NCBI GenBank assembly: GCA_034521575.1
Contig: JAXHMJ010000005.1
Coordinates: 930,001 to 994,000 of the forward strand
DNA: 64,000 nucleotides
Origin: a candidate division KSB1 bacterium
GTDB lineage: Bacteria > Zhuqueibacterota > Zhuqueibacteria > Residuimicrobiales > Krinioviventaceae
Reading direction: 5' to 3'
The position numbers were made by a program, and so were the translations under genes. This document shows positions 1 to 64,000 of this stretch, in pieces (position 1 is the stretch's first letter; each line of letters opens with the position of its first letter). The notes beneath the pieces were generated by a model. It ran no database searches. It saw nothing but the letters and a program-made list of their open reading frames with translations, and was not told where the DNA came from.

Positions 1-105
1 ATCGATCATCAGCAAAGTCAGGCCGGGCTGTTCCTGCTTGAGCCGAAAGGCGGCGCCAAGGCCGGCAGGCCCGGTGCCGACAATGATACAGTCATAACGC
101 GTCAT
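1..105 (-). CDS. FAD/NAD(P)-dependent oxidoreductase, N-terminal fragment
   Basis: The complement of the first 105 bases starts with ATG at 105 and reads 35 codons out of the left edge. Residues 7-18 carry the dinucleotide-binding pattern IIVGTGPAGLGA (GxGxxG after a beta strand), followed by the usual helix and a second hydrophobic strand (LTLLMID). This is the Rossmann start of a flavoprotein oxidoreductase, where FAD or NAD(P) would bind. It is divergent from the eIF-2B-like gene, with about 115 bases between the starts. The rest of the protein lies outside the window, so no substrate can be named. Confidence 0.7.
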   Translation of the reverse strand, partial: MTRYDCIIVGTGPAGLGAAFRLKQEQPGLTLLMID

Positions 106-220
106 ATGCTTTATCCTGTTGTCCCGTTGAATGGTGCCGGTTACGCAGAATTACGGGATATGCCTGTTTAACCCTACAAAAACATCTTGAATTAATCAAC
201 AATTATTGCAATTTTATCCT

Positions 221-1093
221 ATGGTATCACTAAAAGACATTCAAATCGATAACCGCTCCGGCGCCTCCGAGCTTTTGACAAAAGCCGCTCAATTCCTGAA
301 ACCGCAAATCCAGCGCTTGCGGGATGCAGAGGATCGCCGCCGCATCTGCATGGATCTGGTTGTAGCACAGCCGCGTATGGCGCCGATGATCCACCTGGCC
401 AACAGGGTCATTCACAGCAACGGCGACCGAGCCGAGCTACTGCAAAGTATTGATCATTTTTTAGAATCGCGCAAACAGTCCATGAAAACCATACAAAATC
501 ATGCGGCGGCGCTGATAAGGCCGAATAGTCGTGTGGGGATTTACAGCCGCAGCAGTCTGGTTATGCAGTGCCTGAAAGCCTGCGCCGAACACGTGACATT
601 TTCGGTTGCCGTTTGCGAGTCAAGACCGATGCTGGAAGGCCGCACCGCCGCGCAGGAATTGACCCATGCCGGCGTGCCGGTTACCATGATGATAGACGCT
701 GCCTTTTCCGTGTTGACGCGCAATTCAGATATTATTTTGATCGGAGCGGACAGTATCTCACCGGCCGCTGTGACCAATAAAATAGGCAGTCGGCCGTTAT
801 GTCTGATCGCTAAAGCCGATGATACACCGGTTTACTGTATCATCACACCGGATAAATTTATTCCGGATAACCTGCAGCAGCCACCGGAACCGGCGCACAA
901 TCCCGCTGAAATCTGGGAGACTGATCTCTCCCTGAACTTTGAAACCCCGTACTTTGAATCGTTCCCGCCCGAGCTTTTAACCGGACTGGTGACCGATGCC
1001 GGTGTAATCACAGCCTCTGACATCCAAAAACACATACCCGACATTCACCCTGACCTGAAACTGGCCCTGGCCAATCTCAATTCACATCAATAA
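221..1093 (+). CDS. eIF-2B alpha/beta/delta family protein
   Basis: A 290-residue member of the eIF-2B / MtnA / ribose-1,5-bisphosphate isomerase superfamily. The C-terminal half has the family signatures: CESRPMLEG, then LIGADSISP with the acidic residue used by the isomerases, then NKIGSRPLCLIAKA and VYCIITPDKF. Bacterial members are usually sugar-phosphate isomerases or of unknown role; translation initiation is unlikely in a bacterium. I chose ATG 221; a TTG at 206 would add five residues, and neither start has a clear ribosome site. It converges with the arginine operon and overlaps the last gene there by 17 bases. Family assignment is secure, substrate unknown. Confidence 0.8.
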   Translation: MVSLKDIQIDNRSGASELLTKAAQFLKPQIQRLRDAEDRRRICMDLVVAQPRMAPMIHLANRVIHSNGDRAELLQSIDHFLESRKQSMKTIQNHAAALIRPNSRVGIYSRSSLVMQCLKACAEHVTFSVAVCESRPMLEGRTAAQELTHAGVPVTMMIDAAFSVLTRNSDIILIGADSISPAAVTNKIGSRPLCLIAKADDTPVYCIITPDKFIPDNLQQPPEPAHNPAEIWETDLSLNFETPYFESFPPELLTGLVTDAGVITASDIQKHIPDIHPDLKLALANLNSHQ

Positions 1094-1529
1094 TCAGCGC
1101 ATTCTCGTCACAGTCCGGAAATTTAGGACAGTTAATACAGTCCTTCCAGACCTTGTGCGGCAGGTATTTTTTATCAATCGGACTAAAACCGAGTTTTTGA
1201 AAAAATTCCGGTTTGTAGGTCAGGGTAAACACGCGGGGTATTTCCAGCTCTTTGGCTTCGTCCAGCAAATAAGACACAATCTCTCTACCGATTCCCTGTC
1301 CGATGGCTTCCGGCTTTAGCGCCAGCGAGCGCACTTCGGCCAAATCCCCCCAGATAATCACCAGAGCGCCGACGCCAATCACTTTTTCATCTTGTTCCAC
1401 CACCACAAAACTGCGCAGCTGACTGAACACCTGTGACTGGGCCACCGGCAACATTTCTCCCTGATCGGACCAAACTTTGATCAGCTGTACAATTTGCGGC
1501 ACATCATGTATTTTGGCTCTGCGAATCAT
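1077..1529 (-). CDS. Short-form N-acetylglutamate synthase-like GNAT acetyltransferase
   Basis: A 150-residue GNAT protein. The acetyl-CoA loop is at about residues 75-90 (LKPEAIGQGIGREIV), and the C-terminal strand/helix has FFQKLGF. The tail carries a cysteine cluster (KVWKDCINCPKFPDCDE) known from the short, kinase-less ArgA-like enzymes found in arginine operons. It would transfer acetyl from acetyl-CoA to glutamate, priming the pathway that ArgJ then recycles. Its ATG overlaps the argD stop by four bases, so translation is probably coupled. It is the last gene of the operon. Substrate is inferred from context plus the Cys tail; another amino-acid acetyltransferase is possible. Confidence 0.78.
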   Translation of the reverse strand: MIRRAKIHDVPQIVQLIKVWSDQGEMLPVAQSQVFSQLRSFVVVEQDEKVIGVGALVIIWGDLAEVRSLALKPEAIGQGIGREIVSYLLDEAKELEIPRVFTLTYKPEFFQKLGFSPIDKKYLPHKVWKDCINCPKFPDCDENALIIDVN

Positions 1530-2728
1530 AGTTCTTCCGTACTTGTTTCCAATGCGTTCTCAAATTTTTCAACGGCTGTATTGATCTGTTCCTGATCAAT
1601 GATCAAAGGCGGCAAGAACCGGATCGCCTGTCCGCCGGTTTTACAGATTAACAATCCCTGCTGCAGACACGCGTCAATCAACGTTTTCGGTTCAATATGG
1701 ATCTCGACACCAATCATCAATCCGCGGCCGCGTACCTGGACAATTTCGCTGCGACGGCTCTGCAGTTCGCGCAGCCGTTCCTGAAAATAAGCGCCGTTTT
1801 CCCGGACCTGCTGTAAAAACCCCGGTGCTGCAATGCGCTCAAGCACATCCCTGGCCACAGCCGACACCAGCGGACCGCCGCCGAATGTGGTACCGTGGTC
1901 TCCCGGCTCAATCGGATCCGCCACATCCTGGCTCATCAATACAGCGCCCAGAGGCAGACCGTTGGCAATAGGCTTGGCTGCAGTCAGAATGTCCGGGACA
2001 GTATTGTACGATTCATAGGCGGTGAACGTTCCGGTGCGGCCGAATCCGCACTGAATTTCATCAAAAATTAGCAACATGCCGCGTTCGTCGCACAACTTGC
2101 GTAGCGCCCGGATGAACAGCTCATCTGCGGGATAAATGCCGCCCTCGCCCTGAACCGGCTCGACGATCACGGCGCAGGTGTTGTCGTCGGCGGCCAGCGC
2201 CACCGTGTCGGCATTGTCAAAATCAGCAAAGCGGAATCCCGGACACATGGGCTCAAAATCTTTCTGCAGAGCCGCCTTGCCAGTCGCGGACAGGGCGCCC
2301 AGGGTGCGTCCGTGAAATCCCCGACGCATACAGACAATATTGGGTGATCCGATATGCTTTTTCACTCTCCCCCATTTTCTCGCGAATTTGATCGCTGCTT
2401 CCACCGCCTCGGTGCCGCTGTTGCAGAAAAACACCTTGTCGGCAAACGTGTGATGCACCATAAATTCAGCCAGCTCCACCTGAGGCTGTGTATGATATAA
2501 ATTCGAACAGTGCCACAATTGTTCGGACTGCTCGCGCAGCACCTGACACGAGCGTTCATCCGCATGCCCAAACGCGCAGACCGCAATACCGGCCACACAG
2601 TCCAGATATTCACGTCCGTCGCTGTCGTACAAATACACACCGTTTCCATGTGTAAATACGACCTCCGGCCTTGAATACGTATGCAGCAGCGCCTCGTTTT
2701 CCCTTTGAATCAGCGCATGTTTATCCAT
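1526..2728 (-). CDS. argD: Acetylornithine aminotransferase
   Basis: 400 residues, full length for a class III PLP-dependent aminotransferase. It converts N-acetylglutamate semialdehyde and glutamate to N-acetylornithine and 2-oxoglutarate in the cytoplasm. Visible marks are FFCNSGTEAVEAAIKFAR (phosphate-binding loop), MRRGFHGRTLGALSATG, LLIFDEIQCGFGRTG (the Asp contacting the PLP ring nitrogen) and the Schiff-base lysine in ILTAAKPIANGLPLGA. It overlaps argB by eight bases upstream and the short NAGS gene downstream, as expected in a compact arginine operon. The same fold can act on succinyl-diaminopimelate, so a dual role in lysine synthesis is possible. Confidence 0.93.
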   Translation of the reverse strand: MDKHALIQRENEALLHTYSRPEVVFTHGNGVYLYDSDGREYLDCVAGIAVCAFGHADERSCQVLREQSEQLWHCSNLYHTQPQVELAEFMVHHTFADKVFFCNSGTEAVEAAIKFARKWGRVKKHIGSPNIVCMRRGFHGRTLGALSATGKAALQKDFEPMCPGFRFADFDNADTVALAADDNTCAVIVEPVQGEGGIYPADELFIRALRKLCDERGMLLIFDEIQCGFGRTGTFTAYESYNTVPDILTAAKPIANGLPLGAVLMSQDVADPIEPGDHGTTFGGGPLVSAVARDVLERIAAPGFLQQVRENGAYFQERLRELQSRRSEIVQVRGRGLMIGVEIHIEPKTLIDACLQQGLLICKTGGQAIRFLPPLIIDQEQINTAVEKFENALETSTEEL

Positions 2729-3512
2729 GAGAATTCCCGTAAATGGTTGTTTTCAATTCCAGCTCATTGTTCAGCAGTTTTTTCAGCGTTCCGGTTCCCT
2801 GCCAGCGGGTAATGTGCACACGTCCGGCGCCGTACCCCAGGGCGTCAAACGCGGATTCCATCTTGGCGATCATGCCGCCGTGAATGACGCCGTCCGCGAT
2901 CAGGGTCTGCACCTGCTCCGCCGACAATTCATTGATCACCTGCTCGTCCTGTATTACACCGGCCACATCGGAAAAATACACAATATCCCGCGCCCCCACC
3001 GCTCCGGCAATGGCGCCGGCCGCTGTGTCCGCATTGATATTGTAGGTATCGCCGTTCGCGTCCGCTGAAATCGGCGACACCACCGGCGTTCGGTTGCGCG
3101 CCCACGCCGACACCAATACCGCGGGGTCCACTTTGGCTACGCGTCCCACATAACCGATATCCTGGCCGTTGCGGATCATGCGTTCCGCCGTGATCAGCTG
3201 CCCGGATTTGCCGGACAAACGCTTGACCGGCACACCCTGTTTTTTTAGATGCGCCGCAATGGCTTTGTTCACCTGCCGGGACAATACTTTATCAACGATT
3301 TTAATATCTTTTTTCCAGGTCACCCGAATACCGTCAATGAACACGCTTTCACGATTGGCTTTTTTCAAAGCGTCCGAGATCTGCACGCCGCCGCCGTGCA
3401 CCAGGGCAATGTCTTTGTCCTTGCAGGTCAAAATGTCCTGCGCCAGCTCCGCGAAAGCGGCAGCCTGTTCAAACGCCCGGCCGCCGATTTTGATCAGCAC
3501 GCGCGGCTTCAT
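2721..3512 (-). CDS. argB: Acetylglutamate kinase
   Basis: 263 residues of the amino-acid kinase family. It phosphorylates N-acetylglutamate with ATP, the second step of arginine synthesis. The N-terminal IKIGGRAFE and LVHGGGVQISDAL hold the glycine-rich nucleotide/phosphate loops; INADTAAGAIAGAVGA and YFSDVAGV are the usual substrate-side motifs, and GGMIAKMESAFDAL lies near the C-terminus. The N-terminus lacks a long extension, so arginine feedback of the hexameric type is not obvious. The start overlaps argC by four bases (ATGA). Confidence 0.92.
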   Translation of the reverse strand: MKPRVLIKIGGRAFEQAAAFAELAQDILTCKDKDIALVHGGGVQISDALKKANRESVFIDGIRVTWKKDIKIVDKVLSRQVNKAIAAHLKKQGVPVKRLSGKSGQLITAERMIRNGQDIGYVGRVAKVDPAVLVSAWARNRTPVVSPISADANGDTYNINADTAAGAIAGAVGARDIVYFSDVAGVIQDEQVINELSAEQVQTLIADGVIHGGMIAKMESAFDALGYGAGRVHITRWQGTGTLKKLLNNELELKTTIYGNSHG

Positions 3513-4522
3513 AACAACGCCTCGGTTTCATCAAATCCGAGCATCAAATTCATATTCTGAACCGCCTGCGAGGCTGCGCCTTTGCCCAGATTGTCAATAG
3601 CGGAACAAAGCAGCAATTGCGGCGTCTCTTCCACCTGTTTGAATCCGATAAAACAGTGATTGCTGTGCTGAACCATCTGAAGATTCGGCCAGCCGTCAAT
3701 CACATGAACAAACGGTTCATCCGCGTAATACTCATCATACACCTCACCCGCCTGATCCGGCGTGCTGCCGTCGGTCAGCGTGCAATATAGGGTCGACATC
3801 ATGCCGCGTGTCACCGGCAACAAGTGCGGTGTGAACGTCATCAGAGCCGAAACACCGGATATCAGCGCCGCCTGTCGCTCCATTTCTCCCACATGCCGGT
3901 GCATGCGTCCGGCATTATAAGCAGTGATATTCTCATTCACCGTTGTAAACTGGCTGGTTGCCTTCAATTTGCGTCCGGCTCCCGACACCCCGGATTTGGC
4001 ATCAATGATCACCTGCCCCTTGACCAGTCCTTCCTTGTACAGCGGCAATAACGGTAGCAACGCGCTGGTGGGATAACAGCCGGGATTGCCGATGATATCG
4101 GCCTCGCTGATGCGTTCCCGGTTCCATTCCGGCAGCCCGTAAACCGCTTCATCCAAAAGCTCGGGCGTTTTATGCTGCATGTGATACCAGCGCTCATAAT
4201 CGGATTCGCGGTCAAAGCGAAAATCCGCGCCCAGATCAATCACCGCCACGCCGGCATTGTAAAACTCGCGCGCATACAGACAGGAATCGCCGGCGGGCAG
4301 GCAGAAAAACACCAGATCCACGTTTTCCTGCAGCGCCTGTTCTCCGGTTATCAGCTGCATAGCGTGAAAGCGGGTCAGACCGGGAAATACCTCTGAAAGC
4401 GGCGTTCCGGCCTGGCGCTCCGATGTGACAAATTCGACCCCGACACCTGCATGATGCTGCAAAATTTTCAACAACTCTTCACCGGTAAATCCGGTGGCGC
4501 CGACGATTCCTACTCGAGTCAT
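3509..4522 (-). CDS. argC: N-acetyl-gamma-glutamyl-phosphate reductase
   Basis: 337 residues. It reduces N-acetylglutamyl phosphate to the semialdehyde with NADPH. The start RVGIVGATGFTGEELL is the NADP-binding Rossmann loop; the catalytic cysteine sits in IIGNPGCYPTSALL, and FTPHLLPVTRGM is the conserved substrate-binding stretch. Length and motif order match type 1 ArgC. It lies 45 bases after proC and overlaps argB, keeping the pathway order argC-argB-argD. Confidence 0.93.
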   Translation of the reverse strand: MTRVGIVGATGFTGEELLKILQHHAGVGVEFVTSERQAGTPLSEVFPGLTRFHAMQLITGEQALQENVDLVFFCLPAGDSCLYAREFYNAGVAVIDLGADFRFDRESDYERWYHMQHKTPELLDEAVYGLPEWNRERISEADIIGNPGCYPTSALLPLLPLYKEGLVKGQVIIDAKSGVSGAGRKLKATSQFTTVNENITAYNAGRMHRHVGEMERQAALISGVSALMTFTPHLLPVTRGMMSTLYCTLTDGSTPDQAGEVYDEYYADEPFVHVIDGWPNLQMVQHSNHCFIGFKQVEETPQLLLCSAIDNLGKGAASQAVQNMNLMLGFDETEALL

Positions 4523-4567
4523 AGTGCTTTTCCTGATCTATAGTCTCCCAACCGATCCTGTATCGGG

Positions 4568-5395
4568 CTATTTCTCTTCTTTGGCTGTTTTCGACAATTC
4601 CGCCGATCGTTCGGCCGCAGCCCGGACCGCGGACATGACCGCCGGTCGCAGTCCCGCTTTTTCCAACTCGTACAAGGCCTGAATGGTGGTTCCGGCCGGC
4701 GTAGTTACCTGGTCTTTCAGCTGTCCCGGATGTTTGCCGGTCGCCTGCACCAGTTTGGCCGCGCCCAGCACCGTCTGCACCGCCAGCTCGCGTGCCGCGT
4801 CGCGCGGCAGTCCCATTTGCACGCCGCCGTCAATCAATGCCTCGATGAACATAAACACATAAGCCGGTCCGCTGCCGGAGACGCCGGTGACCGCATCCAT
4901 CAGATCCTCGGATACACTGACCACCGTGCCGATGGACCCGAGCATGCTGCGTACAAAATCCACATGTTCCTGCTGCGCAAAAGCGCCGGCGCACACACCC
5001 GAGGCGCCTGCACCGATCAGAGCCGGCGTGTTGGGCATCACCCGCACAATCGGCAGTTTTTTTCCGATCAACTCCTGTATGATCTCGGAACGGATACCCG
5101 CCACCACGCTCACCAGCAGCTGATCCGCGCGCAGCCGCGATTTAATCGCCGACACAACACTGCGCAGCACCTGTGGTTTAACAGCCAGCACAACCGTATC
5201 CGCAAAATCCACGGCTTTTAAATTATCCTCAAACGTCTGAATCCCCCACTGCTTTGACAGACGCGACAGTTTTTCTGCATCAACGTCGCTGGCGCACACC
5301 TGGTCCGGACGCGCCAGTTCGTTGTTAAGCACACCGTTCAGCAGCGCGGTTCCCATATTGCCCGCACCGATAAATGCCAGTTTTTTCGAGCACAT
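4568..5395 (-). CDS. proC: Pyrroline-5-carboxylate reductase
   Basis: 275 residues. It reduces pyrroline-5-carboxylate to proline with NAD(P)H. KLAFIGAGNMGTALLNGV is the Rossmann motif; VVLAVKPQVL, IVRVMPNTPALIGAGA and the C-terminal DAVTGVSGSGPAYVF plus TTPAGTTIQALYELE are the ProC signature blocks. It sits between argJ (nine bases upstream) and argC. That placement ties proline to arginine/ornithine metabolism, since both draw on glutamate semialdehyde. No proA or proB is in the window. Confidence 0.93.
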   Translation of the reverse strand: MCSKKLAFIGAGNMGTALLNGVLNNELARPDQVCASDVDAEKLSRLSKQWGIQTFEDNLKAVDFADTVVLAVKPQVLRSVVSAIKSRLRADQLLVSVVAGIRSEIIQELIGKKLPIVRVMPNTPALIGAGASGVCAGAFAQQEHVDFVRSMLGSIGTVVSVSEDLMDAVTGVSGSGPAYVFMFIEALIDGGVQMGLPRDAARELAVQTVLGAAKLVQATGKHPGQLKDQVTTPAGTTIQALYELEKAGLRPAVMSAVRAAAERSAELSKTAKEEK

Positions 5396-5404
5396 ACGCC
5401 CTCC

Positions 5405-6613
5405 TTATGTATGATATTCCGCGTTAATTTCTACGTATTTATAACTCAAATCGCACGTATACACCGTGGCCTCGGCATCGCCGACTTTGAGATCGATGAC
5501 AATATCGATATGATCCTGCGCCATGCGTCCGGCCATATCCTGTTTGTCAAATCCAATGGCGCCGCCGTTCTCCGCCACCTGCAGTCCGGCAAACCACACA
5601 TCAAACGCATCCGCATCCATATCGGCGCCGCTGGCTCCCGCGGCTTGCACCACCCGCCCCCAGTTCGGGTCTTCGCCGAACAGGGCGGTCTTGACCAGCA
5701 GCGAATTGCCGATGGATTTCGCCGCTCTCAGGGCATCGGCGTGCGTCCCGGCGCCGATCACGTGCACACACACCTCTTTGCCGGCGCCTTCGCCGTCTTT
5801 GGCCAGCGCCAGGGTCACATGTTTCAGCAGCGACTGCAATGCGGCTTTGAACGTCTCGTAATCGGCGCTCTCTTTTGTAATCGCTGCATTGCCGCAGCGA
5901 CCGTTCGCCAGCATCACCGCCGCATCGTTGGTGCTCATCTCGCCGTCCACAGTCAATACATTGAGGGTATCGTTCACGGCATCACGAAAGCTTTTCTCCA
6001 GCAGATCAGCCGGGATATCAATATCCGTCATCACCAGACAAAACATGGTGGCCAGATTCGGATCGATCATACCGCTGCCCTTGGCCAGGGCAGAGATGCG
6101 GCCGGTCACACCGTTCAGAATCACCGGAATTTCAAGAAACTTGGGCACCGTATCCGTGGTCATGATCGCCTGCGCCGCATCCGCTCCGCCGTGTTCTGAC
6201 AGCGCCGGAACCGCCAGATCGATTCCGGTACGGATTTTTGGCATGGGCAGACGCTCGCCGATCACTCCGGTGGACAGCACCAGCACGTCTCGCGAACGGC
6301 AGCCCAGTTTCTGCGCCGCGTATTCGGCCATATGTAGATTATCCAGACGTCCCGGTTCGCCGGTGCAGCTGTTGGCATTGCCGGCATTCACCACAATGGC
6401 TTTGGCGTGCTGATTTTTCAGAATCTCCTGATTGCGCACAATACAATGCGCCGCCACCGTGTTGGTGGTCCACATGCCGGCGGCCGGACAAATGGCATCA
6501 CTGACCAGCAGGGCCAGATCATTTCCTTGTTTCTGAATGCCGCACCGCACACCGGATGCCTTGAATCCGGTCGGCAGCACGGTTCCTGACGTTACCTGAT
6601 GCTGCATCAACAT
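5405..6613 (-). CDS. argJ: Bifunctional glutamate/ornithine N-acetyltransferase
   Basis: 402 residues, first gene of the arginine operon. It moves the acetyl group from N-acetylornithine back to glutamate, closing the acetyl cycle. The self-cleavage site is clear in KGSGMIDPNLATMF: cleavage before the Thr gives the two chains and exposes the nucleophile. The N-terminal oxyanion region (VLSTGVIGERLPM) and the TNDAAVMLANG stretch also match. Because a short NAGS gene ends the same operon, ArgJ may mostly recycle while the GNAT protein primes. The start chosen is ATG 6613; a second ATG two codons later is equally possible. The upstream ribosome site is weak. Confidence 0.93.
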   Translation of the reverse strand: MLMQHQVTSGTVLPTGFKASGVRCGIQKQGNDLALLVSDAICPAAGMWTTNTVAAHCIVRNQEILKNQHAKAIVVNAGNANSCTGEPGRLDNLHMAEYAAQKLGCRSRDVLVLSTGVIGERLPMPKIRTGIDLAVPALSEHGGADAAQAIMTTDTVPKFLEIPVILNGVTGRISALAKGSGMIDPNLATMFCLVMTDIDIPADLLEKSFRDAVNDTLNVLTVDGEMSTNDAAVMLANGRCGNAAITKESADYETFKAALQSLLKHVTLALAKDGEGAGKEVCVHVIGAGTHADALRAAKSIGNSLLVKTALFGEDPNWGRVVQAAGASGADMDADAFDVWFAGLQVAENGGAIGFDKQDMAGRMAQDHIDIVIDLKVGDAEATVYTCDLSYKYVEINAEYHT

Positions 6614-7535
6614 AGTTCATTCCGTTTGTTGGTTCACTGGTGTACAAAAATCTCAGAGGGCCCCGCATGCCGCGCACACGGGGTTGATACGGATGGGATG
6701 GTAGATATTCCGGTATTTTAGTATAACGCCAAATGACATGCAATCACTCTGATCGTGTGAATCAAACCATTGTCTGGAATTTCAAAGAAAAAATATAAAC
6801 AATTTTGTAACCGTTTCAAAGGGGTTTTTGATCGGGAATACACAGACAGTAGGGTGGATTTTTAATTCGCTTTTATCCAGGCTTGATGAACATTCATTAC
6901 AAACCCACTCTACTAAAATTTTCGGCATGTACAAAGGTATTGACTGGTTCGCCTTTTTGATCCCCCTCTGTTTTCATCATGTGCTGTGTTTGCAAGTATT
7001 GCTTGAAAATACGTTTTTGATCTCATTTGCACTCGAGAAGCTGTCTCTTCAGGTATTGAACTCGGAACGGTTTACTGCTACTACGATAATTTTCAGGTTC
7101 AACCGCACTCTCTCGTGCCCAAATTTCATTCTGGCACGCCATTGCCCGCAAAACTTTGTTTCGTGTCCGTCCTGCGTCTCAGGTCATGTCTACGGATGGC
7201 GAAAGAGGTTTTTTATTTGGAGTGACATATCCGTGAGTTTTTACGGACGGCATTCATCGCAAGCCCCGCGTATACAGAGCACGGATTCTGACGGTGAATT
7301 GTACCGCTGACTGCAGATTCTGCACGGCAATATCGCGGATACTGCACTCTGGACGAATTGATATGAAAGTTTGTTCATCGTGGAGGATGAGTGGAGACAA
7401 TCGCTTTGATTGTCTCGGGATTGATTTTTTGTGATTTTCAGCTTGAGACATGTTTAAATCGCTTTTGGTTTTATGATCGGTATAAATGTCTGCAAGCGTG
7501 TCGGCGGTTACAGTCTCCGTGCTTCTAATTACCCG
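6614..7535. other. Gene-poor stretch upstream of argJ and the sugar locus
   Basis: About 0.9 kb without a convincing gene. Open frames here (for example 6828-7310 plus, 7254-7451 minus) have no recognisable motif, no ribosome site and unnatural composition, so I left them out. The promoter of argJ must lie just right of 6613. At 6804-6820 there is a near-palindrome, TTTGTAACCGTTTCAAA, resembling LacI-family operators; one arm mismatch and an odd centre make this tentative. The stretch probably holds eroded DNA together with the AraC remnant next to it. Confidence 0.4.
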
Positions 7536-7777
7536 TCAAGATGAATGTCTTTTTCTATATTCCCTGGGGCTGCATTTACATGATTTTTTAAATGCATTAT
7601 TGAATCGACTTTCAGAATTAAATCCTGCTTCATAGGCAATTTCAGTGATACTGGCTTTGGATACCGAGAGTTGTCTTTTTGCATGCAATAGTCTTTGTTT
7701 GAGAATATATTGATTTCAATCTCATTATGTCTGTCCGGTTTGGGCATCAGCTTTGGTGTCCACTTTTCAACCGTCAA
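7536..7777 (-). pseudogene. AraC-family transcription regulator, decayed remnant
   Basis: Two pieces of one regulator are joined out of frame. The upstream piece (about 7705-7777) reads PKPDRHNEIEINI, like the histidine-rich cupin start of AraC proteins that bind sugars. The downstream piece (7536 to about 7710, another frame) reads SITEIAYEAGFNSESRFNNA followed by FKKSCKCSPREYRK, the classic second helix-turn-helix and C-terminal signature of the family. Most of the sensor domain and the first HTH are missing, about 200 residues. It lies divergently next to the sugar locus, where a pathway-specific AraC activator would be expected, so it is probably that locus's lost regulator. Confidence 0.75.
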
Positions 7778-7945
7778 GCCGTAAGGTTTGAGGCAGGACG
7801 ATTGATATCAAATACTTTTAAATTCTCGGAATTCGCCAAGTTTTATCTTAAAAATAGGTGGTTTTTCCTGTATTAATAGTATAATTTAACAACAGTGCGA
7901 CAAATCGTCAAGTTATTATTTGTAATGGATCGGAATGATATCATA

Positions 7946-9460
7946 ATGATAAAAACAAAAATATTAGCAATCGATCAGAGTACAAGCGGCACCAAAGCCA
8001 TTATTTTCGATAATCGGGGTAAAGTTGTCCACCGTTGTACCGAGAATCATGAACAATTTTATCCTCGGACCGACTGGGTAGAACATGATCCTGAAGAGAT
8101 TTATGAAAAGACGAAACTTGCAATCAGCAAAGTTCTTCAGCAGAGTCAAATAGATCCCGCTGACATTGCAGCAATGGCAATTGCAAATCAGCGGGAGACT
8201 GTTGCTGTTTGGGATAAAAAAAGCGGTAAACCTATTTACAATGCCATTGTCTGGCAGTGCCAGAGAGGTGCGGAAACCTGCAGGATATTGAGAGAACAAG
8301 GTTACGCTGAACTGGTTGAAACCAGAACGGGCCTGCTCATTGATCCTTACTTTTCTGCGACCGGTTTAAAGTGGATCATGGATCATGTAAAAGGTGTTCG
8401 GGAGAAGGCAAAAGTCGGTGAACTTGCCTTTGGCACTATGGACAGCTGGCTGATCTACAAACTATCCGGAGGCTCTGTGCATGCCACAGACTATTCAAAC
8501 GCCTGCAGAACCATGTTATACAATATTTATGATTTAAAGTGGGACAAGGAACTTTTAAACCTCATGGGAGTCCCTGAGCACATGGCGCCCGAGGTCAGGT
8601 ATGCTGATGATATATTTGCCTATACAGATATTGAAGGTCTGCTTGATCGCGAAATTCCTGTAACCGGTGTGATGGGAGATTCTCACGCAGCCCTCTTTGG
8701 TCAAAGCTGCTTTAAACAGGGAATGGCCAAAGCCACCTATGGTACCGGCTCATCAGTTATGATGAATATCGGTAACAAACCACTAAAAAGTCCTGAGGGC
8801 TTGGTAACATCTATAGGATTTGCAATTAAAGGTGAAATTGACTATGTTTTTGAAGGAAATATTCATTGCACAGGTGATACCATCAACTGGCTGGTTCAGG
8901 ATCTTGAATTAATCTCTGATGCCAAAGAATCTGAAACACTGGCCATATCTGTTGATGATAATAACGGTGTTTACATGGTACCTGCCTTTGTTGGACTTGG
9001 TGCGCCGTATTGGGACAATAAAGCCAGGGCCTCAATTTCCGAAATGCCAAGGAGCACAAAGAAGGCTCATGTTGTTCGTGCGGCTCTGGAAGCTATCGCT
9101 TATCAGATCAAGGATTTATTGGATTTAATGACTGCGCAGGCCGGCATTAATCTTTCCGAAATCAGGGTGGACGGTGGTCCGACGAACAATGATTTCCTGA
9201 TGCAGTTTCAAAGTGATATGCTCGATTCAACAGTGGCAGTCAGCGATGTGGAGGAAGCCTCGGCGCTGGGGGCCGCATTAGCCGGCGGACTTGGAATCGG
9301 ATTGTGGAAAGATCTGGATGAATTGAGCCATCTGGTTTCTGTTAAAAAAAGGTTTGAATCCAAAATGACGGATATACTTCGAGAAACATTATATACCGGC
9401 TGGCAAAATGCAGTCAGTCGTGTTCGCAAAGTCAAAGAAATAAACAGGAGAAAAAAATGA
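7946..9460 (+). CDS. FGGY-family carbohydrate kinase (glycerol-kinase-like)
   Basis: About 504 residues from ATG 7946 (an in-frame GTG at about 7895 is less likely). It opens with [16 protein letters not shown], the phosphate-1 ATP loop of FGGY kinases. It continues with [28 protein letters not shown] and the C-terminal [14 protein letters not shown] and [12 protein letters not shown] blocks. By sequence pattern it is closest to glycerol kinase, but its neighbours are an rbs-type importer, a FucI-like isomerase and a split transketolase. A ketose or other sugar-derived substrate is therefore more likely. It would phosphorylate the isomerase product in the cytoplasm. Its stop overlaps the start of the binding-protein gene by four bases. 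Confidence 0.85.
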
Positions 9461-10411
9461 AATTAAAACACTTGATCACAGGTTTATTGTGCGTTTTCAT
9501 AGTCAATTTCTTTTTCTGTTCAACCTCGGAAAAATCCACTGATGATACCGGAAAAATTGCTGTTGTGATTTCGACGTTGAACAATCCCTGGTTTGTGGTG
9601 CTTGGGGAAACAGCCAAAGCACGTGCTGAAGAACTGGGATATGACGCGGTCATTTTTGATTCGCAAAACAATTCCTCCAAAGAAACAGAACACTTTGACA
9701 ATATCATTGCTTCCGGATTCAAGGCGATTCTGTTTAATCCCACAGATGCCGAAAGGATCTGTGGCGAATGTCAAGGCAGCCAAACAGGCTGGTATTCCGG
9801 TTTTCTGTATGGACAGGGAAATTGATGGCAATGATCTGGCTGTTTCCCAGATTCTATCGGATAACTATTCCGGTTGTATCCAATTGGGGCAGTATTTTGT
9901 AAAAAAACTCGGCGGCAAAGGGACCTACGTTGAGCTTCTCGGTTTGGTGGGTGACAACAATACGTGGAACCGGTCAAAAGGCTTTCACAGTGTAGTTGAT
10001 AACTTTTCCGAAATCAAAATGGTTGCCCAGCAAACCGGAGAATTTGACCGCAACAAGGCAATGGAAGTGATGGAATCCATGCTTCAGGCACATCCAAATA
10101 TTGACGCTGTTTTTTGCGGAAATGATGCCATGGCAATGGGCGCATACCAGGCTGTTCGTGCCGCAGGCAAAACAGATCAAATCATGATTTTTGGTTTTGA
10201 CGGCGCCGCTGATGTGATAGATGCCATCCGTGACGGCAAAATCGAAGCGACAGGTATGCAGTTTCCCAGAACCATGGCCAAAACTGCTGCTGAATATGCA
10301 GATAAATATATTAAAGGCGAGCGAAATTTTAAGCAAAAAGTACCGGTTGCCGTTGAGCTTGTTACAAGTGAGAATGTCGATGAATACACTGCTTACGGTA
10401 AAGCAGACTGA
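9457..10411 (+). CDS. Sugar ABC transporter substrate-binding lipoprotein (RbsB type), frameshifted
   Basis: The N-terminal 100 residues have a hydrophobic leader ending at a cysteine (NFFFCST), then [19 protein letters not shown], the first strand and helix of ribose/galactose-type binding proteins. The frame then breaks near 9752-9756 (a run of three A). The rest continues one frame over from [16 protein letters not shown] through [20 protein letters not shown] and [16 protein letters not shown] to the C-terminus at 10411. Removing one base restores a normal protein of about 317 residues. It should capture a monosaccharide in the periplasm for the RbsA/RbsC-like pair downstream. Whether the shift is real or an assembly error cannot be seen here. 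Confidence 0.85.
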
Positions 10412-10440
10412 TTTTTATCCCTCAGGAATCAAACACAAAA

Positions 10441-11061
10441 ATGAAGAAAAAAATAAGCATATTTGTTATAGCCCTTTTGCTCAGCGTTGCATTGTATCAT
10501 TCAGTTTATTTTGAAAAACTGGATGTAAAGAAAGAGCGGGAAAGTACCAAAGATTTCAATCCAGTAGAAAAGGTGGACTATTTTTGGAAACACGAACTGG
10601 ATGATAGTTTTGAATCAGCGCTGGATTTGAAATATTTCGACTCACAACTCGCTGATAATCCGGAATCCCTGATGCGTCAACACGGCAAGTCTGTAGGTAT
10701 TACATCAACGTTTTGCTTTTTGGTAAACGGAACGGCTATTATGAACGAACAAGATGCTGATGATCTCCCTGTCGAGATCGCAAACAGCAATGCGGAATAC
10801 AGCCTGCAAATAAAATACATTTTCGGCAATACAGCCCGGGATGCGCTTGGCTTTTTTGATATTGCCGATTTTGAGAATACAATGGATTTTAATGCGGTCG
10901 CAAGAGAAGTGAACAGACGTATACGGAAAAATGAAATATCAAAACTTGACTCGCTGTCCCTCGGCAGTAAAATTGTGTTTGTCGGAGCCGTTGCATTAAA
11001 TTCCGAACGTATTCCAGACGAGATGGATATCGTACCTCTCAAAATAAAAGCTATCCAATGA
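10441..11061 (+). CDS. DUF2291-type periplasmic protein of sugar transport operons
   Basis: 206 residues with one N-terminal membrane anchor or uncleaved signal (ISIFVIALLLSVALYHSVYF). Length and placement between binding protein and ATPase, plus the pattern ending GSKIVFVGAVALNSE, fit the DUF2291 family, which recurs in rbs-like operons and has no established function. It probably lies on the periplasmic face. Its stop overlaps the ATPase ATG by four bases. The family call is from memory of pattern and context. Confidence 0.65.
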   Translation: MKKKISIFVIALLLSVALYHSVYFEKLDVKKERESTKDFNPVEKVDYFWKHELDDSFESALDLKYFDSQLADNPESLMRQHGKSVGITSTFCFLVNGTAIMNEQDADDLPVEIANSNAEYSLQIKYIFGNTARDALGFFDIADFENTMDFNAVAREVNRRIRKNEISKLDSLSLGSKIVFVGAVALNSERIPDEMDIVPLKIKAIQ

Positions 11062-12578
11062 ATACAAGCAACATAAATAAACCGATCCTTGAAGCTCGAA
11101 AAATCACCAAGGAATTTTCAGGGGTAAAGGCGTTGAATCAGGTGGACCTCAAAGTTTATCCCCGTAAGGTGAACGCTGTTGTTGGCGAGAACGGCGCGGG
11201 CAAGTCGACACTGATGAATATACTTTCCGGAGTTTATACAGAATATGCAGGTGAGCTGTTGTTCAATGGTGAAAAGATTTCTTTTGCAAATACCGGCGAT
11301 GCCCGGCAGATGGGAATTTCAATTATTCATCAGGAATTGCAGCTGGTGCCTCATATGTCTATTGCTGAAAATATTTTTTTGGGCAGAGAACCGTTAAAAG
11401 CCGGATTTATCGATTACAAAATCATGGAAGAGAAAGCACGCGCTCTGCTTGTAAAACTAAACTTTGATTCCGACGTAAAACGAAAAATATCATCTTTGCG
11501 TGTCGGGCAGCAGCAGCTTGTGGAAATTGCTAAAGCTTTGTCCTTTGATGTGCGCGTACTTGTTATGGATGAACCGACTTCGGCGCTTTCTGAAGGAGAA
11601 ATAAAAACTCTGTTTAACCTGATTCGATCACTAAAGTCCCGGGGGGTGGCCATTATATATATCACCCACAAAATGGACGAGTTGACAGAATTGGCAGATA
11701 CTGTGACCGTATTGCGGGACGGCTGTTTTATCAGCAGTTCAGAGGTAAAAAATATTGCAGTGGATGAGATTGTCAAGCTGATGGTCGGGCGTGATACACA
11801 AGATTTTTTTGTAAAAAAAGATCATGAAACAGGGTCTGTTTGCTTTAAAGTTGAGGATGTCTCTTTGAAAAAAGCCGGAAAGGGCGGGAGATATCTGCTT
11901 AAGGATATCGGTTTTTCGGTCAAAACATCTGAAGTGCTTGGTATTTATGGTTTAATGGGCGCCGGTCGAACGGAATTGTTTGAGACTATTTTTGGATTGC
12001 ATAAATTTAGAGGAACGGGAAATGTTTATATCAATGAGATACAGGTAGATGTTAAACATCCCAAAGACGCTATTCATGAAGGATTGGCGCTGATCCCTGA
12101 AGACCGTAAAAACGATGGTCTGGTTCTTGACATGCCCATCACAAAAAATTTGAGCCTCGCTTCCCTGGAATCGTTTACACGAAATGGATTGATTAACGAA
12201 ACAAAGGAACATAATCAAGCGGACTATTATCGCAAAAAGCTAAACATCAAATCAACTTTGCTGAAGCAGCCTGTTGTAAAGTTGAGCGGTGGAAATCAGC
12301 AAAAAGTTGTGATTGCCAAGTGGCTGCTTACTTTACCGAATATATTATTACTCGATGAACCGACACGCGGCATTGACGTGAATGCCAAGAATGAAATCTA
12401 CAAGCTGATTGATGATTTGGCATCGCAGGGTAAGGCTATTGTGATTGTTTCATCCGAGTTGCCGGAGATTATGGCCATTTCCGACCGCATTATTACCCTT
12501 TGCAATGGCCGGCTTACCGGTGAGTTTAATAGAATCGATTTTACTAAAGAATCTATATTGAAAGCTGCTTTGCCGTAA
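11058..12578 (+). CDS. Sugar ABC transporter ATPase with two nucleotide-binding domains (RbsA/MglA type)
   Basis: 506 residues, usual size for the double-ATPase of monosaccharide importers. The first domain has Walker A GENGAGKSTLMN, signature LRVGQQQLVEIAKAL and Walker B VLVMDEPTSALSE. The second domain starts about residue 255, with a degenerate Walker A (IYGLMGAGRTEL), signature LSGGNQQKVVIAKWL and Walker B ILLLDEPTRGIDV. The weak second P-loop is normal in this family. It powers uptake through the permease encoded 32 bases downstream. Confidence 0.93.
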   Translation: MNTSNINKPILEARKITKEFSGVKALNQVDLKVYPRKVNAVVGENGAGKSTLMNILSGVYTEYAGELLFNGEKISFANTGDARQMGISIIHQELQLVPHMSIAENIFLGREPLKAGFIDYKIMEEKARALLVKLNFDSDVKRKISSLRVGQQQLVEIAKALSFDVRVLVMDEPTSALSEGEIKTLFNLIRSLKSRGVAIIYITHKMDELTELADTVTVLRDGCFISSSEVKNIAVDEIVKLMVGRDTQDFFVKKDHETGSVCFKVEDVSLKKAGKGGRYLLKDIGFSVKTSEVLGIYGLMGAGRTELFETIFGLHKFRGTGNVYINEIQVDVKHPKDAIHEGLALIPEDRKNDGLVLDMPITKNLSLASLESFTRNGLINETKEHNQADYYRKKLNIKSTLLKQPVVKLSGGNQQKVVIAKWLLTLPNILLLDEPTRGIDVNAKNEIYKLIDDLASQGKAIVIVSSELPEIMAISDRIITLCNGRLTGEFNRIDFTKESILKAALP

Positions 12579-12610
12579 TGTTAATCCTACTGAATTAGAA
12601 ATGCGAGACT

Positions 12611-13576
12611 ATGCGAAAGTTAAAAATTAATTTATCTGTTTTACAGCCTCTGATTGCTTTGATCCTTATGGCTGTGGCCATGACGATTCTGTCTGACACT
12701 TTTGCTACCAAAGATAATCTGTTCAATGTTGCCCGTCAAATTTCAGTGAATATATGTATTTCTGTAGGCATGACCATGGTGATATTGACCGGTGGTATTG
12801 ACCTCTCCGTCGGTTCTATACTTGCTTTTACAGGCGCGGTTGCTGCCGGGTTGCTTAAGAATGGCCTTGAATTGCAGGGCATAAATCTGTTTGCCGGGTT
12901 CACATTTTTTGGTGCCGTTTGGATCGCTCTGGCTGCCGGCGGTTTTCTGGGATGGTTTAACGGCATAATGATTACAAAGTTTAAAGTGCCGCCCTTTGTG
13001 GCGACATTGGCCATGTTAACCATAGCCCGCGGGCTTACCATGCTGTATACCCAGGGATTTCCAATCACCCAGCTGGGTGATCAATTTACTTACCTGGGAA
13101 CCGGCTGGTTTTTAGGTGTTCCCATGCCTGCCTGGATTTCAATTTTAGTGATTGCGTTAGCGTCATTTTTTATGAGTAAAACCCGTGTGGGAAGATATAT
13201 TTACGCCATCGGCGGCAATGAAAGAGCTGCCCTTTTGTCCGGTGTGAAAGTAAAAAAAGTCAAAGTTTTTGTTTATTCTCTGGCCGGTGTGCTTTCCGGA
13301 GTTGCCGGATTGCTTGTTACAGCTCGTCTCGACTCGGCTCAACCCAACGCCGGAATGGGGTATGAACTTGATTCTATTGCAGCAGTGGTCATCGGCGGTA
13401 CTTCTCTAAGTGGTGGAAAAGGTTCTATTATTGGGACTGTTATTGGCGCTGGAATCATCGGTGTTTTAAACAACGGTTTGGTTTTGTTGAATGTTTCTCC
13501 ATTCTGGCAACAGGTGATAAAAGGATTTGTCATCTTGCTGGCTGTGATTATTGACAGGATGCAAAAGAAAGAATGA
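12611..13576 (+). CDS. Sugar ABC transporter permease (RbsC type)
   Basis: 321 residues with eight to ten hydrophobic segments. Family marks are VGMTMVILTGGIDLSVGS after the second membrane span, then KFKVPPFVATLAMLTIARG, and VIGGTSLSGGKGSIIGTVIGA near the end, which contacts the ATPase. It forms the inner-membrane channel for the sugar bound by the protein at 9457. A single permease gene suggests a homodimer. Confidence 0.93.
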   Translation: MRKLKINLSVLQPLIALILMAVAMTILSDTFATKDNLFNVARQISVNICISVGMTMVILTGGIDLSVGSILAFTGAVAAGLLKNGLELQGINLFAGFTFFGAVWIALAAGGFLGWFNGIMITKFKVPPFVATLAMLTIARGLTMLYTQGFPITQLGDQFTYLGTGWFLGVPMPAWISILVIALASFFMSKTRVGRYIYAIGGNERAALLSGVKVKKVKVFVYSLAGVLSGVAGLLVTARLDSAQPNAGMGYELDSIAAVVIGGTSLSGGKGSIIGTVIGAGIIGVLNNGLVLLNVSPFWQQVIKGFVILLAVIIDRMQKKE

Positions 13577-13618
13577 TCTTGGCGCTTTACCGGAATTATT
13601 TGGAGGCAGAGTAAAAAT

Positions 13619-15036
13619 ATGAAATTCAAAAAGTTAACATTTGGTATCATTGTAGCAACCCGAAATATTTTTAATTCAAAACTGGCGGAAAATGCCAGAA
13701 AAGTCCTTTTGCAAAAGATGGATCAATGGGGATATGACTATGTCATTCTTCCATCAGAAGAAACCCCCACAGGTAATATAGAAACTTATCAGGATGCCAA
13801 AAAATGCGCGGCGCTTTTCTCTAAAAATAGAGACAGAATTGATGGTATTCTTATTGTTCTCCCAATTTTGGCGATGAGCTGGGTGTAGTCAATACATTAA
13901 ACCTGGCAAAGCTGAATGTTCCCGTTCTTGTTCAAGCCTGCGACGATGATAATGATAAAGTTGATGTAAACAGCCGTCGTGATGCTTTTTGTGGAAAATT
14001 ATCGGTGTGCAACAACCTGTATCAATATGGCATTCCTTTTACAGATACTTTTCTTCACACTTATCCACTCGACAGCCGGATGTTTGAAAAAGATGTGAAG
14101 AAATTTGCAGGAATCTGCCGGGTTGTGAATGGTATCCGGGGCGCACGTATCGGTCAAATAGGTACACGTCCCCAGGCTTTTCAGACCATGCGCGACAGCG
14201 AAAAAATACTGCAGGCAAATGATATAACCGTCATTCCTGTTGACCTTTCTGAAATTTTTGCAGCAGCTCAGAAAATTGATGATAACGCCAAAGAATTATT
14301 AGAAAAGATTGGAGCTATTAAAGCATATGGTAAACTTGCTTTGAATGTGACATCTGAGAAAATAAAAAAGCAGGCAAAATTTGGAATTGCAATTGAAAAC
14401 TGGATTGCCGAAAACGAAATTGACGCTGCCGGTATCCAGTGCTGGGAATCCGTAGAAGATAATTACGGATGTGCCACGTGTTTGACGATGAGTATGCTTG
14501 GTGAAACCTTTATACCCTGTGCCTGTGAGACGGATTTAACAGGGGTTATTTCCATGTACATTCTCATGCTTGCTTCCGGTACCCCGTCTGCACTTTTAGA
14601 CTGGAACAATAATTTCGCAACTGATCGAAACAAGTGCGTGTGTACACACTGCAGCAATTTCCCCAAAAGTTTTTTCCAGAGTAAAGTAGAAATAGGGTCA
14701 CTCGATGTTCTGGGAACTGTACTCGGCCAGGAAAATACGTTTGGCGCCGTAAAAGGTAAAGTGGCTGCCGGACCTTTGACGTACTTTCGCACTTCTACTG
14801 ATGATCCAAAAGGTGCTATCAAATGCTATCTTGGTGAAGGCGATATTACAGATGATCCATACGGAATGGACGGCGGAATCGCTGTAACAAAAATAGCAAA
14901 TTTGCAGAAATTAATGAAATATCTGTGCAAGAATGGTTTTGAGCATCATGTTGCAATGGGAAGAGGCAAGGTGGCTGATATTATTGAAGAAGCTGTCACA
15001 ACGTACCTTGATTGGGACCTTTATAGACATGAATAA
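13619..15036 (+). CDS. L-fucose/L-arabinose isomerase-superfamily protein, frameshifted
   Basis: A good ribosome site (GGAGG) precedes ATG 13619. The first 80 residues run to GILIVLP, then the frame breaks at 13861-13869 (CCCAATTTT). Adding one base gives NFGDELGVVNTLNLAKLNVPV and joins the 343-residue downstream frame, about 472 residues in all, the size of FucI/AraA-fold isomerases. The C-terminal half has YGCATCLTMSMLGE and PCACETDLTGVISMYILML, where the acidic metal ligand of the fold lies. It would convert an aldose to a ketose for the FGGY kinase. Fucose itself is unlikely, since no fuculose-phosphate aldolase is present. Confidence 0.8.
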
Positions 15037-15092
15037 ACTAATAGTTTGATTTAAGATTGCAGGATTTATTTTATTTTATGGAGTTTTTGTCG

Positions 15093-15926
15093 ATGACAGA
15101 TCAGGAATTGAAAGAAAAATCAATATTATATAGAAAAAAAATATTGACCTATATTAAAAAAGCCAAAGCGGGTCATACAGGCGGCAGTCTCTCCTGCGTT
15201 GATATTCTTAATGTGCTTTATAACCGAATACTGCATGTGACGCCGCAAAATTTCTCAGATTCCAACAAAAATTACTATATCCAAAGCAAAGGGCATTCTG
15301 TTGAAGCACTTTATGTGGTTCTGGCGGATCAAGGTTTTTTTCCGGAATCGGATTTAAAAACACTTTGTCGTCACGGTTCACACTATGTTGGGCATCCGAC
15401 CCGTAAAGTGAACGGCATTGAGCATAATACAGGCGCTTTGGGACATGGTCTGTCCTTCTGCGTGGGAGTTGCTTTGGCAGAGAAAATGAACGGGGGGAGC
15501 CACAAAGTTTTTACATTGCTCGGCGATGGAGAAATGGCCGAAGGCTCTAGTTGGGAAGCGCTGCTTACAGCGGCTCATTATAAATTGGATAATCTTGTTG
15601 CAATTCTTGATTATAACAAACTTCAAATTACCGGATGGACCAAAGATGTGTGCGCGACCGATCCTCTGGAAAAAAAGTTTACCGCTTTTGGTATGAGTGT
15701 ACAGCATGTGGATGGACATGATATCGAAGCCCTGACCAAAGTCCTGAACAGCGTTCCCTTTGAAAAAGAAAAACCCGGCCTGATTATAGCCCATACAATT
15801 AAAGGCAAAGGTGTCAGCTTTATAGAAAATAATCATACATGGCATCATCATGTACCATCGGATGCGGAATTTGAACAAGCTATGCGGGAGCTGGATCAAG
15901 CGCAAGCAAAAATAATTGACAATTAA
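15093..15926 (+). CDS. Transketolase, N-terminal (TPP diphosphate-binding) subunit
   Basis: About 277 residues from ATG 15093, chosen because GGAG lies nine bases upstream; ATG 15078 and an earlier start lack this. It contains IKKAKAGHTGGSLSCVDIL, KGHSVEALYVVLAD, HNTGALGHGLSFCVGVALAEK and the TPP/Mg motif GDGEMAEGSSWEA ending in DYNKLQ. It is only the first third of a normal transketolase, with the rest encoded by the next gene, so it is the split type. Split transketolases beside a kinase and a sugar importer are known from dedicated catabolic pathways, including that for D-apiose. Confidence 0.9.
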   Translation: MTDQELKEKSILYRKKILTYIKKAKAGHTGGSLSCVDILNVLYNRILHVTPQNFSDSNKNYYIQSKGHSVEALYVVLADQGFFPESDLKTLCRHGSHYVGHPTRKVNGIEHNTGALGHGLSFCVGVALAEKMNGGSHKVFTLLGDGEMAEGSSWEALLTAAHYKLDNLVAILDYNKLQITGWTKDVCATDPLEKKFTAFGMSVQHVDGHDIEALTKVLNSVPFEKEKPGLIIAHTIKGKGVSFIENNHTWHHHVPSDAEFEQAMRELDQAQAKIIDN

Positions 15927-15939
15927 AGGTAGAAGCAAT

Positions 15940-16890
15940 ATGAATCATTTGGAATTAGGTAAAGCGAATTTAATAGTTTTTTCTGAAACCTTGATGAAAC
16001 TAGCTGAAAAAGACAAAGATATTGTGGTTGTGACCAGTGATTCGCGCGGTTCCGGTAAATTGACGTCATTCGGCAAGCAGTTCCCTGATCAAATTGTTGA
16101 AGTTGGCATTGCCGAACAAAATCTGGTTGGCGTTGCCGCCGGTCTGGCAGCAGCCGGCAAAAAAGTTTTTGCAGTTTCACCGGCTTGTTTTCTTACAGCA
16201 CGTTCTTTTGAACAGATTAAAAATGACGTATGTTATTCAGACCATCCGGTTAATCTGATTGGAATCAGTGCAGGCGTCAGCTATGGCTCTCTTGGCTCCA
16301 CGCATCATTCTTTACACGATATAGCTGCATTACGCGCAGTCAACAACATTACGATCGTTGCTCCTGCTGATAACTTTGAAACATGTAAATCGATCAAACT
16401 GGCAGCAGAAACAAACTGTCCGGTTTATATTCGTTTTGGTAAAAAAGCGATTGAACATGTAAACCAACAAAATGCGGTTTTCGAGTTTGGAAGAGCCACA
16501 ATTCTCCGCGATGGAAATGACCTCGGGTTTATCGCTACGGGTGAGACTGTTGTTCAAGCTCTGACAGCTGCTCAATATTTGGAGCAAACGGGTATTTCAT
16601 GCCGGGTTGTCAGTATGCATACAATTAAACCTTTGGATAACAAAGTGGTCATACAAACAGCCCGGAAATGTAAAGCCATAATTACTGTGGAGGAGCATAT
16701 GGTGTATGGCGGTTTGGGGGAAGCATGCGCCAGTCTAATCATGCAGGAAGGGATATCCATCCCTTTTAAAATTGTTGGTATTCCGGATGAATACACAGCT
16801 ACAGGCAATCAATTGGAGATATTTAAATATTACGGAATGAATGCCGAAGGATTGAAACATACGGCGTTGCAGTTGCTTGCGGATAAATGA
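15940..16890 (+). CDS. Transketolase, C-terminal (pyrimidine-binding) subunit
   Basis: 316 residues from ATG 15940, 13 bases after the N subunit stops. VEVGIAEQNLVGVAAGLAAAG carries the catalytic glutamate that activates TPP; GVSYGSLGSTHHSLHDIAALR and a transketolase C-terminal domain (ITVEEHMVYGGLGEA) follow. With the preceding subunit it makes a working heteromer that moves a two-carbon unit between sugar phosphates. Its place after kinase and isomerase suggests cleavage of a dedicated ketose phosphate. Confidence 0.9.
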   Translation: MNHLELGKANLIVFSETLMKLAEKDKDIVVVTSDSRGSGKLTSFGKQFPDQIVEVGIAEQNLVGVAAGLAAAGKKVFAVSPACFLTARSFEQIKNDVCYSDHPVNLIGISAGVSYGSLGSTHHSLHDIAALRAVNNITIVAPADNFETCKSIKLAAETNCPVYIRFGKKAIEHVNQQNAVFEFGRATILRDGNDLGFIATGETVVQALTAAQYLEQTGISCRVVSMHTIKPLDNKVVIQTARKCKAIITVEEHMVYGGLGEACASLIMQEGISIPFKIVGIPDEYTATGNQLEIFKYYGMNAEGLKHTALQLLADK

Positions 16891-16919
16891 TTGTCATGTT
16901 TATGAGTATAAAACTGATA

Positions 16920-16944
16920 TTCTACGCAACCCGGGTTTGTAGAA
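16920..16944. repeat. Inverted repeat between transketolase and SGNH genes
   Basis: TTCTAC at 16920-16925 pairs with GTAGAA at 16939-16944, enclosing the palindrome AACCCGGGTT. There is no T-run after it, so an intrinsic terminator is doubtful. It could be an operator or a processing hairpin between the transport/catabolic half and the hydrolase half of the locus. Confidence 0.45.
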
Positions 16945-16956
16945 AAGGATGATAAA

Positions 16957-17748
16957 ATGACAAAGTTTTGATTCTCTGCTTTTATTTTATTCATTACTGT
17001 CTCATGGACATCGGCAAGGGATATTGTTAAAATAATGCCTGTGGGTAATTCTATTACAGCCGGAGAGCACTATGGTTATCCGCCTGTTTCCGAACGGACC
17101 GGATACAGAAAAGCGCTCTACAAGATGCTGATCGACTCGGGATATCATGTTGATTTTGTGGGGTCGCAGAGACATGGCAAACTGCCGAAAGATGACCCAA
17201 ACTGGTATGACTGGGAAAGTGAATCGTATCCCGGATGGAAAATCCCTGATATTGCGGAAAAGGTTAAAATCGCATTGCCGGAATACAAACCGGATATCCT
17301 GCTGATTCATGTCGGAACCAATGGATATGACTGGGAACAGAAACCGGAACAGGTTATGGATATGCTGGATATGATAAATGACTTTTCGGCGGATCATGAT
17401 CAGCCCGTAACTGTATTTCTTTGCAAAATTATCAATCGGTTCAAAGGTGAACATGGAATGACAACACGATTCAATATAAAGGTTGCCGATGCTGTGGCCG
17501 CCAGAACCGGTGATGAAGTAGAGATTGTCCTGGTGGATATGGAGGGTGGAGCCGGTTTGGATTATTCTGATAGTCCACCTGATCCCAACGCAAATCCTCC
17601 CTATCAAGGCGGTGATATGTGGGGTGAAACCTATCCTGGAGTGACTTTTGACAAATATCATCCCAATAACAAAGGCAATCACAGGATGGCTGTAGCATTC
17701 TTTAAAGAACTCGTTAAAGAATTTTTCAAAATTGACAATACAAAATAA
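16957..17748 (+). pseudogene. SGNH/GDSL-type esterase with a TGA stop inside its signal peptide
   Basis: ATG 16957 has an AAAGGAT ribosome site and opens MTKF, then TGA at 16969-16971, then SAFILFITVSWTSA, clearly the rest of a secretion signal in the same frame. The mature part continues without break: KIMPVGNSITAGE (block I, catalytic Ser), VDFVGSQRHG, ILLIHVGTNGYDW (block III) and, near the end, DKYHPNNKGNHRMA (block V Asp/His). It is a complete secreted SGNH hydrolase of about 263 residues apart from the stop; such enzymes often remove acyl groups from plant polysaccharides. Other genes here end in TGA, so readthrough by code is not expected. Confidence 0.75.
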
Positions 17749-17810
17749 ATCCAGACATGTATTTTTGTAAATTCATAAAAGTGTGAATTAACTTTTAGTG
17801 GAGAAATCAA

Positions 17811-19244
17811 ATGCGAAAAATAGTTTTTTTAATTTTTGTCTCATGGATGGCTTTTTCTCATTCTGTTGACGCTCAACCTGTCCAGGAGAACAGAGTCATT
17901 GTATTGACCGATATTGAAGCGGACCCCGACGACACGCAATCTCTGGTTCGGTTATTATTGTATTCCAATCAAATCGATATCAAGGGGTTGATCGCAACAA
18001 CCTCCTGCTGGCTTCGAGATAGGGTTAACCCGGAATCAATCAAAAAAGTGATTCATGCCTATGGTAAAATACAGCCTAACCTGACGAAACATCAGGCCGG
18101 TTTTCCTGATGAAAGCGCACTCTTGTCTCTGGTAAAGCAAGGCTTGCCTCAATATGGGATGACCGGGGTCGGTGATGGAAAAGATTCGGAAGGTTCGGAA
18201 TGGATTACTCGGGAATTAGAAAAAGAGGATGATCGTCCCCTGTGGATATCTGTCTGGGGAGGTGTGAACACCCTGGCCCAGGCTTTGTACAAAATTAAAG
18301 AAACAAAAACAGAGGCGGAAGCCGTAAAATTAATTGAAAAACTCAGGGTTTACACGATATCTGATCAGGATGACAGCGGTATTCGGATCCGGAATAACTT
18401 TCCTGATTTGTTTTACATCGTGACGCCGGGCGATCATTACGCCAGCGCCACATGGACTGGCATTAACACCTATGTACAGGGTATCAAAAATGACGAGATC
18501 AGCAACTCCTGGATATCCCGAAATATTCAGCAAAATCATGGGCCTCTCGGGGCTGAATATCCTGATGTTGCCTGGGGCATGGAGGGGGATACACCGGCGT
18601 ATTTGTCATTAATACCGAATGGCCTGCATGATCCGGAACATCCTGAATGGGGCGGCTGGGGCGGTCGTTACGAATTGTATAAACCGGATTTTGACCAAAC
18701 AAAAAAAGGAGGGTCAATTGTTACCATCGCTCCGGAAACAAGAGAAATATGGACCAACGCATTTGACAAGTATACCCCGTATGTTCACAGAGAATATGGC
18801 CGGGCGGTCGGAAGAGATACACTGACTTTTACCGGTTTTAAAGAAACTTTATGGCGCTGGAGAGATGATTTTCAGAATGATTTCGCCGCCCGAATGGATT
18901 GGTGTATAAAACCGTATCAGGAGGCCAATCATCCCCCTGTTCCTGTATTAGGGCACCCGGAACAGATCACTGTAAAATCAGGAGAGGGCTTTGATCTGGA
19001 TGCTTTTGATTCTTACGATCCTGACGGCGATAATCTCAGCTTTCTGTGGTTTCACTATCCAGAGGCAGGTTCTTACAAAAAATCGATTCATGTTGACGGA
19101 GCGGAGAATGTACATCACGCTTACGTGATCGCTCCTGAAGTTGATGAGAAGGAAACTGCTCATTTTATTCTCAAAGTGACAGACAAGGGCAAACCGCAAT
19201 TGTCGAGATATAAAAGAATAATCGTGCATATCATACCTGATTAA
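17811..19244 (+). CDS. Secreted DUF1593 (nucleoside-hydrolase-like) protein
   Basis: 477 residues with a signal peptide (VFLIFVSWMAFSHSVDAQ). The mature start has RVIVLTDIEADPDDTQSLVRLL, the acidic calcium-binding loop shared with nucleoside hydrolases but in the DUF1593 variant. The middle holds WISVWGGVNTLAQAL and DQDDSGIRIRNNFPDL. From about residue 385 a small C-terminal beta domain follows (FDSYDPDGDNLSFLWFHY), typical for this family. Members occur in polysaccharide-degradation loci and are thought to act on glycosides; no activity can be fixed from sequence. A strong ribosome site (GTGGAGA) precedes ATG 17811. Confidence 0.85.
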   Translation: MRKIVFLIFVSWMAFSHSVDAQPVQENRVIVLTDIEADPDDTQSLVRLLLYSNQIDIKGLIATTSCWLRDRVNPESIKKVIHAYGKIQPNLTKHQAGFPDESALLSLVKQGLPQYGMTGVGDGKDSEGSEWITRELEKEDDRPLWISVWGGVNTLAQALYKIKETKTEAEAVKLIEKLRVYTISDQDDSGIRIRNNFPDLFYIVTPGDHYASATWTGINTYVQGIKNDEISNSWISRNIQQNHGPLGAEYPDVAWGMEGDTPAYLSLIPNGLHDPEHPEWGGWGGRYELYKPDFDQTKKGGSIVTIAPETREIWTNAFDKYTPYVHREYGRAVGRDTLTFTGFKETLWRWRDDFQNDFAARMDWCIKPYQEANHPPVPVLGHPEQITVKSGEGFDLDAFDSYDPDGDNLSFLWFHYPEAGSYKKSIHVDGAENVHHAYVIAPEVDEKETAHFILKVTDKGKPQLSRYKRIIVHIIPD

Positions 19245-19487
19245 ACGTGCACAACCAATAAAGGCGGTAGAATATGGCAGACATATCTGTCCTGGTGTGA
19301 TCTGCGGTCGCGGCTTTTTTATATCGTTTTTTGAATGACAGGATCATGGCTCAACGTTCTGTGCCGCATTTGCGTGGATAAAACAAAAGAGATACGGATA
19401 TCCCTGGATGGCATAGGAGGGGGGATATGTATGCCCGGGATAAAGGTTGCGTGACTTTTTAAAACATGCCCCGTGTGACAAGGTGTT

Positions 19488-22400
19488 TTGCATATGAATC
19501 ATTCTACCGGGACACTTGATTCAAAATCCGGTTTGATACAGGAGTGGTTGGTGATCGGTCCGTTTGACGGAGGTGAGCCCGCAACCCTTCTTGAAACCCC
19601 TTTTATTGATAAAGAGTCCGAGGTGGTTCCGGATGAGGGGCAGGTATATCAGAAGCATCAATGGTCTCGAAAAACTGTCGACAGTCAGGGCAAAGTTGAT
19701 TTTATGGAAATCGGGATCACCCGGGAATATGTGGGCATCTATGCTCATGTGTACGTACATTCGCAGGCGATGATGAGCGCGTTTATCCTGGTCGGGAGTA
19801 CAGATGCGTATGCGGTCTGGGTAAACGGCTGCAGCCTGAAAACAGCCGATATCCGTCGGCCCTGGTCCGCAGGCCAGGACCGGATCCGCATCCGCCTGGG
19901 ACGCGGTTGGAACCGTCTGTTATTCAAGATTGTCAATCATGCAGGAGGCTATGCCTTTTCCGGCAGAATCACCGACATGCAGGATCAGGGTATGCCGGGA
20001 TTGCGCTATTCCGTAAGCAAGCCCGGTGAGGATATGAACACCCTTCAAATTGATGCCTGGATGACCTGTACGGATGTTAAACTTCAGGATGTTCGTTACG
20101 CTGATAAAAATATAAAACTGTCTTTATCTCCAGAGCTTGCCAATCTCACCCCGATTTCCGTTGAGGATGCAACTATAACGTTAAGCGCTCTGGATGCGGA
20201 TGGCGTTGTTATTATTCAAAAACAAATTCCCCGGTCTCTATCCGTGATTGATCTTCAATCCAGTGAAATTATTAAAATGATCAAATTGGTGGATCGATTG
20301 CAGGCCGAGATTCAGTGGGCTCAAAATCGGGATTCTGCCGTTTTCGAGTTTCAACCGGTTCATCTGCTGAACGCCATTCTCAGTACAAAAGATATCCGGA
20401 TTCCGGCTGCATTGCAGAAAATCCAAGCCACGATTCTTGAAAATTTGCAATGGATCCGGATTTTTGCGCCGGAACGCATTCAGGTGACACGCGATGTGGT
20501 TGCGGATCTCGTGCAGAGCTATGCCGATCAGGGCTGGCAGGCAGCCCGGGCTCAACTAAATGAATGGTCCCGGATTGTTTCAGATATGACGACTGATTTA
20601 AAGACCAATACGATTTTTTTTACCGGAAATGCTCATATTGACATGGCCTGGTTGTGGAGATACGAAGAGACCATTCAGGTGTGCTATGAGACATTCGAGT
20701 CTGCGCTCGGCTTTATGGATGAATATCCCGGATTCGTATTCTGCCAGTCCTCGGCTCAGGTTTACTGGTGGATGGAACAGCGCTTTCCACAGCTTTTTGA
20801 AAAGATACGCGCCAGAGTTAAAGCCGGACAATGGGCAATCACGGCGGCGGTCCCACTCGTGAAAACATTGATCATATTCTCAAAATGGATCAAATTGACG
20901 CCTTTCCGCGCGTGCAAATGAGTTCGGTGCAGACCATGATCAATCGCGTGAACTCTGCTTATCCGAATTTGCCGGTCTGGAACGATGAACTGTATCTTGA
21001 ATGTCACCGCGGCACCCTGACCACTCAGGCGCAAACAAAACGCAATAACAGAAAATGTAAAATTGCAATTGAATCAGCTGAAAAAATTGCTGTCGTAGCA
21101 GGAATCGACTATCCGGTCGACGAGCTGCGGGAAGCCTGGCGTTTAACGCTGTTCAATCAGTTTCACGACATTTTGCCGGGCAGCAGCATTTGTGAGGTCT
21201 ATGAGGATGCTGATATGCAGTACCGTAATGTGCATAAACTGACCCATCGCATCAGAACCCGCGGTCTGGACGCACTTTTGAACGAGATTGATCATGCGTC
21301 AGCGGGTATACCGGTTCTGGTGTTCAATCCTCTTAATTGGTCCCGCAATGATTCTGTCCGGGTTCGGGTGCCGTCGGTATTTCGCAAAGGAATGGGTTTG
21401 TTTGACGCGCAGGACCGCGAGATACGCTATACCATCAGTGAGGGGGATATTCTGTTCAGCGGCATTGATATACCAGCGATCGGATATCGGACTTTATATC
21501 TAAAACAGCGACAAACCGGTGCGGATATAAATGCTGATTTCAGGATCACTTTGGCATCTCTGGAAAACCGGTATCTCAAGATCGAGGTGAATCCAAAGAA
21601 CGGCAATATTGCCGCCATTTACGACAAACGGCATAACCGGGACGTTCTGCAAACCGGTCAGGAAGGCAATCTGCTGCAGGCCTTTGAAGACCGGCCGACG
21701 GATTGGGATGCATGGAATATCGGTTATACGGGAAAAGAATGGAAAATCGAACAGGTAAAAGAGATTTTTGTCCTTGAAGACTCTGCGGAACGCATTGCAT
21801 TGCGTGTGATCCGGCCCTTTAATCAGTCCCGGTTTATCCAGGATCTTGTGCTCTATCCCGATATTCCGCGGCTGGATATTGAGGACATAATCGACTGGCA
21901 TGAGGAGCATGTCCTTGTCAAAGCGGCCTTTCCGGTCAATGTCCGCAGCGAAGTTGCCGCCTATGAGATTCCGTTCGGCCATATCAATCGGCGCACGGTT
22001 GCCGCTGATTCTTATGATGCCGCCAAGTTTGAGGTCAGCGGTCACAAATGGATTGATTTGAGCGAATCAGATCACTCTTTCGGCGTGAGTCTCCTGAATG
22101 ACTGCAAGTACGGATTTGATGTCAAAGCTAACCTGATGCGGATGACATTGTTGAGATCTCCGAAATGGCCGGCGGATAATGCTGATATGGGCCGGCATCG
22201 AGTGATTTATTCTGTTTTTCCGCATACGGGGGACTGGCGCAGCGGCGGTACCTGCAGGCAGGCCTGTGAACTGAATACTCCGTTTTTGACACGGGTGGGG
22301 TGTTTGAATTCATCCGCTGGCCACCGGCCGGATACAGACAGTTTTCTTTCCTGCGACAAATCCAATATCATCATGTCGGCTGTGAAAAAAGCAGAAGAGG

Positions 22401-22618
22401 GATCCGGCATGATTGTGCGTCTTTACGAAACGGACGGTATACAGACCTCTGTGCAGTTAAAAGTTCACGGACCAATTGACTCTGCGTTTGAAACCAATTT
22501 GCTCGAAAATATTATCGGAGATATTGTGATCCGAGGCAGTTATCTGCTATTTGAAATAGGACCCTATGAGATCAAGACACTGGTGGTGAAAGTCAAGTCG
22601 GAAAATATCAAGGTCTGA
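19488..22618 (+). pseudogene. GH38 alpha-mannosidase with a central deletion
   Basis: The N-terminal part (19488 to about 20832) has a beta-sandwich region, then the GH38 zinc motif GNAHIDMAWLWRYEE and QVYWWMEQRFPQLFEKIRA up to VKAGQW. The next family block should contain the catalytic Asp nucleophile. Instead the DNA jumps at about 20832 into another frame at GNHGGGPTRENIDHIL, which normally lies about 190 residues later. It then runs on through LPVWNDELYLECHRGT and NQFHDILPGSS and the C-terminal beta domains to 22618. Nucleophile and acid/base region are gone, so the product cannot be an active mannosidase. An assembly misjoin is the alternative. Confidence 0.85.
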
Positions 22619-22772
22619 AAGTAGAGATTGTTGTGGGCTGAACTATCTATGATAATGGGTAAATCGGTTTCACGGCTGAATTCCGGAATTCAGAGCAGCC
22701 CCTTTCTAGTACAGCTGCTTATTGTTGTGCTGCGAAGAATCGGGGCAGGTGTGGGACGTGTAACCGCAGTTT

Positions 22773-22829
22773 CCCGGCCAGGCTCTGCAGTGCAGCAGCG
22801 TGGATGCTGCACTGCAGAGCCTGGCCGGG
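22773..22829. repeat. Perfect 25-bp inverted repeat (long hairpin)
   Basis: Bases 22773-22797 are the exact reverse complement of 22805-22829, with a seven-base loop (GCGTGGA). The stem is GC-rich and ends in CCCGGCC/GGCCGGG. No uridine run follows, so it is not a textbook terminator, although it lies between the broken mannosidase and the rubrerythrin-like gene. A perfect stem this long suggests a recent palindromic insertion or a structured RNA end. Confidence 0.9.
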
Positions 22830-22901
22830 GTGAATTTCTTGCTTTTTTATGTTTGTTTTATTATACTTTATATAAGATCGAATTTATTGACAGGGAGCGT
22901 T

Positions 22902-23430
22902 ATGAAAACCAATACACTGGATATACTGAAGCAAACCAATACACTGGATATACTGAAGCAGGCCATTCTTTTAGAAAAACGGGGGAAATCGTTTTACCAG
23001 ACCGTCGCTGAAAAAACCGAGAGTGAAGCCGTCAAAGTGTTTTTTGAAATGATGGCGGACGAGGAAGGCAGTCATATCAAGATTTTATCCGAGCAGTTTA
23101 AATCATTTAAAAATACCGGTCAATCTGCGCCGTATCAGGCTGGAGGACAAGCCCAGCCAGGCGGCGGCGTCCAGGGTATTGACCCAGAATATCAAAAACC
23201 AGATTTCTGCGGCCGGATTCGAGTCCGCTGCCATTTCTGCGGCTATGAATATGGAACAAAAATCAATCGACTTGTATGCAGCGCGTGCTGAATCTTCAGA
23301 GGATAGCGAAGAAAAGAAACTTTATCACTGGCTGGCCGACTGGGAACAGACACATCTGGACATGCTGGTAAAAATGGACCAGGAATTGACCGAAGATATT
23401 TGGTACGACAATCAATTCTGGCCGTTTTAG
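22902..23430 (+). CDS. Rubrerythrin-like ferritin-fold protein, frameshifted
   Basis: ATG 22902 follows an AGGGAG ribosome site. The N-terminal frame has QAILLEKRGKSFYQTVAEK and MMADEEGSHIKIL (first iron-ligand pair, E and ExxH). The frame breaks between about 23125 and 23165. The next frame resumes with VLTQNIKNQISAAGFESAA, then AMNMEQKSIDLYAARAESS and WEQTHLDML (second pair), ending at 23430. Together they make a diiron four-helix bundle of about 176 residues without a rubredoxin domain. A separate rubredoxin gene lies after metH. Likely role: peroxide detoxification or iron handling in an anaerobe or microaerophile. Confidence 0.8.
22907..22960 (+). repeat. 27-bp exact tandem duplication in the rubrerythrin start
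   Basis: Bases 22907-22933 are repeated without change at 22934-22960, duplicating nine codons (TNTLDILKQ) at the N-terminus. It stays in frame, so the first helix is simply longer. Related proteins have one copy. Confidence 0.9.
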
Positions 23431-23740
23431 AATTTAGCGGGGAACGCAAAATCCAGGGAGATGCTAATCTCAAACCAACCGAATCGCGAAGGTGTGCCGC
23501 TGAACGAGTGGACGGACCATACAGTGCTATGCAGGAACGGTTCAGGCTGCATATTAAAAACCGCTTGTCTGCGTTTATCTATACCCAGATTATCGATGTG
23601 GAGACGGAACTGAACAGTCTGTATACCTAAACCCGAAAGCGCGCAAAAGCAAATGTCAACCGCATATGGCAGATCAATACATCCATGATCGGGGAAAGCC
23701 GCTAATATTCCGATATTTTTGTTAAAGGACGGTATTTGAA
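23431..23740. other. Stretch before metH, possible coding remnant
   Basis: No intact gene. The plus-strand frame around 23460-23700 reads amphipathic, protein-like text (LHIKNRLSAFIYTQIIDVET), continuing past an in-frame TAA near 23630 into KANVNRIWQINTSMIGES. That looks like an eroded C-terminus, but I do not recognise the family. I looked for a cobalamin riboswitch upstream of metH and saw none of its conserved boxes. Confidence 0.35.
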
Positions 23741-23777
23741 AATGACTGAATGCCTGCACAGGTTCAGTCATTTTTCT
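23741..23777 (+). terminator. Intrinsic terminator before metH
   Basis: AATGACTGAA (23741-23750) pairs with TTCAGTCATT (23763-23772) around a twelve-base loop and is followed by a T-rich run (TTTTTCTCTC). It would end transcripts from the rubrerythrin side, so metH should have its own promoter in 23778-23857. Confidence 0.7.
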
Positions 23778-23857
23778 CTCTGTTTGAACCGGTCTACCCG
23801 GTCAGCGAAAGGGTTGTTTTTCAGTATTGTGTTGATTATATTTAAGTTTCATCGCTA

Positions 23858-26800
23858 ATGGAGGCAGGTTTGACCTTTTTAGAACGCATACAACAGGGGC
23901 TGGTCGTTTTTGACGGCGCCATGGGCACCCAGGTGCACGCGATTGATCCCACAGATGAGGAATGGGACGGCAGGAACGGTTGTCCCGAGGTATTGAATTT
24001 TACAGTGCCGGAAAAAATTCAGACGATCCATGAAAATTATTTCAATGCCGGCTCTGATGTGGTGGAGACCAACACATTCGGTGGCAGCGGGCTGGTATTG
24101 GCTGAATTTGATCTGCAGAATCGCACCGAGGAACTGAACGAAACCGCGGCAAAAATCGCCCGCCGCGCCGCGGATCAATTCAAAGACCGGCAACGCTTTG
24201 TCATCGGATCTATGGGACCCGGCACCAAGCTGATTACCCTGGGACAAACTGATTTCGAAACACTGCACCGCGCCTATTTCAGACAGGCTTTCGGACTGTT
24301 ACAGGGCGGGGTGGACGGTCTGATCATCGAAACTTGTCAGGATCTGCTGCAGGTAAAAACTGTGCTTATCGCGGCGCAGGATGCTATGCGTGAGACCGGT
24401 ATCACTGTGCCGCGTATCGTGTCTGTGACCATCGAGACCACCGGCAGTATGCTGGTAGGCAGCGACATCAGCGCCGTGCTGGCGACCCTGCAGCCCTTTG
24501 ATGTGGATGTAATGGGTATGAACTGCGCCACGGGTCCCGAACCCATGCGGCCGTATATCAAGCAGATCTGCGAAGGATTCCTCGGACCCGTGATTGTACA
24601 GCCGAACGCCGGCATGCCGGAAAACCGCGACGGCGAGATGGTGTACACGCTGCCCATCAACACGTTTTCCGAAACTTTGGCCGATTTTGTCAAACAGTAC
24701 GGCGTCAATATCGTCGGCGGCTGCTGCGGCACGCATCCCGGATATATTGAGGCGTTGTACCAGACCGTAAAAGATGTACAGCCCGCCCCCCGACAGGTTC
24801 AACCGGCGCCGGCGCTGGCGTCGCTGTTTTCGGCGCAGACCCTGGGCCAGGAACCGAGGCCGTTTTACGTGGGCGAGCGTTCCAACACCAACGGCAGCAA
24901 GGTGTTCCGCGAGCGTCTGCTGCAAGAGGACTGGGACGGCATTGTGCATATATCGCGGCAGCAGGAACAGGTGAACGCGCACGGCCTGGATCTGTGCGTG
25001 GCTTATACCGGCCGCGATGAACAGCGCGATATGATCGAGTCGGTGACGCGTGTGGTCAAGCAGGTGAATCTGCCGATTTTTATCGATTCCACCAGCACCG
25101 ATGTGATGGAAGCGGCGCTGCAGCGCATCCCCGGCCGTCCGGTGATCAATTCTGTGAATCTGGAGGACGGCGAGGAACGCGCCGACCGCATCTGCGGGCT
25201 GGCCAAACGTTTCGGTGCAGCGCTTATTGCACTGCCCATCGATGAACAGGGCATGGCCAAGACGGTGGAACGCAAAGTCCAGGTGGCCCGGCGCATTTAC
25301 GATATCGCGGTAAATCGGCATGGACTGTGTCCTCAGGATCTGATTTACGACGCCTTGACCTTTACCCTGGGCAGCGGCGATAAAGCTATGAAAGATGCCG
25401 GCAGGGCGACCCTGGACGGCCTGCGCGAGATTAAAAAGGCCCTGCCCGGTGTGTACACCGTTCTCGGCGTATCCAATATATCCTTCGGACTGTCGCCGTA
25501 CTCGCGCGAAGTGCTGAATTCTGTGTTTATGGCTGAAGCGGTCAAATCCGGACTCGATCTGGCCATTGTGAATGTGAAAAAGATCATCCCCTTGTATCGT
25601 ATTGATCAGGCAGAACAAAACGCCGCGCTCGATTTGATTTACAATCGCGGCAAAGAACCGCTGTTTGCGTTTATCCGGCATTTTGAGGATAAATCCGGCG
25701 CCGAGACGGAGGAAAAAGAGAACAAAGACGCGCCGATCGAGGAAAAGATCAAACAGCGGGTGATTCAGGGCAACCGCAGTCAGCTGGACGAGCTGTTAAC
25801 CGAGGCGCGCGAATCCGGTATCAAACCGGTGAACATTATCAATCAGATCCTCATTCCGGCTATGAAAGTGGTCGGTGATCTGTTCGGCGCCGGGAAGATG
25901 CAGCTGCCGTTTGTGCTGCAGTCCGCGGAAGTGATGAAGCACGCCGTAGCAGACCTGGAGCCGTATCTGGAGAAAAAAGACGTGCAGGTGCAGAAAAAAC
26001 TGGTGCTGGCCACGGTGCGCGGCGATGTGCATGATATCGGCAAAAATCTGGTGGATATTATTCTGAGCAACAACGGCTATAAAGTCTATAATCTGGGCAT
26101 TAAATGTGAAATTGATACCATTCTCGACAAGGTGAACGAGGTAGGGGCGGATGCCATCGGCATGAGCGGACTGCTGGTCAAATCGACGGTGGTGATGCAG
26201 GAAAATCTGCAGGTCATGAAACAGCGCGGTGTGCAGGCGCCGGTGCTGCTGGGCGGCGCCGCATTGACAAAAAGCTTTGTCAATGAACAATGCGCTCCGA
26301 TCCTGGAGGCGCCGGTGGTGTATTGTTCCGATGCCTTTGAAGGGCTGCGCGCCATGTCTCTGCTCAAAGCGGGTGATTTGCACAACATGCAGAACGAACA
26401 ATCCGGAGGATCAACACCCCGGAAAACGCAAAAGTCGGATGCGCAAACACCAGAGCCGATATCCCGGGATATAAACATTCCAGAACCGCCGTTCTGGGGC
26501 ACCCGTGTGGTCACGGATATTGATCTGAATGTGGTGTACAGCTATTTGACCGAATCGGTGCTGTTCCGCGGACGCTGGGGATACCGGCGTGGTAAAATGG
26601 ACCGCGATGAATACAACGAACTGATCGAGAATACGGTAAAGCCGCAGTTTGAAGACATGAAAGCCTATTGCCGCGACAATGAGCTGCTGCATCCGCGCGT
26701 GGTGTACGGCTATTTCCCCTGCAGCAGCAGCGGCGAGGATCTGATTGTCTACGATCCGGAAACCGGCGACGAGCGGGTGCGCTTTTATTTTCCGCGCCAG

Positions 26801-27271
26801 AAAAAACCGCCGTACCGCAGTATCTCGGATTTCTTTACACCGGAATCGGCGCAATCGCGCGATGTGCTTGCACTGCAGGTGGTGACCGTGGGCGATGAAG
26901 CGTCTGAACGCGCGCAAAAGCTGTATGAAAACGACAAGTATAAAGATTACCTGCTGTTTCACGGATTCACCGTAGAGACCGCCGAGGCGCTGGCGGAATA
27001 CTGGCACAAACGCGTGCGCATGGAACTGGATATCACCGAAGAGGATGGTGAGACCATGCAGGATTATGTGGTGCAGAAATATCGCGGCTCGCGTTACTCA
27101 TTCGGCTATCCGGCGTGTCCGGATTTGTCCGAGAACCGCAAGCTGTTTCAGTTGCTGCAGCCGGAACGCATTGGTGTGACCCTGACGGACGGGGAGCAGA
27201 TGGTGCCGGAACAGAGCACCTCGGCCGTGATTGTGCACCATCCGGAAGCCAAATATTTTAGCCTGGAATAA
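23858..27271 (+). CDS. metH: Cobalamin-dependent methionine synthase
   Basis: 1137 residues carrying all four MetH modules. Homocysteine domain (1 to about 300): FDGAMGTQ, with zinc cysteines in MNCATGPEP and GGCCGTHP. Pterin (methyl-folate) domain (about 340-600): [13 protein letters not shown]12 domain (about 640-850): the ligand motif [13 protein letters not shown] and [13 protein letters not shown]. AdoMet reactivation domain (about 905-1130): [15 protein letters not shown]. It methylates homocysteine from methyl-folate and can be repaired with SAM. Start is uncertain: GGAGG lies inside the ATG-led frame and is ideally placed for TTG 23870, four codons later. No riboswitch is visible. The frame is unbroken over 3.4 kb. 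Confidence 0.95.
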
Positions 27272-27306
27272 TTTATATTATTGAAAGAATAAAAAGGAGA
27301 TACAGC

Positions 27307-27465
27307 ATGAAAAAGTATATCTGTACCAACTGCGGCTATGTCTATGACCCGCAAAAAGGCGATCCCGACAATGGTATCGACCCCGGAACTCCGTTTGAAG
27401 ACCTGCCGGAAGACTGGAAATGTCCGGTGTGCTATGTGGATAAAGATATGTTTGATGAGGTATAG
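27307..27465 (+). CDS. Rubredoxin
   Basis: 52 residues, too short for many gene finders. It has both CxxC iron-binding knuckles, [10 protein letters not shown] and [11 protein letters not shown], and the aromatic core of the family (YVYDPQKGD and the PFEDLPEDW loop). AAGGAG stands nine bases before ATG 27307. It is a one-electron carrier for enzymes such as rubrerythrin, whose gene lies just before metH, so metH is bracketed by two parts of one peroxide-reduction chain. Confidence 0.95.
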
Positions 27466-27563
27466 AAAAGTCAAAGAGTCAAAGGTCATTCGTGGATGCT
27501 TGAGCGTTGCGGTAAGTTTTGTGTTTTCAGGGGAGGTGTTTGATGGGCTTTCGGGCCGCGCGG

Positions 27564-27783
27564 TCATGATTCCCGCCGTTTCCGGGTTTCCTGTATCATG
27601 TCTACAATTTCCGAAGAAGAAATATCGGCGTCAATGCCTTTAACGTTTAATGAAGATTTATTCGACGTGTACGATTTTATAATGAATGCAGAGCCGTCTC
27701 TTTTTTGAATCATGACCTCTCCGTCTGATTTTGCTTTATTCAATACAGATGATGATAGATGTGTCAATAACAATTTTCACCAT
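27564..27783 (-). CDS. Orphan antitoxin-like protein, probably frameshifted
   Basis: A strong ribosome site (GAAGGAGAGT) leads ATG 27783, which reads MVKIVIDTS and then hits a stop. One frame over, the sequence continues as SSSVLNKAKSDGEVMIQKRD, then GSAFIIKS and ISSSEIVDMIQETRKR. That resembles small Phd/YefM- or ribbon-type antitoxins ending in a basic toxin-binding tail. A single-base change near 27740-27775 would unite them into about 72 residues. No toxin gene follows on this strand before rubredoxin. An 18-bp palindrome sits just upstream. The family call is tentative. Confidence 0.5.
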
Positions 27784-27792
27784 ACTCTCCTT

Positions 27793-27810
27793 CATGTACA
27801 TATGTACATG
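27793..27810. promoter_or_regulatory. 18-bp perfect palindrome, likely operator
   Basis: CATGTACATATGTACATG is its own reverse complement and ends ten bases before the ATG of the antitoxin-like gene. Antitoxins normally repress their own promoters by binding such palindromes, so autoregulation is the simplest reading. Confidence 0.6.
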
Positions 27811-28117
27811 ATTTAAGTTATTTTCGTTAGCTTGTCAAGAAAAAGTAAAGTCAGATGGTACAAGGTTGTTCGTGGGCGGTTGGACGTCGGGGTTATAACT
27901 TACAGGATGAAACTGAACCCGGATGTCCGTACTGCATTCCGCCAGAAAGCGGAATGATAAAGGATATCTGTGCAGCTAGGGGGGGTGAATTGGAGGTAGA
28001 ACTTCCGGCTATCCTGCGTAAAGAATCCGGGTTTCAAAAATCATCTTGCATTATAAACTTACAGATGCTAAATTATGACCCTGCTCATGACCCGGATCAT
28101 AAAAGAGGAGGTGTGGT
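27811..28117. other. Spacer between orphan antitoxin and Phd/PIN pair
   Basis: About 300 bases with no supportable gene. The open frame 27855-28145 has no family features and overlaps the start of the antitoxin gene, so I rejected it. Promoters for the two divergent toxin-antitoxin units should lie here. Confidence 0.4.
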
Positions 28118-28348
28118 ATGGAATACATATCCAAAAGCAAGTTGAAACCCAAGCTGCTGGAATATTTCCGCAAAATTGAAGAAACCGGTGAGCCTGTTAT
28201 TGTGACATCGCACAATAAACCGGTGCTCAAGATCGAACCGATCCAGAAAAAACAACGCATATCGGATGTATTTGGGGAATACTGGGGCAAAGTGCGGATT
28301 GATGAGGACGTGATGCAGCCGGAGACCGACGAGTGGGAGGAGGTCTGA
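28118..28348 (+). CDS. Phd/YefM-family antitoxin
   Basis: 76 residues after a strong GAGGAGGT ribosome site. The N-terminal half (KSKLKPKLLEYFRKIEETGE then PVIVTSHNKPVLKIEP) is the dimeric DNA-binding Phd/YefM fold. The acidic, unstructured C-terminus (RIDEDVMQPETDEWEEV) is the part that should wrap and block the toxin. Its stop overlaps the toxin start (TGATG), so the two are translated together. Confidence 0.88.
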   Translation: MEYISKSKLKPKLLEYFRKIEETGEPVIVTSHNKPVLKIEPIQKKQRISDVFGEYWGKVRIDEDVMQPETDEWEEV

Positions 28349-28737
28349 TGCTTTTTGATACCTGCGCGTTGCTCTGGGCTACCTTGAATCCGGATGCATT
28401 GACGGAAAACGAACGGGAAATTGCCTTTGCCGCATTAGAAAACGGCAGCGCGGCCGTGTCTTCTATTTCATTCTGGGAGATCGGAATCAATATCAAGCGC
28501 AAGAAACTGGATATCCGCATGAGTTTGCACACGTATATTGATAAAATCCATCAATTCAACGGATTCGAGATTATCCCGGTGGATGAGAGGAGCTGGGCGA
28601 AAAACATTGCACTAGACTGGCCGCACAAGGATCCCGCAGACCGAACCATCGTCGCCACCGCCATGCTGAGAGATCTGCCGATTTTGACCCGGGATACTGT
28701 TATCAGAGAGTTTTATGCAAAGCTGGGGTGGGGCTGA
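28348..28737 (+). CDS. vapC: PIN-domain toxin (VapC type)
   Basis: 129 residues. The four acidic positions of a PIN nuclease are visible: D4 in MLFDTCALLW, Glu in SSISFWEIGI, Asp in KDPADRTIVATA and Asp in ILTRDTVIRE. Such toxins cut tRNA or rRNA and are held inactive by the upstream antitoxin. The ribosome site GGAGGAGGT lies in the antitoxin's last codons. Intact, unlike the other toxin-antitoxin traces here. Confidence 0.9.
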   Translation: MLFDTCALLWATLNPDALTENEREIAFAALENGSAAVSSISFWEIGINIKRKKLDIRMSLHTYIDKIHQFNGFEIIPVDERSWAKNIALDWPHKDPADRTIVATAMLRDLPILTRDTVIREFYAKLGWG

Positions 28738-29393
28738 AACTCGGAAGGTCAAAAAGGCAAAAGTTTGAAAGTCAAATGTCACAGGTCGGACAGGGGGCAA
28801 CTGAAGGTCACCTGCACGATGATGAATTCGTCTTTTCCCTCGTAGTACAACTGTTTTTGTTATGCTACTAGTGCTTGCGGCAGTGAAATCGATTCCGGGT
28901 TTGTTTAAAATGATTCAGTGAACGTACCGGATACATTGAATTCCGTTAGAACATTGTGGATGTTCCATTGTTTTAAAATTTAGAAAAGACGGAATTTTAT
29001 CAACTGTTATTTTTTAAATATTCAGAATAACGTTTTCTGATGGATTCAGATGTTTTTTGCACTCTCCTTTTTCTGTTTATTATTACACATGCAATGCTAA
29101 ACAATCTGTTTAGCGCTCAAGCGGATAAGAAACTGTATACTCACTGGTTACAGCTTTCATCAACAATAAACCATCTACATAAGAAAAACCAATCGTCTTT
29201 TAATGTACAATTTAGCACAATTATGCTGATCACATAAAAATATTATTGACATAATTCGCTACATTCGTATCTTTGATTATACGGGATATTCAAACAAAGC
29301 CATTAGTCACCTTTCTATTGTGAATATAGAAAATTCTTGTCGTAATTAACCTTTATCACTAGATATTCAGTATCAAGATCTAAAGGAGTTATT
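28738..29393. other. Gene-poor spacer with low-complexity start
   Basis: The first 60 bases are low-complexity repeats of a GTCAAA-type word, like the DNA after rubredoxin (27466-27490). Around 28800-28865 the minus strand reads KQLYYEGKDEFIIVQVTF, which looks like the last residues of a lost protein of unknown family. The rest (28870-29393) is AT-rich with no motif; the short plus frame 29040-29237 lacks a ribosome site and was not called. Confidence 0.35.
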
Positions 29394-29786
29394 ATGAGAT
29401 TAACAATTGTGACAATCGTTGCTGCCCTACTTTTTTTTGTTGGGTGTGAAGAAGACTCGAGTCCTCTCAAAAAAGACAACAAACAGGTAAAAATAAATAC
29501 AATAATCCCGGGAAAAGACGACATGCATGGAAGAGAGCAAATCGTTCCTATAACAGAAAAAAGCATCCAATTCAGATATCCCCGGAAACTTGGTTTAAAC
29601 TTGGAACAAAGTTTTTCCCGCAACGATCTTTTACAGTATAATAATTCTCTAAAAAAAAGTCAAGAGGGCGGGGAAATTTATTTATTTTGCAGCAGTCAGT
29701 TGACTCTACAATTTCATCCACATCCGGTTTCATTCCGGCATTTTCAATATAAATACCCGCAAAGTTTTAATGATTATCCTACTTGA
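29394..29786 (+). CDS. Small putative lipoprotein of unknown function
   Basis: 130 residues. AAAGGAG lies seven bases before the ATG. The start is a short lipoprotein signal (TIVTIVAALLFFVGCEED) with a cysteine suited to lipidation, then a charged, low-complexity stretch (EDSSPLKKDNKQVKINTI). No known domain is visible. The C-terminal third is unusually rich in His, Phe and Pro (HPHPVSFRHFQ) and may be read out of the true frame. It converges with the peptidase gene. Confidence 0.5.
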   Translation: MRLTIVTIVAALLFFVGCEEDSSPLKKDNKQVKINTIIPGKDDMHGREQIVPITEKSIQFRYPRKLGLNLEQSFSRNDLLQYNNSLKKSQEGGEIYLFCSSQLTLQFHPHPVSFRHFQYKYPQSFNDYPT

Positions 29787-29804
29787 TAACAGCTGCAATC
29801 TAAA

Positions 29805-31560
29805 TCACAAATCCACAATAAAAATCCGTTCTTCCCCGTCGCGATTGACCTTGACGCTCACCCGCTGTCCCGGTTTGCAGCGGCTCAGGCGGTGCATGTA
29901 TTCATAAATATTGTGGATGGGGTTGCCGTTCATACCGGTGATGATATCGCCGTTCTGCAGTCCGGCCTGCTGCGCCGGTCGACCGGGTGTGACTGCCTGT
30001 ATGCGCAGTCCGTCCACATCGGCTGCGGCGTGATCCGGCATGAACCCCAGCGTCACGCGCAAACGCCCGCGGCCCGAGGGCCGCGATTGGGGCCCGGCCT
30101 GTTGAAACGCGAGTTTGGGCGTATTCCCGGCGACCTGCTGCACAAGCTCGTAAACCATCCGTACAATGTCGGTTTCTCCGTCGATATTCAAAAGACCCAG
30201 ATCATCGCGCGAGGTATGATAATCGTCATGCGTGCCGGTGAAAAACTGCAGCACCGGAATGTCCTTTGCGTAAAACGCCGCGTGATCCGAAGGGCCCAGA
30301 CCTTCGGGATTGAAATGCGTTGCCCGGCGGCCGGCAATCAGCCGGTCTAATTGGGATTCCAGATTTGCAGCCGTCCCGGTTCCATAGACCGTCAAGCCGC
30401 GCGACGAATCCAGTCGACCGATCATGTCAAAATTCATCATCACCGACACCTGATCCAATTCCACCAGGGGATTTTTTACAAAGTAACTGGATCCAAGCAC
30501 GCCCATTTCTTCAGCGCCGAATGCAATGAACAGCAGACTGCGGCTGAACGGCTCGGACTGTGCCGCGGCTGCCTCGGCCAGTTCCAGCAGCGCCGCCACG
30601 CCGGAGGCATTGTCGTCGGCGCCGTTGTGCACGGCCAGAGTGTCCGGTTCACGCGAACTGCTGCCGGCGCCGCCCATACCCAGATGATCGTAATGCGCGC
30701 CCAGAATGACAACCTCGTCTTTGAGCTCAGGATCCGCCCCCGGCAGCATAGCGACCACATTCTGCGTGCGGCTGCGGCTGCGGCGCAGATCGGTCACGGC
30801 ACTCATCTCGGTATTGAGCGCAAAACTGTACGGCTGCCGTTCGCGGTTCAGTCGCGCTTCGAGCGAGTCCACGCCGGCGCGGTCGCCCAGCAGTGCGCTT
30901 CGCTACCGGCCGACGCAGATGCACGACCGGCAAATCCAGCGTTATATGACTTTCACGCACCAGCAACTCGGGCAGTTCATCCTCGGTATCAAATTTGGGT
31001 CCCGGGGTAATCAGTACCCCGACCGCGCCGTGATCCCGGGCGATAATACACTTTTTGCGGATATCAGCATGGCGGGCAAACACGCTGTTGAGGTCATCCG
31101 GCTCCGGATCGCCATACAAAAGCAGCGCCCACTTATCGGACACATCCACGTCCTTGTAATCGTTCCAGGTCAGACTGTCGCGGATATCAAACCCGTAACC
31201 GCAGAACACGACCGGCGCTGTCAGTGAATCGTTGGCTGAAAACGACAGGGGCAGCATATCCTCTCCGGGAGTATACAAGCTGTCACCGAACGTGAGCCGG
31301 TTTCCGTCTCCGGGTTCCAGTTCTGTGACAATTTCAAAGCTCTGAAATCCCTGGTCAGCGAGCAGCTGCAGTCCGGACATTTCAAATTCATGGCGGATAT
31401 AATCCGCGGCCTGCCGTCCTTCCGGCGATCCCGGCAGACGGCCCTTGAGCGAATCGGCGGCCAAAAATGCAATGTGATCATGTATTTCCTGTGAGGTGAT
31501 ATCCGGATTGGCGGATACCGCAATTGTGAATAGCAATAAAAATAGCAGTGTAAAACGCAT
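29805..31560 (-). CDS. Secreted M28 metallopeptidase with PA and PDZ domains, frameshifted
   Basis: Signal peptide (RFTLLFLLLFTIAVSA), an N-terminal M28 segment and a PA-like insert (ALLLYGDPEPDDLNSV to GAVGVLITPGPKF) lie in the first frame, 31560 to about 30910. After a single-base shift near 30895-30915 the second frame has the zinc sites: LGAHYDHLG (His), NGADDNASG (Asp), FGAEEMGVLGS (Glu pair), NFDMIGRL (Asp) and DDYHTSRDDL (His). The C-terminal 85 residues are a PDZ domain (QAGLQNGDIITGMNGNPI). About 585 residues when joined. It should be a periplasmic or surface aminopeptidase. Confidence 0.85.
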
Positions 31561-31663
31561 AAACTGGTCCTTAACATTCAGAATTAATAATTTACTGCAT
31601 TAATGTAACAGGAAATGGACTGGGATGCAAGGTTAATTCCCCGGAACAATGGGCGAAAAATAA

Positions 31664-31795
31664 CTTGACTTTGCAGATGCCTGTCTTGTTTATCTGGCTG
31701 AGCAGCTTGATCTAAACACAATCGCAACCATAGACCGGGATTTTATGATTTACCGCATTAAAGGATCAAAAAAATTCAAAATCCTTTTATCCTGA
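31664..31795 (+). pseudogene. C-terminal fragment of a PIN-domain toxin
   Basis: This frame reads LDFADACLVYLAEQLDLNTI then ATIDRDFMIYR and a short tail to TGA 31793-31795. The pattern DxxDAxLVxLAE...IATIDxxDF is the last half of a PIN domain with its third and fourth acidic residues. No N-terminal half, start codon or antitoxin is present, so it is a relic. The rest of 31561-31966 shows nothing else. Confidence 0.75.
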
Positions 31796-31966
31796 TTGCG
31801 GGTATTGCAAAAGTCAACCCTATTCATAATCGCTCCTCCCGCTCAAATTCCGGATTTATTCCCCCTGGACGACCGCACAGCGTCGAAATATCACGCCCGG
31901 GCACAAGTTCAATCCGGTTATTGTATTGAGACATTTAATACTCTGTTTCTCAACGGGCTGCGTTTA

Positions 31967-32566
31967 TTATTTTGATGCAGCAAGAGTCTTCTTTTTATCC
32001 AGAATATACGCCACCGCCTCTTTAATCCCGTTCACCACAATCGTATTCCCGTCCAGTTCCCGCCGATGTTTCTCGCCGTGTCCGGTCAGTACATAAATCC
32101 CGTCAGCGCCGGCATTGATGCCGAACTCTACATCGTGCGGATGATCGCCGATGGTCCAGGAACGCGACAGATCAATGCCGTAATCATCCGCCGCTTTCTG
32201 CAGAAAAAACGGTTTGGGTTTGATGCACTCACAGTTCTCAGAGCGGTCGTGCGGACACACATAAGTTTCTTGGAGCAGAATGCCGTGTTCTTCCAGATAT
32301 CGAGTCACATGGGTATTGATACGCTCCACATCGGTCAGCGAAATCAGTCCTTTGCCTACCCCGGACTGATTGGTGACGATGAACAGGTCAAAGTACGGAA
32401 GCAGACACCGGAGCGCCGCAACCGTGTCCGGGAAGAATTCCACCTGTGCCGGGTCGTGCAGGAATCCATGATCCTCGATCAGTGTGCCGTCGCGGTCGAG
32501 AAAGACAGCGGGGCGAGCGCCCCTGACACGTGAATGAAATGAATTTAATTTTTTGCTATTTTCCAT
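31967..32566 (-). CDS. HAD-IIIA phosphatase, GmhB/histidinol-phosphatase type
   Basis: 199 residues. VFLDRDGTLIED is HAD motif I with the nucleophile Asp and the acid Asp; LFIVTNQSGVGKG is motif II; KPKPFFLQKAADDYGIDL and WTIGDHPHDVEFGINAGA give motifs III and IV. CPHDRSENCECIKPKP is the zinc loop typical of GmhB (heptose bisphosphate phosphatase) and HisB-N. Heptose/LPS-type sugar metabolism is the likeliest role, but no partner gene is nearby, so the substrate stays open. Confidence 0.85.
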   Translation of the reverse strand: MENSKKLNSFHSRVRGARPAVFLDRDGTLIEDHGFLHDPAQVEFFPDTVAALRCLLPYFDLFIVTNQSGVGKGLISLTDVERINTHVTRYLEEHGILLQETYVCPHDRSENCECIKPKPFFLQKAADDYGIDLSRSWTIGDHPHDVEFGINAGADGIYVLTGHGEKHRRELDGNTIVVNGIKEAVAYILDKKKTLAASK

Positions 32567-32870
32567 AGACTGGAATAGTTTAAAGGTTTAACCGTTTAAC
32601 AGTTTAACGATTAAACGCTCAAACTGTTAACCCGTCAGCAAACATAAAAAGCTCTAAAACGTCCGGCAGATCTCCCCCCTGCACACTTTTCTATAAAAGA
32701 GGCACAGGCCGGACTTGATATATATACCAACCGCATTGAGATTAAAATAATGCAAATGCCTGTTTTTTTGTTTTCATATGAATGACATTTTAAATCCAGT
32801 CAAAGACTTGCTCTGTTTAGCTTTGATCCAAACCGGATATTGTTTAATTCTGCAATCCGGATATTTCCCG
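32567..32870. other. Spacer with degenerate GTTTAAC repeats
   Basis: Between about 32578 and 32632 the word GTTTAA and close variants recur back to back (GTTTAACCGTTTAACAG and so on). The remaining 240 bases show no gene. Similar wordy repeats (CAACGATTCAACGG) occur at 33488-33515 after the flavodoxin gene. Confidence 0.6.
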
Positions 32871-33398
32871 TTATCCGGTTTTAGAGCGCCGGCCTTTCAA
32901 ATCATCTACGATTTCTTTTGCCCATGACCCGATCCTCTGCCAGTCGCGGTAATCTCCCAGCGGCGCATCGACTTTGTTCATCATCCATTTGTGAAAACCG
33001 GTGAGTTTCTCCGCATCCGCGTTGCCGTGAAACAGGGCAATATCGCGCGGCCCGATACGGTCGGCGACAGGCTGCAGTTTTTTCGGAAATTGCCAGTTTT
33101 GGGCCAGCTGCACCGGATCACCCTCGCCCGTAGGACCGCTGGAAAACAGCCACACCGGTTTATCTTTGAGAACATCCTCATTTGCTTTTAGAAATTTGGC
33201 CGCGCTTTTGCGCCAGCTGCCGATGTACGCGGCGCTGCCCAGCACCACCGCATCGCACACCGGCAGAGCCTCAACCTGTTTCACATCCCTAACCTCTGCA
33301 TTTAAACCGGCCTGTTGCAGCACCTCGCCGATTTTTTCAGCAATTTCTTTTGTGGACCCATACTTTGTGGCATAGGCTACCAGAATCTTTGTCTTCAT
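32871..33398 (-). CDS. Flavodoxin-domain protein (HemG-like)
   Basis: 175 residues from ATG 33398, chosen because GAGGAAGAGG lies just upstream and KILVAYATKYGSTKEIAEKI begins the fold. That loop (TKYGSTKE) binds the FMN phosphate; VVLGSAAYIGSW and WLFSSGPTGEGDP are the two flavin-ring loops. Size and pattern fit the flavodoxin_5 group that includes menaquinone-dependent protoporphyrinogen oxidase, although most members are electron carriers of unknown partner. Cytoplasmic, apparently monocistronic. Confidence 0.82.
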   Translation of the reverse strand: MKTKILVAYATKYGSTKEIAEKIGEVLQQAGLNAEVRDVKQVEALPVCDAVVLGSAAYIGSWRKSAAKFLKANEDVLKDKPVWLFSSGPTGEGDPVQLAQNWQFPKKLQPVADRIGPRDIALFHGNADAEKLTGFHKWMMNKVDAPLGDYRDWQRIGSWAKEIVDDLKGRRSKTG

Positions 33399-33670
33399 GC
33401 GCCTCTTCCTCAAGTTTTCAATCCGGATGGTTGATTACGACTGACAGTATATTTATGAAATTACAACATGAGATGCAAGAAAAAGTTCAACGATTCAACG
33501 GTTCGTCAGTTCAATATTTATTTATAATATGAACATCTTTTATCGTTCAATATACAATTCAAATTCACTCTGAAATTCAATGTTTCCAACGCGTTTTCCG
33601 ATTGCTTCCGTTTGCTTTTTTCTGAATTAATAGATATCTTTATCAAACAAACAACTCAAAGGATTAAGCC

Positions 33671-34276
33671 ATGCCTGTACGTCTTTATTTCCTCCTTTTT
33701 CTCATCTTTCTATCGTGTCAGACATCCGGAATCCAAACCGGCCCGCCCGTCAACATCATCTTCGACACCGACATGGGCTCGGACTGTGATGATGCCGGCG
33801 CCCTGGCGCTGCTGCATGCGTATGCGGATCAGAATAAAGCCGAAATCCTCGGCTGTGTGTACACCTCCGGCCGCGTCCCCTACGGCGCCGGTGTGGTGCA
33901 GGCCATCAACATTGCCTGCGGTCGACCCGCTGTTCCCGTGGGCGCGTATCACGGCACGGATGTGGGCGATCCGGTGGACAAAATGAGCGCGGAAAAACTG
34001 GCCAAAGACACAACCGCGTTCGGCAATACCCTGGATGACGGGCGGCCGAGCTGGGATCTGGCCACGGTGTATTTTGCAGTTGAGGGAACCGGCGCATTCC
34101 TGCAAAACAAGGGTTACGGCCGGCTCGAGTTCAACATCGACAAAGGCAGCCGCTGGCAGGCCGATCCAACCCACAGACAGCAGACCTATATCTCGCAAAA
34201 GCCGGATATCAGTACAAAATTTGCAGATAACCTGAACAGACTGATCGCAGATCAATCAAAAGGAGTCCCGCGATGA
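33671..34276 (+). CDS. Secreted nucleoside hydrolase-like protein, internally truncated
   Basis: 201 residues with a lipoprotein-like leader (FLLFLIFLSCQTSG). NIIFDTDMGSDCDDAGALAL is the calcium/ribose-binding start of the inosine-uridine hydrolase family, intact to AFGNTLDD (about residue 122). It then jumps directly to GRPSWDLATVYFAVEGTGAF, which normally lies about 130 residues later, and ends as usual. The frame is kept, so a shortened protein could be made, but the middle of the active-site barrel is absent. Relatives are about 330 residues. Its stop overlaps the GH43 start (ATGA). Confidence 0.78.
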   Translation: MPVRLYFLLFLIFLSCQTSGIQTGPPVNIIFDTDMGSDCDDAGALALLHAYADQNKAEILGCVYTSGRVPYGAGVVQAINIACGRPAVPVGAYHGTDVGDPVDKMSAEKLAKDTTAFGNTLDDGRPSWDLATVYFAVEGTGAFLQNKGYGRLEFNIDKGSRWQADPTHRQQTYISQKPDISTKFADNLNRLIADQSKGVPR

Positions 34277-35625
34277 AATTGAATTCATATTTCAAAACAG
34301 GGTTATCAATCATAATGTTGTTGCTGGGAGTGGGATCGGTTTTCTCACAAAATCCCATCGTGCCCCCGGGTGTGTATATCGCCGATCCCAGCGCGCATGT
34401 GTGGCCGGACGGCAAGTTGTATATCTATGGCTCCCTGGACGAAAGTCCGGATGATTACTGCTCGCACCGGCATCACGTCATGGTGACCGGGGATTTAAAA
34501 TCATGGGACATTCTGAAAAACCGCTTTGCCTCGGCGGGCGAAAATGACGAGGTGCCGTATAACGATTCGCGGCTGTACGCACCGGACTGCATGCATCACG
34601 ACGGCACCTACTATCTGTACTATTGTCAGCCGGATCCGGACGCCGAGGGCGTGGCCACGTCGCCGGATCCCGCCGGACCGTTCAAAGACGGTCAGCCGAT
34701 CGATACGCACGGTCACAATCAGATCGATCCATCGGTGTTTATTGATGACGACGGTCAGGCATACTATATGTGGGGACAGTTTACCCTGAAAATGGCCAAA
34801 CTCGCGCCGAACATGAAAGAGCTGGACCCGGCCAGCGTACGCGACAGCGTGCTCACGGAATCCGGACACTATTTCCACGAAGGCGCCTACCTGGCCAAAC
34901 GCAACGGCATATATTATATGGTGTACGCCGACTTGAGCCGCGCGGATATGCCCACCTGTATCGGATACGCCACCAGCCGCTTCCCCATGGGTCCCTATAC
35001 CTACGGCGGGGTGATCGTGGACAATGATCAATGCAACCCGGGCAACTGGAACAATCACGGTTCTATTGCCGAATTCAAAGATCAATGGATTGTCTTTTAT
35101 CACCGCTCCACGCACGGCTCAAAAATGATGCGCAAAGCCTGCGCCGAGCCGATCACATTCAATGCGGACGGCAGCATTCCGGAAGTTGAAATGACGTCGC
35201 AGGGCCTGGGCGAGCCGCTCCCCGCTGTCGAGCGCATTGACGCGGAACGCGCCTGCCTCCTGCAGGGCAATGTGCGCATCCGGCTGTTCGAGTCCGGCAA
35301 TGAAGAACTGGGCGCCATTCAGCATGACGATAAAGCGGTGTTCAAGTATATCGATTTCGGCAGCGGCGTCAGCAAAGTGCATATCCGCGTGGCGCCGGGA
35401 CACTGCGGCGGCACGCTGCAGCTGAAAGCGGATATGCCCTGGGGACCGATGCTGGCGTCTGTTCCCATTCCCCAAGCTGAGAGCCAAAAAACATGCACCA
35501 CCCTGACGCATGATGTCAAATCCATATCCGGTGTGCACGCCTTGTGGCTGCAGTTTTACAGCGATGACGCCAATCCGGACTGGAATATGGCTGTCGACTG
35601 GCTGCGGTTTGAATCACACAAATAA
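34273..35625 (+). CDS. GH43 glycoside hydrolase with C-terminal CBM6
   Basis: 450 residues with a signal peptide (GLSIIMLLLGVGSVFSQ). The five-bladed GH43 propeller shows the base Asp in YIADPSAHVWPDGK, the pKa-modulating Asp in NQIDPSVFIDDDGQAYY and the acid Glu in HYFHEGAYLAKRNG. From about residue 325 a beta-sandwich of the CBM6 kind follows (FKYIDFGSGVSKVHIRVAPG to WLRFES). Members cut arabinosides or xylosides in plant hemicellulose and pectin. AAGGAG precedes the ATG. It is co-translated with the nucleoside hydrolase-like gene. Confidence 0.9.
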   Translation: MKLNSYFKTGLSIIMLLLGVGSVFSQNPIVPPGVYIADPSAHVWPDGKLYIYGSLDESPDDYCSHRHHVMVTGDLKSWDILKNRFASAGENDEVPYNDSRLYAPDCMHHDGTYYLYYCQPDPDAEGVATSPDPAGPFKDGQPIDTHGHNQIDPSVFIDDDGQAYYMWGQFTLKMAKLAPNMKELDPASVRDSVLTESGHYFHEGAYLAKRNGIYYMVYADLSRADMPTCIGYATSRFPMGPYTYGGVIVDNDQCNPGNWNNHGSIAEFKDQWIVFYHRSTHGSKMMRKACAEPITFNADGSIPEVEMTSQGLGEPLPAVERIDAERACLLQGNVRIRLFESGNEELGAIQHDDKAVFKYIDFGSGVSKVHIRVAPGHCGGTLQLKADMPWGPMLASVPIPQAESQKTCTTLTHDVKSISGVHALWLQFYSDDANPDWNMAVDWLRFESHK

Positions 35626-35692
35626 ACCTGAATGATTATCGCCGAAATATTGTTAAAACAATGAAACAGCAGAATCACAAGCAGGAGTTCCT

Positions 35693-36946
35693 ATGAATTC
35701 GCTAAAAACAGTTTTTTCAGCATTATTTATTCTTTTTGTTTTTTTCAGCGGCATTATTCCGGCAGCCGCTCAGGAGATCACGCTGCCGGACGGATTCAAA
35801 GCCACAATATTTGCAGATAATGTGGGTCGTGCCCGGCAAATTATCGTCAATGACAACGGCGATGTCTATATTATGCTGCGCGAACCCAACAACGGCGGCG
35901 GTGTCGTGGCCTTGCGGGATGCGGACAAGGACGGACAGGCGGACGAGATCGAATATTTCGCGCCGTTCGCCGGCACCGGCATTGATATTTATCAGGGCTA
36001 TCTGTATGTGGCGCCGGATACCGCCGTGTATCGTTACAAACTCACACCCGGCGAACTGCTCCCGCAATCGCAGCCCGAACCCGTGATTACCGGTCTGCAG
36101 GAGCAGCGCCAGCACGCCGCCAAGCCCATCACCTTTGACAAAGACGGTCATCTGTATCTGAACATCGGCGGTCCTTCGAACGCCTGTCAGGAGAGCATGC
36201 GTTCGCTGCACTCACCCGGACTTGATCCGTGTCCGCAGTTAAAAAAACACGCCGGCATCTGGCAGTTCGACGCAAACAAACTGAACCAGACTCTGGAAAA
36301 CGACTCGGAACAGTACTGCACCGGCATCCGCCACTGTGTGGCTGTGGATTACAATCACAGCGCAGACAAACTGTACGCGGTCATGCACGGCCGCGATCAG
36401 CTGAACACCCTGTGGCCGCGCTATTACGATGACCAGGACAATGCGGAACTGCCGGCAGAAGAGTTTCTGCTCATCGAAAAAGGCGATGATTTCGGCTGGC
36501 CGTACTGTTATTATGACGGACGCCAGGACAAAAAAGTGCTGGCCCCGGAATACGGCGGCGACGGCGAGAAAATCGGGCGCTGCGCCGATGCCAAAGACCC
36601 GATCATGGCCTTTCCGGCGCACTGGGCGCCCAATGATCTGATCTTTTACACCGGCGATCAGTTTCCAAAAACGTACAAAAACGGCGCGTTCGTGGCCTTT
36701 CACGGCTCCTGGAACCGCGCCCCCAAACCGCAGCAGGGTTACAAGGTGGTGTTTGTGCCCTTTGACGGCGCCTACCCGGCCGGTGACTGGCAGGTGTTTG
36801 CCGATAATTTCGCGCGCACGGAAAAAATCATCAGCACCCGCGACGCTGAATATCGTCCCATGGGACTGGCCCAGGGCCCGGACGGCGAGCTGTACATCAC
36901 CGACTCGCAAAAAGGCCGGGTGTGGAAGGTGACGTACAAAGAGTAG
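35693..36946 (+). CDS. Secreted sorbosone/PQQ-type sugar dehydrogenase
   Basis: 417 residues with a signal peptide (LFILFVFFSGIIPAAAQ). It is a six-bladed propeller of the L-sorbosone/soluble glucose dehydrogenase group: ITLPDGFKATIFADNVGRAR, YNHSADKLYAVMHGRDQLN, FLLIEKGDDFGWPYCYYDGR and FVAFHGSWNRAPKPQQGYKV. It would oxidise free sugars in the periplasm with PQQ; no PQQ synthesis genes are in the window. It follows GH43 by 67 bases with its own ribosome site (CAGGAG), probably one transcript. Confidence 0.88.
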   Translation: MNSLKTVFSALFILFVFFSGIIPAAAQEITLPDGFKATIFADNVGRARQIIVNDNGDVYIMLREPNNGGGVVALRDADKDGQADEIEYFAPFAGTGIDIYQGYLYVAPDTAVYRYKLTPGELLPQSQPEPVITGLQEQRQHAAKPITFDKDGHLYLNIGGPSNACQESMRSLHSPGLDPCPQLKKHAGIWQFDANKLNQTLENDSEQYCTGIRHCVAVDYNHSADKLYAVMHGRDQLNTLWPRYYDDQDNAELPAEEFLLIEKGDDFGWPYCYYDGRQDKKVLAPEYGGDGEKIGRCADAKDPIMAFPAHWAPNDLIFYTGDQFPKTYKNGAFVAFHGSWNRAPKPQQGYKVVFVPFDGAYPAGDWQVFADNFARTEKIISTRDAEYRPMGLAQGPDGELYITDSQKGRVWKVTYKE

Positions 36947-37280
36947 CGGGATATGTGTAAGTGCTATAAAGGTCTGTAGGGCTACAAAAGGGGCGGAAAG
37001 TGGGTACATGAATCCCCCTTACCCTCTGCCCCTACAGCCATCCCCAAAGAATTAAGAATTGCTATATTTTAGTGGACACTGGGTTAAATATCAAGTAGAT
37101 CAAGATTATGTATCATACTTTACGCCAAATATCAAAGGTACTTTTCGGTTTATTTTTGACTTGGTATTTGATAAAGATTATGAGAATGCAAAATCTGTTG
37201 TATCCGGAAAATTCATTATTTATTAATCATCGGCAAAGGTGTAAGCAGACCCTTATTTATTATATATTTAAAGAGAGTTT

Positions 37281-37310
37281 AGACAGTACATACTGTAGTA
37301 CGTACTGTCT
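37281..37310. repeat. Operator-like inverted repeat, copy 1
   Basis: AGACAGTAC (37281-37289) faces GTACTGTCT (37302-37310), with TACTGTAGTA between. The same text recurs at 37967-37994 with CGTA deleted, in the same orientation. The form fits an antitoxin operator. Confidence 0.7.
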
Positions 37311-37707
37311 GAGAATTATCAAATCCATGTAATAAATCCGTAGCCGTCCGATAAAAAAACAGCCTGTCCCGCCGGTTTTTTGCAAAAAGAGAACACCATC
37401 CTACCATTATCGTAGAACCCCATATCAAAATAAACCTTCCCCCTGCACATGAACTATAGCACAGCGCCCCGCCGCTAGCCGGTCAATTGTAAATCCCCTC
37501 CGGGGATTGTGTTTGTTTTGGATACCGCGTTCTACAATAGTGGAACCTCTACAAGGTTACGGTATTGGTTCTTACGAACAATAGCAGGACCCGACCGGAC
37601 TCTGCACGGCAAATTCTGTTTTTGCAGTGAAGTATCCGTGCTATTTCACGAATCAGCGTTGCGGCAGAGCTGCGCATTTCGGGTTGGCTGCTCAACGAAC
37701 CTGCTTT

Positions 37708-37757
37708 TCTTGATTGCATATCCTGCTCGGCATCGGCAATCATATAGACATTATAGC
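37708..37757 (-). pseudogene. RelE/ParE-family toxin, N-terminal trace
   Basis: Directly after the antitoxin remnant, the minus strand reads ISYNVYMIADAEQDMQ, the usual first strand and helix of RelE/ParE toxins. The homology then stops and unrelated sequence follows. The rest of the toxin is lost. Short, so supported mainly by its correct position behind the YefM remnant. Confidence 0.5.
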
Positions 37758-37966
37758 TTATTCTGAAAGCTGTTCGTCTATTTTTTGTCTGATATCCTGA
37801 AAGGCCCTGGATGCCGGTTTATAGTTACCCTTTTTTAAGCTTTTGCTGCTTGATGCCAATATTTTCAACAAGGCGAGACTTTCCTGCAATTATTCAAAAG
37901 AGTGAACATCCTGCAGAATAGCTTTTGCCTCTCCATTTTGAGTGATGATCATGGTCTTTTTATTAT
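37758..37966 (-). pseudogene. YefM-family antitoxin remnant with internal stop
   Basis: The frame reads MIITQNGEAKAILQDVHSFE, then TAA at 37890-37892, then LQESLALLKILASSSKSLK and on to LSE and TAA 37758. This is the highly conserved C-terminal two thirds of YefM/Phd proteins (xVITQNGEAKAVLQD...QETLALLKIL). The stop replaces the residue after the SFE/SYE motif. The N-terminal DNA-binding part is missing and is replaced by the operator-like repeat. Confidence 0.85.
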
Positions 37967-37994
37967 CAGTACATACTGTAGTACTGTCTGAGAG
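37967..37994. repeat. Operator-like repeat, copy 2 (4 bp shorter)
   Basis: CAGTACATACTGTAGTA followed by CTGTCTGAGA, identical to copy 1 at 37284-37313 apart from loss of CGTA. It abuts the truncated antitoxin. Confidence 0.7.
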
Positions 37995-38719
37995 ATATTC
38001 TAATGATTACATTTCGGCATGAATCCGACCGTCTATAACTCGGGTAAAAACGAAAATCATACTTGCAAAAAAAGGGTGAACCGATTGTACGACATAAGCA
38101 CAAAATGTGTGTATAAATTGTTGTATTCGATTTTCATGTCAACAAGCTAACAAGCTTGAATTCGTTGTGACTCCTGGCTACTACGCTTAAACAACATGAT
38201 AATAAGATTTTACAGAGCCATTTTATTAAAATAGTGCCTATGAATTGAACGCATGTACTATCAATTATTTTTTTCAAATCCAAATCAATCTATGATTATC
38301 AATTCGTTGCAACAGATATGGGCGCATGATCATATTGATTTTCCGATTTTGAAAACCTGGTACAGGATGCGGCTAAATACACATCATGTCGCATTCAGAC
38401 GGTTTTAAACCTTATTTTTGCCTTGACACCTTCGTAGCTCTATTTACAATATTAACAATACCTTATTACCTTATTTCAATCCGAGCGGGATGGATATCCA
38501 AACCGATGCGATACCTGCCAAACTATGCTCACAATCGCGACCAGCACCCACCAGCCAAACCAACATCCTGAAAATCCCAAAATCCTGGCAATCCTGATTC
38601 AGACAATCTTTCCTGCTCTAAAATCCCGTTAATCCTGATCCTGATTCTGACAATATGTTCGGGCGGCTGACGCCGCCAACAGAAAAAACCAAAACGTAAA
38701 AAGGTAAAAAACCCAAAAC

Positions 38720-40960
38720 CTAATCTCCGTCCTGAACGGGGCGGAAGCCCAGGACGTTGCGGCTACCGCCCGGGACGCTGACGTAGCGATAGGCAACCCG
38801 ACAGTACCTGGCATCGTCGTTCCAGCCGCCGCCGCGACGCACGCGGTAGGAGCCCGAAGACGGTCCCGTCGGATTGGTCTGTGAAGACGAAGAATAATTG
38901 CCTTTCCAGTCCGCGCACCACTCCCACACATTGCCGCTCATATCGTACAAACCCAGCTCATTCGCGCGCTTGCCGCCAACCGGATGCGTGTGTCCGCCGG
39001 AATTGCCATCATACCAGGCCACGGCGTCGATGGTATTGCCGCCCGCGTAGGTATAACCGCGGCTCTGCGGACCGCCGCGCGCCGCGTACTCCCACTCCGC
39101 TTCCGTGGGCAGGCGGCCGCCGGCCCATTCGCAGAACGCCTTCGCCCCGTACCAGGTCACTCCGATCACCGGGTAATTGTCCTTGCCGCTTTCCACCACA
39201 AATTGTCCGCCGCCATAATCAATCTGGCAATACGAAGCATTCATGTCTATATATTCTGTGCCCGATGCACTGCCGTCCGATGATACACCCTGGTCATTCA
39301 AAAACGCCGCGTATTGCGCATTGGTGACCTCGTACTTGCTGATCTTGAAATCACTCAGCGTCACCGTATGTACCGGTTGTTCGTCACTGTACGCCTCACT
39401 GCTGTTGCTGCCCATCTGGAAACTGCCGCCCGGAACAGGGACCCATTCGATAGATATAGGAGACGACGATCCGGACTGGGTAACCGTAACAGTCCGGGAA
39501 CTCACACCATCCCCGCTCACCGTCACCGTAGCGCTTCGACTACCCGTCGAAGAATTGGCGCTGGTGGCGGTCACCGTCACGGTAGCATCATCAGACCCGC
39601 TGCCCGGTGACACACTCAGCCACGAGGCATCATCGCTCACCGTCCAGTTCACATTGGATTCAATGTCAAAACCGGACTGGCTGTCCGAAGATGAGGACAG
39701 GCTCAGGCTGGTTGGGGAAACGGTCAGATACGCATCCGCGCCCGACTGGGTGACCGTGATCGTTTTTGATCCCACACCATCCCCGCTCACCGTCACCGTA
39801 GCGCTTCGACTGCCCGTCGATGGATTGGCGCTGGTCGCGGTCACCGTCACGGTAGCATCATCAGACCCGCTGCCCGGTGACACACTCAGCCACGAGGCAT
39901 CATCGCTCACCGTCCAGCTCACATTGGATTCAATGTCAAAACCGGCCTGGCTATTCGAAGATGAGGACAGGCTCAGACTGGTTGTGGAAACGGTCAGATA
40001 CGCATCCGCGCCCGACTGGGTGACCGTGATCGTTTTTGATCCCACGCCATCTCCGTTCACCGTCACCATCGCGCTGCGGCTCTCCGTTGATGGATTGTCG
40101 CTGGTGGCCGTCACTGTGACCGTACCATCGTCTGACCCGCTGCCCGGTGACACACTCAGCCACGAGGCATCATCGCTCACCGTCCAGCTCACATTGGATT
40201 CAATGCCAAAACCGGACTGGCTGTTCGAAGCAGAGGACAAACTCAGACTGGTGCGGGACACATTCAAATATTCAACCCCTACCTCAAACTGCCACACTTT
40301 TGACCACTCTCTCCAGGTCCCGCGGCTGTCTTTGGCGCGCACCCGCCAAAAATATTTCCCGTTGGCCAGAGAATCAGAAAGGGTATAATTGGTTTCAGTC
40401 TCCAATATTTTATCCACTATCGTACTGGAAAAATTTGCGCCGTCATCCAACTGCAATGCGTACTGCTGGGCGCCGGGACAGGCGTTCCAGGTCAATTGCG
40501 GGCTGTAACCAGCAGTCACTCCGTCTTCCGGTGTCACCAACTGGACCTTGAAGCGCTGCCAGGTGAGGTTCAACGTGCGGGTTTGCCCCTCGGACAGGCT
40601 AATACCGGTCTGCGAGGTTTGCGCCACGGTCAGGCCATTCGTGCGGCCGAGCAGCAGCACACTGTAACCGGACCCCGGGTCCAGTTCAATTTCTGCCGTG
40701 AATCGGCCGGACTCGTGCGGCAGGCTGCTGCTATAAACCGTATTGCCATCGCGTTTCACCGTGCAGTGGGTGGTCTCGATCTGCTTGAGGGATTTGGCCA
40801 AAGAGGTCTTTTGTGCACCCTGCACATTCAGCACCAACACGGACGGCTGGTCTTTGGGCTGGAAAATATCACAGCTCAGCGTCAGTAAACCAGCGATGAA
40901 AGGCGTTAAAATCAGGGTTCGCACTTTTAAAACACGATTCAATGAAAATCTATTGTACAT
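38720..40960 (-). CDS. Lipoprotein with FnIII-like, three BACON repeats and an FGE-sulfatase domain
   Basis: 746 residues. A lipoprotein signal ends at FIAGLLTLSCDIF. After about 130 residues comes an FnIII-like domain (LTWNACPGAQQYALQLDD to YFWRVRAKD). Three near-identical 90-residue BACON units follow (WTVSDDASWLSVSPGSGSDD in each). The C-terminal 235 residues are the formylglycine-generating-enzyme / C-type-lectin-like fold: VPVPGGSFQMGS, KYEVTNAQYAAFLND, GGRLPTEAEWEYAARGG, YDMSGNVWEWCADW and a closing VRRGGGWNDDARYCRVAYRY. True FGE active-site cysteines are not evident, so a binding role at the cell surface is more likely. BACON units are thought to bind glycans or mucin. Confidence 0.88.
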   Translation of the reverse strand: MYNRFSLNRVLKVRTLILTPFIAGLLTLSCDIFQPKDQPSVLVLNVQGAQKTSLAKSLKQIETTHCTVKRDGNTVYSSSLPHESGRFTAEIELDPGSGYSVLLLGRTNGLTVAQTSQTGISLSEGQTRTLNLTWQRFKVQLVTPEDGVTAGYSPQLTWNACPGAQQYALQLDDGANFSSTIVDKILETETNYTLSDSLANGKYFWRVRAKDSRGTWREWSKVWQFEVGVEYLNVSRTSLSLSSASNSQSGFGIESNVSWTVSDDASWLSVSPGSGSDDGTVTVTATSDNPSTESRSAMVTVNGDGVGSKTITVTQSGADAYLTVSTTSLSLSSSSNSQAGFDIESNVSWTVSDDASWLSVSPGSGSDDATVTVTATSANPSTGSRSATVTVSGDGVGSKTITVTQSGADAYLTVSPTSLSLSSSSDSQSGFDIESNVNWTVSDDASWLSVSPGSGSDDATVTVTATSANSSTGSRSATVTVSGDGVSSRTVTVTQSGSSSPISIEWVPVPGGSFQMGSNSSEAYSDEQPVHTVTLSDFKISKYEVTNAQYAAFLNDQGVSSDGSASGTEYIDMNASYCQIDYGGGQFVVESGKDNYPVIGVTWYGAKAFCEWAGGRLPTEAEWEYAARGGPQSRGYTYAGGNTIDAVAWYDGNSGGHTHPVGGKRANELGLYDMSGNVWEWCADWKGNYSSSSQTNPTGPSSGSYRVRRGGGWNDDARYCRVAYRYVSVPGGSRNVLGFRPVQDGD
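39466..40275 (-). repeat. 270-bp tandem repeats coding BACON domains
   Basis: The same sequence start (TGCCCGGTGA) appears at 39601, 39871 and 40141, an exact 270-base period, i.e. 90 codons. Long stretches between copies are nearly identical at DNA level, including third codon positions, so the copies arose or were homogenised recently. Confidence 0.9.
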
Positions 40961-40996
40961 AACAAGCTCTCGCTTTGAATAAGTTCAGTTATAAAT

Positions 40997-41875
40997 TTAA
41001 TCCGCGACCTCGTCCGAGATATGAAATTGCATCATGGTGGGGGATTCGTCCTGCTGCAGTTGCGTGCTATAGTAATAATATCCGCCGCCCACCGCTGCCA
41101 GTCCCAAAAGCCACCACACCCAGCCGGATTTCTTTGTCTGCAAGCGTGGTTCTTCCCACTGCGGGTAGGATTCGCGCGCAGTCGGTTGCCGCTCTTTAAT
41201 CTCGATATCCCCCCGCAGCCGTTGTCCGGCCTTGACCGTGATTTGTCCGCTTTTGGGTTCATAACCGCTGCGGGTGATTTGATACTCAAACGTTCCGGTC
41301 GGCAATTGCGTAAAGGCGTGACTGCCCTCGGCTCGAAACGTCTGTCCGCTTTCGTGCACCAGCACAATAGACGCATCCGCCGGGGTAACCGTAATGTCCA
41401 CGGCGCCGTATTGGGAACGCTCCTCGAGTGTGAGACGCACCAGAGCATGATTGCGGTCCACGTGCACCACGGTGTCTTTGGAGACATACCCCGACTGTGC
41501 AGCGGCAATCCGGTGCGTTCCGGGAACAAGCAAATGCTGAATATCCTCAGTGGCCTCACCGCCGTCAATGCGAATCATAGCGCCCTGCGGTTCGGTCAAA
41601 ATGGTCACCGGAATCGGGTCTTCATCCCGGTCGCCGGTGATCTGAATCTGCCAGACCTGTTGACCCTTGAGCCGAATCCCGATTTCATGCAGAATGATAC
41701 GTTTGGGTTTGTATCCCGTGTGCAAAATCTCCAGTACGCGTTCGTTGGCGGACAAGTACACCATATCCTTGTTTGGTTCGTCATCGACGCGCACCACACC
41801 GTTGTTCGAGGTATAGCGAAAGCCTTCCATATCTGTATGAAACAGGTTATCTATTGCAGCCCGCGAAACACACAA
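40997..41875 (-). CDS. PEGA-domain membrane protein, N-terminus probably lost
   Basis: 292 residues. Two PEGA-like beta domains follow an unassigned start: VTILTEPQGAMIRIDG with VPGTHRIAAAQSGYVS, then VDITVTPADASIVLVHESG with LPTGTFEYQITRSGYEP. A single membrane helix near the C-terminus (GWVWWLLGLAAVGGGYYYY) is followed by a short tail. The first codons (MCVSRAA) fall inside or at the edge of the dispersed repeat at 41.9 kb, and no signal peptide is seen. The original start was probably replaced when that repeat arrived. Possible envelope-binding role. Confidence 0.65.
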   Translation of the reverse strand: MCVSRAAIDNLFHTDMEGFRYTSNNGVVRVDDEPNKDMVYLSANERVLEILHTGYKPKRIILHEIGIRLKGQQVWQIQITGDRDEDPIPVTILTEPQGAMIRIDGGEATEDIQHLLVPGTHRIAAAQSGYVSKDTVVHVDRNHALVRLTLEERSQYGAVDITVTPADASIVLVHESGQTFRAEGSHAFTQLPTGTFEYQITRSGYEPKSGQITVKAGQRLRGDIEIKERQPTARESYPQWEEPRLQTKKSGWVWWLLGLAAVGGGYYYYSTQLQQDESPTMMQFHISDEVAD

Positions 41876-41898
41876 AAGATCACGAAAACAATTTTATT

Positions 41899-41970
41899 TC
41901 ACGTGTTCCGCGGGCCACATTTTGGCAGCCGAACTTGATATCGGTTCGTTTTGTTTCGTTCGTTGCTTTA
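41899..41970. repeat. Dispersed repeat, copy A
   Basis: Shares GTTCCGCGGGCCACAT-type core and ATCGGTTCG...GTTCGTTGCTT end with copy B at 43399-43487, same orientation. It lies between the ATPase stop and the PEGA gene and supplies the PEGA frame's first codons. Confidence 0.7.
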
Positions 41971-41971
41971 T

Positions 41972-43126
41972 TTATAGTGAAAGATGAGGTTCTTTAAATT
42001 CTTTTCCCAGTTGTTCAATGTTGATGAATTGTATACGATGATTACTATAGCTGTGCAAATAAGATTCCTTGACAGCGGGACTGACAACGTAATTGTTTCC
42101 CTCGGGATAAAGCAATCGGAAGCGGGAAAAAGAATTTATATCAACGTGGTCGGGATTGATCTTGCATTCAATGGCGTGAATTCGGTTGGATTGGGGCAAC
42201 ACAAAATCGATCTCCCGGTTTGATTTATCCCGCCAGTAATAAATGCCTCGTCCCCTATCATAGGAGCGCAGGGTATCCAGGACAAGATGTTCCCATAATC
42301 CACCCCTGTCCCCGGCCCTGAGATTGTTCCATCCTCTCACAAATGCAACAAATCCAGTATCAAAAGCATAGCATTTGGGACGTCTTATGATCTCACGGCG
42401 ACCTCCTCCGTAAAAGGGTCTCAGCAAAAAAATAGCGTGCGCAATGGTCAGAGTATCAATATAAGATTTTACAGTGGGACGGGTCAATTCACTGTGCTTG
42501 GCCAGGCTGGTATATTCCAACAATCCACCGCTTTGCAGAAAAATGAATTGTAAAAGTTTGATAAATCCGGTTCGGTTACGAATATTAAACATTTCCTGAA
42601 CATCACGGGCATAAAAACTGTCCATCCACTCTGAATAAAAGGACAGATCAATGTTTTTATCCAACAAAGCTTCCGGAAGCCCACCGTGCAAAAGCCTATG
42701 ATCAAAATCTTTGACCTGAAATTCCGAAACACTCTCTTGCCAAAGAACAGGAGGCAAATAAATATCTACCTTGCGACCGGTTAAACTGTCACGGAATTTT
42801 TGAGTGGCTGCCAGGGTGGAAGATCCTGTCGCTATTATTTTCAAATGCGGGTACTCGTCAGCTGCGATTTTTAACAACAGACTGGGATCTTCCAGACGAT
42901 GTATTTCATCAAAAATAATGAATTTTTTATCAACGTGATCATAATAATATTCGGTATCCCTGAATTGTCTTGCAACGGATGGCAAATCGCAATTCAAATA
43001 ATGGGCATCTTTAAACATTTTGATCAGTGTGGTCTTACCGACACGCCTGACACCAGACAACCAGACAATAGAGCGCCGTGTCAATGCCTGTTGAATCTTT
43101 GCAATCCAAAACGGTCGTATGATCAT
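41972..43126 (-). CDS. AAA ATPase with DUF4143-type C-terminal domain
   Basis: 384 residues. Walker A WLSGVRRVGKTTLIKMF and Walker B KFIIFDEIHRLED, then sensor-like IIATGSSTLAATQ. The C-terminal half has the DUF4143 pattern: a winged-helix part (YTSLAKHSELTRPTVKSYID), FDTGFVAFVRG, GLWEHLVLDTL and the PD-(D/E)xK-like YYWRDKSNREIDFVL...AIECKI. These stand-alone ATPases are common, often mobile, and of unknown function. It is flanked by two copies of a dispersed repeat and has lower GC than neighbours, so it looks inserted. Confidence 0.88.
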   Translation of the reverse strand: MIIRPFWIAKIQQALTRRSIVWLSGVRRVGKTTLIKMFKDAHYLNCDLPSVARQFRDTEYYYDHVDKKFIIFDEIHRLEDPSLLLKIAADEYPHLKIIATGSSTLAATQKFRDSLTGRKVDIYLPPVLWQESVSEFQVKDFDHRLLHGGLPEALLDKNIDLSFYSEWMDSFYARDVQEMFNIRNRTGFIKLLQFIFLQSGGLLEYTSLAKHSELTRPTVKSYIDTLTIAHAIFLLRPFYGGGRREIIRRPKCYAFDTGFVAFVRGWNNLRAGDRGGLWEHLVLDTLRSYDRGRGIYYWRDKSNREIDFVLPQSNRIHAIECKINPDHVDINSFSRFRLLYPEGNNYVVSPAVKESYLHSYSNHRIQFINIEQLGKEFKEPHLSL

Positions 43127-43398
43127 ATAATAATCCTATTTTACATTAAGACGTCTAAATGTAAAATATTAATACCAATTAGTCAAGAAAAATCAGGGTT
43201 CCTTTTTCAGTATCTGCAATCTTATTTCCTGCAAACATAACAGGCGTTGAAATCGCTCTGCCCTGCACGGCAACATCACGTCTGTTGCACTTTTAAAACA
43301 GACATCATTTGGAGTTAAATACCCGATTTATTTCATAGATAATCCATCCCAGCCCGCGTCACATACCAAATATGGCAAGTGTCCTTTTTGGTGTGGTT
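43127..43398. other. Spacer upstream of the ATPase gene
   Basis: About 270 bases, AT-rich, no gene. ACATTAAGACGTCTAAATGT at 43142-43161 is an imperfect palindrome next to the ATPase start and may be its operator. The remainder up to the dispersed repeat shows nothing. Confidence 0.35.
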
Positions 43399-43487
43399 TC
43401 GCGTTTTCCGCGGGCCACATATTAATTCCTTTGGCGCCCGAACCAGCCGGAATTTCATATCGGTTCGTCTTGTTCGTTGCTTCGTTT
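43399..43487. repeat. Dispersed repeat, copy B
   Basis: Second copy of the repeat at 41.9 kb, with a slightly longer middle (ATTAATTCCTTTGGCGCCCG). Core CCGCGGGCCACAT and the GGTTCGTCTTGTTCGTTGCTT end are conserved. It ends about 50 bases before the gltX/tRNA terminator. Confidence 0.7.
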
Positions 43488-43538
43488 TTGATAGGATTAG
43501 ATTCTCAGCATTCCCCTGTTCCTGTATCCACAAAATAA

Positions 43539-43568
43539 AAACGGTCACGGGTTAACCCGTGACCGTTT
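43539..43568 (-). terminator. Intrinsic terminator of the gltX/tRNA-Gln transcript
   Basis: A 30-base perfect palindrome (AAACGGTCACGGGTT and its complement) directly after tRNA-Gln. On the minus strand it is followed by TTTTTATTTTG, a classic hairpin plus uridine tract. It closes the long minus-strand block. Confidence 0.9.
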
Positions 43569-43572
43569 GCTG

Positions 43573-43643
43573 CTGGGGTGCAGGGATTCGAACCCCGATA
43601 CCATGATCCAGAGTCATGTGTCCTGCCGTTGGACGACACCCCA
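43573..43643 (-). tRNA. tRNA-Gln (CTG)
   Basis: A 71-base cloverleaf. Acceptor TGGGGTG pairs with CACCCCA, with discriminator G. The anticodon stem CATGA/TCATG encloses CTCTGGA, giving anticodon CTG. The T-arm is GGGGTTCGAATCCC. CCA is not encoded. It begins two bases after the gltX stop, so it is cut out of the gltX transcript. If GltX here is the non-discriminating type, synthetase and its second substrate tRNA are made together. Confidence 0.93.
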
Positions 43644-43644
43644 A

Positions 43645-45162
43645 TCAAGTCTGTTGTTGTTTCAGCTCCGGTATGACGTTTACAGCCGTTTCAATGCGTC
43701 GGATGACGGTATCTTTTCCCAGAACCGTCAGCATCTCAAACAAACCGGGCCCGACACCGACACCGGAGACCGCCAGCCGCACCGGATGAATAATCCGGCC
43801 GCTTCCGACCTCTTTTTCTTCCGCCAGCTCTCTCAACGTCTGTTCAATGGATTCGCTGTCGAAAGTCTTTAATTTAGAACATTTTTTGATAAATTCAAGT
43901 AATAATTCTTTAGAATCTGCTTTCCAGCGTTTTTTTACGACTTTGGGATCGTATTCCTGCGGGTCTTTAAAGAAATAAAAGGCATAGTGCGGGAACTCAT
44001 GGCGAAAATGCAGACGGCTTTTCAACAGCTCCACGACTTGCACAAAATATTCATTCGAGTCTACGGACAATCCGGCCTGTTCACAGAGAGGTTTTAATTC
44101 CCCCGCGAGTTCATGACTGTCTTTTCGGCTTATATGCTGGGAATTCAGCCAGTCGAGTTTTTTCAGGTCGAAAATGGCCGCGCTTTTGTTGACACGTTCC
44201 AAAGAAAATTCCTGTGTCAATTCCTCTGGATTCATCACTTCGCGGTCATCACCCGGATTCCAGCCCAACAGCGCAATATAGTTAATCAAAGCCGTTTTTT
44301 CATAGCCGGTATTGATATAGGTCTGCACATCCGGATCGACCTTGCCGGACGGCAATTCGTCCAGTGTCTGAATATCGCGCTTGCTCATCTTGGTTCCGTC
44401 CGGATTAAAAATCAGGGGCAGATGCGCCATGTCCGGCATGTCCCATCCAAAGCATTCGTAAAGATAAATATGCTTGGGAACACTGCTCAGCCATTCCTCG
44501 CCGCGAATCACATGCGTGATTTGCATCAAATGATCATCCACCACATTTGCGAGATGATACGTGGGAAATCCGTCCGATTTGATGAGCACCTGATCATCAA
44601 TATCTGAACTGTTGCGAGAAACCCGGCCGCGCACCAGATCATCAAACGCAAACTCACGATTATCCGGAATCAGCAGCCGGATCACATAGGGTTCTCCCAA
44701 ATCAAGGAGTCTGGCGATTTCTTCTTTGGGAAGCGTCAGGCTGTTGCGCATATTCAGGCGCAGATCCGAGTCATATTTGGGCGGCGGATCACCGTTTTCC
44801 CGGGCTTTTTCGCGCACCGCTGCCAGTTCTTCCGGCGTATCAAAAGCGTAATAGGCCACGCCCTCGCGAACAAGCTGTTCGGCATATTTCCGGTAAAGGT
44901 CGAGTCTTTCTGACTGAAAATAAGGTCCGTATTCACCGCCCGTTTTTGGTCCTTCATCCGGTATCAGACCGGCCCATTCCAGCGCCTGAATCAGATTATC
45001 GGTTGCATCGCTGACAAACCGCTTGCGATCCGTATCTTCAATGCGCAGAACAAACGTTCCATTATTCTGACGGGCGAACAGGTAATTGTACAGAGCCGTA
45101 CGCAGTCCGCCTATATGAACAAATCCGGTCGGACTGGGTGCAAAACGAACTCTGACAGACAT
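43645..45162 (-). CDS. gltX: Glutamyl-tRNA synthetase
   Basis: 505 residues, class I synthetase. The HIGH box is in FAPSPTGFVHIGGLRTALYN (HIGG), and the KMSKS loop is in NPDGTKMSKRDIQ. LRIEDTDRKRFV and IRGEEWLSSVPKHIYLYE are the conserved glutamate and ATP sites, and the C-terminal helical anticodon domain is complete. It charges tRNA-Glu, and in bacteria lacking GlnRS also tRNA-Gln, which GatCAB then amidates. The tRNA-Gln gene right behind it suits that second role. A short gap separates it from tRNA-Ser upstream. Confidence 0.95.
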   Translation of the reverse strand: MSVRVRFAPSPTGFVHIGGLRTALYNYLFARQNNGTFVLRIEDTDRKRFVSDATDNLIQALEWAGLIPDEGPKTGGEYGPYFQSERLDLYRKYAEQLVREGVAYYAFDTPEELAAVREKARENGDPPPKYDSDLRLNMRNSLTLPKEEIARLLDLGEPYVIRLLIPDNREFAFDDLVRGRVSRNSSDIDDQVLIKSDGFPTYHLANVVDDHLMQITHVIRGEEWLSSVPKHIYLYECFGWDMPDMAHLPLIFNPDGTKMSKRDIQTLDELPSGKVDPDVQTYINTGYEKTALINYIALLGWNPGDDREVMNPEELTQEFSLERVNKSAAIFDLKKLDWLNSQHISRKDSHELAGELKPLCEQAGLSVDSNEYFVQVVELLKSRLHFRHEFPHYAFYFFKDPQEYDPKVVKKRWKADSKELLLEFIKKCSKLKTFDSESIEQTLRELAEEKEVGSGRIIHPVRLAVSGVGVGPGLFEMLTVLGKDTVIRRIETAVNVIPELKQQQT

Positions 45163-45248
45163 ACTCGACTCCTCACATAGCTTTTAACTGTTAAAACACG
45201 AAAAAAACCAACAGAAACAAAAAAGGCCGATTCCCATTGGTTTAAAAG

Positions 45249-45336
45249 CGGAGAGGCAGGGATTCGAACCCTGGGCAGGAAAAATTCCTGCAACGGCTTA
45301 GCAGGCCGCCCCATTCAGCCACTCTGGCACCTCTCC
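45249..45336 (-). tRNA. tRNA-Ser (GCT)
   Basis: An 88-base class II tRNA. Acceptor GGAGAGG/CCTCTCC, anticodon loop CTGCTAA giving GCT (AGC/AGU codons), a long variable arm (GCAGGAATTTTTCCTGC) and T-arm CAGGGTTCGAATCCCTG. It lies between gltX and the second tRNA-Ser. Confidence 0.95.
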
Positions 45337-45352
45337 ATATTTTTGGTAACTG

Positions 45353-45436
45353 CGGAGGGCGGGAGACTCGAACTCCCAAGGGCGCAAGCCCGGCGGTTTT
45401 CAAGACCGCTGCCTTACCAATTAGGTCTAGCCCTCC
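45353..45436 (-). tRNA. tRNA-Ser (TGA)
   Basis: An 84-base class II tRNA. Acceptor GGAGGGC/GCCCTCC, anticodon loop CTTGAAA giving TGA (UCA codons), a long variable arm (GGGCTTGCGCCC) and T-arm GGGAGTTCGAGTCTCCC. It is 16 bases upstream of tRNA-Ser(GCT), so the two serine tRNAs form one unit after dprA. Confidence 0.95.
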
Positions 45437-45484
45437 CTGGCAGATCATAATGTACAAAGAATTATAGTTTTAGTCAATATTTAA

Positions 45485-46579
45485 TTAAATCCTGAGGAAG
45501 TTTTTTCCCGGCATCTGACGGATCAGGTTTTTCAACTCGAGAGACAACAGGACCGACAGAATTTCGTGCGTGGATATATTACAGTCTCGGGCAATGACAT
45601 CAATATGCCGGGGTTCGTAATTCAATTGTTCATAAATTCTTTTTTCAATTCCGGACAATGGGATATCCTGCTGCTTGTGATGCGCGGACGGACTCAGACC
45701 TTTGAGTTCATCAAAAATATCATCAACGTTACGGACCAGCTTGGCGCCCTCCTGAATCAACAGATTGCAGCCTGCGCATTTTGGATTATTGATATGACCG
45801 GGCACTGCAAAAACTTCACGGTTTTGTTCCAGGGCATATTCAGCTGTAATCAACGCACCGCTTTTTACACCGCCTTCAATGACCAGGGTTCCCAGGGTCA
45901 TACCCGCAATAATCCGGTTTCTTCTGGGAAAATTTGTGGCTTCCGGTTTGGAGCCCAGCGGGAACTCTGACAAGAGCGCTCCCTTTTCAACAATACGTTG
46001 GGCCGTCTTTTGGTTTTCCCGCGGGTATATGACATCGACACCGGAACCGAGCACAGCCACCGTACACCCGCCCTGATTGACTACCGTACGGTGAACAATG
46101 GTATCCACACCACGCGCCAGACCACTGACAATCGTCAAAGGTTCACGGACGATCTCCAATGTCAGATTTTCAGCTATTAATTGTCCATAACTGGTGGGTA
46201 TCCTGGTCCCGACAACCGCGATTCCCTGCTGAATCAGACTTTTCGGTTCTCCCAGCACCCAAAGCAAAACCGGGGGCGACGCAATTCGCTTCAACAACGG
46301 CGGATAATGATCGTCCCATAAACTTTTCAAAAAAGCGCCGGTTTGCCTGAGCCGTTTCATCTGCTCCCGGGCAAACGCCTGATCACCTCCTTTACGGATA
46401 TACCGCGCCAGGGTTGTATCAATGCCGTCAACCTGTGTTAATTGTCGATGAGGAGCGTTGAGCACATTGTCGGGATTACCGAAACGGGCCATTAATGCGC
46501 GTATGCGGGTAGAGCCGATGCGAGGAATGCTGCATAATCTTAATAAAGCCTCTGGATCAAACTTTGAAGGTGACATCAT
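45485..46579 (-). CDS. dprA: DNA-processing protein DprA
   Basis: 364 residues. The Rossmann core has IAVVGTRIPTSYGQLIAENL, TIVSGLARGVDTIVHR, VLGSGVDVIYPREN, NFPRRNRIIAGMTLGTLVIE and GHINNPKCAGCNLLIQEGA, all diagnostic. An N-terminal helix-hairpin-helix (LTQVDGIDTTLARYI) and a C-terminal winged-helix region (YEQLNYEPRHIDVIARDC) flank it. It binds single-stranded DNA and loads RecA in transformation and repair. It starts seven bases after obgE stops, so they are translated from one message. Confidence 0.94.
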   Translation of the reverse strand: MMSPSKFDPEALLRLCSIPRIGSTRIRALMARFGNPDNVLNAPHRQLTQVDGIDTTLARYIRKGGDQAFAREQMKRLRQTGAFLKSLWDDHYPPLLKRIASPPVLLWVLGEPKSLIQQGIAVVGTRIPTSYGQLIAENLTLEIVREPLTIVSGLARGVDTIVHRTVVNQGGCTVAVLGSGVDVIYPRENQKTAQRIVEKGALLSEFPLGSKPEATNFPRRNRIIAGMTLGTLVIEGGVKSGALITAEYALEQNREVFAVPGHINNPKCAGCNLLIQEGAKLVRNVDDIFDELKGLSPSAHHKQQDIPLSGIEKRIYEQLNYEPRHIDVIARDCNISTHEILSVLLSLELKNLIRQMPGKNFLRI

Positions 46580-46585
46580 TCCCCC

Positions 46586-47563
46586 TTAGTGTTCATTAAG
46601 CACATCCCATAATGTATTCAACAATGCCTCCAGCCCGTCCCCGCTGACTGATGATATAGCAAGTGTTTTTTCATGTTTGAACAGGGCAAGATCGGTCTCA
46701 ATTTGACCTGTGTTTTGTAAATCCGTTTTTGTAACAACCACAATTCGGGGCTTGCGGGCCAACTCTTTACTGTAGGACTGCAGTTCTTTCAGCAATGTCA
46801 AATAATCATATTCTATTTCTTTGGAACTGGAATCCAGCAGCAACGCCAGAACACGGGTACGTTCTATATGCCTTAGAAACTGATGTCCCAACCCTTTTCC
46901 TTTGTGTGCATCTTTAATCAATCCGGGTATATCGGTGACCACAAATGTCCGAAAATCATCGATTTTGACAATACCCAGGTTCGGAACCAGGGTGGTAAAC
47001 GGATAATCCGCTATTTTTGGTTTTGCCGCGGAAATCCGGGACAGCAGTGTAGATTTTCCGGCATTGGGGAATCCCACCAGTCCGACATCTGCGATTAATT
47101 TCAGCTCGATGATTATATCTTTTTCTTCACCCGGCATGCCTTCTTCACTATGCCGGGGCGCCTGATTGGTGGAAGTTGCAAAACGGGCATTGCCGCGCCC
47201 GCCTTTACCTCCGCGCACCAGTACCACCTGCTGATCATCGCGAGTCAGGTCCGCCAGAACACGGCCGGACTCATCCCTGGCATAGGTGCCAATCGGAACG
47301 ACGATCACACAAGACTCGCCGTTTTTGCCCGTCATCCTGGCTCCCTTGCCGTGCTCTCCGTTCCGGGCCGTATAGTTCTTTTTGTAACGAAAATCCAACA
47401 ATGTATTCATATGGCGTGTGGCCTTGAGAATGATATCGCCTCCCTTGCCGCCATCTCCTCCTGCAGGCCCGCCTTTGGGTTCGTATTTTTCACGGCGAAA
47501 CGCAACACAACCATGACCGCCGTCACCGGCCTTTACATGTATTTTCGCATAATCTATGAACAT
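46586..47563 (-). CDS. obgE: GTPase Obg
   Basis: 325 residues. The glycine-rich Obg domain (1 to about 157) starts FIDYAKIHVKAGDGGHGCVA. The G domain has GFPNAGKSTLLS (G1), TLVPNLGIV (G2/switch I), DIPGLIKDAHKGKGLGHQFL (G3/switch II) and TKTD (G4). No OCT or TGS tail, as in many short Obg proteins. It is an essential ribosome-assembly and stress GTPase. In Bacillus, Obg is linked to the SigB partner-switching pathway, which makes its position just after a STAS protein notable. Confidence 0.95.
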   Translation of the reverse strand: MFIDYAKIHVKAGDGGHGCVAFRREKYEPKGGPAGGDGGKGGDIILKATRHMNTLLDFRYKKNYTARNGEHGKGARMTGKNGESCVIVVPIGTYARDESGRVLADLTRDDQQVVLVRGGKGGRGNARFATSTNQAPRHSEEGMPGEEKDIIIELKLIADVGLVGFPNAGKSTLLSRISAAKPKIADYPFTTLVPNLGIVKIDDFRTFVVTDIPGLIKDAHKGKGLGHQFLRHIERTRVLALLLDSSSKEIEYDYLTLLKELQSYSKELARKPRIVVVTKTDLQNTGQIETDLALFKHEKTLAISSVSGDGLEALLNTLWDVLNEH

Positions 47564-47604
47564 AGCAGGTCATTTTCAGAATGTGATATACAAACAGCAG
47601 CCTT

Positions 47605-48247
47605 TTATGAATACTGACGAGAATATTTATACCGGTCTGACTTTGAATTCAACCCCAGTTTTTTTAATCGCTTGCGAACCTTCAGCCGCCCCATTTTTAT
47701 ATTGCCGTATTCGACTGAATTCAGCATTCGCGCTATTTGCCCCGTCCCGGCATCCGGATTTTTTGCGACGATCTCTTTGATCTTGTCATCCAAAGAACTG
47801 TCATCCGGCTGAACGGAAGGATGCGGTTCTGCATCTTTAGCTATAGTGACCGTTTCGGACGTCGGGGGGGCCTCCTGCCCGGATGCAACGGCGCCGGCAA
47901 AGTCGGCGGCTGCGTCTTTGATCGAATCAAAAGCGCGAAGGATATTATGAAATTCCAGCAGCTCGAAAACTTCCCATACTTCCGTCGTCATGCCAACAAG
48001 CTTCAAATCACCATTTCTTTCACGGATACCCTTGACTTTCGCTGATAAAAATGCCCCAGCCCGCACTGCTCACATAATCCACATTGCTCAGATCGATAAT
48101 GATCTGATAAGACCCCTCCTTTAGCAGTTTGGTCAAGGCATGTTCGAGCTCCGACGACGTTGTTGTATCAATATATCCGCCGACTTTGATCACTGATATA
48201 TTGTTATTTCTTCCTGCACGTTGTATGGATACTTGGATACCTTCCAT
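47605..48247 (-). CDS. STAS-domain anti-sigma-antagonist-like protein with HTH-like tail, frameshifted
   Basis: The first frame has ISVIKVGGYIDTTTSSELEH and IIIDLSNVDYVSSAGWGIFI, the STAS fold with the phosphorylatable serine region (SSAGW). After a one-base shift at about 48034-48041 it continues as GIRERNGDLKLVGMTTEVWE and FELLEFHNILRAFDSIKDA, the normal end of STAS. After a Pro/acidic linker, the C-terminal 60 residues (IKEIVAKNPDAGTGQIARML then LKVRKRLKKLG) look like a transposase-type helix-turn-helix. About 213 residues when joined. It should be the substrate of the kinase/phosphatase protein upstream. The added HTH is unusual for this family. Confidence 0.82.
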
Positions 48248-48340
48248 TACACACTCTCCGTTGTATAACCCCCAAAACGATTATTTATAATATTAAAGAT
48301 AAGAGTTCAAAGCAAAAATGTCAATACTTTATTGAAACAG

Positions 48341-49003
48341 TCAAACATGGCTGCGCAAATGCCGGGCTTTATCAACACTTTTCTTTATATCGTCCCGATG
48401 CGGGGAAAGGCGCAGCACATTCCGCCATTGTTCTATGGCATTGTCCAGTTTTCCCTGTTTGGCATAGACTATACCCAAATTTTCGTATGCCCGTTCGTCT
48501 TTCGGATCAAGATCAATCACTTTTTTATACGCATCTATTGCTTTTTCATAGTTTTGTTTTCTAAAAAAAGTATTGCCCAGCAGCAAATAAGCATAAGAAT
48601 TGCCCGGTGAGATTTCAATCACTTTTCCGATCAGACTAATGGCATTATCATAATTTTGATTATTATATAATGACTCGGCATCGGCCAAATCATGACGGGT
48701 GGAAGTTGAGTCTTTTTCAAAGGTCCGCACAAACTTAAAGCCGGTAAAATTGCTATTGTGCAATGCATTTTTTAACAGTTTTCTTGAAGCCACATGAGGA
48801 TTTTCCTCAGATTCGGCATCCACCACATCAATTTGAAACTCAGAGTCACCGGCATCCTGAACCGAAACATTCTCCACGGTCTCTTCAGAAGCCTCTAAAT
48901 CGCTACGAATTTCAGAGTCTTTGTCTGACTGTATCAGGTCGTGAATGGTGGCGGATTCCTCCTCACTGAATCCTATAGTCAGTCTTGTGTCTCTCATCAA
49001 CAT
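48341..49003 (-). CDS. TPR protein of the partner-switch cluster
   Basis: 220 residues. The N-terminal 100 are acidic and low in hydrophobics (ATIHDLIQSDKDSEI, VDVVDAESEEN-like). The C-terminal part holds at least three tetratricopeptide repeats (AESLYNNQNYDNAISLIGKV, AYLLLGNTFFRKQNYEKAID, AYENLGIVYAKQGKLDNAIE). It is likely a cytoplasmic scaffold. Its start overlaps the end of the phosphatase gene (stop within ATGTTGATG), implying coupled translation and possibly a shared complex. No catalytic motif. Confidence 0.82.
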   Translation of the reverse strand: MLMRDTRLTIGFSEEESATIHDLIQSDKDSEIRSDLEASEETVENVSVQDAGDSEFQIDVVDAESEENPHVASRKLLKNALHNSNFTGFKFVRTFEKDSTSTRHDLADAESLYNNQNYDNAISLIGKVIEISPGNSYAYLLLGNTFFRKQNYEKAIDAYKKVIDLDPKDERAYENLGIVYAKQGKLDNAIEQWRNVLRLSPHRDDIKKSVDKARHLRSHV

Positions 49004-52000
49004 GAAAAATCATCCGGTTCGTTTTCAGGGTCTTCAAACTCCGATAGTTCAGAACCCTTTTCAGAGGAACGGGGTTCAGTCGATTCGCTTTCTTCCTCCT
49101 CAACAATTCCCTCAAAATCAGTCAATTCCAACACCGCGTCCGCATCGCTGTCCTGGATATCACCGGCTTTAAAGGTCAGATCTATATCTTCAAGATCAGT
49201 CATATTTTCAAAAGAATCAGCCTCGAATGGATTACGGTCTTCTTCCAAAATGGTATCAAATACATTGCCTTCGCCCGTCTCTGCCTCTTCATCCATCGGG
49301 ACAATGTGTTCCTCTTCTCGCGTATCCTCCCCTTCCTGACCTGCAAAATCAAACCCGGCCAATTGTGAAAAATCTGTTCCGCTTCATCAGGGGGTTCATC
49401 AGCGGACTCGGTCTTTTTAGCAAACGTTTCTGTCAAATCCAGTTCGCTAAAAATATCAGGCTCTTTCTCTTCTTGTTCAAGAACAGGCTCTTTCTCATGC
49501 GGCGCCTCTTCTTGTTCTTTGCCAACCGGCTGTTCGGGCTGCACAGACTTGGCGGGCTGTTGTTCCTCGGTTTTTTTCGGCCCCTCCCCTATCAGAGACT
49601 GATCAGCCAGGAGGTCTTCCAGGGGTTGTGTTAAAATATCTTTTTCATCGTACTGAAACACATCAGTCGATTTGACAGGTTCAGCCTTTGGCTTCGCTTC
49701 CGGCTTTTTGGGCTCTTGCTTTTTCGAGGAAAGAATGCGTTCCTGGGTCGGTTTTTTCGCCGGCTGGACATCATCCTTCTGAACAATCACTTTCCCGTTA
49801 ATCGTCATCATCGGGGTGCCCGGCGCTTTCATGCGCTTTTTCCGTTTTCCGCCGCGTGCCACAAAAGCCTCTCGCAGCTCTTTGGTATTGAGACGCATAC
49901 GCACGAGTTCATCATAAATCCGGGATTCTTTGAGTTTTGTGAAATGATAACGCTCGGAATTTAGTTCTTCACTGATGCGCTTGGCGCCGTATTCCGGATG
50001 TCGCTGTATCACATCATAGATCTTGGTCCGTTCTTCAATACTCAGATGTCGTAATTCTATTGATCCGGCATCCGAAGACACTTTAAATGTTTCTACCCCC
50101 TCGGATTCAAACAATTCTTTGTATTTGTTATAATACGCATAAGAGGACAATCCCGCCAATTCGCAGGCTTCTTTGACATTTTTTCCTTCTTCGATATATA
50201 CATATACCTTTTTAGCGCGTTCAAACTCTATTTTTTCGACAGTGGTTTCCTCTTTCAGAGCAACCAGAGTTATATCGTCATTTTGAGGCCAATCCTCGGT
50301 AAAGACTTGAAGCTCCTTTTTGATATTATTGACAAAATCATTCACATTCTGACTGCCATAATTGCGAATGGTTTCGAGAAACCGTTCATCACCAAACAGT
50401 TCCCGTTGCGGATTCATGGCTTCGGTAACCCCGTCTGTATAGACGATGAGAACATCATCTTCCGCCAGTGCAATCGTGTCGGATTCCAGCGACTTGCGGA
50501 ACAATTGCTTATCGGGCAGTGAAATACCGATCGGAAACCCTCGCGGATTCAGATAATAGGTTTTCTGGGTGGTCGGTCGATACAGAATCATAGGATTATG
50601 CCCGGCGCTGGCGTAATTGAGACGACGGCGTCTGGAATCAACAATGACATAAAAAAGCGTAACAAACATACCCTTTTTCATGTCATTGACCACAAAATCA
50701 TTTACACGGGACAGTACTTCGGCCGCGTCTTTGACACCGCGCGCTTCTGTACGCAATGCCGTTCTGATCATGGTCATCACCAGAGAGCCCGGCACACCTT
50801 TTCCGGATACATCGGCGACCACAATTCCAAGGGTATCTTTGTCGACTTCAATAAAATCATAGTAATCGCCGCCCACCTCTTTTGCGGCGCCGTAATAGGA
50901 TGAAATATCATAACCCGTGACCTGTGGAAATTCAGCGGGCAGCAATGTTTGCTGGATTTCCTTGGCCACCTGCATTTCCTGCTGCAGCCGTTCCTGTTCA
51001 GCGAGATTGACCTGAGATTCACGTAATTTGATGGTTATATCACTGAACGCTTTGGCAATGGACCCCACCTCTGTGGTGTCATCGATGTCCATCTCTTCGA
51101 TCACACCCGGCTGTCCCAGACGCTTGACCCATTCCTGCAGTCTTTGAAACGGATTCATAACCAGGTAAATCAGCAGAAATAATCCGGCGGCTCCGATCAG
51201 TGCGACCAGCAAGACGCCCCTCAGATAACGGCTGCGCACTTCATTGATTTCGGTGTACAATGTATCATAATCAATTTGATAATGCGCATGCGCCAGAACA
51301 CCGCTGCCCGCAGGATCGCGGACAGGCATCACAATATCCATGACGCGCTGACCATTTTCCAGTTCGTAGAGATAGGCATGCTCTGTAAACTCGCTTGCAT
51401 CTTCCGGTAATGAAAAGGTTTTGGCAACCTTGTCCTTGTCATAGCTGGCAAGAATCCTCTGACTCTTGTCCACGACCAGGACATCAACCACATTTTCGTG
51501 CTGTTCGGAATTTTTGATGGTATTTACCGGGCGCTGTGCCTGCAGCCAAACCCGGACATCCTCACTCCCGTCATCACGCAAGTCCGGAAGCAAAGAGGGA
51601 TCATCGAGGTTTTCCCAGTTGGTTTGAACTTCACCGCGCAATACGGTACAACTGTTCTTCCCCTGTTCCAGGGCAATGTGCAATATGTTCTGTTTCTGGT
51701 TGAAAAACATGTAAAAATACACTCCCACCAGAATAACACTTAAAATGCCCATCGCATAAAGCCAATACCGCATTTTCAGACTGAGGGGAATGGATGAAAC
51801 GTGCAGTCCTTTATGCTCGGGTTCGACACGTTTTTTGGTGAGCCACAGTTCGTTGCCGGCTTCTGTTTTTCGGTAATCAATATCATCCAGCAGTCGGCGC
51901 ATCATGAAAATACCGAGCCCGCCCTTTTTGCCAATCTGAACATAACGTGACAAATCAGGTTCAGAGACATAGCGCGGATCAAAATATTTACCGCTGATCC

Positions 52001-52248
52001 GACGGAACACCATCACCAAACTGTCGCGTTTGGCTATGGCCCGACTTGGTTATATCCCCTTCCGTATCCCGATAGGCATGCTTTATAATATTGGTGGCAG
52101 CTTCGTCTGCGGAAAGCTTAAAGGCGCTAATCACCTTGTCGGAATACCCCCATCGTTTTCCGATTTTGGTTACAAAATCCCTCAACTGGCCAAGATACTC
52201 ATACTTGGCCGGGATGGTCATTTCGGATTTATCGACCCGCTTAAACAC
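48997..52248 (-). CDS. RsbW-like kinase / membrane sensor / SpoIIE phosphatase / HTH fusion, frameshifted twice
   Basis: Start GTG 52248 after GAGGAA. Order along about 1,080 residues: GHKL kinase of RsbW type (N-box ADEAATNIIKHAY; after a one-base shift near 52020-52045, G-box KKGGLGIFMMRRLLDD); TM1 (WLYAMGILSVILVGVYFYMF); periplasmic sensor of about 165 residues; TM2 (VLLVALIGAAGLFLLIYLVM); HAMP; coiled coil (EMQVAKEIQQTLLPAEFP); SpoIIE/PP2C domain with its acidic metal sites (EVGGDYYDF, VVADVSGKGVPGS, VYTDGVTEAMN, QNDDITLVAL); two HTH-like modules (KNVKEACELAGLSSYAYYNK; EYGAKRISEELNSERYHFTK); Lys/Pro linker; long acidic tail, entered through a shift near 49372-49385. It combines both opposing enzymes of a partner switch in one sensor. 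Confidence 0.85.
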
Positions 52249-52257
52249 TAGATTCCT

Positions 52258-54263
52258 CTACTCGTCACTGGCGGCTCTTTTCTTTCGCAATTCCGACCGG
52301 GCGTAATCGAGAGCTCCCCACAAATTCACATTGTGAGGCTGAATATCAAGCGCCTGCCTAAAGTATCGAATGGCCTCCTCGTAATTCTTGTTGGTCATTT
52401 CAGAATATCCTTTGAGATAAATTTCGCGGACCTCCGGAGTCATATCCATTCGTCGCGCATTGGAACGGGCTTTGGCTTCATTATATTTTTGACGCAACAA
52501 TTTATTGTTGGGCGCGATCTGCATCGCCTCCTGATAAAGTTGCGCAGCTTTGTCCCATTCTCTATCCATCTCATATTCAGCTGCCCGCCGCAATTTGGAA
52601 TCATATGAAAGACGGCCCTCAAGCTGGCGTATTTTTTCTTTGATCAAGCTTTCCCATTTTTTGATTCCACGGGAAAGAGGCAGCGCCTGCCGATACAGGT
52701 CGAGCGCATTGTCGATCCGGTCTTCCTTTTCAATCTTGTGAGCCTGTTCAACCAGATCAACGATCCGGTTTTTCAGATCCTCTTTGGCCTTTTCGCGAAG
52801 GTCTTTGATCAGAGAACTATTGGGGTTATAGGTCAATGCCTCATCGCATTCTTCGATGGCCTCATAGTACTGTCCCTGTTCATAAAACGCGAGTGCCTGC
52901 TCATAATGTTGCTTGACCATACGCTCATTATATTTGCGTTCCTGATCAGCCTGCTTGCGTTCAATTTCATTTTCCAGTTCCTGCTCGCGTTCCTGATCAA
53001 TGGCCTGGGTGATCTTTTTCGCCAGTTCCCGCGCCTCTTCAAATTCGGGCGCATCACCGGTTTCATCATAGGCCAGCACTTTGCTGATGGCGCTGTAGGC
53101 GCGCGGATAATCACCTTCTTCATAATACTGACGGGTGCGCGATACCTGGAGTAAATCGTTTCCCGGCGCTCTTTATTGCGCTGCTGAATGGCTTCTTCCT
53201 GAATTCGCTGCATTTCGCGTTCCTGGATTTCCGCTATCCGTTCGTTGCGGGTTTTTCCAAGAGCCAACGTTGCCGAAATACGGTGGCTGGAATCAAAGGC
53301 ATCCCGGCCGCCCCAGTAGGAATAATCCAGCTGGATTCCAAACTGCCGGATACCGAATCCATACGTGGTACCGTATCCCTCTGTATAGTTGCCACGCCGG
53401 TTCCATCCCAAACGCAGCAGAAACGTCTCGTTAAAGCAGTATTCCAAACCAAAATGCAGGTAATCCGGTACGTGCTGATTTTCGTGTACATCATACTCAA
53501 AGGCTGCGTGCAGATAGTTATTTTCTTCATTCATGAAAAAAGGACGGGACAATCCGAAACGGTACAAACGCGGACTGAATTCGCGTTCTTCGTCGAATTG
53601 CAGAGAGCGCTGAACAATATTATGAGCGTTCACACCGATTCTCCAATTCCTGAAAAATCCGGACTGAGCGCCGGAGACCAGCAGTATACCGACATCACCA
53701 CCGACGGAAGATTCAGAGTACATATTGACTGCGTTGGCTTCATCCTGATAACCGGGAATGCGCATATGTTCAATTTTCAAATTGGCGCCTATGGAAAACC
53801 AGCTGGCCAGTTTTTTCCCATAGCCGAACATATACAAGCTGCGTCCGTAATCTTCGCTGCCCAAATAGGAAGCGTTGGAATCACGCAGCTCCACATCTCC
53901 GGTTGCAAGGCGGAGAACACCAATTGAGAACGTACCGGTACTCAATGTGGGATAGGTAAAAGAAAGATAGCTATATTGGGTACCCATCGGCAGATTGGTA
54001 TGATAAGCGCCCAGTGACATGGCAGGCACCATTTCCAGCGAAGCAGGATTCCAGTAGAGTGAAAAGGCGTCGTCAGCAACGGATACCTGCGCTCCACCCA
54101 TTGCCATGGCTCTTGCACCCACGGGAAAATCAAAAACATCAGTGACTCCGCCCCACTGATCACCGGCTCCGCCTTCCTGAGCGGTGGATGCAACAAACAA
54201 CAGCAACACGATACAGGCTATTGTTTTCAAATATTCAAGTGTATTTATCATCGCATAGATCAT
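52258..54263 (-). CDS. PorV/PorQ-family outer-membrane protein fused to TPR domain, frameshifted
   Basis: The N-terminal part (to about 53160) has a signal peptide (TIACIVLLLFVASTAQ), then DFPVGARAMAMGGAQVSVAD and AFSLYWNPASLE, the hallmark start of PorV/UPF0164 barrels. Alternating strands run on to FGIQLDYSYWGGRDAF with its ISATLALG end. A coiled, charged linker (IQEREMQRIQEEAIQQRNKE) leads through a one-base shift near 53145-53160 into about 300 residues of TPR-like helices (QALAFYEQGQYYEAIEECDE, AIRYFRQALDIQPHNVNLWG). PorV shuttles type IX secretion cargo to the cell surface. Here it follows the giant surface protein by seven bases. Confidence 0.82.
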
Positions 54264-54270
54264 AGTTTGG

Positions 54271-57200
54271 TTATCTCACAACAGCAATTTTAGTCATCGC
54301 TCTTTGACCTGATTCCGTGACAAGCACGGCAAGATAGACACCGTTCAGGACCGGTTCATTCATACCATTGGTTCCATCCCAGCTCCATTCTGCCTGATGC
54401 AATCCAGCCTGGGTCAATTGCGGATGCTCGGATTGAGTAAAGCTCCAGTTCCGAACCCAATCGCCTGTCAACGTATAGATATTAATTTCAAAATTCTCGG
54501 CCTGATTCAAATAGTAGACAAAATGGGTTTCCGTTTTATTAAACCGGCCAAACGGATTCGGATATACAAAAAACGTAGTTTCGGAACTGTTTTCCATCAC
54601 TACCGACAATTCGGATAAAATCCCGAGAAAATCAACTCGTTGACCGCTGGAATCCGCGATCAGCAATTCCTGATTCAGTTCATCCCGGACCCGGATATCC
54701 CGGCTCGAATCCACCGAAACGCGAAATTCCCTGACATTGGTTTCATTCAGGAGATCGGCAACGATATAAACCGTATCTCTTGCGGACCCGGCAATTGTAT
54801 CGGCAAAGAAATCGGTAAAATCCAGATCAATACGGGAAGAATCGGTAAATTCCGTCACTTGACCCAACACAGTAGGTTTTGAGAGTCCTGTTTCACAGCG
54901 GCGATTCGCGAAAAAACAGCGCCCGGTGTCCGGAGTTCAGATCCTTCTTTATTCCGCAGGGTCAGGCTGACACCGTTTAAAATAGAATGAATGCCACTGC
55001 CGCCGTCTTTGTTCCAAAATGCCAATCCCAGCAGTGGAACATCGACAGCTTCTGTCAATACGCCGGATTTTCTCGGTACCGCAACATTGTCAACCTGTAC
55101 CACACCCTTTTCAACCCGGGTTAACACAGTCGCACTCGAGTCTCCCACATAGGCAGCAACTTTTGACAAATCATCCCGGGGCGGTTCGACCAGCACAACC
55201 CGGAGAGTATCAACCGGATTCGTGTACTGTTCAGGGGCCTTGACCTGCCAAATCACTGAATCGCGTTCTCCGGTCTTTATCAATGAATCAGAAAGCAGCT
55301 GATAGGCTTCAGGCAGATCCAGCCGCGCCTTGAAACGACCGTGAAAACCTGCCTCGCCATAGTTTTCAAGCTTGGCGGTAATCCAGAATGAATTACCAAA
55401 GCGAACATTGGCAGTATCCAGACCGGGCCGCTGATGCAGATAAGCCTGCACTCTTATGTCCGCCCTGGAAACCGCTTGAATGGTAAATTCAACGTCTTTA
55501 TCTTCCACAATTGCCTGTTCTCCGGTATTCAAATCTTTGGGAACGGTCTCTACAATAAATACAAACTTTGACAGATTGATGGGTTTCTCGGGCGGAGCTT
55601 TTATTTGCCATTCAGGATAGATTTCATTGTTGATCTCCTGTCCGGTCACCTGCTGCCTGAAATCACTCAAAAGTTCATAGTCTCCATCCTGAGGCAGGAT
55701 CAGCTGTATCTTGAAAACATCTGATCTGAGATAGGAAGCTCCGTCATGAGTGATTTTCGCACTCAGTGTAAATTCCTGTTCGGTTGAGACCAGTGAAGTC
55801 AAACCTTCCGGTTTTGAAATAAACGGTTCAATCATGAACGAAGCGGCCTGATGGGTCATAATTTTTAAATGGGTTGAAGTGGCCGTAATTTCCTGTCCGG
55901 AATTTTTATCCCAAGCTGTAATTTCAACCCACATACTGTCCCATTCAGTGGTGGCATAATCCGGCGCCTGTAAGTTCCATTGAAGCGATGCGGTTTCATT
56001 AACCAGCGTCACCACTTGACTGCGGCCTGACAGAGAATACGCGGAATTTGACACATGAAACTCGGCTGTAATCTCGTTGTTTTCTACATTCTGACCCCAC
56101 AGTTCAGCGCTTACCGTAAATTCCTGCTGCGTGGAAACTGTGTTATGCCCGGTATTGATTAGAAAATTTCTAACCTGCAATTGCGCCGCCCGTTCCGTAT
56201 GCACGGTTAATTCGCGCTTGCGGACAGCCACATTCACAGCTTTTCCGGAATTTTCATCATTCGGCAGTCGGGTCATTTCAACACGAATCAATTCTCCGAT
56301 AGGTTTTTGAATGGTGGGCGCTCTGACTTCCCATTCCACATAACCGTCATCACTGAATTGCACGGAATCCGATGTCAGAATGGTCAAACCGCTCTTTAGC
56401 ACATTCAGTTTAAGAGTACCCGTACCGGTAATGCCGGCTTCGCCCGAATTGTTAACCCGGGTTCGGATTACGGCGCGTTGATCCGTAGCAAAATACGCCT
56501 CACCCTCGCGCATAGAAATCGGCGGCCACGAGACCTCAAGAGGTTCAACAGTCAGTGTGCTTCTGGAGACGACACGGTTGATGGATACGGTATTGGTTTG
56601 TTTGATCGTCCTTCCGTCCGCTGAACGTCCCTCCACCTGAACAATAATTTCATGAAACTGGCTGATCGGCACATCAGGCGCCAAAAGAGTCCATTCGACC
56701 ACTTGTTCGGAAGAATGAACATTAAGCGTATCCTTGGTGCGCAATTCGTAATGGGCATCGCCGTCCAGAGACGGCAGCAGGAGAACCGCGCGACGGTCCA
56801 GAATATTATCTGTCGAATTCACCCGGACACGAACGCGGAACAACTGTTCGGTAGAAACAATGCCGTCCGTGGCGCCGTCCGGTGCGGAAATCAACAAATT
56901 ATCGAGGGACAGCGCTGCGCCTTCGGTTGATAATGCCAGTGTATCTGTGATATTGACAACACGAGATGTATCCAGCGTATTCAGATCCACAGGTATTTGA
57001 GTCATTGTGGTGGTAATATAATCAGGACCTGAGGCCACTTCCGGCGCTCTAAAGGTGAATCGCACATCCGTTGAATCATGGCTATCGGCGAAAGAAAACA
57101 ATTGACTGACCGGCGTGGTGACATATTCCGTGGTATCATTGGGATTCTTGACAAGATAGTCTTCCGGCGGTGATATACGGATTCGCCCTTCGCCGGCTTT

Positions 57201-60200
57201 GGATTTACCCTGGTTATAAATCCTTGTAATCACATCAAAATCCTGACCGATCACCACAGATTCCCATTCTCCGAGTCCGAGAAAAACATTCTGTCGGATG
57301 CCAGCCGGTGTTTGTATGAGACATTGGGTCATCCGATCCGACGGTGTATTTGAAGAACGGATTTGCGCAGGAATAGTGCTGTTTGCGGTCATTGCTGAAA
57401 TAATGGATGCTTCAAATTGTTCCGTAATTTCTCCCTGTTGAACATCCCATGAGCTGTCTGCAACCATTGTAAATTCAGCCGTGGCTCTGCTGTCACGCTG
57501 AATAGAATCAATCACGACCGTGTCGGGATTGGTCAGAGACAAACCGTCGGATTCGAGTCGGACCGCCACACTGTCCACGCCCAGGAGTTGACCGGTTCTC
57601 AGGTCGATTTCCACTTTAAATTCCTGTCCCCGATTGACCAAGCCAATCCCGGAGTTGTTATGCCGATTGGCGACAACCCTCGCTTCAATGATTTGCACAA
57701 GCGCTTCACTGTTCACAAACACTGAATCGGAAGCGCTTACAGGAGGCAGCACATGTTCCGGACCGGCCTGACGATCAAACGCCGAGAGAACAACCTGATA
57801 AACAGCTTGTCCGGCAACATCACCGTTTCGGGTCACCCGATACACCAGCGTATCAGATTCACCAGCGTCCAACGTAAAATCGGGATGCACTTGCAGACTT
57901 TCAGGCGGGGTTACCCGATATTCCGGGTCCGGCTGTTCTTCGACCGTAAAAGTGATATTGTCAGATGTGATGTTGACAAATTCAAGAGGCGCCGTACCCG
58001 TATTGGATACAACCGCATAAATATTCCATGGGCTCCACTTGTCTCCCGCATTGATACTTTCCACCTGGTGAAACACATCTACAATAGCAAGCATGGCGCC
58101 GCGCTCCACAATCGCATAGGCGGAATTGGCATCGCCGGGATTCACGATATTCGGATCACCGCTTTTGTTCAAACCGGTGGCGGACAAAATGCTGGAGGTA
58201 AAATTCACCGTACCGGTCATTTCTCCGGCGGACGCGGAAAAAAGAACCCGTCCGGTATCTCCGGCTGCAATCTCGCTTTCGATCAACTGCGGGGAATTAT
58301 TGACTGTCGCCAGTTCCTGGACATTGCTATTCAGTCTGACAGTCACATCACGCACTGTTTCAGTGCCTTGATTGATAACAGAAACCTGTATCGGAAATTC
58401 CTGATTATAGCTGACACGCCGTTCTTCATTCGGCGCCAGATTGAGGGTTTCCACAATTCTCAATTGTGCGGGTTCATCGACCACCGTTAGCAGCGTAGAA
58501 TCCAGCGCTGTCAGCCTTCGCGGGCCTGGTATGAATCAATCCCGCGCGCAGATAATATGCGTGCGACAGCGTATTCGCCATCCGGGCTGGGGGTTTGCGG
58601 AGCCTGCACTGTAAACTCGACATCTTTTTGCGAACCGAATGAAAGGTTTGTCAAAGTTCTTTCCGCATCACCAATAATCTGCAGGTTTTGTGTACTCAAA
58701 CCGACGGTTACATCTGACAAATCCTGTCCGCCTGCATTGTTGACAGTCACTTTGACATTAAAGGTCTGGCCGGTATTCACATGCACTGTATCCCCATGCA
58801 CATTTAATGCTGTATCCACATAGGTTCGGGTTATTTGAACGGCGGAATTTGAATACACGACAAAAGGAACGTCGGTTGTGCTGACAAAGCTATTGCCGGG
58901 CCGGGCATTCATATCATGCCCCAAAATACTGATGCGTGCAGTTTTTTCGCCGTTGGCAAACCCGGTGCGTTTGATGGAATAGACCAGGGTGTCGGTCTCG
59001 CCAGCCATCAGATATCTGACATCCTCATTCAGTTCTTGCTGCTCGATTAAACAACCATCTTCACCCACAATATCCAGTCCCATGGAATCTGCAGGACCGA
59101 TTTCAATGGTACCCTGCCCTGAGTTTAAAAGCGCCACATGGACATTCCAGGCAATCCATGAACCAGCGCCTACGCTGTCCTTGTCGGCGTAAGCATCCAC
59201 AATTTGCAAATTCCCGGCTGCTTGCGAATGAATCCGAACCGTGGTATCAGAACGGGAGAACGAGGTCTGAATGTCAGCAGCTTCGCCACCGCTTTTGCCG
59301 ATGACCTCCTGAATTTTGGCATGAATAACCTCATTGCTTCCGGGGAACTCGGGCGCCTGCACGAGCAGTCCGGGTTCTGTCCATTTGGATTCACCCGGCG
59401 CAATATCATAGACACTCAGCGTATCTCCCTGTATAAACCGGATGGAATTGAAAAACGAATCAAACTCCAAGGTGGCTTTTTCGATCGTATCGCCGTCAGC
59501 GCCCGTGAGATTGGAAACCAGGGCGCGCACATGGAACGTGGAATCGGCATTCACGAGTGTATCTGATTTTACATAGGCGATCAATCCATCCATACGGGCC
59601 GTTGAAGGATTCAGTACGTTGACTGTCGGCAGCGTTTCAAGACTGTCGCTGGTAGCGACAAGCTCCCGGCCAGTATTCAATTCCAGAACCATCACCTGGG
59701 CGCTGATTTGCACATCCCCGATCAAAGCAGGGTCCTGACTCACCGAATTGATTCGGAAAAAAAGGCTGTCCACGGCATTTCCGCCGAGCTGCATACTTTC
59801 GGAACCGGCAAACCCTGTTGGCTGTTCGATATCAAAAAAGGCATTGCCGCTGCTGAAATTGACAAACGTCTCGTCGACAGCATTCTGCAGGGGCCTGCAT
59901 CATGCCGCCGCCGGTGTTGCGGACATATGCAATAATATACCAGTCGGATTGCTGACCGCGAATCACAGAGGGCTGGCTGACCGCCAAATCCTCCAAAACA
60001 ATATTGGCAGGTTCTTCAACCGTCAATACGCCGGCATTGTTGATTTGAGTTTGATATTTATTTCCACTATCAATCGAGTCGGCCATCCAGACCTGGGCGC
60101 TTAGCAACACGTCGCCAATCGGCGCCGACGAAGAAACCTCGGTGACCTGAGCTGTCAGTGTTCCGGACTCTTGAGGCTGGAGATACGGAGTGCCGTTCTG

Positions 60201-63200
60201 AAACGTGCCGGGGACATTCAAGGTAAATTGGTCACTCACATCCTGAGTATTATAATTAAAAATAAGGTTCAAATCATCAAACTGCAAGGTACGAATACTA
60301 TTATTCTGAATTTGCAGCTGAATATTGAACGGATTCGTCTGTCCGCGAATCACCGTTTCCAGGCTTGAACTCAAATCCAGAATCGCAAATTCACCGCTCA
60401 CACCGACGTTGACCTGATCCCCCTGAAGAGATACTTGCTCATTGACGGTCTGCCCGTTCTCAGTACCTCGAATAGTGAGCACCGGCTCAAAAGAACCGAC
60501 GTCTAATGCGCCGGAGACATATTCTCTCTTGAAACGCAGGGTTGAGGTCGCGCCTCCTTCCAGGACAGTGTCAAACGAGCCATCCACTGAGGCGGTAAAC
60601 TGATCCGCGCCATCACTGATCCGCAGAACGGTTTGATTCTCCGACAAGAGGACATCCGCCTCACCGGAGTTGGCAATGTTGAGACGAAATTCTACAAAGT
60701 TCCCGGGCACGATATTCGCAGGTGATAATGATCCCTGCTGATAGGAAAGGACGGAAGGCGCCTCGATCTTAAACAGAAAGGCTTCCGGATCAGGGGTTTC
60801 AAAAGTCATGGGCAAATCACGATTCAACTCGACAGCGCGCATACGGGCTTTGATTGAAAACTCACCGGTCACGGATGGCATGTCAGTTATGGGAACAATC
60901 ACACTGTCAACCTCACCCCCGTCAAGACGCGTTCCGCCGCCCGCAAGACTTGACGGCATATCCGTCTGAAATCCTGACGTTTGGGAACCGTTTTGATAAA
61001 ACCGGACCCAGGTTTCAGCGGCTGAATTCAAATCAACGTCCACGGCAGCCTGGCCGGTGTTTTCAACCACGACGGTCACCCACCAATTCACCGTACTATT
61101 CCGGGTCACGGTTTGCTGAGAAGCATACAACTCACGAATACTGAACTCGGCCGGGGTTTCTAATACAGCCTGACTGGTTTTTCCAACAGATTCCGAGTCG
61201 ATTGCTTTGTTCTGTCCGGTGTTATTGACAGAATAATCCAGATTCACATCGATCATAGCAATGCCGGGATCCGCATTGTTAAACCCAATTGGAAACACAA
61301 GGGTATCGGTTTCCAAGGCGCTGAGGGTAGAATCACCATTGGTCAAATAGCCTGAACCAATAGTCAACCCGGGATATAATCCGCCGCCCTGGGTTGTGAG
61401 CAGGCACTCGGTTTGACTAAAATCAATATCCACAGAACTGCCGCCATAATTGGCGAGTACGGCATATACATTCCAATTCTGCACCGAACCGGTAACCGTC
61501 ATCGGTGACCGCGAGGGCTGCAGAGAAACCAGTCGCAGATCGTCGGATTTTTGCACGAGAATTTCACCAAACACATCCGACAGATTTGACGTTGTATAAT
61601 ACCCTTGTCCTGTGGTCAGTCTGGCTGTGATGCTATAGTGCCCGTCCGGGACCCCCGCATCCACTTGATCAACTACAAAATCGACATAACGTGTTGTCTG
61701 AGGAGGCAGATTGGTGCCGCCTCCGACAAATGCACTGGGGAAAATAATATCATTGGGAGAAATATATTCCATACCGCGATGTTTCAGGGTGACATAGGTT
61801 TCAGCAGGATCAAACGAAAGTGAAAGCGGAGCATTACCCTGATTGCGGATCCCCACCCGGATTGTAAAATCCTGGGTTTGACCAATGGTCACAGCCGGCT
61901 GATTGACCGGCGTAACCTCGGTCAGGATAAGCGAAGTGGATTCCACGCACTGAAATGATTCCAGCACACCTGATGTGAATGACGTGTTCTCTAGGGAATT
62001 TCTGTCATCGTAATCCAGAGACACGCGCACTGAAATATGGGCCAGAGGAGCATCGTCCCGGGCAGCGATATAATAATTAAAAATCCGGCTGCTATTGCCG
62101 GCAAGTGTATCCGGATTGCCGGGTTCGGGTGTGACATCAAAAAACTGACTGACATCGGCAGGCGCATCGCTGTAAAAGGAAAAATTTATAGCATTAAATA
62201 CCGCAGCGGCTGAAAACGGCTGACCGTTGTTATTTTCTAATGTCAGACGCATCGGTACGCCGGAAGACTCTCGGGCAATGGTATCAGCTTCTATAACCAG
62301 ATTTGATATCTGCACATCCGCCGGTTCCTGGACAATCCAGGAGTCTATGATTTCTGATCCCACTTTATCCAGCGGCGCCCCGTCAAACGTTCCGCTTACA
62401 GCGCCATCAATCGTAATTTCACCCAAAGTGGCGCCGGCGCCCACATTCACCGTAAACGGAATAGAGGTGGTTTGTCCGGCAGCCAGAGAGGTCCGGGATA
62501 CAGACGGCGCCACATAATCGCCGTCCACGTTCATTTGATCCGTGCGGAAACGTAAATTACTTTGATAGTTCAACAAAGATTCAGTTCCGGTATTCTGGAT
62601 TTCCATTACCACGGTAATATTATCCTGGCCGCGGGTTACAAACTGCTTGTCTGCGGTCACACGCGTAATACGAATAGGATTGGAAAGCTCCACCCGAATG
62701 GGATCGGTGGTATGCTGAACCGCTCCGCTGGCCACCGTAATGGTCTGTTCACCGGCAGTGTTCAGATTAAACTGAACACCGGCAAAGTCATGGGATGCCT
62801 GATTGTTATACGAATAATCGCCGGGCAAGGATGTCGCCGGTTCTGTATCTGTACTGGTGAAAGATACGGTACCGTTAAAGTCAATTTTTTCATTATCATA
62901 AATATCGTATGCAGTCACCGTTACCGGGTCGGGGAACGGATTGCCGGCCTGAGTTATCTGCGCAGAACCGGAGACCTCGGAAAGCTGGTGCAGATCTGCA
63001 GGAAAGACATTAAAACTGTTTGTATTCACCGTCGTATTGGTCTGCACAGACGTGCCGGTGAGTCGCACACTCTCTGTTTTGAACAGAATCTGCTGAGCGA
63101 CGCCGCTTCCGTTTATGACCACGATATTATTCAGCGCAGGTGTCTGACCACTGGGCGAGGCATGATTACTTCCCTCGACGCCAATATTGATTTGTCCGGA

Positions 63201-64000
63201 AGCTTGATTCCCATAGGCATCGTTTGCATTTTGTACAGTAACTGCAAACGAGGCGCCTGCCCGTTGAGTGGGGATACTTTCAAACTGATAAGAGACAATT
63301 TCATCCGGCGTTACTAGAATTTTATCGCTTTGCTCAAATAATGTATCATTGGTCACGGTAATGGTTTGGTTGCCTGCTCTGCGCAAATCAAACAGGCTGC
63401 CGTTGAAATCGTCTTCACCGCCATGAGGCGGAAACATCATATAGGGGTTTGATGAATTGTAGGCGAGTTGAGCAGCCGGATCACTGCTTGTAAAAAAGAT
63501 TTGGCCCTCATAATCTGTTTTGGGATTGTCCCAATGATCGAGGAGTTTGACATTGATCGAACTCGGCGAAAAAGACTCGCCGGCGCCGACAGAATCGGGA
63601 ACGCCGGTCATATTGAAATCAGACAATTCGCCGGGCGTTACGGTGAACGTACTGGTCAATTGGGTAACGGATGTCCCTTCGACCGTTCCCTGCAGCCGGA
63701 TATTATTTTCCGCTTTGTACAAGGTCTGCCATGCATATCCCGCGCCGTTACTGACATAAACAGGCACCAGGTTGGGAAGTTGACCGTTGGGCGCAGCATG
63801 ATCATTCAGAGTGCCGGATTCAAAAGCCAGATCACGACGCCGCTCACCAGATTCAAGTTGCTGTCCCGCGCATCAGCCACAACGACTTTGACCGGTTCAC
63901 CAGCTTTGGGATTCTGCGGGGTCATATAAAGATTGAATGAAGCGATATCTGCCGGTTCCTGAATGGCAAATGCAGCGCTGGTCCCTTGATCAAGCACTGT
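54271..64000 (-). CDS. Giant CARDB-type repeat surface protein, partial, four frameshifts
   Basis: More than 3,240 residues, start beyond the right edge. The upstream part has invasin-like Ig repeats (VTVTAYDIYDNEKIDFNGTV). From about 62,700 downwards, CARDB-like beta-sandwich repeats dominate, each opening with a VTRGQ-type strand and an NTG/NQG turn (VTRGQDNITVVMEIQNTG, VTRNSTVNWWVTVVVENTG, VIRGQQSDWYIIAYVRNTG and many more). The last 95 residues are a FlgD-like/type IX sorting-type domain (VYPNPFGRFNKTETHFVYYL, INIYTLTGDWVRNW). Frame breaks near 63835, 59892, 58515 and 54875 each need one base; reading continues in register on both sides. Likely exported cargo of a PorV-dependent system. 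Confidence 0.82.

Follow-up and report, generated by a model that had tools for sequence, protein, structure and literature searches.

A possible membrane-anchored partner switch on the SypE-SypA plan, with helix-turn-helix-bearing STAS proteins, in the phylum of candidate division KSB1

The locus studied here raises the question of what a partner switch controls when its kinase, phosphatase and STAS protein are encoded together, helix-turn-helix (HTH) segments occur both in the enzyme and in the STAS protein, and no sigma factor gene is at hand. The window (the whole analyzed stretch of KSB1 DNA, 64 kb) contains no sigma-70 region-2 gene, as the first-pass annotation had stated; the genome has 18 of them, and the closest is some 86 kb away from the cluster. 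The corrected system consists of a STAS gene at 47605-48247 and an enzyme gene at 48341-52248, and its features and neighbors are as follows.

45485-47563, (-) strand: linked genes obg (46586-47563) and dprA (45485-46579)
47605-48247, (-) strand: STAS1 gene, with STAS domain, variable linker and HTH tail; frame break at 48029-48057
47614-47799, (-) strand: HTH tail module of STAS1 (module match, E 5.6e-26; HTH_21, PF13276, E 2.9e-4)
48065-48067, (-) strand: codon of the predicted phosphorylated serine, the second Ser of VSSAGW (alignment to SpoIIAA, 1th8)
48285-48324, (-) strand: predicted sigma-70-type promoter of STAS1, TTGACA-17-TATCTT (conserved upstream motif)
48341-52248, (-) strand: switch enzyme gene, a single ORF of 1,200-1,480 aa in relatives, frame-broken in the window
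48341-48720, (-) strand: C-terminal TPR repeats of the enzyme (TPR_1, E 7e-22; fused in relatives)
48720-49769, (-) strand: long acidic disordered tail, in three frames in the window
49770-49840, (-) strand: basic patch with conserved PGTP motif, RKKR.KxPGTP (conservation, charge)
49845-50060, (-) strand: HTH2, the module common to the STAS proteins (AlphaFold2; hhalign; own-genome module match, E 2.4e-28)
50100-50240, (-) strand: HTH1, a three-helix unit resembling the first HTH of IS481/IS3 transposases (AlphaFold2; NCBIfam IS481)
50253-50840, (-) strand: SpoIIE/PP2C phosphatase domain (PF07228, E 1.5e-51)
51024-51173, (-) strand: HAMP linker (window position from alignment)
51159-51761, (-) strand: TM1 (51705-51761), sCache_3_2 (51237-51485) and TM2 (51159-51215) (hydropathy; Pfam)
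51834-52248, (-) strand: RsbW-type GHKL serine-kinase domain, HATPase_c_2 (PF13581 pieces 52048-52215 and 51834-51992, in two frames)
52258-54263, (-) strand: PorV/PorQ-family outer-membrane protein with TPR, broken near 53145-53154, one ORF in relatives

In about 30 relatives the whole enzyme is one protein, in which the RsbW-type GHKL kinase, the membrane sensor with HAMP, the SpoIIE/PP2C phosphatase, two HTHs, the basic PGTP patch, the acidic tail and the TPR repeats follow in this order. In the window the frame breaks near 52044-52050, dividing the GHKL domain, and near 49350-49420 and 48960-49010, both in the acidic tail; the STAS gene, the PorV gene and the gene of a large secreted protein upstream are broken as well. 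Since relatives carry each of these genes as a single ORF, the breaks are likely to be assembly indels. Homopolymers of four or five lie near four of the five examined breaks, such runs being common in the window sequence anyway. The first-pass annotation had assigned kinase, sensor and phosphatase to one polypeptide, which is correct for the relatives, while the window copy is split across frames. The separate acidic TPR protein with an overlapping start, which it had placed before the STAS gene, turned out to be the C-terminus of the enzyme: the segment is fused to it in relatives and aligns by tblastn with residues 1256-1431 of the switch enzyme in L009, so a separate TPR gene is ruled out.

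The enzyme is a membrane protein that combines kinase and phosphatase domains, with two transmembrane segments around a Cache-like part between the GHKL domain and HAMP-PP2C, as had been proposed. The kinase domain of the intact relative matches PF13581 (E 9.3e-24) and RsbW of B. subtilis (6m36, E 2e-14); the latter alignment takes in the N-box and retains the G2 region. The ATP-binding motifs of the domain are intact, the window copy being split by the frame break. The periplasmic Cache-like part is matched by sCache_3_2 at E 9.4e-4, under the Pfam cut-off, and HAMP at E 7.4e-7 in relative L035 and 0.0089 in L009. No REC domain match was found in the enzyme, which has the TM-Cache-like-TM-HAMP arrangement instead. 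The PP2C metal-site motifs GGDYYD, ADVSGKG, YTDG and DDIT are invariant or nearly so among 31 homologues, and Foldseek matches of this region include SiaA-PP2C (6k4e), RssB, SpoIIE and the RsbU domain of Rv1364c (3ke6), the latter being the top one. The acidic tail has a net charge of -38 to -120 in relatives.

AlphaFold2 gives an HTH fold for the segments C-terminal to the phosphatase, which the first-pass annotation had described as transposase-like. The HTH1 helices span model residues 245-261, 266-273 and 278-291 (block pLDDT 72-86), and those of HTH2 lie within 305-376 (core block pLDDT 83-94). Downstream, P384, G385, T386 and P387 are invariant among the enzyme homologues, and across 14 residues the basic patch carries a net charge of +4 to +7. 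With the HTH pair, 31 of 31 enzyme homologues match IS481 and 27 of 31 match IS3 (best E 3.7e-11), all of these matches being under the full-length cut-off, and the HTH and transposase family matches in general well under the curated ones. In the window, HTH1 and HTH2 align with the IS481 model (NCBIfam, 284 residues) from position 3 to position 115 (E 9.7e-10); as the match stops there and no DDE catalytic domain was found in the enzyme, the remainder being acidic tail and TPR, the enzyme is not classed as a transposase. It shares with IS481/IS3 transposases the N-terminal bipartite HTH, but lacks their catalytic domain, is not mobile and is fixed at one genomic position across the phylum.

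The module common to enzyme and STAS protein, also suggested earlier, is supported by profile comparison: HTH2 is homologous to the STAS1 tail (hhalign probability 96.7%, E 3.7e-10, the best of 60 column shuffles giving 0.003). The same comparison found no similarity of HTH1 to the STAS tail or to HTH2, so HTH2 alone is shared with the STAS proteins. The third helix differs between the copies, being neutral with Asp/Glu in the enzyme (net 0) and basic with conserved aromatic residues in the STAS proteins (net +3). The enzyme's near-neutral recognition helix is unlike a DNA-binding helix, an observation that speaks against a DNA-binding reading. Searching PDB sequences with just the module gave nothing significant, and Foldseek with the two models was dominated by STAS and PP2C matches, which said nothing about the HTH. 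Among the loci examined, the module is confined to the enzyme, its paralogues and the STAS proteins, and is absent from other regulators; module-bearing ORFs of 1,600-2,000 aa, considered as a further type, proved to be diverged enzyme paralogues at other loci.

STAS1 is intact in most relatives (214-244 aa). Its predicted phospho-serine aligns with Ser58 of SpoIIAA and is invariant in 30 of 30 sequences (S65). The HTH_21-like tail, noticed already in the first pass, is modeled by AlphaFold2 with pLDDT 90-95 (L045), and the module carries a net charge of +6 to +10. A search by 8-mer enrichment for an operator upstream of STAS1 returned a housekeeping-type promoter instead: TTGAC(A/T)TT, with 0-1 mismatch, is present 61-141 bp before the start in 31 of 34 relatives and in the window, with a TATATT-like -10 element in most of these regions.

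A second STAS-HTH protein, STAS2, absent from the first-pass annotation, is encoded at a site unlinked to the enzyme, between the glycogen synthase gene and the Wza/Wzc exopolysaccharide genes; it often adjoins mreCD-mrdA-rodA, with glycosyltransferase genes also near, and this context is kept in about 20 genomes. STAS2 retains the predicted phospho-acceptor motif SSAGW, its HTH module has a net charge of +7 to +14, and its C-terminal end is the conserved RYRFYRSR. At the level of sequence, the shared module and co-presence are what tie STAS2 to this enzyme. Enrichment of 8-mers upstream of STAS2 yielded AT-rich words only, little above shuffles; the lack of an operator-like motif there counts against the reading preferred below.

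The HTH module is found in 81 of 82 genomes of the phylum, usually in three copies (enzyme, linked STAS1, unlinked STAS2), and the enzyme HTH region in 77 of 82, including all 49 genomes that are at least 90% complete; restriction to the phylum is judged from a contig scan for close relatives, not from a distant-homology test. Across 38 loci compared, the conserved neighbors are PorV (NF033709 PorV_fam, E 4.6e-41 in L009), the secreted protein, obg, dprA and gltX, and no sigma gene is among them. The first-pass annotation had placed obg next after the cluster, where it indeed lies, and had set a stable domain order and linkage to PorV and obg against random placement with an ordinary sigma partner; both order and linkage are kept across the phylum. 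We found no literature on partner switching in KSB1/Zhuqueibacterota.

Compared with RsbU-RsbW-RsbV and SpoIIE-SpoIIAB-SpoIIAA of Bacillus, the catalytic domains and the substrate domain are each clearly related, but the Bacillus systems consist of separate proteins with a bare STAS, no HTH and a sigma output with a linked sigma gene. Rv1364c, the RsbU-RsbW-RsbV fusion of Mycobacterium tuberculosis, also joins phosphatase and kinase on one polypeptide, but in reversed order (RsbU, then RsbW), and it is not known to have a membrane part, HAMP or an HTH; its STAS part is fused, whereas in the KSB1 system it is separate. In SiaABCD of Pseudomonas aeruginosa the kinase SiaB is a separate protein and HTHs are lacking, while SiaA resembles the HAMP-PP2C region of the enzyme (NF038263, E 7.9e-19; 6k4e). 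The SiaABCD output is likewise not a sigma factor: the system controls biofilm, with SiaC activating the diguanylate cyclase SiaD (PMC8457831). The closest plan is that of SypE-SypA, the biofilm/polysaccharide switch of Vibrio fischeri, with N-terminal serine kinase, central input and C-terminal PP2C on one protein that acts on a STAS protein (PMC10120452; PMC8256260) and SypA acting downstream at the polysaccharide locus (PMC10120452). Alike are the STAS as downstream output, as proposed for KSB1, and the STAS partner at a polysaccharide locus (here STAS2, not STAS1). Unlike SypE, whose input is a receiver domain, the KSB1 enzyme has a membrane Cache-like/HAMP sensor and adds an HTH pair, acidic tail and TPR; its STAS partners are two and carry the same HTH, and the phylum is different. 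The contrast with classic systems drawn in the first-pass annotation was overstated, kinase-phosphatase fusions (Rv1364c, SypE) and non-sigma outputs (SypA, HmpV, SiaC) being already known.

In our reading the system is related to SypE-SypA but bound to the membrane, and its outputs would be two STAS proteins with HTH tails, aimed at envelope or polysaccharide functions. The periplasmic Cache-like domain would sense a signal and HAMP relay it, setting the balance between the N-terminal RsbW-type serine kinase and the C-terminal PP2C of the same polypeptide, both of which would target the conserved serine of STAS1 and STAS2. The STAS proteins would then not regulate a sigma factor from upstream but be the outputs themselves. 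Both carry at their C-terminal end a basic HTH that is apparently homologous to the DNA-binding region at the N-terminus of IS3/IS481 transposases. Most likely they would associate, depending on phosphorylation, with DNA (or some other polyanion) at genes for the envelope, polysaccharides and surface proteins. The near-neutral module copy of the enzyme, together with the basic and acidic stretches that follow it, probably holds the STAS proteins or competes for them. To a phylum-wide switch of this kind, DNA association included, we give an even chance. A stronger form, which we advance tentatively, is a family of STAS transcription factors, in which the membrane kinase/phosphatase would directly set DNA binding of the STAS-HTH proteins through a module taken from an IS3/IS481-type transposase; if true, this would parallel two-component systems with just two proteins and Ser-based signaling, bypassing sigma factors.

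The module may also have gone past DNA binding, a possibility that we take seriously while doubting it somewhat: it would dock or dimerize the enzyme with its two STAS substrates, insulating them from other kinases, phosphatases and STAS proteins, and the STAS proteins would act on a protein target, as SypA or SiaC. Insulation would be needed in a genome with several other STAS, HATPase_c_2 and SpoIIE genes, the confinement of the module to enzyme, paralogues and STAS proteins points the same way, and the Asp/Glu helix of the enzyme would suit heterotypic contact with the basic aromatic helix of the STAS proteins. However, in SpoIIE/RsbU the loops within the phosphatase domain itself already determine PP2C specificity for STAS substrates (PMC11418112), which makes a further dock unnecessary, and the STAS tails, with RYRFYRSR ending STAS2, are as basic as nucleic-acid binders.

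Classical switching, in which GHKL also sequesters an unlinked sigma factor that dephosphorylated STAS releases, the HTHs being accessory, seems unlikely. GHKL, PP2C and STAS are indeed recognizable RsbW, RsbU and RsbV relatives, and the 18 sigma-70-type genes leave room for an unlinked partner, but the conserved neighbors listed above are of other kinds, the fusion of kinase to phosphatase in this order resembles SypE, whose STAS is the output, and STAS1 itself lies behind a predicted housekeeping-type promoter. Genuine fragmentation (into a kinase-less enzyme and separate pieces for TPR and STAS, or into pseudogenes) is very improbable despite three or more frame breaks in the enzyme, one each in STAS and PorV and more in the secreted protein, since protein conservation continues across every break, the main frame is stop-free for about 870 codons, adjacent obg, dprA and gltX are intact, same-family relatives have a single ORF, and mid-domain breaks across several unrelated neighbors fit long-read indels.

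In non-sigma partner switches (SypA, HmpV, RbaV) the targets of the STAS proteins are described as unknown (PMC10120452; PMC8256260). In the KSB1 system both STAS proteins have an obvious module for output or docking in common with the enzyme, and STAS2 is encoded inside an exopolysaccharide/cell-wall cluster, which makes the target question directly testable. A transposase-type DNA-binding region has been fixed into core signaling throughout a whole phylum, and its presence in both enzyme and STAS proteins suggests a new means by which partner switches could act on genes or on the cell surface.

The signalling module, in which an enzyme (GHKL kinase, membrane sensor with HAMP, SpoIIE/PP2C phosphatase, HTH segments HTH1 and HTH2, acidic tail and TPR) adjoins a STAS-HTH protein (STAS1), is real and present throughout one phylum. 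We scanned 84,980 species genomes and recovered 38 loci, most labelled candidate division KSB1 or Calditrichaeota/Caldithrix, some just 'bacterium', and a few under other phylum names, the latter possibly being misassigned MAGs. Within the window's phylum, 77 of 82 genomes carry the HTH region; among the 49 with completeness of 90% or more and contamination of at most 5%, none lacks it.

The genes stand in a strongly conserved order: a large secreted protein (in relatives, about 2,550 aa or longer), PorV with TPR (640-700 aa), enzyme (1,200-1,480 aa, a single ORF wherever complete), STAS1 (as a rule 214-244 aa), sometimes an isocitrate-dehydrogenase-type gene, obg, dprA and gltX. By our count over the 38 loci, PorV precedes the enzyme in 31, that is, on every contig with sufficient upstream sequence (one locus that has about 350 bases there was left undecided), and STAS1 follows the enzyme in 34. 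Hence the linkage to PorV, which the first-pass annotation had proposed for comparison among related genomes, is kept. In 25 loci STAS1 is followed by obg, whereas about 4 lack this gene despite several kilobases of downstream sequence. Its linkage, also pointed out earlier, is thus conserved but not universal. No functional tie of Obg is indicated. In many relatives (L025, L026, L029, L034, L035, L042) an isocitrate/isopropylmalate-dehydrogenase-type gene lies between STAS1 and obg.

In the window, the cluster comprises the following features, all on the reverse strand:

54263 to 43645, reverse strand, whole gene run from the PorV-family gene with TPR to gltX (ORF listing)
51988-52248, reverse strand, GHKL fragment (ORF)
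49200-52019, reverse strand, main enzyme ORF
48997-49362, reverse strand, acidic ORF
48341-49003, reverse strand, TPR ORF
48285-48324, reverse strand, predicted STAS1 promoter, canonical TTGACA-17-TATAAT-like, conserved across most relatives
47605-48066, reverse strand, STAS tail ORF
after the STAS tail ORF, in the run ending at 43645, reverse strand, obg, then dprA, then gltX (ORF listing)

Translation in three frames places the rest of the GHKL domain, of the acidic tail and of the STAS domain in an adjacent frame in each case, and tblastn with an intact relative (L009) as the query finds the enzyme as three pieces in three frames, STAS1 and PorV as two pieces each, and obg, dprA and gltX as one piece each. 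Therefore, the one-polypeptide enzyme of the first-pass annotation is right in essence but not literal in the window, whose sequence splits it, while the supposedly separate acidic TPR protein is the C-terminus of the enzyme itself. Frame breaks, with pieces in several frames, also affect the upstream genes for the PorV-family protein and for the very large secreted protein with repeats (52833-62700, reverse strand); this part of the assembly therefore has frequent indels.

The sequence TTGAC(A/T)TT...TATATT is present between the enzyme and STAS1 in most relatives and in the window, and thus the housekeeping polymerase can read STAS1 apart from the PorV-enzyme operon. This predicted promoter possibly also serves obg and dprA, and Obg could simply share it. 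As noted previously, there is no sigma gene near the cluster.

In one or more intact relatives, HATPase_c_2, SpoIIE, HAMP and TPR each score above the Pfam cut-off; the window protein has a sub-threshold Pfam match to Cache, and its ORF two TM segments (hydropathy). The alignment of the GHKL domain to RsbW of B. subtilis covers SEACTN/DEAATN and GGLG, and the PP2C motifs vary little or not at all among 31 homologues. Foldseek pairs the PP2C region with Rv1364c, SiaA, RssB and SpoIIE, and the STAS model with SpoIIAA and RsbV; in SSAGW, the second Ser is invariant and aligns with SpoIIAA Ser58. Therefore, every part for a kinase-phosphatase-substrate cycle is present, and from these sequences we infer that the cycle operates. 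In the window genome, a separate cluster (L089, C5:384000-395000) encodes free SpoIIE, a bare STAS of 130 aa and an RsbW-like protein of 158 aa; this partner-switching set is more conventional, lacks the HTH module and includes one SpoIIE gene that is frame-broken too.

In AlphaFold2 models HTH1 has three helices (block pLDDT 72-86), HTH2 four main ones (83-94 over its core) and the STAS tail, after a disordered linker, four confident ones (90-95), in line with the HTH-like folds suggested initially. Pfam matches taken singly are weak (best E for HTH_21, 6.9e-6; 16 of 32 modules). The suggested likeness to transposase HTH is supported by NCBIfam models: the IS481 transposase model hits the enzyme region in all 31 cases (best E 3.7e-11), covering HTH1 and HTH2 in the window protein, and IS3 matches 27 of the 31. 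By hhalign, HTH2 is a homologue of the STAS tail (full alignments, prob 94.7, E 5.9e-8; modules alone, prob 96.7, E 3.7e-10; best of 60 column shuffles, 0.003), while profile comparison detects no relationship of HTH1 to either at the sensitivity used.

At least one copy of the module common to HTH2 and the STAS tail occurs in 81 of 82 phylum genomes, usually three, carried by the enzyme, STAS1 and an unlinked STAS-HTH protein, STAS2. The module search yields three matches in the window genome, including:

L078:6322-7068, contig C5 of the same genome, reverse strand, STAS2, phospho-serine kept (predicted site)

The C-terminus of STAS2 (RYRFYRSR-like) is conserved in nearly all of 22 aligned relatives, and its neighbourhood is kept in about 20 genomes. 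As named by us from reading N-terminal sequences of the clusters, the putative 5' genes are, in order, mreC, mreD, penicillin-binding protein 2-like, rodA, lipoprotein-like, galT and glycogen synthase (mreCD-mrdA-rodA-like genes being upstream in many relatives), and the putative 3' genes are Wza-like export, Wzc-like, sugar epimerase, sugar transferase, glycosyltransferase and often asnB-like. A 762 aa STAS-acidic-module variant in one genome (G081) also adjoins Wza/Wzc-like genes. Given the common module and near-universal co-presence, we propose STAS2 as a partner of this enzyme. Some genomes have paralogous enzymes, two of which adjoin a second PorV-like gene and a large protein. Moreover, ORFs of 1,600-2,000 aa (L079, L080, L081, L082) are diverged, longer paralogues with very long acidic tails and extra TPR blocks, without recognisable HTH1, at a different conserved locus adjoining dehydrogenase-type genes.

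Both STAS modules carry a strong positive charge (STAS1, net +6 to +10, pI about 10; last 62 residues of STAS2, net +7 to +14). In particular, their third helix has a median net charge of +3, compared to 0 in the enzyme, and thus DNA binding is likelier for the STAS proteins, where it is plausible, than for the enzyme module, where it is less so. The main rival is a heterotypic dock between the enzyme and STAS modules; the basic patch and long acidic tail of the enzyme could modulate either DNA binding or docking.

The kinase-input-phosphatase order is the same as in SypE, which controls SypA, acting downstream, at the syp polysaccharide locus; the target of SypA is reported as unknown (PMC10120452; PMC8256260). 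Unlike SypE, the system described here would run such logic from a membrane sensor, with STAS1 and STAS2 as the two outputs. The sources searched contain no description of this signalling module. Its catalytic parts are all of known kinds, while the architecture and the transposase-type HTH common to enzyme and substrate appear to be new.
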